32,451 nt of DNA from Bacteroidales bacterium. GTDB taxonomy: Bacteria > Bacteroidota > Bacteroidia > Bacteroidales > UBA932. Both the position numbers and the translations under genes were made by a program. The stretch covers positions 1-32,451 of the forward strand of contig JAGBTG010000009.1 in assembly GCA_017631435.1 (NCBI GenBank), in the 5' to 3' direction. Shown piece by piece: positions 1 to 32,451 of this stretch (its first letter is position 1; every line of letters begins with the position of its first letter). A model generated the notes under the pieces. It worked only from the letters and a program-made list of their open reading frames with translations. It ran no database searches and was not told the origin of the DNA.

Positions 1-1475
1 ATATGCCTAAGTTCAACTCAATTTCAATTTCCGGCTACCACATGCAGGAGGCTGGTGCTACCAATGACATTGAGATGGCTTACACATTGGCAGACGGTCT
101 TGAGTACTTGAGAACAGGTATCAAGGCTGGTATCTCAGTTGATGCATTTGCACCACGTCTATCATTCTTCTGGGCAATTGGTATGAACCACTTCATGGAG
201 ATTGCAAAAATGCGTGCTGCACGTATGATCTGGGCTAAGTTGGTTAACCAGTTCAACCCACAGAACCCTAAATCATTGTCATTGAGAACCCACTGTCAGA
301 CTTCAGGTTGGTCACTAACCGAGCAGGATCCATTCAACAACGTAGCAAGAACTTGTATCGAGGCTATGGGTGCAGCTCTTGGTCACACCCAGTCATTGCA
401 TACAAATGCATTGGATGAGGCTATCGCACTTCCTACAGATTTCTCTGCACGTATTGCACGTAACACCCAGATCTACATCCAGGAGGAGACCAGCGTATGT
501 AAATCTATCGACCCATGGGCAGGTTCTTACTACATTGAGAGCCTAACTAAGGAGTTGGCAGACAAAGCTTGGGCTCACATTCAGGAGGTTGAGGAGCTTG
601 GCGGTATGGCAAAAGCTATCGAGACAGGTATTCCTAAACTAAGAATTGAGGAGGCTGCAGCAAGAAAACAGGCTAGAATCGACTCTGGTATTGATACAAT
701 CGTTGGTATCAACAAATACCGTCTTGAGAAAGAGGATCCAATTGAGATTCTTGACGTTGATAACGCTAAAGTACGTGAGCAGCAGATTGCAAGACTTAAA
801 GAGCTTAGAGCTAACCGCGACAACGCTAAAGTACAGCAGTGTCTTGACGCTATTACTGAGGCAGTTGCAAACAACTCTGGCAACCTTCTTGAGCTTGCAG
901 TTGAGGCAGCTAAAGCTCGTGCTTCATTGGGAGAGATCTCTGATGCTTGCGAGAAAGTAGTTGGACGTTATAAAGCAGTTATCCGTATGAATACAGGTGT
1001 TTACTCTTCAGAGGTTAAAAACGATTCAGACTTTGAGAAAGCAAAAGAGCTTGTTGCTGAGTTCGCTAAGAAAGAGGGTCGTCAGCCTAGAATCATGATT
1101 GCAAAACTTGGTCAGGACGGTCACGACCGTGGTGCTAAAGTTGTTGCAACAGGTTACGCAGACTGCGGCTTTGACGTGGATATGGGTCCTTTGTTCCAGA
1201 CTCCAGAGGAGGCTGCAAAACAGGCAGTGGAGAACGACGTACACGTAGTAGGTGTATCTTCATTGGCTGCAGGTCACAAGACTCTTGTTCCTCAGATCGT
1301 AGACGAGCTTAAGAAACTTGGTAGAGAGGACATCATCGTTGTTGCTGGTGGTGTTATCCCTGCTCAGGATTACGATGCTCTTTACAGAGCTGGTGCAGCT
1401 GCTATCTTCGGTCCTGGTACTCCAGTTGCTTACGCAGCTATCAAGATCGTTGAGATGCTTATGCAGAAATTCTAA
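1..1475 (+). CDS. mutB: Methylmalonyl-CoA mutase large (catalytic) subunit, 5'-truncated by window edge
   Basis: Adenosylcobalamin-dependent isomerisation of methylmalonyl-CoA and succinyl-CoA, the key step of succinate-to-propionate metabolism. The frame is open to the window edge and about 490 codons are visible, so roughly the first third of a ~715-aa subunit is missing. The first in-frame ATG at position 3 is internal: the residues after it ([13 protein letters not shown]) belong to the conserved middle of the TIM-barrel substrate domain. The C-terminal B12-binding domain starts near visible residue 360. It carries the DGHDRG motif, whose His ligates cobalt base-off, followed by GVSSLAAGH and the GG(V)IP segment. 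The gene ends at a strong hairpin shared with the convergent acyl-CoA ligase. The small subunit gene, if adjacent, would lie upstream of the window. Confidence 0.96.
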
Positions 1476-1498
1476 TCTGAACCTCAGATTGATATATG

Positions 1499-1535
1499 AA
1501 AAAGGGGATGGCCATTGCGGTCATCCCTTTTTCTT
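1499..1535. terminator. Bidirectional intrinsic terminator between mutB and acyl-CoA ligase
   Basis: A long hairpin: A-rich run plus GGGGATGGCC, loop ATTGC, then GGTCATCCC plus a T run. The only irregularities are G.U pairs. There is a T run after the stem on the plus strand and, reading the other way, after the stem on the minus strand, so it can serve both convergent genes. Confidence 0.85.
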
Positions 1536-1557
1536 GTAAAATATTGTACGTACGTGA

Positions 1558-3381
1558 TTACGCGTACAGATATCTCTTGATTTTCTGGGTGGCAGTTTTC
1601 TCAAATGCCTCGGTGCGGAGTTCAACGTGCGAGATCTTTGAGAACTTGTTCACTTTGTTGTTCACGTAGTTCTGGATCTCTTTCTCCCACTCCTTCATTT
1701 TTATTTCAAGAGCTTTCTTGGCCTCCTCTTTTTTGGCAAGGTAAGCGGCTGCAGCCTCTTCTCTCTTGGCTACGTAGCTCTTGTACATCTCCCTTCTCAT
1801 CTGGTCGTATTCGGCTTTCCACTCATCTTTCTTTCCTTCATATTCTTTCAGCCACTCCTGTTTCTTGGCCTCGTATGCCTCAATCAGCTGGAGTTTCTTT
1901 TTATTGTATGCTGCAAGGGCCTCATCTTTCATCTTGCTTATAGCCTCAAGCTTGTCGGGATGAATGCAAACTTTTGCAATAAGTGCACCCTTGCTCATTG
2001 TTACAACAGACTCTGCTACGCAGCCGTGGGTGTTGATTACTGTCTCAATCTCCTCAGGGTAGATGTTCTCGCCGCTAGGGCCTACAATCATGCTGTTCAA
2101 ACGGCCCCTGATTGAAAGCCATCCCTTCTCGTCTATATAGCCAAGGTCTTTGGTCCTGAACCATCCGTCCTCGGTGAATGCATCTTTGGTAGCCTCCGGG
2201 TTCTTGTAATAGCCTGGCATAATGTTGGGTCCTTTTGCAACAATCTCGCCCTCTCCGGTTACAGGGTCGGGGTTGTTTATCTTAAGCTGCACTCCAGGTA
2301 CAGCCGGACCGGTAGTCTGCCATTTTACAAGGTCTGGAGTGGCACCCGCAAGGAGAGGGGAGCACTCGGTAAGACCGTAACCGATTGCATATGGGAAGTT
2401 TGCCTCAAGGAGGAATTTCTCAACGGTGCCGTCAAGTTTGGCTCCACCAATACCGTAGAATCTCATTCTGCCGCCAAAGGTTTCTCTAAGTGTCTTCCCG
2501 ACAATTTTATTTATAAGTTTCCTTCCAATTGCAGAACTTCTGTACATTTTTGACATGATTGCATTGGAATTGATCTTTGGAAGGATGGCATTCCTGTAAA
2601 TCTTCTCAATGATCATAGGAACGGTAAGCATTGTGGTTGGCCTTACCTCTTTCAATGCCTTCATCAGCAATGACGGTACCGGCGGCTTGTCGAGATAGTA
2701 TACCGATGAGCCTGCAAGCATAGGAAGGAGGAATGAAAGGCTGAACTCCAATGTGTGTGACAAAGGAAGTACAGACAACCATACATCCCACTCGTAAGAT
2801 GGTCTCATCTTGTTGGCAATCCTTACGTGAGAACAAAGGTTCTTATGTGTAAGCATTACACCCTTTGAATTGCCGGTTGTACCTGAAGTGTAGATGATTG
2901 TTGCCAAGTCCTCCTCGGCTGAATCCATCTTCTCTACCTCTGCGTTCTCAAGCTCGGTGCACTCTACTCCCTTAATTACCTTAAAGTTGTCAACCTCAAT
3001 GATGAAATCAAGTTTCTCCTTCATCTCATCAGTGAGCTTGTGAGAGAGTCTCTGCGAAACAAAGATACCTTTGCACTCTGAGTGGTTTATAATGTTGTTT
3101 ATCTCGTCAACGGAGAAATCTGGGAGCATAGGAACAGAAATTTTGCCGTATGCAGATCCGGCCATGAATGCCACGCCCCAGTTGGGCATGCTCTGGCACA
3201 GGATACCAATTCTGTCTCCGGCCTTAACGCCGTTTTTGTGCAACAGGGCTGCTATCTCCTTTACCTTCTCTCCAAAAGTCTTGAAAGTGTAATGACTGCC
3301 ATTAATTATACAAAGGAATTTGTTGTTTGCAAAAGTCTCTGTACTTGCTTTTAGCAGTCCTTTTAGGGTTTTAAAATCCAT
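1558..3381 (-). CDS. AMP-dependent long-chain acyl-CoA synthetase with a hendecad-repeat helical insert
   Basis: Activates fatty acids to acyl-CoA through an acyl-adenylate (ANL superfamily). The P-loop-like AMP-binding motif IIYTSGTTGNSKGVMLTH is near residue 165. YGLTECSP (A5-type) and the FRTKDLGY / IRGR hinge region follow. The C-terminal domain ends with FEKTATQKIKRYLY, which contains the catalytic Lys of the family. Between the hinge and this end, about residues 480-567 are replaced by seven to eight consecutive 11-residue units of pattern A-Y-x-x-K-K-x-E-x-x-x, highly charged and predicted fully helical. Relatives I know have only a short charged helix here. The gene follows a plsC-like acyltransferase (44-nt gap) on the same strand, so activation and acyl transfer to lipids probably go together. 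Confidence 0.9.
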   Translation of the reverse strand: MDFKTLKGLLKASTETFANNKFLCIINGSHYTFKTFGEKVKEIAALLHKNGVKAGDRIGILCQSMPNWGVAFMAGSAYGKISVPMLPDFSVDEINNIINHSECKGIFVSQRLSHKLTDEMKEKLDFIIEVDNFKVIKGVECTELENAEVEKMDSAEEDLATIIYTSGTTGNSKGVMLTHKNLCSHVRIANKMRPSYEWDVWLSVLPLSHTLEFSLSFLLPMLAGSSVYYLDKPPVPSLLMKALKEVRPTTMLTVPMIIEKIYRNAILPKINSNAIMSKMYRSSAIGRKLINKIVGKTLRETFGGRMRFYGIGGAKLDGTVEKFLLEANFPYAIGYGLTECSPLLAGATPDLVKWQTTGPAVPGVQLKINNPDPVTGEGEIVAKGPNIMPGYYKNPEATKDAFTEDGWFRTKDLGYIDEKGWLSIRGRLNSMIVGPSGENIYPEEIETVINTHGCVAESVVTMSKGALIAKVCIHPDKLEAISKMKDEALAAYNKKKLQLIEAYEAKKQEWLKEYEGKKDEWKAEYDQMRREMYKSYVAKREEAAAAYLAKKEEAKKALEIKMKEWEKEIQNYVNNKVNKFSKISHVELRTEAFEKTATQKIKRYLYA

Positions 3382-3425
3382 TATAGTAGTTGTTTGTTAA
3401 TTCAGTGGGTGTAATTATACAAAAT

Positions 3426-3989
3426 TTATTCCAAATCTTTACCGGTAGAGTAAAGTTCGGGATATTTTGCTCCGTAACCTTTATCTTTATAGTGCTGTCT
3501 GATACGTTTCATGTCTGCTTTTGCATCATCTGTAAGCTCAAACAGCTCTCCGCGTCCGATGGTCTTTGTTTTCCAGTCGAAGTAGCCGAGGTATACCGGT
3601 ACATTGCAAGCTCTTGCAATTGTGTGGAAGCCGGTTTTCCAGTTGTCGGTACGTTTTCTGGTTCCCTCAGGGGCAATGGCAAGGTGCATGTAATCTGCCT
3701 TGTTCATAGCATCAATCATCTGTTTGGCAACTGTAGCACCTCTTGAGCGGTCTACAGGAACGCCTCCCATCCAGCGTACAATAGGGCCAAGAGGACCCCA
3801 GAAGAATTCCTTCTTAACCATTACAAAGGCTTTGCCGCCTACACCGTAGTAGTAGAAAAATGAAATCATGAAATCCCATGCAGAAGTGTGTGGTACACCA
3901 AGAATGATGGCTTTGTTGCCCGGACATGGCGGTTCTCCGGCTTTCCATCCGAAGAGTTTCAAAAGGAATTTACAGATACGTTGTCTCAT
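3426..3989 (-). CDS. Lysophospholipid (1-acylglycerol-3-phosphate) acyltransferase family protein
   Basis: PlsC-type acyltransferase, 187 aa, which would transfer an acyl group to a lysophospholipid or related acceptor at the membrane. The catalytic HX4D motif is HTSAWD near residues 34-39. The glycerol-phosphate-binding block reads APEGTRKR near residue 108, close to the usual FPEGTRS. The GGVPVDRSRG block lies between them. The protein is short for the family and begins almost directly with the catalytic region, as in the compact Bacteroidetes members. It starts 15 nt after parE and is followed by an acyl-CoA ligase, so these three genes probably share a transcript. The exact acceptor lipid cannot be told from the sequence. 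Confidence 0.85.
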   Translation of the reverse strand: MRQRICKFLLKLFGWKAGEPPCPGNKAIILGVPHTSAWDFMISFFYYYGVGGKAFVMVKKEFFWGPLGPIVRWMGGVPVDRSRGATVAKQMIDAMNKADYMHLAIAPEGTRKRTDNWKTGFHTIARACNVPVYLGYFDWKTKTIGRGELFELTDDAKADMKRIRQHYKDKGYGAKYPELYSTGKDLE

Positions 3990-4004
3990 AATTGATAGAA
4001 TTTT

Positions 4005-5891
4005 CTAGTACATGTTTGATTTTTCGGCAAGCTCCTCAAGTATAAGGTCTGAGCGGAGGTTGCTCTTTATGAAGTGCTGTCTCTCCATGGTATTCTTGCC
4101 CATGTAGAACTCAAGCAGTTCGTGAATGTTGTCATCTTTGCTGAGTCTCACCTTGTCAAGCCTGATGTTGTCACCTATAAAACCTCTGAACTCGTCGGGA
4201 GAAATCTCACCAAGTCCTTTGAATCGGGTGATTTCAGGATTTTTGCCAAGTTTCTTTATGGCTTTCTCCTTTTCCTCGCCGGTGTAGCAGTAGTAGGTTT
4301 CGTTCTTCTTCCTTACGCGGAAAAGTGGGGTCTGCAGGATGTACAGGTGCCCTTTACGGATAAGGTCGGGGAAGAACTGAAGGAAGAATGTAAGCAGCAG
4401 CAGACGGATGTGCATACCGTCCACATCAGCATCGGTTGCAACAACTATCTTGTTGTAGCGGAGGTTCTCCAGGTCATCCTCAATGTTGAGGGCCGCCTGC
4501 AGAAGGTTGAACTCCTCGTTCTTGTATACTATCTCCTTTGTGCAGTCGTAGCAGTTGAAAGGCTTGCCTCGCAACGAGAATACTGCCTGGGTGTTCACAT
4601 CGCGGCTCTTTGTAATTGAACCGCTTGCAGAGTCACCCTCGGTGATGAAGAGCATGGTGTCCTGGTTCCTTGGATCCTTGTCTCCATAGTGGATACGGCA
4701 ATCCCTGAGTTTCTTGTTGTTCAGGCTTGCCTTCTTTGCCCTCTCCCTGGCAAGTTTCTGTATTCCCGATATTGCCTTCCTCTCCTTCTCATTTGCAAGA
4801 ACTTTCTTGAGAATGGCATCTGCCTGTGCAGGGTTCTTGTGAAGGTAGTTGTCAAGCTCCGATGAAAGGAATTCTACAATGAAGTTCCTTATGCTCTGGC
4901 CGTTCGGCTCCACCTCCTTGGAACTCAGGTAGGTCTTTGTCTGGTTGGAGAAGTTAGGCTCCACAACCTTTATGCTTATGGCTCCCACAATGGATTGCCT
5001 TACATCCTTAGGGTCAAAGTCCTTCTTGAAGAAGTCCTTGATTGTCTTTGCAATACCCTCTCTGAATGCGGCAAGGTGGGTTCCTCCGTGAATGGTGTTC
5101 TGGCCGTTTACAAAAGAACTGATGTTTTCGCCGTTCTCGGTGCCGTGGGTGATTGTAACCTCAATGTCCTTTCCCTGAAGGTGGATAGGCTCGTAGAGGG
5201 GAGTCTCTGAAAGTGAGTCGTTGATAAGGTCAAGCAGACCGTTCTTTGATTTGAACTCTGTACCGTTGAAGTTGAGCGAAAGGCCTGTGTTAAGGTACGA
5301 GTAGTTCTTGAGCATTGTTTCAATGAACTCAAAGTTGTATTTGTAGTTGCCGTAAAGCTCAGGGTCTGCAATGTATTTTACAAGGGTTCCGTTTTTCTCG
5401 GTTGTGGTGCAGGTGCCGGAATCTACAAGGTTTCCCTGTGAGAACTGTGCCCATGCACTCTCGCCGTCGCGGAAAGACTGTATGTAGAAATAAGATGAGG
5501 TGGCATTTACAGCCTTGGTACCAACACCGTTCAAACCTACAGATTTTGAGAAGGCGTTGCTGCCGTACTTGGCTCCGGTGTTCATCTTGCTCACTGCATC
5601 AACCAGCTTGCCAAGGGGAATGCCTCGTCCGTGGTCCCTTACTGTAACCAGATTCTCCTTGTCAATGGACATCTTCACGCTCTTTCCGTGTCCCATAATG
5701 AACTCGTCAATGGCGTTGTCTACAATCTCCTTAAAGAGGATGTACAGTCCGTCGTCGGGAGAAGAGCCGTCTCCCAGTTTGCCTATGTACATACCGGATC
5801 TTCTCCTGATATGTTCATTCCAGCTCAGGGTTTCAAAATCTGCCTCTGTGTAGTCAGAGAACTTAATCTGGTTTTCTGTAAGCTCACTCAT
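4005..5891 (-). CDS. parE: DNA topoisomerase IV subunit B (type IIA topoisomerase ATPase subunit)
   Basis: ATPase/TOPRIM subunit of the decatenating type IIA topoisomerase. I chose the ATG at 5891 (MSELTENQ, 628 aa); an in-frame start at 6029 would run back into asd and across its terminator. The GHKL ATPase fold shows [16 protein letters not shown] and the G-rich lid [12 protein letters not shown]. The transducer domain follows. The TOPRIM domain has EGDSASG near residue 419 and DADVDG near residue 488. There is no gyrB-style insertion, and the length fits Bacteroidetes ParE rather than GyrB, but gyrB cannot be excluded absolutely. A TAnnTTTG box at 5923-5930 gives it its own promoter. parC is not in the window. 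The acyltransferase and acyl-CoA ligase follow closely. Confidence 0.92.
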
Positions 5892-5922
5892 CTTTTTCTG
5901 GTACGCATTTGTGCATATTGCG

Positions 5923-5930
5923 CAAAAGTA
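5923..5930 (-). promoter_or_regulatory. Promoter -7 box (TACTTTTG) of the parE unit
   Basis: Perfect match to the Bacteroidetes TAnnTTTG element, giving a leader of roughly 25 nt before the parE ATG. The expected -33 position falls inside the asd terminator hairpin (a TTG about 20 nt upstream), so terminator and promoter are interleaved. Confidence 0.7.
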
Positions 5931-5931
5931 C

Positions 5932-5958
5932 AAAAAAAAGGGGGTTAAACCAACCCCC
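5932..5958 (-). terminator. Intrinsic terminator of the met operon, overlapping the asd stop codon
   Basis: On the minus strand GGGGGTT, a 5-nt loop, AACCCCC, then eight T. The asd stop codon (5945-5947) lies at the loop/3'-arm junction, so the last codons of asd form the 5' arm. Confidence 0.85.
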
Positions 5959-6979
5959 TCTGTACTAATAGTTCTGCTATCTGCACCGCATTTGTGGCGG
6001 CACCTTTCCTCAGATTGTCGGCCACGCACCAGAGATTTATGCCGTTCTCCAGTGAAGGGTCCCTTCTTACCCTTCCAACAAATACCTCATCCTTGTCCTT
6101 TGTGAACAGAGGCATCGGGTAAGGGAGATTCTCAGTTGAACCTATTGCAGAAGGCTGGGCGCCGTTCTCAAGCTGCACTGCATCCTGCACAACCACACCA
6201 GCTGTGTTCCTCAAGGTCTCAAAAATCTCCTCCATCTCAAACGGTTTTGCAAACTCAAGGTTGATGGACTCTGCATGTCCGCCAAGCACCGGAACCCTTA
6301 CTGTGGTAGGGGATACCCTTATGGTCTCATCCCTCATAATCTTGTGGGTCTCGTTCACCATCTTCATCTCTTCCTTGGTGTAGCCGTTCTCAAGGAACAC
6401 ATCAATGTGGGGAAGGAGATTCAGGTCTATCTGATACGGATATGCAACTGTAGTTGGCTCTGTACCCTCTCTCTCTGCACTCATCTGGTCTACAGCCTTT
6501 TTGCCTGTACCTGTGATGCACTGGTAGGTTGAAACCACAATCCTCTTTATTGTAAATCTCTTGTGTAGGTCTGCAATTGCAACCAGCATCTGTATGGTTG
6601 AACAGTTGGGGTTTGCAATGATGCGGTCACCCTCCTCAATCACATCTCCGTTAATCTCGGGAATCACCAGTTTCTTGGTAGGGTCCATCCTCCAGCATGC
6701 AGAGTTGTCAATCACATAAGTCCCAACTTCTGCAAATTTTGGAGCCCACTCCTTTGAAACACCACTTCCTGCAGAGAAGAGTGCTATTGCAGGTTTCATC
6801 CCGATAGCCTGTTGCGGTGTACATACCGCATATTCCTTGCCGTTAAATTCAACTTTGCTTCCCTGTGATCTCTCGGATGCAACCGGGATAAGTTCTGTAA
6901 CAGGAAAATTCCTCTCCTGCAACACTCTCAACATATTTCTGCCAACCAGTCCGGTGGCACCAACTACTGCTACTTTCAT
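5945..6979 (-). CDS. asd: Aspartate-semialdehyde dehydrogenase
   Basis: NADPH-dependent reduction of L-aspartyl-4-phosphate to aspartate semialdehyde, the branch-point precursor of Lys, Met, Thr and diaminopimelate. It is 344 aa, with an N-terminal Rossmann motif ([13 protein letters not shown]) and the catalytic cysteine in NPNCSTIQ (Cys126). The substrate-binding region contains [11 protein letters not shown]. It begins 6 nt after the thrA stop and is the last gene of metY-metX-thrA-asd. In this order the operon holds the aspartate kinase, ASA dehydrogenase and homoserine dehydrogenase activities plus the two steps to homocysteine. Its stop codon is inside the operon's terminator hairpin. 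Confidence 0.95.
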
Positions 6980-6985
6980 AATGTC

Positions 6986-9454
6986 CTATATGCTCAAAAT
7001 GTCATTCAATACACCGCCGGCAGTCTGTTTTGCACCTGCGCCGGCACCTTTAATTACTATAGCGTTAGGGTAATATTCACTTTCAATGATTACCGCGTTG
7101 TCTGTACCCTCAAGGGTATAGAACGGATGCTCCTTGCCAATGCTCCTGAGTGAGATTGTACATACCGGTTTGCCGTTCTCCTGTGTGCGGGTGGCATCCA
7201 TTGCTGCAATGAACCTCAGTTTCTCCCCTCGCTCAGCTGCCTGGCCATATTGGGCCTTAAGGTGTGGCTCGTATGCCTCAAGCGCTGCGTAGAACTTCTC
7301 TGCGTATGAAGGGAAATGGGTCTCCTCCTTGCACATGATCTCCTCCGGGATGAATCCCTGGAAGTCCACATCCTGGGTGTCAATGGCAAAGCCTGCCTGT
7401 CGGGAAGAGATGAGGAATTTGCGGAAAACATCTGTTCCTGCAAGGTCAAGCCTTGGATCGGGCTCTGCATATCCCATTTCAGCAGCCTCCTTCACAAGGG
7501 CAGCAAAAGATTTCTCCCCGTTGTAGTTGCTGAACAGGAAGTTCAATGTTCCCGACAGGATTCCCTCCATCTTCTTTATTGAGTCACCGCAGTTTACAAG
7601 CTGCAGGATGGTCTCAAGTACAGGAAGTGCCGCACATACGGTGGTCTCGTATTTGTACTGCACTTTCTCCCTTCTTGCAGTTGCAAAGAGCTCCTGGTAA
7701 GACTCGTAAGAAAGTGAGTTTGCAATCTTGTTGCATGCTACAACCGAGAACTTGTGGCGGAACAGATCAACGTACAATGATGCAATGTTGCGGTTGGCTG
7801 TGCAGTCTGCAAAGATTGAGTTGCTCAGTTTCATGTTGCAGATCTGGGAGATGTAAGCGTTGTCTGTATTGGCCTCACCCTCTGCAAGGTTGAATCCAGG
7901 CTCTATTCCGTTGCGGTTGATGATATAGTTCCTGCTGTTGCAGATTCCGCAGATTACAATCTCCTTGCCCAGTCTCTCCTTAATTGATTTGCGCTGTGCA
8001 AAAATGATATCCACAAGTGCCTTTGATACAGTGCCGTAGCCTGCAATGAAAAGGTTTACCCTGTTTGCACTGCTGCCAAAGAACTCTGTGTGGATAGCCC
8101 TTATGGCGTCGTTCACATCCTGTGTGTGCAGTACTGCAGACACATTCTTTTCTGAGGAGCCCTGAGCAATTGCACGGATGTTGATTCCCTCTCTTCCAAG
8201 GGCCTCAAACATCTTTCCGCTGGCACCGCTCTGGTTCTTCATGTCGTCACCTACAAGGGAGATGATTGAGAATCCTTTCTCCACTTTAAGCGGATCTACC
8301 TTGCCAAGTGATATCTCGTAGGCGAACAGTTCGTCTGCCGCCTTCTTTGCCTTGTCTGCATCCTCCTCTGCAATTGCAATGCACATTGTATGTACAGATG
8401 ATGCCTGGGTGATGAGGATGATGTTCACATTGTTCTTGCTCAATGTGTCAAACAGCTTGCTGGAGTAGCCTGGGATTCCCACCATGCCGCTTCCTTCCAT
8501 TGAAAGGAGGGCAATCTTGTTGGAAGAGGAGATTCCACGTATCTTCTCCTGCCCCTCAGGCGGGTTGCGCTCTATGAGGGTTCCAAAGTCGTCGGGAGCA
8601 AAGGTGTTCTTTACATAAATTGGAATTCCTTGTTTTACAACTGGCTGGATTGTAGGCGGATATACCACTTTTGCCCCAAAGTGTGAAAGTTCAAGGGCCT
8701 CCTTGTATGATATGTTTCTGATTGGGCGGGCATCTGCAACTACGCGTGGGTCTGCTGTCATCATACCGCAAACGTCTGTCCATATCTCAAGCCTGCGGGC
8801 CTGGGTGCCTACCGCTATGATTGATGCGGTGTAGTCTGAGCCTCCGCGGCCAAGGGTGGTTGTACGTCCTGCAAGGTCTGATGCAATGAAACCGGGCATT
8901 ATGTACAGCTTGTGCTGGTCGTTGCTGAAGTACTCCCAGATATTGCTGCCGGTAAGGTTGTCAATTACAGCGTTTTTCCCCTGAACAAGCTCTGTCTTTA
9001 CCAGTTCCCTTGAGTCTTTCCACTGGTGGCTGATGTTCAATGATTTAAGTTTTGCGCTTATGATATTGGTTGAAAGAAGTTCTCCAAAACTTACAATGTG
9101 GTCCTGGCTGAGTTCTGTAAGTTCCTTCAAAAGGAACACACCCTTGCAGATCTCCCTCAATTTGTTGAACAAGCTATTGCAGGTCTCCTTTATTGTCTCG
9201 GACTCCTCTGCCGGTATAAGCTCTGCAATGATTGCGTTGTGCTTCTCCTGCAAGGCATCTATTAGCTGAAGATAGCTCTCATCACCGTTCTTTGCTGTTT
9301 TTCCAATAAGCAGGAGTGCATCTGTAGCCCCGCTGATGGCAGATGAAACTACAACTGTCCTGTCATTTGCCAAAGCTCTCTTTACAATGGCAATTACCTT
9401 GTTTATGTTGGTGGCGTTGGCAACCGAGCTGCCGCCAAATTTCAATACTTGCAT
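6986..9454 (-). CDS. thrA: Bifunctional aspartate kinase / homoserine dehydrogenase
   Basis: Catalyses aspartate phosphorylation and, in the second domain, NAD(P)H-dependent reduction of aspartate semialdehyde to homoserine. It is 822 aa, the usual length of the fused enzyme. The aspartokinase domain begins with KFGGSSVANA and contains the TTLGRGGSDYTA motif near residue 210. A pair of ACT-like regulatory segments follows (about 310-450), e.g. GMVGIPGYSSKLF. The homoserine dehydrogenase domain begins near 465 (NLFIAGYGTVSKAL) and contains EGILSGTLNF and GYAEPDPRLDLAGTD. It lies 18 nt downstream of metX. No thrB or thrC is near, so this copy appears committed to methionine supply, although its homoserine is equally usable for threonine. 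Confidence 0.96.
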   Translation of the reverse strand: MQVLKFGGSSVANATNINKVIAIVKRALANDRTVVVSSAISGATDALLLIGKTAKNGDESYLQLIDALQEKHNAIIAELIPAEESETIKETCNSLFNKLREICKGVFLLKELTELSQDHIVSFGELLSTNIISAKLKSLNISHQWKDSRELVKTELVQGKNAVIDNLTGSNIWEYFSNDQHKLYIMPGFIASDLAGRTTTLGRGGSDYTASIIAVGTQARRLEIWTDVCGMMTADPRVVADARPIRNISYKEALELSHFGAKVVYPPTIQPVVKQGIPIYVKNTFAPDDFGTLIERNPPEGQEKIRGISSSNKIALLSMEGSGMVGIPGYSSKLFDTLSKNNVNIILITQASSVHTMCIAIAEEDADKAKKAADELFAYEISLGKVDPLKVEKGFSIISLVGDDMKNQSGASGKMFEALGREGINIRAIAQGSSEKNVSAVLHTQDVNDAIRAIHTEFFGSSANRVNLFIAGYGTVSKALVDIIFAQRKSIKERLGKEIVICGICNSRNYIINRNGIEPGFNLAEGEANTDNAYISQICNMKLSNSIFADCTANRNIASLYVDLFRHKFSVVACNKIANSLSYESYQELFATARREKVQYKYETTVCAALPVLETILQLVNCGDSIKKMEGILSGTLNFLFSNYNGEKSFAALVKEAAEMGYAEPDPRLDLAGTDVFRKFLISSRQAGFAIDTQDVDFQGFIPEEIMCKEETHFPSYAEKFYAALEAYEPHLKAQYGQAAERGEKLRFIAAMDATRTQENGKPVCTISLRSIGKEHPFYTLEGTDNAVIIESEYYPNAIVIKGAGAGAKQTAGGVLNDILSI

Positions 9455-9472
9455 AATCTTTCTCCTTAACCG

Positions 9473-10492
9473 TTAAATAAGGTTTTCACTCTCTACAATA
9501 TCTTTTATCTGCTTCCACTCCAGAAGGAATCCGTCGTGGCCGAAAGCAGATGTTATCTCCATATATTTTGCACCGGGAATGTGCTGTGCCATAAACTTCT
9601 GCTCGCAAGTGGGGAAAAGTCCGTCTGAATCTATTCCCACACACACTGTGTTTGCTGTAACCATTTCCATGGCCTTCTCCACTCCGCCCCTGTAGCGTCC
9701 CACATTGTGGCTGTCTGTAAGATTGAGCATGCTCAGGTATGAATAGGCATCAAACCTGTCTACAAGTTTCTTCCCCTGGTATCTCTGGTATGAACCGGCC
9801 CTTTGCGGGAATATGCAGTCCTCATTGCTCTCGGCCTGGGTTGTATTGTAACCCTCAAAACTTCTGTATGAGATGAGGGCAATGGATCTTGCTGCAGCCA
9901 GGCCTGCCTTTCCCCCCAATCCCTGCTCAAAAGTGGGGTCTGCATACAATGCCATCCTCATGGATTCATTGAATGCGCTTCCCCAAGGGGTAAAGCGGCA
10001 GTTGCAGGCAAGCAGTACCAGATTCTTTATCTTCTGCGGATACATGATACTCCACTCCAACGCCTGGAATCCTCCAACCGATCCTCCAATAAGAAGGTCT
10101 ACCTTCTCAAGTCCCAAATGCTCAAGGAGCAAATTGTGGCACTGGGCAATATCCCTTACTGTTGTCTTTGGAAAATCCAGCAGGTAAGGTTTCCATGTTG
10201 CAGGATTGATGGAGCATGGAGATGTACTGCCGTAGCACGAGCCAAGGATGTTTGCACAAACTATGGTATATTTTCTTGGATCAAAGAACTTGCCCTCTCC
10301 AACCAGAACATCCCACCAGTCTGTAGGGTCTGAGTTGGCTGTAAGGGCGTGGGTGATCCAGACAACTTTCTTTTCCGCAGATTTTTCTGCAGTGTATTCT
10401 CTGGAGATATGATAGCATATCTCCATTTCCTCCAGCACCTCGCCGCATTCCAGTGCAAACGGCACGTTATGCCTGTAAAATCTCTTTTCCAT
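9473..10492 (-). CDS. metX: Homoserine O-acetyltransferase
   Basis: Alpha/beta-hydrolase-fold enzyme that acylates homoserine for direct sulfhydrylation. The nucleophile elbow is GGSVGG (Ser138). The acidic residue is probably Asp288 or Asp290 in GIDSDGLFP, and the catalytic His is in AFGHDGF (His319). The oxyanion region near residue 50 reads ITHALTANSD, and CANILGSCYGSTSP follows near 80. It is 339 aa, normal for MetX. It starts 5 nt after metY stops, so the two are almost certainly cotranscribed and together make homocysteine from homoserine. Some members of this family use succinyl-CoA. I call acetyl from the pairing with metY, not from a specificity residue I could verify. Confidence 0.92.
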   Translation of the reverse strand: MEKRFYRHNVPFALECGEVLEEMEICYHISREYTAEKSAEKKVVWITHALTANSDPTDWWDVLVGEGKFFDPRKYTIVCANILGSCYGSTSPCSINPATWKPYLLDFPKTTVRDIAQCHNLLLEHLGLEKVDLLIGGSVGGFQALEWSIMYPQKIKNLVLLACNCRFTPWGSAFNESMRMALYADPTFEQGLGGKAGLAAARSIALISYRSFEGYNTTQAESNEDCIFPQRAGSYQRYQGKKLVDRFDAYSYLSMLNLTDSHNVGRYRGGVEKAMEMVTANTVCVGIDSDGLFPTCEQKFMAQHIPGAKYMEITSAFGHDGFLLEWKQIKDIVESENLI

Positions 10493-10497
10493 GGCTG

Positions 10498-11784
10498 TTA
10501 TTTGCTGATAGAGTCAAGTGCCTGCTGGAAATCGGCAATCAGGTCTTCAATATCTTCAATTCCCACACTTATCCTCAATGTTCCCGGAGCAATGCCAATG
10601 CTGCGGAGTTCCCCGTCGCTCAACTGCCCGTGTGTGGTTGTTGCAGGGTGGGAGATAAGTGAGCGGTTGTCTCCAAGATTGGTAAGGAGAGTGTACAGTT
10701 TGAGGTTGTTCACAAACTTGCCGGCCTCTTCCCTGCTCACCTTCAAATCAACTGTAAACACTCCGCCAAATCCGTTGCGCAAATATTTGAGCGCATTCTG
10801 GTGTGAAGGGTGGCTCTCAAGTCCGGGATAGTTTACTTTCTCCACCATTGGGTGCTGCTCAAGCCATTTTGCAAGGGCAAGTGTATTGTCGCACACACGC
10901 TGGCACCTTAGTGAAAGGGTTTCACATCCTGTAAGTACAAGGAATGCGTTGAAAGGTGAGAGGCAGCTGCCAAAATCCCTCAATGCCACGCATCTTACAT
11001 AGGCTGCAAAGGCGCAGTTGCCAAAGTGCTCTGCAAACTTTATGTTATGGTATGAAGCACAAGGCTCTGTAAGTTGAGGGTATTTTCCGCTCTCAAACCA
11101 ATTGAAGTTGCCGCAGTCTACAACTATTCCTGCAAGGGAGTTGCCGTGTCCGCCAATATATTTTGTGGCTGAGTGGCAGATGATGTTTGCACCAAAATCA
11201 ATAGGGGCACATACATAGCCTGCACATCCGAATGTGTTGTCTACAATGAAGAGAATTTTGTGCTGGCGGCAAATCTCAGCCAGCATCTGGAAATCCGGAA
11301 CTGAGAAATCCGAGTTTGCAATGGTCTCAACATAGATTGCCTTTGTATTCTCATCAATGAGGCTCTCAATCTCCTCCCTGTTATTGCATTTGTTGAGCTT
11401 TACATTTATACCAAGCTTTGGAAGTGTAACCTTAAACTGGTTGAAGGTGCCTCCATATAGAGACATTGAACTGATTATATTGTCTCCTGCGTTGCAGATA
11501 GAAGAGATGGTGAGGAACTGTGCGCTCATTCCGCATGTTGAAGAAACAGCTGCAGTACCTTTCTCCAATGCTGCAATCCTCTGTTCAAGGACATCAGCAG
11601 TAGGGTTTCCAAGGCGTGAGTAGATGTTGCCTGCCTCCTCAAGTTCAAAAAGTCTTTTTCCGTGCTCTACATCCCTGAATGCGTATGCAGAGGTCTGGTA
11701 TATTGGGGTGATGCATGCTCCTGTTACAGGATCCGGCTGTGCACCTGCACGCACCTGGAGTGTGTCAAATTTATATTGTGACAT
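10498..11784 (-). CDS. metY: O-acetylhomoserine sulfhydrylase (O-acetylhomoserine aminocarboxypropyltransferase)
   Basis: PLP-dependent Cys/Met-metabolism enzyme that condenses O-acetylhomoserine with sulfide to give homocysteine. I chose the ATG at 11784 (MSQYKFDTLQVRAGAQPDP, 428 aa), where family homology begins. The frame is open further upstream to 12024, but that stretch is the leader region in another frame and does not look like protein. The PLP lysine is Lys208 in HSATKYIGGHG; YSRLGNPT and the C-terminal SHPATTTH-QLSDGELR block are typical. It is the first structural gene of the metY-metX-thrA-asd operon. The 193 nt between the Met-rich leader ORF start and its ATG probably carry the control element. 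Confidence 0.94.
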   Translation of the reverse strand: MSQYKFDTLQVRAGAQPDPVTGACITPIYQTSAYAFRDVEHGKRLFELEEAGNIYSRLGNPTADVLEQRIAALEKGTAAVSSTCGMSAQFLTISSICNAGDNIISSMSLYGGTFNQFKVTLPKLGINVKLNKCNNREEIESLIDENTKAIYVETIANSDFSVPDFQMLAEICRQHKILFIVDNTFGCAGYVCAPIDFGANIICHSATKYIGGHGNSLAGIVVDCGNFNWFESGKYPQLTEPCASYHNIKFAEHFGNCAFAAYVRCVALRDFGSCLSPFNAFLVLTGCETLSLRCQRVCDNTLALAKWLEQHPMVEKVNYPGLESHPSHQNALKYLRNGFGGVFTVDLKVSREEAGKFVNNLKLYTLLTNLGDNRSLISHPATTTHGQLSDGELRSIGIAPGTLRISVGIEDIEDLIADFQQALDSISK

Positions 11785-11990
11785 AGTTGTAGTCTTAAGT
11801 GTTCTTAAAAAATTGGAATCTTCTGGAGAATGAAATACCCTGTGCCTCCTGCCCAAGATAAATCTAAGGGAAAATGAACAGCATCTTAGCGATGCATTCG
11901 CATAATGTACATGCCCATCATACCCATTGCCATAGCCGGCATGGATGTAACCTGAATGATATGAGGGCTTTTGTTCATCCTTGCAAATAT
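11785..11990 (-). promoter_or_regulatory. Putative methionine attenuator / leader region upstream of metY
   Basis: Leader RNA between the promoter and the metY ATG. Pairings seen by eye: (i) ATGAACA (11972-11978) with TGTTCAT (11874-11880), extendable by two G.U pairs over the AAGG before the ATG; (ii) hairpin GCATC-GCTAA-GATGC over the leader stop; (iii) CCC..AGA-TTTA-TCT..GGG just downstream; (iv) a weak competing pairing TTGGG...TCCAA with an inner GGAG/CTCC ending at a T6 run (11807-11812), a possible terminator; (v) a small hairpin TTAAG-AACA-CTTAA next to the metY start. (iii) and (iv) share the GGG. I see no known SAM riboswitch core. The fold was not computed. Confidence 0.5.
11886..11978 (-). 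CDS. Methionine-rich leader peptide of the met operon (30 codons)
   Basis: A 30-codon ORF that starts ATG AAC AAA and ends CGC TAA. Nine of 30 residues are Met, at positions 1, 13, 16, 18, 20, 21, 23, 26 and 28, so eight fall in the last 18 residues (segment M-P-A-M-A-M-G-M-M-G-M). It sits 101 nt upstream of metY, which makes homocysteine, the direct precursor of methionine. That is where an attenuation leader would be, with the regulated amino acid heavily encoded. The last codons and the stop lie in a perfect hairpin GCATC-GCTAA-GATGC. The first bases (ATGAACA) are complementary to TGTTCAT just after the stop (11874-11880). Function as a leader is inferred. Translation has not been shown, and the likely transcription start is only about at the ATG, so the RNA would be nearly leaderless. 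Confidence 0.7.
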   Translation of the reverse strand: MNKSPHIIQVTSMPAMAMGMMGMYIMRMHR

Positions 11991-11991
11991 A
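11984..11991 (-). promoter_or_regulatory. Promoter -7 box (TATATTTG) of the met operon
   Basis: Exact TAnnTTTG match, ending 5 nt before the leader ATG. Elsewhere in this window the gap from box to start codon is about 19-31 nt. The -33 region shows no clear TTTG. Confidence 0.6.
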
Positions 11992-12001
11992 ATAAATTTG
12001 A

Positions 12002-12046
12002 TATAAAAAAATCCCGGGAGGCATATTTTTTTTGCATCCCGGGATT
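12002..12046 (-). terminator. Intrinsic terminator of the [FeFe] hydrogenase gene
   Basis: Perfect 10-bp stem AATCCCGGGA / TCCCGGGATT with an A-rich 17-nt loop, followed on the minus strand by a run of seven T. It separates the hydrogenase from the met operon that lies downstream on the same strand. Confidence 0.88.
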
Positions 12047-12064
12047 CATTTATTGTTGTGCAGA

Positions 12065-13501
12065 TTATCGCTTGTTAAGCTCTGCGGTCATTCTCTTCTG
12101 AGAGGTAACCTTGTCGGTTCTGATACATGGGCCTGAAGCACAACCGCCCTCACATGCCATTACCTCAATGAAAGGTGCAGGGCATTTGCCTGTTTTGGCG
12201 TAAACCTTAAGCATTGCAATGTTCTTCTTGTTAAGGTTGGCTACCTTAAGGGCAGGAAGATTTGCTTTGTCAAGGAATACTTTCACAGCCTGGGTTACAC
12301 CACCGTCCTGTGCAAATCCATGAGCCTCCTTAACAGAGGTGAAAGGCATTGTCATTGGCTCAATCTGTTTTATGTCAATGTTGAAACCGTCAAAGATAGA
12401 ACCCAACTCCTCAAATGTCATTACATAATCAACATTGTCATGGTATCTTGCCTCTTTTCTCTTTGCAATACAAGGACCGATGAATACAGTCTTGGCCTCA
12501 GGGTCTTTTGCCTTTACAATCTCTGCAGTGTAGTACATTGGAGATTTTGTAGTTGAGATGTATTTCTCAATCTCAGGGATATGTTTTTTTGCCAATTGTA
12601 TGTATGAAGGGCAGCAGCTGGTTGTCATGAACGGCTGGCCCTCCTCAAGTTTCTCCTCAAGCTCGTGAGCCTCGTTCTCTGTAGTTACCATTGCACCCTG
12701 GGCAACCTCAATTACATCTGTAAAGCCAAGTGATTTGATTGCACCGTAAATCTGCTCAATAGGCTCGCTGAACTGGCCAAGGATTGCAGGGGCAACCATT
12801 GCAACCACCTTCTCGCCACGTTTGATGCTCTGAAGGATGTCAAACACCTGTGAAATCTCAAAGATTGCACCAAACGGACATGCGTTGATACATTTTCCGC
12901 AGTAGATACATTTGCTCTCGTCAATGTGCTCTACGCCGTACTCATCTTTGCTTATTGCCTTAACAGGACATACATCCTCACAAGGAACAGGGATGTATAC
13001 AATTGCATGGTAAGGACAGCTTGCATGACATTTACCGCAGCTGATACATTTGTCGTGGTCAATCTCAGCCTGACCGTTGTTCTTGAAGTGGATTGCATCC
13101 TTAGGACAGTTCATGTAGCAACTTCTTGCAACACAACCGCGGCAAAGGTTTGTAATCTCATAGTTTACCTGAACACAAGATGAACAAGCCTCGTCAATTA
13201 CAGTAAGAATCTCCTCCTTAAGGTTTTTCTCCCTTGTAACTGCAGCCTGTGCATAGTAAGAAAGAGGTGTAAGCTCATCTTTCTCGTCGGTCATGTCAAA
13301 TCCAAGAAGAGGAAGAGATTTGTATTTCCATACAGCACGCTCCTTGTGGATACAACAGCGTCCTTTAACTTTTGATTTTCTTGGACTTAGCTCAATTGGT
13401 AGTCTGTCAATGCCCTCAATAAGCTTGTCTTCTCTCCAAAGCTTTACAAGTTTGGCAAGCAAGCCGTGACGGACAATCATAACATTGTTTGTAAATGCCA
13501 T
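12065..13501 (-). CDS. Monomeric [FeFe] hydrogenase, group B-like, with N-terminal ferredoxin-type clusters
   Basis: Probably a ferredoxin-linked hydrogenase that evolves or oxidises H2. It is 478 aa. The N-terminal half carries multiple [4Fe-4S] motifs: a C-x2-C plus CRGC-x3-SC-x3-CP region (about 108-135), CISCGKCHASCP, and PCEDVCP followed by CIYCGKCINACP. The H-cluster domain has the three signatures in variant form: TTSCCPSY (L1), GPCIAKRKEA (L2) and EVMACEGGCASGPC (L3). L2 with PCIAK instead of MPCxxK and L3 ending GPC are the group B pattern, as I recall it. There is no PAS or other sensory domain, so a sensory group C protein is less likely. Maturation genes hydEFG are not in the window. 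It has its own promoter and terminator. Confidence 0.87.
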   Translation of the reverse strand: MAFTNNVMIVRHGLLAKLVKLWREDKLIEGIDRLPIELSPRKSKVKGRCCIHKERAVWKYKSLPLLGFDMTDEKDELTPLSYYAQAAVTREKNLKEEILTVIDEACSSCVQVNYEITNLCRGCVARSCYMNCPKDAIHFKNNGQAEIDHDKCISCGKCHASCPYHAIVYIPVPCEDVCPVKAISKDEYGVEHIDESKCIYCGKCINACPFGAIFEISQVFDILQSIKRGEKVVAMVAPAILGQFSEPIEQIYGAIKSLGFTDVIEVAQGAMVTTENEAHELEEKLEEGQPFMTTSCCPSYIQLAKKHIPEIEKYISTTKSPMYYTAEIVKAKDPEAKTVFIGPCIAKRKEARYHDNVDYVMTFEELGSIFDGFNIDIKQIEPMTMPFTSVKEAHGFAQDGGVTQAVKVFLDKANLPALKVANLNKKNIAMLKVYAKTGKCPAPFIEVMACEGGCASGPCIRTDKVTSQKRMTAELNKR

Positions 13502-13534
13502 ATATAGTGATCTTTGTTATTTTTCAATTTCGGC

Positions 13535-13542
13535 GGCAAATA
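13535..13542 (-). promoter_or_regulatory. Promoter -7 box (TATATTTG) of the hydrogenase gene
   Basis: Exact TAnnTTTG match 33 nt upstream of the start codon. No convincing TTTG at -33. Confidence 0.55.
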
Positions 13543-13588
13543 TAGCAATATTTACCAAATCTATACTAATTTAAATCAACAATATAAG

Positions 13589-15085
13589 TTATATGAATTT
13601 GCTGATAGCATCAATGAACGCCTCTACGGAAGCAGTTACTATATCTGTATTTGCAGAAAATCCGTAATGGATATTGCCCCGGTTCTCAACCTGGATATGT
13701 ACCTTTCCCACATCGTCACATCCGCGGGTAATTGCCTGCACAAGGAACTCCTCCACCACAATCTTCCGGTTGATGAGTTTCTTTACAGCGGAGAAGGCTG
13801 CGTCAATAGGGCCGTTACCTTCAGATGTGGCCTGGCATATCTCCCCATCTATGTTCAATTTTACGGTTGCCATTGGAACAGAGTTCTTTCCGCATACCAC
13901 CTGCAGGTACTTGAGTCTTATCCTTCTGGCCGCCTCATTGCGGTTCACACCCACAATCACTTTAAGGTCGGAGTCGTTGATGTCCTTCTTGCGGTCTGCA
14001 AGAAGAAGGAATTTTTCGTATGCATTGTTAAGCTCGTCGGGAGTAAGGGAGATGCCCATCCTCTCGTAGTGGTGCTTGAGTGCTGCACGGCCGCTGCGGG
14101 CAGAGAGGGCAATATGGGAATCATTCATTCCAATGTCAAGAGGATTCATGATCTCATAACTCTCCTTGTTCTTCAACACCCCATCCTGGTGTATTCCCGA
14201 CGAATGGGCAAATGCATTCCTCCCCACAACAGCCTTGTTGGGCTGCACAGGCATCCTCATGAGGGTGGATACCTGTCGGGAAACCTTATATATGTCCTTG
14301 TGGTTGATTTCTGTGCAGAAAGGGATGTCATTGTGGCATTTGAGTGCCATTACAACCTCCTCCAGAGAGGTGTTGCCGGCCCTTTCTCCAATGCCGTTTA
14401 TGGTAACCTCCACCTGGCGGGCACCGTTCATTATGCCGGAAAGGGTGTTGGCAGTAGCCATTCCCAAATCATTGTGGCAGTGGGTGGAGATGATGGCCTT
14501 GTCTATGTTTGGAACGTTGTTTACAAGGAACTTTATCTTCTCACCGTATTCCCAAGGGGTACAGTAACCTGTTGTATCCGGGATGTTTACGGTAGTTGCG
14601 CCGGCTGCAATCACAGCTTCAATCACCCGTGCAAGGTACTCGTTCTCTGTGCGTCCGGCATCTTCTGCGTAGAACTCCACGTCATCTGTAAACCTGCGGG
14701 CATATTTTACCGCCTTTACGGCACGCTCAATTATCTCCTCCCTGGTGGAGTTGAATTTGTGCTGTATATGGTAATCGCTGGTACCTATTCCGGTATGTAT
14801 CCTTTTTCTCCTGGCAAAATGCAGGGCAGCAGCCGCAGCGTCAATGTCGGCTTCTGTTGCTCTGGAGAGGGCGCAGATTACTGGTTTGGAGACATTTTTT
14901 GTAATCTCTACAACCGAGTTGAAATCCCCCGGGCTGGATGCAGGAAAACCGCATTCAATGATATCTGTATTGAGTGCCTCAAGCGACTTTGCAAGTTCAA
15001 TCTTCTCAATTGTATTAAGCTGGCATCCAGGAACCTGTTCTCCGTCGCGCAGGGTGGTGTCAAATATGAATATCTTCTGCTCCAT
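13589..15085 (-). CDS. leuA: 2-isopropylmalate synthase
   Basis: First committed step of leucine synthesis: acetyl-CoA plus 2-ketoisovalerate gives 2-isopropylmalate. I chose the ATG at 15085 ([17 protein letters not shown], 498 aa), preceded by a promoter. An upstream in-frame start at 15157 would lie inside the rpsU terminator. TIM-barrel motifs: DTTLRDGEQ (residues 9-17), STHCHNDLG (metal-binding His pair) and [11 protein letters not shown]-terminal regulatory (LeuA dimer) domain follows from about residue 365, with [15 protein letters not shown]. (R)-citramalate synthase is a close relative, but the full regulatory domain and length fit leuA. It stands alone: leuBCD are not adjacent. A 533-codon open frame on the opposite strand is a shadow. 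Confidence 0.9.
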
Positions 15086-15104
15086 AGGTTTGGTTTTAGA
15101 AGGG

Positions 15105-15112
15105 CAAAGGTA
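15105..15112 (-). promoter_or_regulatory. Promoter -7 box (TACCTTTG) of leuA
   Basis: Exact TAnnTTTG match 19 nt before the leuA ATG. A TTTG 17 nt upstream lies in the loop of the rpsU terminator, so the -33 element may be built into that hairpin. Confidence 0.68.
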
Positions 15113-15113
15113 T

Positions 15114-15144
15114 AAAAAAACCGTTACCTCAAATAAGGTAACGG
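15114..15144 (-). terminator. Intrinsic terminator of rpsU
   Basis: Perfect 8-bp stem CCGTTACC / GGTAACGG with an 8-nt loop, then seven T on the minus strand, 25 nt after the rpsU stop. Confidence 0.9.
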
Positions 15145-15169
15145 CGATATTTTGCATGATGGGGTATAA

Positions 15170-15361
15170 TTACTCCTCATCAAGTCTTAGATGCTGTACG
15201 TAGATAGCTTTCTTAATCTCCTCTCTTCTAGCTACAGATTTCTTAACGAAAGTTTTTCTGTTTCTAAGCTCACGAACAATGCCAGTCTTCTCGAATTTAC
15301 GTTTGAATTTTTTCAAAGCTCTCTCAATGTTCTCACCCTCTTTAATTGGAACTATAATCAT
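15170..15361 (-). CDS. rpsU: 30S ribosomal protein S21 (bS21)
   Basis: Small basic ribosomal protein of the 30S platform. I chose the ATG at 15361 (MIIVPIKEGENIERALKKFKRKF, 63 aa), the normal family start, rather than the ATG 60 nt upstream. The sequence is the canonical S21 helix pair rich in Lys/Arg, with RRKTF-type RNRKTFVKK in the middle. It is monocistronic with its own promoter (15391-15398) and terminator, and divergent from xerC. Its start is preceded by an almost perfect anti-16S match (GGAGGTG), which is exceptional for this phylum. In Bacteroidetes ribosomes bS21, with bS6 and bS18, occludes the anti-Shine-Dalgarno sequence, so this site is a likely autoregulatory device. Confidence 0.95.
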   Translation of the reverse strand: MIIVPIKEGENIERALKKFKRKFEKTGIVRELRNRKTFVKKSVARREEIKKAIYVQHLRLDEE

Positions 15362-15367
15362 CTTAAA

Positions 15368-15378
15368 CCACCTCCTTT
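15368..15378 (-). promoter_or_regulatory. Strong Shine-Dalgarno before rpsU
   Basis: Minus strand AAAGGAGGTGG ending 6 nt before the rpsU ATG. Most genes in this window have A/T-rich leaders with no such match. Confidence 0.85.
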
Positions 15379-15390
15379 TTTTTAGGACTG

Positions 15391-15422
15391 CAAAAGTATG
15401 TAAAGTTTTTAAATTCACCAAA
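15391..15422 (-). promoter_or_regulatory. rpsU promoter: TTTG - 20 nt - TACTTTTG
   Basis: -7 box TACTTTTG at 15391-15398 and -33 TTTG at 15419-15422, separated by 20 nt. This is the best full match in the window to the Bacteroidetes TTTG-N19-21-TAnnTTTG promoter. Confidence 0.8.
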
Positions 15423-15442
15423 AAAAAGAGTAACTTTACATT

Positions 15443-16375
15443 ATGGGCATTATAGAATCATATATGGAATACATCAGGGAGCAGAAAAGGTACTCCCTCC
15501 GCACCCAGCAGTTGTACAAGAGTGCAATTGAAGAGTATTACCTATATATATATAGTGATGTCATCGGGAAGAAGGAGGAGGTATATTCTCTTCCTCCCGA
15601 CGAATTGTTGGAGGCCCTCACCATCCCCAATGTGAGGAACTTCATTGCCAATGCCACTCAGGGAGGGCTTTCGGCCAGAAGTGTGAACCTGCAGCTGAGT
15701 GCCCTTAAGGGTTTCTGCAGGCATCTTCTTTCCAGGAGGCTCATCACATCCAATCCGGTTGATGCGGTTCCCCGTCCTAAAGAGGAGAAGAGGCTTCCGC
15801 ACTTTTTTCGCAAGGATCCGCTGGATGAATATTTCTCAATGGAACTTGGCGAGGAGTACTCCCGGATGCGTGACAAGCTTATAGTGATGCTTATATACGC
15901 TACCGGCATGAGACGTCAGGAGGTGGCGAGTCTGGAGGTTGGGATGTTCGACCAGGGGAGAAAACTGTTCAAAATAATAGGAAAAGGGGATAAAGAGAGA
16001 GAAATTCCTGTTGTAGGAACATTATTTGAAAAAATTTTGTTATATTTACACAAACGGAAAGAGGAGTTTGACCCTGAACCTTGCAACGCATTTTTTTTAA
16101 CGGATAAAGGTGCACCGTTGTACCTTAATTTTGTTAATAATGTAGTGAAAAAAGAATTGGCTGGAATAGAGGGCTTGGAGGGGAAAATCTCGCCGCACGT
16201 GCTCAGGCATTCATTTGCAACACATCTTTTGAATGACGGGGCAGACCTAAACAGCATAAAGGAGGTGCTAGGGCACTCCTCGCTGGCGGCAACACAGGTT
16301 TATACCCACAACTCTTTTGAACAGCTGAAAAAAATATATTTAACCGCCCATCCACGGGCTAAAAAAGGAGGTTAG
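15443..16375 (+). CDS. xerC: Tyrosine recombinase XerC/XerD family
   Basis: Site-specific tyrosine recombinase, probably chromosome-dimer resolution at dif. It is 310 aa with an N-terminal SAM-like core-binding domain (about 5-100). The catalytic set is visible: Arg157 in ATGMRRQE, Lys181 in GKGDKERE, His252 and Arg255 in PHVLRHSFATHLL, His278 in LGHSS and nucleophile Tyr287 in QVYTH. The location next to rpsU and hpf, as I recall it from other Bacteroidales, supports a housekeeping Xer protein rather than a mobile-element integrase. A near-match -7 box (TAACTTTA, 15431-15438) lies just before the ATG. Its last codons (AAA GGA GGT TAG) double as the ribosome-binding site of hpf. No dif site was recognised. 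Confidence 0.9.
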   Translation: MGIIESYMEYIREQKRYSLRTQQLYKSAIEEYYLYIYSDVIGKKEEVYSLPPDELLEALTIPNVRNFIANATQGGLSARSVNLQLSALKGFCRHLLSRRLITSNPVDAVPRPKEEKRLPHFFRKDPLDEYFSMELGEEYSRMRDKLIVMLIYATGMRRQEVASLEVGMFDQGRKLFKIIGKGDKEREIPVVGTLFEKILLYLHKRKEEFDPEPCNAFFLTDKGAPLYLNFVNNVVKKELAGIEGLEGKISPHVLRHSFATHLLNDGADLNSIKEVLGHSSLAATQVYTHNSFEQLKKIYLTAHPRAKKGG

Positions 16376-16376
16376 T

Positions 16377-16670
16377 ATGGATATCAGAGTTCAATCAGTG
16401 AAATTTGACGCAGACGTTAAATTGTTGGAATTCATTGACAAGAAAGTAGGGAAGCTGGAAAAGTTCTATGAGGAGATCATTGGTGCTGAAGTTACTCTCA
16501 CCCTTTTGCCTGACACAGCAAACAAGTGTGTGAAAATCAGAGTTAACATGCCAGGCAAAGACCTTTTCATTGAGAAGAATGCCTCAACTTTTGAAGATGC
16601 AGTAGTAGACTGCGTAGACGTTCTTAAAGAACAGATTGTTAAAATCAAAGAGAAGAAAATGGGCAAATAA
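16377..16670 (+). CDS. hpf: Ribosome hibernation promoting factor (HPF/RaiA family, short form)
   Basis: Binds the 30S decoding region in stationary phase and blocks translation, favouring inactive ribosomes. It is 97 aa, with the compact beta-alpha-beta-beta-beta-alpha fold and no long C-terminal dimerisation domain. MDIRVQSVKFDAD at the start and the conserved C-terminal helix DVLKEQIVKIKEK are typical. The ATG is one nucleotide after the xerC stop. A strong Shine-Dalgarno (AAGGAGG, 5-nt spacing) formed by the end of xerC precedes it, which is rare in this phylum and shared here only with rpsU. Both products are ribosome-associated. A GC-rich hairpin (16697-16714) follows. Confidence 0.93.
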   Translation: MDIRVQSVKFDADVKLLEFIDKKVGKLEKFYEEIIGAEVTLTLLPDTANKCVKIRVNMPGKDLFIEKNASTFEDAVVDCVDVLKEQIVKIKEKKMGK

Positions 16671-16696
16671 GCCTATAGTTTTATAAGGGTTAGTAT

Positions 16697-16714
16697 GGGG
16701 GCTGCAAGGCCCCC
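16697..16714 (+). terminator. GC-rich hairpin after hpf, possible terminator
   Basis: GGGGGC(T)-GCAA-(G)GCCCCC: six G.C pairs plus a T.G closing a GCAA (GNRA) loop, 27 nt after the hpf stop. The following TGCTCATTTTA is only weakly T-rich, so termination is probable but not ideal. Confidence 0.55.
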
Positions 16715-16770
16715 TGCTCATTTTAATGCTGGTTTAAAAGAGGATAATAAACTAAAGCAACATCATAATT

Positions 16771-17286
16771 ATGGGGATTAAGGTTAATCAGATTACAGAA
16801 TTTTCAAAAGGAGTGTATGAGAGCATTTTAGACTTTCCCACAAAGGACGTTCTAAAAACATTGGTAAGCAGACAATATAATTATATTTGGTGTCTTAGTT
16901 ATGAAGAAGATAAACATAATTGGTGCTCAATCTACAAAAAATTATATGGAATTCCTATAGAAAAAGTTCTAATTAGAAATGTGAAATTTGAATATATTGT
17001 AGAAACATCACAATTTATAGAATTAATACCATATATAACAGGAGGGGTTCATATCATACAAATGAATAAGATTCCGCCTTATTATTTAAGAGGCGCAATG
17101 GATAATTTGAATTATAGGACCAAATATAATCTGCTTAGAAAGGAAACTGATTTCCTTTTTGAATTAGATTTACCTCCAAGTCCTGATTACACACCTCTTA
17201 TAAGTCCATATAGAAAATTCCTAGAAGATTCTATTGCGCTTATAAACAAAAACAACCAATCAGAAGCTCGAACTGAGGAAATGTAA
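16771..17286 (+). CDS. Hypothetical protein, AT-rich, possible orphan immunity gene or frameshifted gene
   Basis: 171 aa, not recognised. It has no signal peptide or membrane segment and is probably cytoplasmic. It is aromatic-rich (YNYIWCLSYEEDKHNW near residue 36) and ends in a polar tail (NQSEARTEEM). Base composition is much more AT-rich than the neighbouring core genes. A second frame is open immediately across its end (17246-17449) and encodes plausible protein sequence, so the gene may be frameshifted near the A-rich stretch at 17244-17256. It lies in a patch that also holds an RHS-repeat remnant, and isolated small genes of this kind there are often toxin-immunity genes. That is inference from context only. 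Confidence 0.6.
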   Translation: MGIKVNQITEFSKGVYESILDFPTKDVLKTLVSRQYNYIWCLSYEEDKHNWCSIYKKLYGIPIEKVLIRNVKFEYIVETSQFIELIPYITGGVHIIQMNKIPPYYLRGAMDNLNYRTKYNLLRKETDFLFELDLPPSPDYTPLISPYRKFLEDSIALINKNNQSEARTEEM

Positions 17287-17449
17287 ACTAACCTTAAAAG
17301 AAATTTCTATATACTCGGTAAAAGGCCTAAGGTTAAAAAGAGAATTTCATCAAATATATTCGCTTGATGGATCCGTTATCACAGATACCCTGGGATGTGA
17401 ATTTAATTATAGATTCAATTATCCGATATATTACAAATTTTGTAAGTAG
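17246..17449 (+). pseudogene. Open frame continuing past the 171-aa gene, likely C-terminal remnant
   Basis: About 67 codons open in another frame, overlapping the last codons of the preceding gene and ending TAG at 17447-17449. No good start codon. The residues look like real protein, e.g. LELRKCKLTLKEISIYS and EFHQIYSLDGSVITDTLG. It could be the original C-terminus of the 171-aa protein after a one- or two-base change, or the remnant of a separate gene. No family recognised. Confidence 0.35.
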
Positions 17450-17538
17450 CTAGGTGTTGAAATGGTGTATTCTGCTCATTATTAAATATTCTTCTTATTA
17501 TATAGATATGAGTATTATTAACTCCAAACATATAGAGC

Positions 17539-17718
17539 AAAAACAAATCACATAGGGGGACCTCATTCGACGGTTGCGAGTTATTGCGAAGCAATGACGT
17601 AATAAGGCATCATCAGATGCCCGGCGGAGGCCGTGTGAAACGGAAGGCCGGGAGCCGCACCTGCGTGAGCAGTAGATAAAAGAGGAAACTGTGTCGTCCC
17701 CCGAAGTGATTTGTTTTT
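17539..17718. repeat. 180-bp element with 23-bp terminal inverted repeats and several internal hairpins
   Basis: The ends AAAAACAAATCAC-ATA-GGGGGAC (17539-17561) and the reverse complement of 17696-17718 match at 21 of 23 positions. Inside, a nested CCTC/GAGG pair encloses a row of clean hairpins: GTTATTGC-GAA-GCAATGAC (one G.U), GGCATC-ATCA-GATGCC, CCGGC...CCGT-GTGAA-ACGG...GCCGG and CTGC-GTGA-GCAG, a GNRA loop. The interior is clearly richer in GC than the AT-rich flanks. No ORF is evident. It could be a structured RNA or a MITE-like element. I could not match it to a known RNA family or to a group II intron domain V. Confidence 0.6.
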
Positions 17719-17719
17719 T
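17693..17719 (+). repeat. Direct repeat copy 1 (TGTCGTCCCCCGAAGTGATT...)
   Basis: The right arm of the 180-bp element plus TGTC. It recurs almost unchanged at 18572-18598, so the two copies flank the RHS remnant and the 205-aa gene. Confidence 0.75.
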
Positions 17720-17725
17720 ATTTAG

Positions 17726-17857
17726 ATAGTTTTTCAGAAAAGGAGGGAACTGGGAAATTTCTGTCGGGAAGAGAATGACAAAGGCATTAGCAATATAAAA
17801 TACAATTTGTTAAATTTGCCTGAGGAGGTAACCTTTACCAACGGTAACATTCCATAA
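17726..17857 (+). pseudogene. RHS/YD-repeat core remnant
   Basis: A frame open from 17726 to the TAA at 17855-17857, without a start codon, whose end reads NDKGISNIKYNLLNLPEEV followed by TFTNGN. The K-G-I-x-x-I-x-Y-N-x-L-N-L-P-x-x-V-x-F-x-N-G-N pattern is the conserved core repeat found just before the variable toxin tip in Bacteroidetes RHS proteins. Only about one repeat remains, so this is a fragment, not a gene. It starts a few bases after the direct repeat and lies just upstream of the 205-aa gene, as expected for a displaced RHS tip cassette. Confidence 0.65.
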
Positions 17858-17905
17858 AACTAGAGAATATTATACGTAGACTGACTAATCATCCGGAAAG
17901 AACAT

Positions 17906-18523
17906 ATGATTACTATAAAAAGAAATAAATTGATGCTTAGTATTGTTTTGTTGATTCTTTCAATACTGATAATCCGAGTGTTAACAGATCTATTCCCATA
18001 TAACTCAACGGAGCATATGATTCGTAAAGGTATATCATGGAACCATGAAGTGTATATTCAAGTGACTTGTTCTGAATATTGTGAGGATACATTGGATTTA
18101 ATTATTTCAACACTAGGCCTTTTTGATAAAATTTGCGATGATAAGTCGCTTAATCCAAATAAAATTAGAGTGCATAATCAATTCATTAAGAAGTTAGAAG
18201 ATTGCATATCTAATGACAAGTCTATAAATATATCTTCTAGGCTATTTGACGAACTTAAAGAAGATCGTATATACCGATTTAATATTGATAAAGAACTACA
18301 AGAAGAATTCAGTAAAAATGGATATCAATATTATATTGAGGAAGGGTGGATTAAGGGATACAAATGGCCAAGAGATTTAGATGTTGGAACTATTCCAATT
18401 GCTGGGGATAAAGAAAAGCTGCATTTATTGAATAATCTTATCTATTTCTTCCAGAAAGAACATTTTAGAATTTATTTTATGGAGCTTAGCGATGATAACT
18501 GTTGGGGGTATCAGATATATTAA
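17906..18523 (+). CDS. Hypothetical membrane-anchored protein, candidate orphan immunity protein
   Basis: 205 aa, not recognised. Residues about 9-30 (LMLSIVLLILSILIIRVL) form one hydrophobic segment after a positively charged start, so it is probably a signal anchor with the rest outside the cytoplasm. The remainder is soluble, rich in Asp/Lys/Ile, with three to four Cys (ECCED-like SEYCED and KICDD) and a Trp-containing segment, EEGWIKGYKWPRD. It is AT-rich like the 171-aa gene. It follows an RHS-core remnant, is flanked by direct repeats, and has its own terminator. An immunity protein for a lost RHS toxin is the reading I favour, at low confidence. Confidence 0.62.
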   Translation: MITIKRNKLMLSIVLLILSILIIRVLTDLFPYNSTEHMIRKGISWNHEVYIQVTCSEYCEDTLDLIISTLGLFDKICDDKSLNPNKIRVHNQFIKKLEDCISNDKSINISSRLFDELKEDRIYRFNIDKELQEEFSKNGYQYYIEEGWIKGYKWPRDLDVGTIPIAGDKEKLHLLNNLIYFFQKEHFRIYFMELSDDNCWGYQIY

Positions 18524-18530
18524 GTCATTT

Positions 18531-18562
18531 AAGGGTTACAGATTATTATGTAGCCCTTTTTA
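18531..18562 (+). terminator. Intrinsic terminator of the 205-aa gene
   Basis: AAGGGTTAC, 10-nt loop, GTAGCCCTT, then T run. Nine pairs including one G.U, starting 7 nt after the stop codon. Confidence 0.82.
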
Positions 18563-18571
18563 ATCTTATAA

Positions 18572-18598
18572 TGTCGTCCCCCGAAGTGGTTTGTTTTT
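18572..18598 (+). repeat. Direct repeat copy 2, at the 3' end of lplA
   Basis: TGTCGTCCCCCGAAGTGGTT plus TGTTTTTAT, differing from copy 1 at essentially one base up to the T run. It abuts and slightly overlaps the lplA stop codon (18597-18599). There is no 180-bp interior here, only this arm. Confidence 0.75.
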
Positions 18599-19610
18599 AT
18601 TCAAAAAACATTCCCACAAGCTCCTCTACAGAGATATTGTTGAAGTAAGATGCTGTAGGGATCCCTTCAAGTACATTACTTATAGTTTCAATGGTGTGGG
18701 GGGTGCCAATGAGCTTTTGGCAGAACTCCTCAGTTGGAAGGGTGAAGAAGTAGTCTCCCATTATCTTCAGTTCTGTGATTGTCCCTTTGGATACAGTCAT
18801 GAACAGTTCAACTATGCCGCCGGTGAGTTTGGCGGTTTTGCTGAAGCTGTAGGCAGGGGAGGAGCCGAAGTTCCAGCTCTCCTGGGAGTATTTTTCCTGG
18901 CATAGGGTATCTATGGCCTTTATGTCTGCCTCTGTAAGTGTGTATGGCTTAATCTCGGGGTGCCGGCTGCAGATGTACTGTTCCAGGTAGCTCCAGAAGG
19001 ATGCTATGTCGGTTATTGGGGTAACGTCTGCCGGGAATTCGTCGGGAAGATGCTCCGAGATATTGGTTACTCTGCTGCGGTTGCTCTGTACAGCTTTTCC
19101 TATGAATTTCTCCGGACGGGATTTCAGGGCTGCTGCCAGGTTGCCCATTGAGGCGTTGAAGAGCAGGGTGCCGTGCTGCAGGATGCGGTTGTTGTGGATA
19201 CATACTGCGTTGCCGGAGAATTTGCGGCCGTCTATGAGTAGGTCGTTTCTCCCCTCAAGATATGCCTTTATCCCAATGTTGTTAAGGGCCTCTATTATTG
19301 GCTGGGTGAAACGGCGGAACATTGCACTGGCATCTTCGCCGGGGATTCTGGCTTCAATGAATGTGAAGTTGAGGTTGCCAAGGTCATGAAATACTGCACC
19401 GCCACCGGTGAGTCTCCTCACTACCTTTATGCCGTTCTCCTTTACATAATTGATGTCTACCTCTGCCAGGGTATTCTGGTATCTTCCTACAATTATTGAG
19501 TCCCCGTTTCTCCAAAGGCGGAAGATTGGCTGCTGGAACTCTTTAAGAAGGTACTCTTCTAAGGCAAGGTTCCAATAAGGGTCAGTACAATGGTGACTTA
19601 CGTAAAGCAT
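18597..19610 (-). CDS. lplA: Lipoate-protein ligase A
   Basis: Attaches exogenous lipoate (or octanoate) through lipoyl-AMP to E2 or GcvH proteins. It is 337 aa. The large N-terminal catalytic domain contains NLALEEYL, the RRLTGGGAVFHDLGNLNFTF signature and the lysine in GRKFSGNA that contacts lipoyl-AMP. A C-terminal accessory domain (about 245-337) is present, so this is the full-length type. The start is one nucleotide beyond the PAP2 stop, making it the last gene of hpt-adk-obgE-PAP2-lplA. Its 3' end touches a repeat that also occurs beside the RHS remnant, which marks the edge of the accessory patch. Confidence 0.93.
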   Translation of the reverse strand: MLYVSHHCTDPYWNLALEEYLLKEFQQPIFRLWRNGDSIIVGRYQNTLAEVDINYVKENGIKVVRRLTGGGAVFHDLGNLNFTFIEARIPGEDASAMFRRFTQPIIEALNNIGIKAYLEGRNDLLIDGRKFSGNAVCIHNNRILQHGTLLFNASMGNLAAALKSRPEKFIGKAVQSNRSRVTNISEHLPDEFPADVTPITDIASFWSYLEQYICSRHPEIKPYTLTEADIKAIDTLCQEKYSQESWNFGSSPAYSFSKTAKLTGGIVELFMTVSKGTITELKIMGDYFFTLPTEEFCQKLIGTPHTIETISNVLEGIPTASYFNNISVEELVGMFFE

Positions 19611-19611
19611 T

Positions 19612-20178
19612 TTATGACAAGTTGTATTTTTTTGCTATGGCTCTGTATGCCAGAAGTACAAGATATCCTATGAGTATTCCAAAAAGTGCCCCGCACACCA
19701 CATCTCCAGGGAAATGTTTTCCAACATACACTCTGCTGTAGGCAACAGCAACAGACCATATGAAGATAAACCATGTATACCACTTCTTCCTTATGAGGGC
19801 TACAGAAATTGTTGCAAACCCAAAGAAGTTTGCTGCATGGGTGGATACAAAGCCGTATCTGCCACCTTTGCCCTCAAGCAGGCGTACCGCTTCCTGGATG
19901 TATGGATCCCACCCCGGGCGGTATCTTTCAAGGGTATTCTTGATTGCATGTACAGAGAGCCAGTCTGTAAGGGCGAAAGTAACAAGTACAGCCGCCGTCA
20001 TTACAGCGGCCGACTTTACATCTCTCTTTCTGAAGAACATATAAAGGACGGCTGCGTAGATTGGAATTCCGCTCCATTTTGCGGAGATGAATACCATTAT
20101 GTGGTCTACTATGGGGTTGTGGAACCCGTTGATTGCAAGGAGTATCTCCCTGTCCAATTGGATCAGCCAGTCTAGCAT
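19612..20178 (-). CDS. PAP2-family membrane phosphatase
   Basis: Integral membrane phosphatase for a lipid (pyro)phosphate: undecaprenyl-PP, phosphatidylglycerophosphate or lipid A are possible substrates. It is 188 aa with about five hydrophobic segments. PAP2 motifs: C1 KX6RP (Lys80-Pro88), C2 with S-T-H at 112-114 in place of PSGH, and C3 SRVYVGKHFPGD with catalytic His155 and Asp159. It sits 3 nt after obgE and 1 nt before lplA. The substrate cannot be fixed from sequence. Confidence 0.88.
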   Translation of the reverse strand: MLDWLIQLDREILLAINGFHNPIVDHIMVFISAKWSGIPIYAAVLYMFFRKRDVKSAAVMTAAVLVTFALTDWLSVHAIKNTLERYRPGWDPYIQEAVRLLEGKGGRYGFVSTHAANFFGFATISVALIRKKWYTWFIFIWSVAVAYSRVYVGKHFPGDVVCGALFGILIGYLVLLAYRAIAKKYNLS

Positions 20179-20181
20179 ATG

Positions 20182-21180
20182 TTAAATCTCTTCGTTCAGT
20201 GTTTTCCAGATAAGGTCCTTAAGCTCCTTTATACCCTCATTTGCTGCAGATGAAATGAAGATTGTAGGGATCTTCCTTGGAAGGTGAGGTTTTATCTCAC
20301 GTTTGAGCTCATCATCAAGCATATCTGATTTTGAAACTGCAAGAATTCTCTGTTTGTCCAAAAGCTCAGGATTGAACTTCTTGAGCTCCTTAAGGAGAAT
20401 CTTGTACTCTGCCAGGATATCCTTGCTGTCTGCAGGAACAAGGAACAGAAGCACCGAGTTACGCTCAATGTGTCTGAGGAACCTGTGTCCAAGACCTTTA
20501 CCCTCACTTGCACCCTCAATGATACCCGGAATGTCTGCCATTACAAACGATTTGTCGTCGTAGTAGTTGACAATTCCAACACTTGGCTCAAGGGTAGTAA
20601 ATGCGTAGTCTGCAACTTTAGGGCGTGCTGCTGATACTGTAGAAAGAAGGGTTGATTTTCCTGCGTTAGGGAATCCAACCAATCCTACATCTGCAAGTAT
20701 CTTAAGCTCAAGGATAAACCAACCCTCTACTCCAAGCTCACCCGGCTGGGCATAGCGTGGGGTCTGGTTGGTTGAGGTCTTGAAGTTAGCATTTCCCAAA
20801 CCTCCTCTACCGCCTTTTACAATGATTTTTTCCTCGCCGTGCTCTGTAATCTCAAAAAGGATCTCGCCTGTTTCTGCATCTTTGGCTACAGTGCCAAGGG
20901 GAACATCAAGGTAGATGTCCTTACCGTTGCGGCCGTGCCTTAAGCTGCCGCTTCCGCTCTCTCCCTCCTCTGCACGGATGTGCTTCTTGTACTTGAGGTG
21001 GATTAGGGTCCAGAACTGTGAGTTTCCCCTTAGTATAATATGGCCTCCGCGGCCACCGTCACCTCCGTCGGGACCTCCTTTTGGAACATATTTTTCCCTG
21101 TGAAGATGCATTGATCCGTTTCCTCCATTTCCTGAGGCAAGGAACATTTTTACGTAGTCTACGAAGTTTGAGTTTGCCAT
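20182..21180 (-). CDS. obgE: GTPase Obg
   Basis: Essential ribosome-assembly and stress GTPase acting on the 50S subunit. It is 332 aa. The glycine-rich N-terminal Obg domain occupies residues 1 to about 158, with the GGDGGRGGH and [11 protein letters not shown] runs. The G domain contains G1 GFPNAGKST, switch G2, G3 [11 protein letters not shown]4 SKSD and G5 SSAA. There is no C-terminal OCT extension, common for this phylum. It follows adk by 45 nt and precedes the PAP2 gene by 3 nt. Confidence 0.96.
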
Positions 21181-21225
21181 ATTGCTATTGTGTTTTTTAT
21201 ATTTGCTCCCGACAGTTTTTTCTTG

Positions 21226-21789
21226 TTACAGGTTCTCCGAAATCTTCTGGAAAATCTCCTCAACGGTGCCAATGCCGCAGATTTCCTGATATTTGCCCTG
21301 TGCAGAGTAGTACTCTATCAGAGGCATTGTCTTGTTGTGGTACAAGTCTATCCTGGTCTGGATGATTGACCTGTCGGTATCATCCTTCCTGTTCTCGATG
21401 GATGCCCTGTGGAGAATTCTCTCAAATACCATTTCGTCGGGAATAACAATTGAGAGTACCTTGTTTACCTCCTGGTTTTTCTCTGCAAGCATCTTGTCGA
21501 GAATCTCAGCCTGAGGGAGGGTTCTTGGGAATCCGTCAAAAATGAAGCCGGCAACATCAGGGTTGTCTGCTATTTCGTTTTTGATCATCTGTACAACAAT
21601 GGAGTCGTCTACAAAGTTTCCATTGTCTATAAGCTGTTTGGCAATTTTGCCAAGTTCAGTTTCTGCTGCAATCTCCTTTCTCAGGAGGTCTCCTGTAGAA
21701 ACATGGTGGAAGTTGTACTTCTCAACCATAAGTTTGGCCTGGGTCCCCTTTCCTGCACCTGGGGGGCCGAACAGAAGATAGTATTTCAT
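21226..21789 (-). CDS. adk: Adenylate kinase
   Basis: Interconverts ATP + AMP and 2 ADP. It is 187 aa. The P-loop is GPPGAGKGTQ (residues 8-17). STGDLLR and the conserved GFIFDGFPRTLPQAE follow. The LID is the short type (about RASIENRKDDTD), without the four-Cys zinc site of Gram-positive enzymes, which explains the short length. It lies 40 nt downstream of hpt, forming a purine salvage/energy pair, and leads into obgE. Confidence 0.96.
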   Translation of the reverse strand: MKYYLLFGPPGAGKGTQAKLMVEKYNFHHVSTGDLLRKEIAAETELGKIAKQLIDNGNFVDDSIVVQMIKNEIADNPDVAGFIFDGFPRTLPQAEILDKMLAEKNQEVNKVLSIVIPDEMVFERILHRASIENRKDDTDRSIIQTRIDLYHNKTMPLIEYYSAQGKYQEICGIGTVEEIFQKISENL

Positions 21790-21829
21790 GATTTATATTC
21801 AGTTTTTTGTTATTCTGTTTGTGTTGTGT

Positions 21830-22378
21830 CTACTCCCCGCTTTCGTCCAATACATAAATGTCCTTGTACTGTCTGCCCAGCTGGTTGTAGTCCAATCCGT
21901 AGCCTACAATGAAATCGTTTGGAATCTGCAGGGCAGCGTAGTCGATAGGAATATCCTTTTTGTATGCATCAGGTTTGTATAGAAGAGTACAGATTTTAAT
22001 GTCTGCCGCTCCTGCATCTTTAAGGATCTTGTGTATCTCCTCAATTGTATTGCCTGTTTCCACGATGTCCTCCACTACAACCACAGTCTTGCCTTCTACT
22101 CCTTTGGTAAGGCCTACAATCTGTTTTACCTCTCCGGTAGATTCAGTTCCCTGATATGAAGCAAGCTTTACAAACACAACGTCACTTTTAACCTCAATTT
22201 TTCTCATAAGGTCTGCTGTGAACATGAAAGAGCCGTTCAGAATGCTAAGGAAAATGGGTACATCCACATCCTTGAGGTCTGTGTTTATTTTCTCTGCAAC
22301 TTTTGCTACAGCATTATCAATTTGTGCTGCGGTCATGCAGATTTTGAATTTCTTATCGTGAAGAACAACTGTGCTCAT
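21830..22378 (-). CDS. hpt: Hypoxanthine(-guanine) phosphoribosyltransferase
   Basis: Purine salvage: hypoxanthine or guanine plus PRPP gives IMP or GMP. It is 182 aa. The PRPP-binding loop is VVVVEDIVETGNT near residues 94-106. The N-terminal ILNGSFMF flexible-loop region and the C-terminal FIVGYGLDYNQLGRQ block are diagnostic. It is the first gene of hpt-adk-obgE-PAP2-lplA and is transcribed divergently from purE, a de novo purine gene, across a 76-nt intergenic region with symmetrical -7 boxes. Confidence 0.95.
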   Translation of the reverse strand: MSTVVLHDKKFKICMTAAQIDNAVAKVAEKINTDLKDVDVPIFLSILNGSFMFTADLMRKIEVKSDVVFVKLASYQGTESTGEVKQIVGLTKGVEGKTVVVVEDIVETGNTIEEIHKILKDAGAADIKICTLLYKPDAYKKDIPIDYAALQIPNDFIVGYGLDYNQLGRQYKDIYVLDESGE

Positions 22379-22411
22379 AATGCAATATTTTCCAAAAATT
22401 ACTTCAAACTA

Positions 22412-22432
22412 CAAAAATAATTGTTATTTTTG
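22412..22432. promoter_or_regulatory. Back-to-back divergent promoter boxes for hpt and purE
   Basis: CAAAAATAA-TTG-TTATTTTTG is a perfect 9-bp inverted repeat with a 3-nt centre. Each arm, read outward, is a TATTTTTG (-7) box: one for hpt (minus, 22412-22419) and one for purE (plus, 22425-22432). No clear -33 elements are seen. Confidence 0.65.
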
Positions 22433-22454
22433 ATTTTCGGTAAAAAATAAGCAT

Positions 22455-22967
22455 ATGGAGCCAAAAGTAAGTATTATAATGGGCAGCACTTCAGATATGA
22501 AGGTTATGGATCAGGCTGCCAAATTCCTTGAGGAGATGGAAATCCCATTTGAGATCAACGCATTGTCTGCTCACCGTGTTCCCGACATGGTTCATGAGTT
22601 TGCAATGAATGCACATAAGAGAGGTGTGAAGGTAATCATTGCCGGAGCAGGTGGAGCAGCCCATCTTCCAGGTGTGATTGCAGCATCAACCCCGCTGCCT
22701 GTAATTGGTGTTCCAATCAAGTCTTCAAACTCTATAGACGGTTGGGATTCAATCCTTTCAATTCTTCAGATGCCTTCCGGTATTCCTGTTGCAACAATGG
22801 CTTTGGACGGTGCAAAGAACGCAGCCATCCTTGCAGTGCAGATTCTTGCATGTGCAGATGCTGACCTGTTTGCCAAGTTTGAGAAGTTCAAGGCAGACCT
22901 TGCAAGCAAGATTGCAAAGGCTAATGAGGAATTGGCACAGATTAAGGAGTACAAGTTTAAGGTGTGA
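22455..22967 (+). CDS. purE: N5-carboxyaminoimidazole ribonucleotide mutase (class I PurE)
   Basis: De novo purine synthesis, converting N5-CAIR to CAIR. It is 170 aa, the class I length. Signature segments: MGSTSDMKVM at the phosphate-binding loop, ALSAHRVPD (catalytic His), GAGGAAHLPGV, and the GVPIKSSNSIDGWDS loop. It is transcribed alone; purK is not adjacent. A promoter box is shared back to back with hpt, and a strong terminator lies 24 nt after its stop. Confidence 0.96.
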   Translation: MEPKVSIIMGSTSDMKVMDQAAKFLEEMEIPFEINALSAHRVPDMVHEFAMNAHKRGVKVIIAGAGGAAHLPGVIAASTPLPVIGVPIKSSNSIDGWDSILSILQMPSGIPVATMALDGAKNAAILAVQILACADADLFAKFEKFKADLASKIAKANEELAQIKEYKFKV

Positions 22968-22991
22968 ATCTGTTGACTTGCATTTTCGGAT

Positions 22992-23021
22992 AATGGAGGC
23001 CTGCGGGTCTCCATTTTTTTT
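22992..23021 (+). terminator. Intrinsic terminator of purE
   Basis: AATGGAGGCC, short loop, GGGTCTCCATT with one G.U pair, then eight T. Confidence 0.88.
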
Positions 23022-23023
23022 GT

Positions 23024-23055
23024 TTTGTCCTGGATGTGTGGAGCTTTCCGGGACA
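23024..23055 (+). repeat. 32-bp hairpin repeat, copy A
   Basis: Begins TTTGTCCTGG and ends TTTCCGGGACA. Same length and layout as copies B (23229-23260) and C (23333-23364). The ends pair (GTCC.GG / CCGGGAC). Confidence 0.6.
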
Positions 23056-23068
23056 TTTTCCTACTGAC

Positions 23069-23221
23069 GAGAAATACATCCACGTTTGGGCGGCAGAATG
23101 TGGATGAAATGTTTGTGTCGAGCAAAATATCCACGTTTGAGCGGCAGAATGTGGATGAAATGCTTGTGGCGCGCAAGATATCCACGTTTGAGCGGCACAA
23201 CGTGGATGAAATGTTCGTGCA
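23069..23221 (+). repeat. Three tandem 51-bp repeats, each containing an inverted repeat
   Basis: Units at 23069-23119, 23120-23170 and 23171-23221. Adjacent units are about 84-88% identical by eye (six and eight differences). Each has ATCCACGTTTG...GTGGATGAAATG, giving an ATCCAC/GTGGAT stem. In unit 3 the stem is a perfect 9 bp, ATCCACGTT / AACGTGGAT. The period is 17 codons, so frames stay open on both strands, but no ORF here looks like a protein. Not a CRISPR: there are only three units and whole units, not just a constant part, are conserved. Confidence 0.85.
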
Positions 23222-23228
23222 GGGGATG

Positions 23229-23364
23229 TTTGTCCCGGATGTGAGGCGTTTTCCGGGAAATTTCCCTTCTGCTGCGATAGTTTGTCCCGGTTTTGGTGTC
23301 GAAATGAGGATGTTTTGCTGGTGCAGGGGGTGTTTGTCCCGAAAGTAGTGTGTTTTCCGGGATA
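23229..23364 (+). repeat. Hairpin repeat copies B and C with shared upstream sequence
   Basis: Copy B (23229-23260, TTTGTCCCGGATGTG...TTTTCCGGGAAA) and copy C (23333-23364, TTTGTCCCGAAAGTA...TTTTCCGGGATA). Both are preceded by GTGCAGGGGRTG, so the repeat is really about 44 bp. A partial copy of the first ten bases (TTTGTCCCGG) lies between them at 23281. With copy A and the 51-bp units this fills most of the 482-nt gap between purE and the next gene. Nothing else is seen there apart from the next gene's promoter. Confidence 0.6.
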
Positions 23365-23422
23365 AAGTGCAGTGAAGCAATAAATTGTGATGGAATTTGC
23401 TTTAACGGAAGGGGATTTTTTG

Positions 23423-23430
23423 TAGCTTTG
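23423..23430 (+). promoter_or_regulatory. Promoter -7 box (TAGCTTTG) of the HHH-domain gene
   Basis: Exact TAnnTTTG match 19 nt before the ATG. A TTTG lies 23 nt further upstream, slightly too far for the consensus. Confidence 0.6.
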
Positions 23431-23449
23431 TGGTATAAGTGGATGGGAT

Positions 23450-25411
23450 ATGAAGGGCATATTGTGTTCGATTGGGTTTGTGCTGTGCGGGTTGAGTGCT
23501 GTTGCGCAGGTAGGGAGCAAGGAGGTCATCGGGAGTGGTGCCGGGGAACTACGGGGCATTCAGGAGTTTATGGAGAAGATGGTTGAAGAGGGAAGTGAGG
23601 CCGGATGGGAGGAACTGGAAGGGTACTTCATGTACAGGATACGGCATCCGTTGGATATCAATACTGCGGGGAGGGAGGAGCTGGAGGAACTCCATCTGCT
23701 TACGGATTTTCAGATTGCAAGTTTGCTGGAGTACCGCAACAGGAGCGGTCATATCCTTTCGCGGGCGGAGCTGCAGCTGGTTAACGGCTTTGATGCGGCT
23801 TCGGTTTCTTTAATTGCTCCCCTGATAACTTTCGGAGAGGGGAGTACAACAGATGATGATACATATTTTGCCGGCAGGAGAGGCAGGGATACTCTCGCCT
23901 GGTACAGAAAGACAACGACGGAACTGTATGCAAAGTGGTGGTGGAAAGAGAGCAGTGAGGAGTGGCTCGGGCCGGAATTCTATTCCCAGATAAAATTCAA
24001 GGGAGATTACAACAATAAATTCAAGTTTGGATTTACGGCAGAAAAGGATGCCGGGGAGGTGGTGTGGTCTGGAGGGACCGCAGATTTCCTGTCGGGATAC
24101 ATGATGTTGAATGATATTTCTTTGGGGAGGAAGATGAAGGTGGCTGATCTTGTGGTTGGTGATTATGCGGTGCGGTTTGGTCAGGGGCTGGTTGTGTGGA
24201 ACGGAGCAAGTTTTGGGGCTGGCTCTACTGTGCAGGGGATGTATAAGAGGGGGGCGCAGCTGAATCCGTATACCTCTTCAGATGAGAATGGTTTCATGCG
24301 GGGGGGTGCTGCAACGCTCAGGAGGAATTTTTCTGTGGGGAAGGGCGTTGGGGTTACAGTATTCTTTTCCCTCAAGGATGTGGATGCCAGGATAAAGGAT
24401 GGGAAGTATACGTCGCTCAAGACAGACGGGCTGCATAATACTGAAAGCACCTTGCAGACAAGGAAGACGCTTGGCGAGATGGTTTATGGGGGCTCGGTGC
24501 AGTATTGGAACCACAAGGTGAAGATGGGTTTCAACTGTATAGGGTATGGCTATGATGCCCATAATGGCAGAACTGTGCAGGAGTACAACAAATATCAGAT
24601 ATATGACGGCAGGTGGGGAAACTTCTCTGTGGATGTGAATGCCGTTTGGGGCGGAAGAAGAGTGTTTTTGGAGGCGGCATGTGATTGGGGAGGAAGCGTT
24701 GCGGTGTTGGGTGGAATGACATTCAGATGGCGGGGATGGGATTGTGCTGCCACGTTGAGGAGCTATTCCAGGAGTTATATAGCCCCTTATGCGGGGGCTT
24801 ACAGTACAGTTTCTTCGTGTTCAAACCAGAGCGGCTGCAATATGGTTGCCCAGAAGAATATTGGATGGGGCAAGAAGCTGTCGTGCGGTTTTGATGTGGC
24901 ACATTACCCATGGAAAAGGTATGGGGTTCCACAGGAGTCGGGTGCGGTGAAACTGTGGTGCAGGTTGGAGCGTGAGGGGGAGCCGCTAGGCTGGAATGTG
25001 AAGTTTTACGGCACCGCAGATACCTATGAAACGGATTTTAAGTGTGGGGTAAAAGGGTATCTGTGTTATGATGTTGCCGGCTGGCTGCAGGTAAAGGTGC
25101 GCAGTGAGGCCGTTACGGTTGAAGGTGCGGATTGGGGTGTTGCGGCCGGTGCGGAACTGGTGGCAACCTCCAGGGGAGGGCGTCTGCGGGGTATCCTTCA
25201 TGGGGCATACTATAATTGTCGGGAGTGGGAATGCAGATTATATATGTATGAGTATGACCTGCCTCTTTCCTATTCCTCAAGGCTGCAGTATGGTGAGGGA
25301 ATGGCTGCGTATGCGCTGGTTTCGTATAAAATGGGGCGCAAAGGTGCATTATATATTAAAGGAGACAGCTCCGGGAAGATGAAATTGGGTTTAAGGATGA
25401 GGTTTTTTTAG
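23450..25411 (+). CDS. Secreted helix-hairpin-helix (ComEA-like) protein with a probable outer-membrane beta-barrel
   Basis: 653 aa. N-terminal signal peptide, MKGILCSIGFVLCGLSAVAQ, with cleavage probably after residue 20. A ComEA-type HhH segment is at about 67-125 (LDINTAGREELEELHLLTD, then LLEYRNRSGHILSRAEL). The remaining ~500 residues are rich in Gly and aromatics, with alternating hydrophobic strands. The protein ends in MKLGLRMRFF, with the terminal Phe typical of outer-membrane barrels. This architecture is widespread in Bacteroidetes but uncharacterised as far as I know. The HhH suggests DNA contact, and a role in DNA uptake at the outer membrane is an inference. The codon usage is unusually GGG/GTG-rich. 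Own promoter. Confidence 0.75.
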   Translation: MKGILCSIGFVLCGLSAVAQVGSKEVIGSGAGELRGIQEFMEKMVEEGSEAGWEELEGYFMYRIRHPLDINTAGREELEELHLLTDFQIASLLEYRNRSGHILSRAELQLVNGFDAASVSLIAPLITFGEGSTTDDDTYFAGRRGRDTLAWYRKTTTELYAKWWWKESSEEWLGPEFYSQIKFKGDYNNKFKFGFTAEKDAGEVVWSGGTADFLSGYMMLNDISLGRKMKVADLVVGDYAVRFGQGLVVWNGASFGAGSTVQGMYKRGAQLNPYTSSDENGFMRGGAATLRRNFSVGKGVGVTVFFSLKDVDARIKDGKYTSLKTDGLHNTESTLQTRKTLGEMVYGGSVQYWNHKVKMGFNCIGYGYDAHNGRTVQEYNKYQIYDGRWGNFSVDVNAVWGGRRVFLEAACDWGGSVAVLGGMTFRWRGWDCAATLRSYSRSYIAPYAGAYSTVSSCSNQSGCNMVAQKNIGWGKKLSCGFDVAHYPWKRYGVPQESGAVKLWCRLEREGEPLGWNVKFYGTADTYETDFKCGVKGYLCYDVAGWLQVKVRSEAVTVEGADWGVAAGAELVATSRGGRLRGILHGAYYNCREWECRLYMYEYDLPLSYSSRLQYGEGMAAYALVSYKMGRKGALYIKGDSSGKMKLGLRMRFF

Positions 25412-25419
25412 TACATTTG
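25412..25419 (+). promoter_or_regulatory. Promoter -7 box (TACATTTG) of the racemase-symporter unit
   Basis: Exact TAnnTTTG match starting right after the preceding stop codon, 22 nt before the racemase ATG. -33 is unclear. Confidence 0.6.
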
Positions 25420-25441
25420 TTCACAAAATTGAAAAAACACT

Positions 25442-26137
25442 ATGAGACCAGAAAAAACACTTGGAGTTTTGGGTGGAATGGGACCTGCAGCAACAGCAGA
25501 CTTTTTGAGAGTTTTGGCTGAGAGGACCCCTGCTGGCACAGACCAGGAGCACCCTAGAATGATTGTATATTCACATACTGCCACTCCCGACAGAACCACT
25601 TTTCTATTGGGAAAAGGACCGGATCCAACGGAGTACATCAAAGATGGCCTGAAGACCCTTATTGGTTGGGGGGCTGATTATCTCTGTGTTACCTGCAACA
25701 CCGCGCACTATTTTGTTGACGGGTTCAGGAGCGAGATTGAGAAGCCGATTATCCACATTGTAGACGAGACAATCCGCAAATGTGCAGAGGTTTCGCCAAA
25801 AGGGGCATGGCTTACAGCAACACTCGGAACCATGAGAACCGGTTTGTACCAGAAGCATGCTGCCGACAGCGGCTACAATTTCCGTATCCCTTCAGAGGAA
25901 CTTCAGGTGGAGATCCACGATGCAACCGATATGGTAAAGGCAGGTCTGCACAAGGAGGCCGGTGCCAAGTTCAGAGGGATAATTGAAAAGCTTTGGGAGA
26001 TTGAGAAGCTTCCTATAGTAGGCGCATGTACAGAGATTCCAATCTGTTACGCAAATACAGGGCTTGATCCGCAGATGGGAATATCCTCTTTGGAGGCCCT
26101 TGCTGACGGTTGTATCAGAGAATTGTATAAAAAATAA
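25442..26137 (+). CDS. Aspartate/glutamate racemase family protein
   Basis: Cofactor-independent amino-acid racemase with two catalytic cysteines, probably for aspartate (or another acidic amino acid). It is 231 aa. The N-terminus reads LGVLGGMGPAATADF. The first Cys is in VTCNTAHYF (near residue 83) and the second in GACTEIPI (near 196). It precedes a dicarboxylate/amino-acid:cation symporter by 5 nt, so the pair probably imports and interconverts acidic amino acids, e.g. making D-aspartate or using it. MurI-type glutamate racemase is less likely: the GGMGP start is the aspartate-racemase (YgeA/RacD) pattern. Confidence 0.9.
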   Translation: MRPEKTLGVLGGMGPAATADFLRVLAERTPAGTDQEHPRMIVYSHTATPDRTTFLLGKGPDPTEYIKDGLKTLIGWGADYLCVTCNTAHYFVDGFRSEIEKPIIHIVDETIRKCAEVSPKGAWLTATLGTMRTGLYQKHAADSGYNFRIPSEELQVEIHDATDMVKAGLHKEAGAKFRGIIEKLWEIEKLPIVGACTEIPICYANTGLDPQMGISSLEALADGCIRELYKK

Positions 26138-26142
26138 GAGAT

Positions 26143-27375
26143 ATGAAACTTAAGATATCATTGCCGGTGCAGATACTCATAGCCCTTGTAGTGGGAGTAT
26201 TGTTTGGTGTCTTTGCACACGAATACGTAAAATATGTAAGTTGGGCCGGAGAGATGTTTCTCCGTTTCCTTAAAATGATTGTGGTTCCCATTGTATTCTG
26301 TTCTATGGTTACAGGAGTTGCCAGCCTCGGTAACCAGGGAGGTCTGGGCAGGATTGCCGGAAAGACATTCGGATTTTATGTGAGCACAACAGTTATAGCA
26401 ACAGTTATAGGTCTTGTGCTTGTTAATGTATTGCAGCCTGGAGCCGGTTCATCATTGGTGTCGGACGCTGCTGCCGCATCGCAGATTGCAGGTGCCCAGA
26501 AAGTGTCGTTGGGACAGCAGATAATAAACATAATCCCCAACAATGTTTTTGATGCATTTGTAAGGGCAGACCTGTTGCAGGTAATCTTCTTTGCAATTCT
26601 TTTCGGATTCTTTGTAACAAAAGTCAGCGATAAGGCAAGAACAACAATAGTTGATTTCTTCCAGGCAGGAAATGATGTCATTATGAAAATTGTCCTTGCG
26701 GTAATCAAGCTTGCCCCTTACGGAGTATTCTCAATTGTGGCCAAGATGATATCGCAGCAGGCGGGAGATATGGACAAGCTTATGAGTGTGGCCCAAAGCC
26801 TGGGCATGTTCCTTCTCATAGTTTGGGTAGGCTGCATGATACATTTCTTCATAATACTTCCGTCGTGTGTATATTTCTTGGGTAAGGAAGACCCTTGGAG
26901 ACATATGAAAAAGATGTCCACTGCAATCCTTACAGCATTTTCTACATGTTCGTCGGGAGCAGCACTTCCTATTTCAATGAAGGATTCTCAGGAGAAATGC
27001 GGCATATCAAGCAGAATTGCCGGTTTTACATTGCCTCTTGGTGCAACCATAAATATGAACGGTACTGCCTTGTATGAAGGTGTTGCTGTAATCTTCATTG
27101 CACAGGTGTATGGCGTTGACCTTTCAATTATTGAGCAGATAATCATTCTTGTTACCGTGCTGTTCTCTGCAATTGGTGCGGCAAGTATCCCTATGGCAGG
27201 TCTTGTAATGCTTTCAGTGGCAATTTCAGTAGCCGGCCTTCCAATGGAAGGTGTGGGCCTTGTACTTGCTGTAGAGCAGCTTTGCGACATGCCTCGTACA
27301 GCTACCAACTCATATGGTGACATGTGCGGTGCAGTGGTGATTGCAAAATCTGAGGGGGAGAAACTGACAATTTAG
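26143..27375 (+). CDS. Dicarboxylate/amino acid:cation symporter (DAACS family)
   Basis: Secondary transporter of aspartate, glutamate or C4-dicarboxylates coupled to Na+ or H+, in the inner membrane. It is 410 aa with eight hydrophobic helices and two re-entrant loops. The serine-rich HP1 reads STCSSGAALP. The NMNGTALYEG motif of helix 7 is the cation/substrate site, and the second hairpin reads GAASIPMAGLVML. The C-terminal helix contains CDMPRTATNSYGD, where the Asp/Arg contact the substrate side chain and amino group. It is cotranscribed with the acidic amino-acid racemase, which favours aspartate/glutamate as substrate. Confidence 0.92.
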   Translation: MKLKISLPVQILIALVVGVLFGVFAHEYVKYVSWAGEMFLRFLKMIVVPIVFCSMVTGVASLGNQGGLGRIAGKTFGFYVSTTVIATVIGLVLVNVLQPGAGSSLVSDAAAASQIAGAQKVSLGQQIINIIPNNVFDAFVRADLLQVIFFAILFGFFVTKVSDKARTTIVDFFQAGNDVIMKIVLAVIKLAPYGVFSIVAKMISQQAGDMDKLMSVAQSLGMFLLIVWVGCMIHFFIILPSCVYFLGKEDPWRHMKKMSTAILTAFSTCSSGAALPISMKDSQEKCGISSRIAGFTLPLGATINMNGTALYEGVAVIFIAQVYGVDLSIIEQIIILVTVLFSAIGAASIPMAGLVMLSVAISVAGLPMEGVGLVLAVEQLCDMPRTATNSYGDMCGAVVIAKSEGEKLTI

Positions 27376-27404
27376 CCTTGGATTGGGTTATATGATACGA
27401 ATGG

Positions 27405-27434
27405 AAAGGAGTGGCTTTTGGCTGCTCCTTTTTT
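27405..27434 (+). terminator. Intrinsic terminator of the racemase-symporter operon
   Basis: AAAGGAG, inner TGGC/GC pairs, CTCCTTT followed by a T run, 30 nt after the symporter stop. Confidence 0.85.
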
Positions 27435-27463
27435 GTCTATATGGTTAATGTTCTTCACTCCTT

Positions 27464-27517
27464 AACCTATCATAAAATATGTAAAAGGCATACTTTTTCT
27501 ATATTTTATGATAGGTT
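27464..27517. repeat. Perfect 17-bp inverted repeat at the edge of the restriction locus
   Basis: AACCTATCATAAAATAT (27464-27480) and its exact reverse complement (27501-27517) enclose 20 nt, in which AAAAG-GCATA-CTTTT can pair further. It lies after the symporter terminator and 7 nt before the 3' end of the minus-strand regulator gene. It lacks the GC-rich stem and T tract of a good terminator. It could be a weak terminator, a recombination site or a transposon-end remnant. Confidence 0.7.
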
Positions 27518-27524
27518 GATCAAA

Positions 27525-28886
27525 TTATTGATTGTGTGTCAGGCTATTTTTCAAAGCTATACCCTTTGCTGTAAGGCGGTATTTTTGGTTCTGACTATTA
27601 GGCTTATCTGGAATCGTAAGTTCTATATAACCATTACCAATGGCAGGATTCAAATAGTCCGTTCTAAAATAATCTCTATTTTTAATTGACAATAACCCCT
27701 GTAATTCCGAACGCCCCATCTCACCAGTCAATATAGAAACAAGTTTCTCCACTTGTACACTTGCATGGTCACTTGCATGGTCACTTGCATGGTCACTTGC
27801 ATGGTTATGAGCACTTATAGGCAAAGTTATACGGATAAAGTTATCTGTAAACTTGAAACAATCTTCGCCGTATGCTCGCAAAATACGCGGAATACCAGAA
27901 CCTAATGATTCTACCAATTCTACATCGCGGTAGATACGCATCAGCTCCTTGTTGCGTGGAATAGATATGCCATTGAAGAACTCCTCTCTTGTGAGGGATT
28001 CTGGCAAGCGACCGGCAGAAGTTATCTCGAGTCTGTCGGGGAATATCTCAAACTTGGGCGGAACTTCAAATGAGTAATCGTTATGTACGATGGCATTGAT
28101 GACAGCCTCACGCAAAGCAACCTTATTCCACAATGGGGTCTCAATACGCTCCATTGGAGTTATGGTTGCAGCGACCTTATTCTCAATATCCAATTTTGAC
28201 AATACACTTTTGGTCGCTTTGATAAGAGAGCAATAGCCATACTCGTTGTTCTCTACCAAATCGCAACGGTCAAGGCTTGAATACTTCGCAACCTTGATTG
28301 AGTTGCCATTCTCGTCAGCAAGCAGATATGCCACATAGTTATACTTGCCATCATCTGTAAGCAACTCCAGTGTACGCTTGAAATTATCATTGAGTCTCTT
28401 GCCTCGCTCATCATAATAGATACGCAACTGCTCAAAACTCAAATCCTGACGGTTTGACACAATGCGACCGATAGAGTTGCGTGTACGCATAGCAAACAAG
28501 CGATCAATCTGCTCTTGTGGCATAGGTTCGGTAGATGTACCAACACGCAGATACGCACCCTTCGGAGTCATTCCATATTTTGTTTTGAAATATGGCTTCT
28601 CAATACCACTCGCCACCGTAACCTTGATAATGCTACGCCCATCCCTCTGCTCCTCGGCAATATCGAACAAACCCATAGCAGAAGGTGAAATATTGTGCTT
28701 GATGCGGTCTTTCAACCTAAGCATACAATCATCCACATCATTCACGCCCACAGTTGAACCATCCTTATCAATGCCGATATAGATGTATCCGCCCTCCTTG
28801 TAATTAAGGAACGCCACAACCTCCTTCTCAATATCAAGTTCCGAGGTCAATTCTCTTTTATATTCTATGCGGTTGGTTTCGGTCAT
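27525..28886 (-). CDS. AlbA_2/Schlafen-type ATP-binding putative transcriptional regulator
   Basis: 453 aa. N-terminal AlbA_2 (Schlafen-like) domain (about 1-130): EYKRELTSELDIEKEVVAF, GGYIYIGIDKDG. A middle GHKL-like ATP-binding region (about 255-355) has REAVINAIVHNDYS and LGSGIPRI. A linker of four HASD units (residues about 361-376) is encoded by 12-bp DNA repeats. A C-terminal winged-helix-like domain (about 380-453) follows. Proteins of this family often accompany restriction-modification or Fic genes and are annotated as regulators or helicase-related. The role is not established. It is the last gene of the hsdR locus, 40 nt after the TIGR02391 gene. Confidence 0.82.
   Translation of the reverse strand: MTETNRIEYKRELTSELDIEKEVVAFLNYKEGGYIYIGIDKDGSTVGVNDVDDCMLRLKDRIKHNISPSAMGLFDIAEEQRDGRSIIKVTVASGIEKPYFKTKYGMTPKGAYLRVGTSTEPMPQEQIDRLFAMRTRNSIGRIVSNRQDLSFEQLRIYYDERGKRLNDNFKRTLELLTDDGKYNYVAYLLADENGNSIKVAKYSSLDRCDLVENNEYGYCSLIKATKSVLSKLDIENKVAATITPMERIETPLWNKVALREAVINAIVHNDYSFEVPPKFEIFPDRLEITSAGRLPESLTREEFFNGISIPRNKELMRIYRDVELVESLGSGIPRILRAYGEDCFKFTDNFIRITLPISAHNHASDHASDHASDHASVQVEKLVSILTGEMGRSELQGLLSIKNRDYFRTDYLNPAIGNGYIELTIPDKPNSQNQKYRLTAKGIALKNSLTHNQ
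27759..27806 (-). repeat. Four tandem 12-bp repeats encoding HASD units
   Basis: Plus-strand unit ACTTGCATGGTC occurs four times; the last differs only at its final base. In frame in the regulator gene, each unit gives four residues, so copy-number change would alter linker length without shifting the frame. Confidence 0.9.
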
Positions 28887-28926
28887 ATACGAACAGTATA
28901 TCTCTATGTTTTAATGAATATTCTAT

Positions 28927-29658
28927 TTAAACCAGTTCATTATCTAGTTTATACATCAACATACTGGCAAAATGTAATTTTCTAATGGCATCTGCTTTTG
29001 ATAATGTTTGATTGCTATGAGCTTTGGGGTTTCTTATGCCAATCATTGCTCCCACAAACATTTCCATATATCCTTGTTGCACATTTGTACCTGTCTCTGT
29101 TGAAATATCTCCTAATTTTATTATTGGATTTTGAGGAGAAAATGCTGATTGCATTAATTTTGCACCATCTTTTTCAACGGACGTCCTATTTTTGTAAATC
29201 CCTTTAACTCTTGTATTTACTTCCTTAAATGCAGCTTCTACTGCATCTGCATAATAACTATCATCAAAACGACCTTTAGCGACTGAAACAATCTGTGGGT
29301 GTATATTGTCCCAAAAGGGCGATGAATTATTATTACTATATCCATTTAGATATGTTATAGTTGCTATAACTTCGCCAAAAGAGTATGGGTTAATACCATT
29401 CTGAGGAGTTACTAGTTGTTGACCAAATTGATTCACCGAGATTAGATCCGATGTTTTTAAGTTAGGTAGTATCTTATCTCTCAACCTGTCTCTAAATGTA
29501 TGATACTCTTCTGGTATTAATGGAATTAATTGATATAAAGCACTATAAAGGTCATTATAACTGATAGCGTTGCTAGGAATCCGTCGTACATTAATCATAT
29601 TACGAACGCTATCAACAACTTGAATACATTTATTTAACTGTTCTCTATATTTGTTCAT
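28927..29658 (-). CDS. TIGR02391 family protein (Ymh-like)
   Basis: 243 aa, soluble. The C-terminal half (about 115-243) matches the TIGR02391/Ymh pattern: HPQIVSVAKGRFDDSYYADAV, then dG-x-x-LM, then QQGYMEMFVGAMIGIRNP-KAHS and LHFASMLMYKLD near the end. The N-terminal half is variable. Biochemical function is unknown. Members are frequent in restriction-modification and phage-defence loci. Its ATG overlaps the stop of the GIY-YIG gene by 4 nt (ATGA), indicating translational coupling. Confidence 0.82.
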   Translation of the reverse strand: MNKYREQLNKCIQVVDSVRNMINVRRIPSNAISYNDLYSALYQLIPLIPEEYHTFRDRLRDKILPNLKTSDLISVNQFGQQLVTPQNGINPYSFGEVIATITYLNGYSNNNSSPFWDNIHPQIVSVAKGRFDDSYYADAVEAAFKEVNTRVKGIYKNRTSVEKDGAKLMQSAFSPQNPIIKLGDISTETGTNVQQGYMEMFVGAMIGIRNPKAHSNQTLSKADAIRKLHFASMLMYKLDNELV

Positions 29659-30485
29659 AGTTCCAATTGTTTTCTGTAAACTGAATCCAATGTGTTACCT
29701 TCTTTATCTTTCCACACGAGCCAGCCATTATTGCTACTGCCTATGCAGAAGTCAGCTGCAGTACTTGGGCTTGGGAAAGTTTTATCGGAGGTCATTACTA
29801 ATTCATCATTTTCAATGGAGGCATACTCATGTAGCATGCTTTCACGTTTTTCTTTCCAGTTGAAAGATGGTACCATAGTTTTGGCAATAACACTGCCTCT
29901 CAAAACCGTAAAGCCATTGGAACTATAGAAGCCCTTCGCTTCACAACCACGCCCTTTAGTATAGAACAAATGTTCTGCTTTGGGCTGCGATACCTCAAAA
30001 ATATTGCACCCTATGAATGATGCTAAGAACTTAACATCCTCAAAGAACTCATCCATTGAGTCCTGCTGATACTCGGGCAAATTTGGAGCTTTGGGCGTCT
30101 GCTTATTGTCGCTCAATACAAACGCATTGGCTTTCTTTGCTTCGGCTATTGCCTTGTGCTCTAAATATTGCACATCTGCTTTGGTCATATCAGCATCTTT
30201 CGATACAAATATGAGAGCCTTTTGCCAAAAGGATTTCTTGCTATCGTGATCTTTTACACGTTCACGGAAGTTCTCTGTTTCTCCAATATATGCTTGTGGT
30301 TTTGTCGCCTCATTCTCACCAAGTAAGATGTAAAATGCAGGCTTCTGCAACTTCTCTTGCGTATTTAGATATGAGAGGTTGGAGCGTGGCACAACGAACA
30401 TCTGGCAAATCTTATTGCTGATGAATGCGTATTGAGTCCCTTTTGGATCTCCATCAATTAAGTATGTAGTTACTGTTTTGCCCAT
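29655..30485 (-). CDS. GIY-YIG nuclease-fold protein with C-terminal DUF4357
   Basis: 276 aa. The GIY-YIG-like core is at about 50-110: FYILLG, AYIGETENFRERVKDH with the Arg of the family, and the acidic residue in YLEHK near residue 109. A C-terminal DUF4357-type segment (about 220-270) has STAADFCIGSSNNGW. Proteins with this pairing commonly sit beside type I restriction genes, possibly as accessory nucleases. Their role is not known to me. The first tyrosine is in FYI rather than GIY, so activity is uncertain. It lies 18 nt after hsdR and overlaps the next gene by 4 nt. Confidence 0.8.
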   Translation of the reverse strand: MGKTVTTYLIDGDPKGTQYAFISNKICQMFVVPRSNLSYLNTQEKLQKPAFYILLGENEATKPQAYIGETENFRERVKDHDSKKSFWQKALIFVSKDADMTKADVQYLEHKAIAEAKKANAFVLSDNKQTPKAPNLPEYQQDSMDEFFEDVKFLASFIGCNIFEVSQPKAEHLFYTKGRGCEAKGFYSSNGFTVLRGSVIAKTMVPSFNWKEKRESMLHEYASIENDELVMTSDKTFPSPSTAADFCIGSSNNGWLVWKDKEGNTLDSVYRKQLEL

Positions 30486-30503
30486 GATTTATATTTTCCC
30501 TAT

Positions 30504-32451
30504 TTATAGTGTACCTCCGACTCCTTTGAACTTTTCCACAAATGCTGCAATCAATTGGAACACCTTATGTTTCTTAGTCAAATACATAGGATTCAATGGA
30601 CTCATCTTTGGCAAGATACTATTAAAGTCTGTTCCATTCTCACTGACAAACTCACGCTTTAAGGAAACAGTAATGTATCGCTTGGCTTCTTCTTCATTTA
30701 AGTTTTCAGAGGAAATTAACTCTGATGCCTCTTGCTTCTGTTTACTTTGTGCATATCCAAAGAACGACTCAATAATACTAGTCTTATCAGTAATAGTATC
30801 CAAATCAGTCTCGTTAATAAAATCAACGATAAGACTTTCCTTTGCTCTATTTCCAACACTTGCACGAATTACACCTCGTATCTCTTCAATCAATGCAGTT
30901 TTATCTTTGGTCTTATTATTCTTCTCAAAGATCAGCTCCAATATATAATCCAAGTTTATTTCTTGGGACTTTAGCAAATCTATCTCAAAAACAACGTCAT
31001 CCCAATCAATCTTAGATTTTTCGGCAGAAGAGCCATCTTTCTCGCGTCTTAACCAATCTCTAATATCGTTATAAGTAGATTTGTAATCTTGAACGGCTCG
31101 TTCAGACAACATTTCTACCTGTTGCATATCCTTAATATCCTCATCTGTTACGAAATATGTATTTTTAAATTCCTCAACAGCATTAGGATTATCTAAGTCT
31201 ATCGCTTGCAAAGCCTTAAGATGAGTGTACTCATCATAGTTCTGCAAAATATTCTCGATTCGTAAGTACTCTCCAAAGAGTTTAGAAAAATCCTTTTTAT
31301 CCTGCTCTGTCTCTATTTTATCAACATTAGGGAATCGCTCATTCAACTCTTTTACAACCTCAATATACCCTCGACGAGCTTCTCCTGTAACAATATCCTT
31401 AAATCCATCCAGATACTCTTTGTAACTTCTTTCGAGCACTACATTTCTAGTATTACTATCTCCAAACAGAGTTATAGCATCAATTGTATGTTGCTCTAAA
31501 TCCCTAAATGTAACGATATTGCCGAATGTCTTTGTTGCATCAAAAATTCTGTTTGTACGAGAGAACGCCTGAATTAGTCCGTGATAACGTAAATTTTTAT
31601 CAACAAATAGAGTGTTTAGCGTAGGGGCATCAAAGCCGGTAAGGAACATACCTACAACGATAATAAGGTCTATTTCCTTACTCTTTACTCGCTTGGCAAG
31701 ATCTCTATAATAGTTTTGGAATTCTCTGCTGTCTACTCCAAAACTCGTTTTAAACATAGCATTATAATCGTTGATGGCGTTAGTCAAAAATTCTTTCGCA
31801 CTAATATCCATTGCCGTTGGCTCAAAATTTTCATCGATAATTTCGCCAATTGCCGATTGCTCTTCATTAGCAGCAAATGAAAAGATTGTTGCTATTTTCA
31901 GGGGTCTTTCAGAGCCTTGCTGAAGATTGTTTAATTCCTCATAATAGCACTTAGCAGCATCTACACTACTAACTGCAAACATCGCATTAAAACCCTTATT
32001 CGCACCCATACTTCGATGAGTTTTTATCTTGAAATTATCCAATATATATTGAGATATTTCTTTGATACGTGCAGGGTGCAGCAGCGCAGACTTGTTTTCT
32101 GCCGCACTTAACTTTTTCTCATCTCGTTCAGTTTCGATTCCCTTGAATCGAGGACGAACATTGTTATAATCAACCTTGAACTTCAGAACCTTTTCATCTC
32201 GGATAGCATCGGTAATTACATATGAGTGCAATTCTCGGCCAAATACACTTGCTGTCGTTTCAGATCCAAGTGCATTTTCCGGAAAGATAGGCGTGCCTGT
32301 AAATCCGAACTGATAGTATTTCTTGAACTTCTTCTTTAATTGCTTTTGAGCCTCTCCAAATTGTGAACGATGTGCCTCATCAAAGATAAAGACAACCTGT
32401 TTCTGATAAATAGGCAAATCACTTTCGCTCTTCATCAGATTGTTCAGCTTC
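30504..32451 (-). CDS. hsdR: Type I restriction endonuclease subunit R (HsdR), N-terminal part outside window
   Basis: Motor and nuclease subunit of a type I restriction-modification complex: it translocates DNA with ATP and cuts when blocked. The last ~648 codons are visible and the frame is open to the window end, so the N-terminal nuclease domain and Walker A motif are missing. Visible helicase motifs are the DEAH box ([12 protein letters not shown]), motif III FTGTPIF, and motif VI-type [11 protein letters not shown] in RecA-like domain 2, with [14 protein letters not shown] before it. A helical C-terminal region (about 380-640) couples it to HsdM. hsdM and hsdS should lie upstream, outside the window. 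Confidence 0.93.

Follow-up and report, generated by a model that had tools for sequence, protein, structure and literature searches.

The trp, his, thr, leu and ilv operons are governed by leader-peptide attenuators, and in the phylum considered here the Bacteroid-trp motif likewise represents leader peptides placed before an amino-acid biosynthesis operon. In the TnaC and pyrBI leaders, termination is decided by the position of the ribosome near the stop codon of the leader, the signals being free Trp and UTP. Leader-peptide attenuators of amino-acid operons are treated in PMC2965389, and in Bacteroidota the portions of the literature examined mention this kind of attenuation only in passing: clues to it have been given for amino-acid operons of Flavobacterium psychrophilum (PMC9723704), and ORFs in the 5'UTRs of B. 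theta have been called reminiscent of leader peptides (PMC7366714). In Xanthomonas, the 5'UTR of a met operon, and not its promoter, responds to methionine; the authors report translational control and a partial likeness to a SAM-I aptamer (PMC6230763). The literature examined also includes PMC4833913, PMC2258182 and PMC6429828. Among the matches listed in our literature search, which comprised titles and the beginnings of abstracts, mostly from outside the subscription journals, we found no description of a Met-codon leader or of a SAM-I/leader tandem in Bacteroidota.

The locus described here lies in a stretch of 32,451 nucleotides from a Bacteroidales genome, which was analysed as a whole and is called the window. 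Its Met-rich short ORF resembles the trp, his, thr, leu and ilv leaders in being adjacent to the promoter and rich in codons for the end product, as well as in the mutually exclusive hairpins predicted in some relatives (L056 and L096); it differs from them in its putative regulatory residue, Met, in its Bacteroidales host, in what appear to be several types of output, in a conserved M-R-M-H core that overlaps a hairpin at the stop codon, and in a tie to SAM-I in related families. The importance of the ribosome position near the leader stop would be shared with TnaC and pyrBI, with the difference that Met codons are the likely signal here. With the Bacteroid-trp motif, as with the F. psychrophilum leaders, the locus has in common the phylum and the placement of leader peptides before amino-acid biosynthesis operons. 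However, the accessible part of PMC9723704 names no methionine operon, M-R-M-H core or SAM-I tandem. The Xanthomonas met 5'UTR is comparable as a Gram-negative 5'UTR answering to methionine, but the text of that paper contains neither "leader" nor "small ORF" (PMC6230763).

Organization of the leader and operon in the window

The leader and its operon lie on the minus strand. The leader ORF (11886 to 11978) has 30 codons and encodes the peptide MNKSPHIIQVTSMPAMAMGMMGMYIMRMHR, in which eight of the nine Met residues fall within the final 18 positions. It is preceded, with a gap of 5 nt to its start codon, by the TAnnTTTG promoter box TATATTTG (11984 to 11991), which is kept in relatives, and its stop codon is separated from metY by 101 nt. 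A previous interpretation based on the letters alone, referred to below as the sequence-only reading, had placed such a box and a nine-Met ORF before metY, and both are present. The operon continues in the order metY-metX-like-thrA-asd, with metY (O-acetylhomoserine aminocarboxypropyltransferase; 10498 to 11784) as its first gene (TIGR01326, 569 bits, cutoff 495.1), followed by a metX-like gene of the homoserine O-acetyltransferase family (9473 to 10492), thrA (aspartate kinase/homoserine dehydrogenase; 6986 to 9454; NF006959, 857 bits, cutoff 726) and asd (aspartate-semialdehyde dehydrogenase; 5945 to 6979; NF011456, 403 bits, cutoff 223). The metX-like product scores under the NCBIfam cutoffs, both for its best match, TIGR01392 (319 bits, cutoff 500), and for NF001209 (284.5 bits, cutoff 331).

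Comparison with relatives delimits a conserved core, ATGCGAATGCATCGCTAAGATGC (11881 to 11903), which comprises the codons of M-R-M-H-R, the stop codon and the 3' arm of a hairpin, and which occurs as a single copy in the genome of origin with up to three mismatches allowed. The hairpin, here called hairpin A (GCATC-GCTAA-GATGC, 11881 to 11895), has a loop that contains the stop codon, which agrees with the hairpin over the stop proposed by the sequence-only reading. It is directly followed by the U-rich stretch TGTTCATTTT (11871 to 11880), and it was the sole site found by a terminator scan of positions 11700 to 12120 (one site, versus a shuffle mean of 0.2).

Another terminator-like hairpin, ATCCCGGGA..TCCCGGGAT with T7 (12005 to 12046, minus strand), was seen by eye in the gap that separates the leader promoter from the [FeFe] hydrogenase gene upstream of it, and probably sets the two transcription units apart; it is absent from the list of the simple terminator scan, which took loops of 3 to 8 nt only. 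Elsewhere in the window (22957 to 23380), a short unit is repeated between genes (STFERQNVDEM.. in one frame) and looks like an intergenic tandem repeat.

No Rfam family, T-box and SAM classes included, exceeded its gathering score in the window. The 18 matches at E values up to 10 between 11770 and 12070 were all far under the cutoffs and comprised no methionine, SAM or T-box element, and the SAM-I family (RF00162) gave no match in the genome of origin; a SAM riboswitch over the leader region, which would have spoken against a Met-codon leader, was thus not found.

Conservation of the leader among relatives

We tabulated 87 distinct leaders of like kind. Genomes of the window's family supplied 54 of them and named Bacteroidales records the other 33; the downstream gene is metX in 36 and metY in 51. 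The leaders end with the in-frame core ATG CGA ATG CAT (M-R-M-H), which contributes its final bases to hairpin A as the 5' arm. In 85 of the 87, a TAnn(n)TTTG box stands 4 to 35 nt before the leader start codon; since the box is so close, there is little room for an upstream aptamer. No box was assigned in L040 and in L047, the latter of which lies near a contig end and was left out of the codon, pairing and folding counts. The conservation of a Met-rich ORF, whose absence from relatives the sequence-only reading had named as evidence against itself, was therefore confirmed.

A less biased view is given by 23 loci of the window's family that were picked by MetY similarity alone, in 22 of which, the window included, the core CG.ATGCATC followed 3 to 9 nt later by GATGC precedes metY. 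A pattern search found the core in 35 of 149 family genomes (36 matches), versus none for a reversed control pattern. In the named collection, 60 of 90 core-bearing stretches precede metX or metY (54 by the next ORF, four by tblastn, and L066 and L130 through their counterparts L240 and L037, which show metY), one (L136) is undecided, and 29 have no MetX or MetY gene next to them. The latter, together with two viral contigs, were taken as chance matches, of which conserved coding sequence in Acidobacteria is an example; the 29 come mostly from other phyla, three being labelled Bacteroidales or Prevotellaceae (L118, L119 and L124). A Cryptobacteroides record (L090), which we take to belong to the window's family, has the same kind of leader.

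The covariance model R1, run on 344 Bacteroidales genomes, reached at least 38 bits in three genomes only, all of the window's family; the other genomes scored at most 24.8 bits, and none of the matches at L157 to L183 adjoins metX or metY. Among the 49 matches fetched from 249 family genomes, metX or metY comes next in all 41 that score at least 26.2 bits and in none of the seven at 25.3 bits or less, while L252 is too close to a contig end to be judged. The leader table received 23 of the family matches, 21 of which have standard arms; these matches, too, form a less biased sample than the pattern searches.

At 20 further metY loci of the family, the exact core was found only in L203, with variants in L184, L189 and L190 and a Cys-rich leader in L185, whereas 15 have no such leader directly upstream, seven of them appearing on reading to lie inside an operon. 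At L187, L193, L194, L195, L197, L199 and L200, an inverted repeat like AATACCAT-N-ATGGTATTG was noticed near the promoter, 5' of metY, and this repeat is possibly the operator of a met/cys regulator in leader-less lineages.

Methionine codons and the conserved tail

Codon usage was counted in 39 representatives, pairwise less than 70% identical, the ORF body being defined as the ORF minus its start codon and its M/K-R-M-H tail. In the bodies, ATG accounts for 65 of 716 in-frame codons, compared to 2 of 677 and 4 of 677 in the other frames; dinucleotide shuffles of the same bodies gave 20.2 ± 4.0 in-frame ATG, with a maximum of 38 in 500 shuffles. In nine of the 39 representatives, the body is devoid of Met, which then occurs in the tail only.

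The C-terminal residues are the most conserved part of the leader, and the N-terminal part drifts. In the tail, ATG precedes Arg in 35 of the 39 representatives, followed by CGA in 38, ATG in 39 and CAT in 38, a conservation that is partly by construction, given that the search patterns fix most core letters and that one of them demanded CGA; where the third base of this codon was left free in the pattern, it is A in 34 of 36 cases. The counting of Met codons gives no account of CGA, which is kept in 38 of 39 representatives, far more strictly than the coding of Arg needs, and for which slow decoding or a constraint at the RNA level are candidate explanations. The residues of the core do change in some leaders, namely His to Gln in L209, His to Arg in L217, Arg to Gln in L230, Met to Lys or Ile in the g22 leaders and L220, and Met to Thr in L014.

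The hairpin at the leader stop codon

All five pairs of stem A can form in each of the 86 leaders counted, a figure that is partly by construction because many leaders came from patterns holding both arms; among the loci selected for MetY similarity and nothing but the 5' core, 22 of 22 also have the 3' arm GATGC. In L209, the change of His to Gln is accompanied by a two-sided compensatory change of the stem (GCAAC/GTTGC), and in L217 the change of His to Arg leaves one G-U pair. The loop varies in length from 4 to 9 nt, and the stop codon lies within it in 26 of the 39 representatives and after the stem in the other 13. Since the 3' arm is kept though mostly noncoding, and since core residues change with the stem kept, both the RNA pairing and the Met codons, beyond the peptide alone, seem to be under selection.

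Hairpin A itself is weak in the window, with five pairs, and the same bare stem has -5.6 kcal/mol in L054 and L092. A U-rich stretch follows it in 17 of the 39 representatives, compared to 12.1% of random spacer positions. The stability of the stop region in leaders of this kind has a mean z of -1.81, again partly by construction, and RNAalifold applied to 15 compact leaders returned hairpin A, an inner stem of three pairs and nothing else.

Candidate output structures downstream of the leader

Terminator-like hairpins of -8 kcal/mol or lower were found downstream in 9 of 39 leaders, compared to 13 of 195 shuffles. In L056 and L096 (identical with L015), which belong to the window's genus, a terminator of -19 kcal/mol with U5 is overlapped at its 5' arm by an alternative hairpin, CCCUUAU/AUAAGGG, a layout that, read from the sequence, is that of a textbook attenuator. 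The window has a similar but weak layout (CCC..AGAU/AUCU..GGG versus CUUGGGC-AGGAG-GCACAGG-GUAUUUC): a candidate antiterminator-like pairing, CCC..AGAT/ATCT..GGG (11852 to 11870, minus strand), identified by eye and itself weak, overlaps the following candidate terminator hairpin, CTTGGGC-AGGAG-GCACAGG, succeeded by GTATTTC (11839 to 11857, minus strand; -7.1 kcal/mol), which corresponds to the weak second hairpin suspected before. A stretch similar to this hairpin is found in the near relatives L135, L110, L128 and L092. A mutually exclusive terminator/antiterminator layout is clear in L056 and L096 and weak in the window.

In other lineages, the leader is complementary to the initiation region of metX or metY. 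Over the 39 representatives, this complementarity is significant as a whole (Fisher 7e-7) and reaches p ≤ 0.05 in nine; the leader's own initiation region ranks in the top 5% for 10 of 39 leaders, with p = 0.93 for a control region. The complementary segments are TCATATCAATG and CATTGATATGA in L226 (as RNA, UCAUAUCAAUG and CAUUGAUAUGA) and TGAATATTTCAG and CTGAAATATTCA in L210, and further cases are L043, L127 and L090. In the window, no complementarity of this kind was found between the leader and the metY start (p = 0.97). In 19 leaders with a 4-nt loop, one spacer hairpin covaries.

Several other candidates were set aside. The complementarity between the start of the ORF and the bases after its stop (ATGAACA/TGTTCAT), to which the sequence-only reading had drawn attention, is present in the window, but it is not significant there (p = 0.16) and is borderline over the 39 leaders (Fisher 0.033), and it was not retained as a conserved element. 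Pairing of the ORF body with the bases after the stem (Fisher 0.77) and a 5' hairpin over the leader start (Fisher 0.95) were rejected as well. A Rho/rut reading was dropped as not specific, C exceeding G in 31 of 39 spacers, and so was a CsrA-like reading of the RGGA loop seen in some spacers, because CsrA is, to our knowledge, not expected in this phylum.

Association with SAM-I riboswitches and other leaders

SAM-I aptamers were matched in 45 of 159 Bacteroidales genomes, where they precede the same genes as the leaders described above, whereas neither the window nor its own genome has an aptamer over the cutoff. At the Bacteroidales loci L256 to L302, an ORF of 8 to 60 codons begins 5 to 17 nt past the aptamer at 36 of 50 sites (the count covers 50 of the 51 sites listed), with metY, metX or metH as the gene behind it; the other 14 sites have no such short ORF, 11 having none and three running into the main gene. 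In these ORFs, Met makes up 67 of 358 residues (18.7%) in the last ten codons versus 6 of 707 (0.8%) before them, with out-of-frame ATG in the tails at 2 of 322 and 2 of 322. The last ten codons contain at least one Met in 32 of the 36 leaders and at least two in 26; furthermore, Arg follows 25 of the 67 Met residues, and seven of the 36 have an in-frame CGAATG among their final 12 codons. Unlike the leaders of the window's kind, those behind SAM-I lack a special hairpin at the stop codon (mean z of -0.70, like their other positions).

Within the window's family, L184 combines a SAM-I match of 63.9 bits with a subsequent short ORF ending in ..HVGRMRA. Among 20 picked SAM-I sites of other Bacteroidia (loci L303 to L332 left out), an ORF occupies that place at three, of which only L333 fits. 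The leader of the window looks like an aptamer-less version of the SAM-I/leader tandem; the simplest history, and the most likely one, is that this family lost its aptamer.

Two more of the sites picked from other Bacteroidia (L342 and L348) have a later short ORF with R-M-C-M (CGAATGTG) downstream of the SAM-I aptamer, which is possibly a second Met leader; in L342, a GC-rich hairpin with a T-run stands between the two. In genus g19 of the window's family (L185 and L031), metY is preceded by a Cys-rich leader, ..MIAMCMCFCLC.. (MVMCCCFCFAGICFC..), and by a strong terminator hairpin; a GCCGGA stretch within the leader is able to pair with the 5' arm of this hairpin. The arrangement looks like a cysteine attenuator, and the combination of a Cys-rich leader with a strong terminator suggests that attenuation by leader peptides is native to the family.

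A putative Met-codon attenuator and its alternatives

We consider a ribosome-mediated Met-codon attenuator to be the best explanation of the leader, with a probability of about 0.7, and the sensing of Met codons by the leader, taken by itself, to be quite probable. Stalling at Met codons fits the in-frame enrichment of Met and the location of the last Met codons on or beside the 5' arm of hairpin A, as well as the nature of the target genes. The transcript would begin within a few nucleotides of the point where the leader ORF starts, and would be loaded with a ribosome at once. When charged Met-tRNA is scarce, this ribosome would stall at the last Met codons and, through its footprint, would block the pairing of the 5' arm of hairpin A (..AUG CAU C); with hairpin A open, RNA polymerase would read through and metY-metX-thrA-asd would be made. 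When methionine is plentiful, the ribosome would end at the stop codon in or just after hairpin A and leave, hairpin A would fold, and attenuation would result from pausing or termination at the U-rich stretch together with lineage-specific downstream structures, which may be a terminator with a competing antiterminator, as in L056/L096, or, in several other lineages, a leader that masks the metX/metY start. Hairpin A may serve as a pause, terminator or timing signal, and the odds that it is the element held open by the stalled ribosome appear even to us; for the window, we lean slightly toward a transcriptional rather than a translational output.

With respect to the sequence-only reading, the Met-codon ribosome sensor is backed by the conserved ORF and its frame, the clustering of Met, the hairpin at the stop codon, the promoter box and the association with metX and metY. 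The other half of that proposal, a change in downstream folding, fares less well, as the start/post-stop pairing is poorly conserved and terminators are convincing only in some relatives, others masking the start.

Control might instead be mainly translational, the leader RNA masking the metX/metY initiation region until a ribosome stalled at the Met codons unmasks it, with no termination involved. Even though the complementarity found in L226, L210, L043, L127 and L090, among others, speaks for such a masking (Fisher 7e-7, against p = 0.93 for the control), we regard it as rather unlikely, considering that it is missing from the window (p = 0.97), that only 9 of 39 representatives reach p ≤ 0.05, and that L056/L096, from the window's own genus, bear strong terminators. 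Arrest by the nascent peptide, in which the C-terminal R-M-H(R) in the exit tunnel would sense Met or SAM and stall the ribosome near the stop in a TnaC-like manner, would explain why conservation is highest at the last residues and low in the drifting N-terminal part, and why seven of the 36 SAM-I leader ORFs also have CGAATG in frame among their last 12 codons. It gives no account, however, of the Met enrichment in the variable body, of the 3' arm that is kept though noncoding where the stop codon is in the loop (26 of 39), or of the core residues replaced with the stem kept (L209, L217, L230, L220, the g22 leaders and L014), and we hold it to be improbable, with some weight left to it because CGA-ATG is so strict.

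Alternatively, the core might be the target of a small RNA or of a regulator that binds RNA or DNA, with the Met codons being incidental. The element CGAATGCATC is indeed more conserved than pairing or coding alone requires, and the DNA of the core is partly palindromic; yet in the tabulated leaders the core shares its frame with an open short ORF that closely follows the promoter box, the loop length varies between 4 and 9 nt, and in-frame Met enrichment extends outside the core, which makes this explanation very improbable. Finally, a single genome with one weak hairpin would leave room for a chance short ORF without function, but 87 distinct leaders share the same features, and in-frame ATG occurs in 65 of 716 codons versus 2 of 677 and 4 of 677 in the other frames; because the leader is conserved, an ORF due to chance is refuted, and we give it practically no weight.

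Implications for methionine sensing in Bacteroidales

In related families, the tandem of SAM-I aptamer and leader would provide a dual input, SAM plus Met-tRNA. More broadly, we tentatively propose, with somewhat less than even confidence, that Bacteroidales possess a two-input leader in which a SAM-I aptamer is followed by, and perhaps gates, a Met-codon ORF, such that the SAM level and Met-tRNA charging would be read serially on a single RNA. The window's family would have lost the aptamer, and the leader ORF, with a hairpin that takes its 5' arm from the last Met codons, would have taken over, connected to exchangeable outputs (terminator/antiterminator or start masking). If this is true, gut Bacteroidales would have a translation-based methionine sensor, and their leaders would offer both an example of a riboswitch and a leader peptide that were joined and later separated and a naturally occurring series of output modules built around a single sensor.
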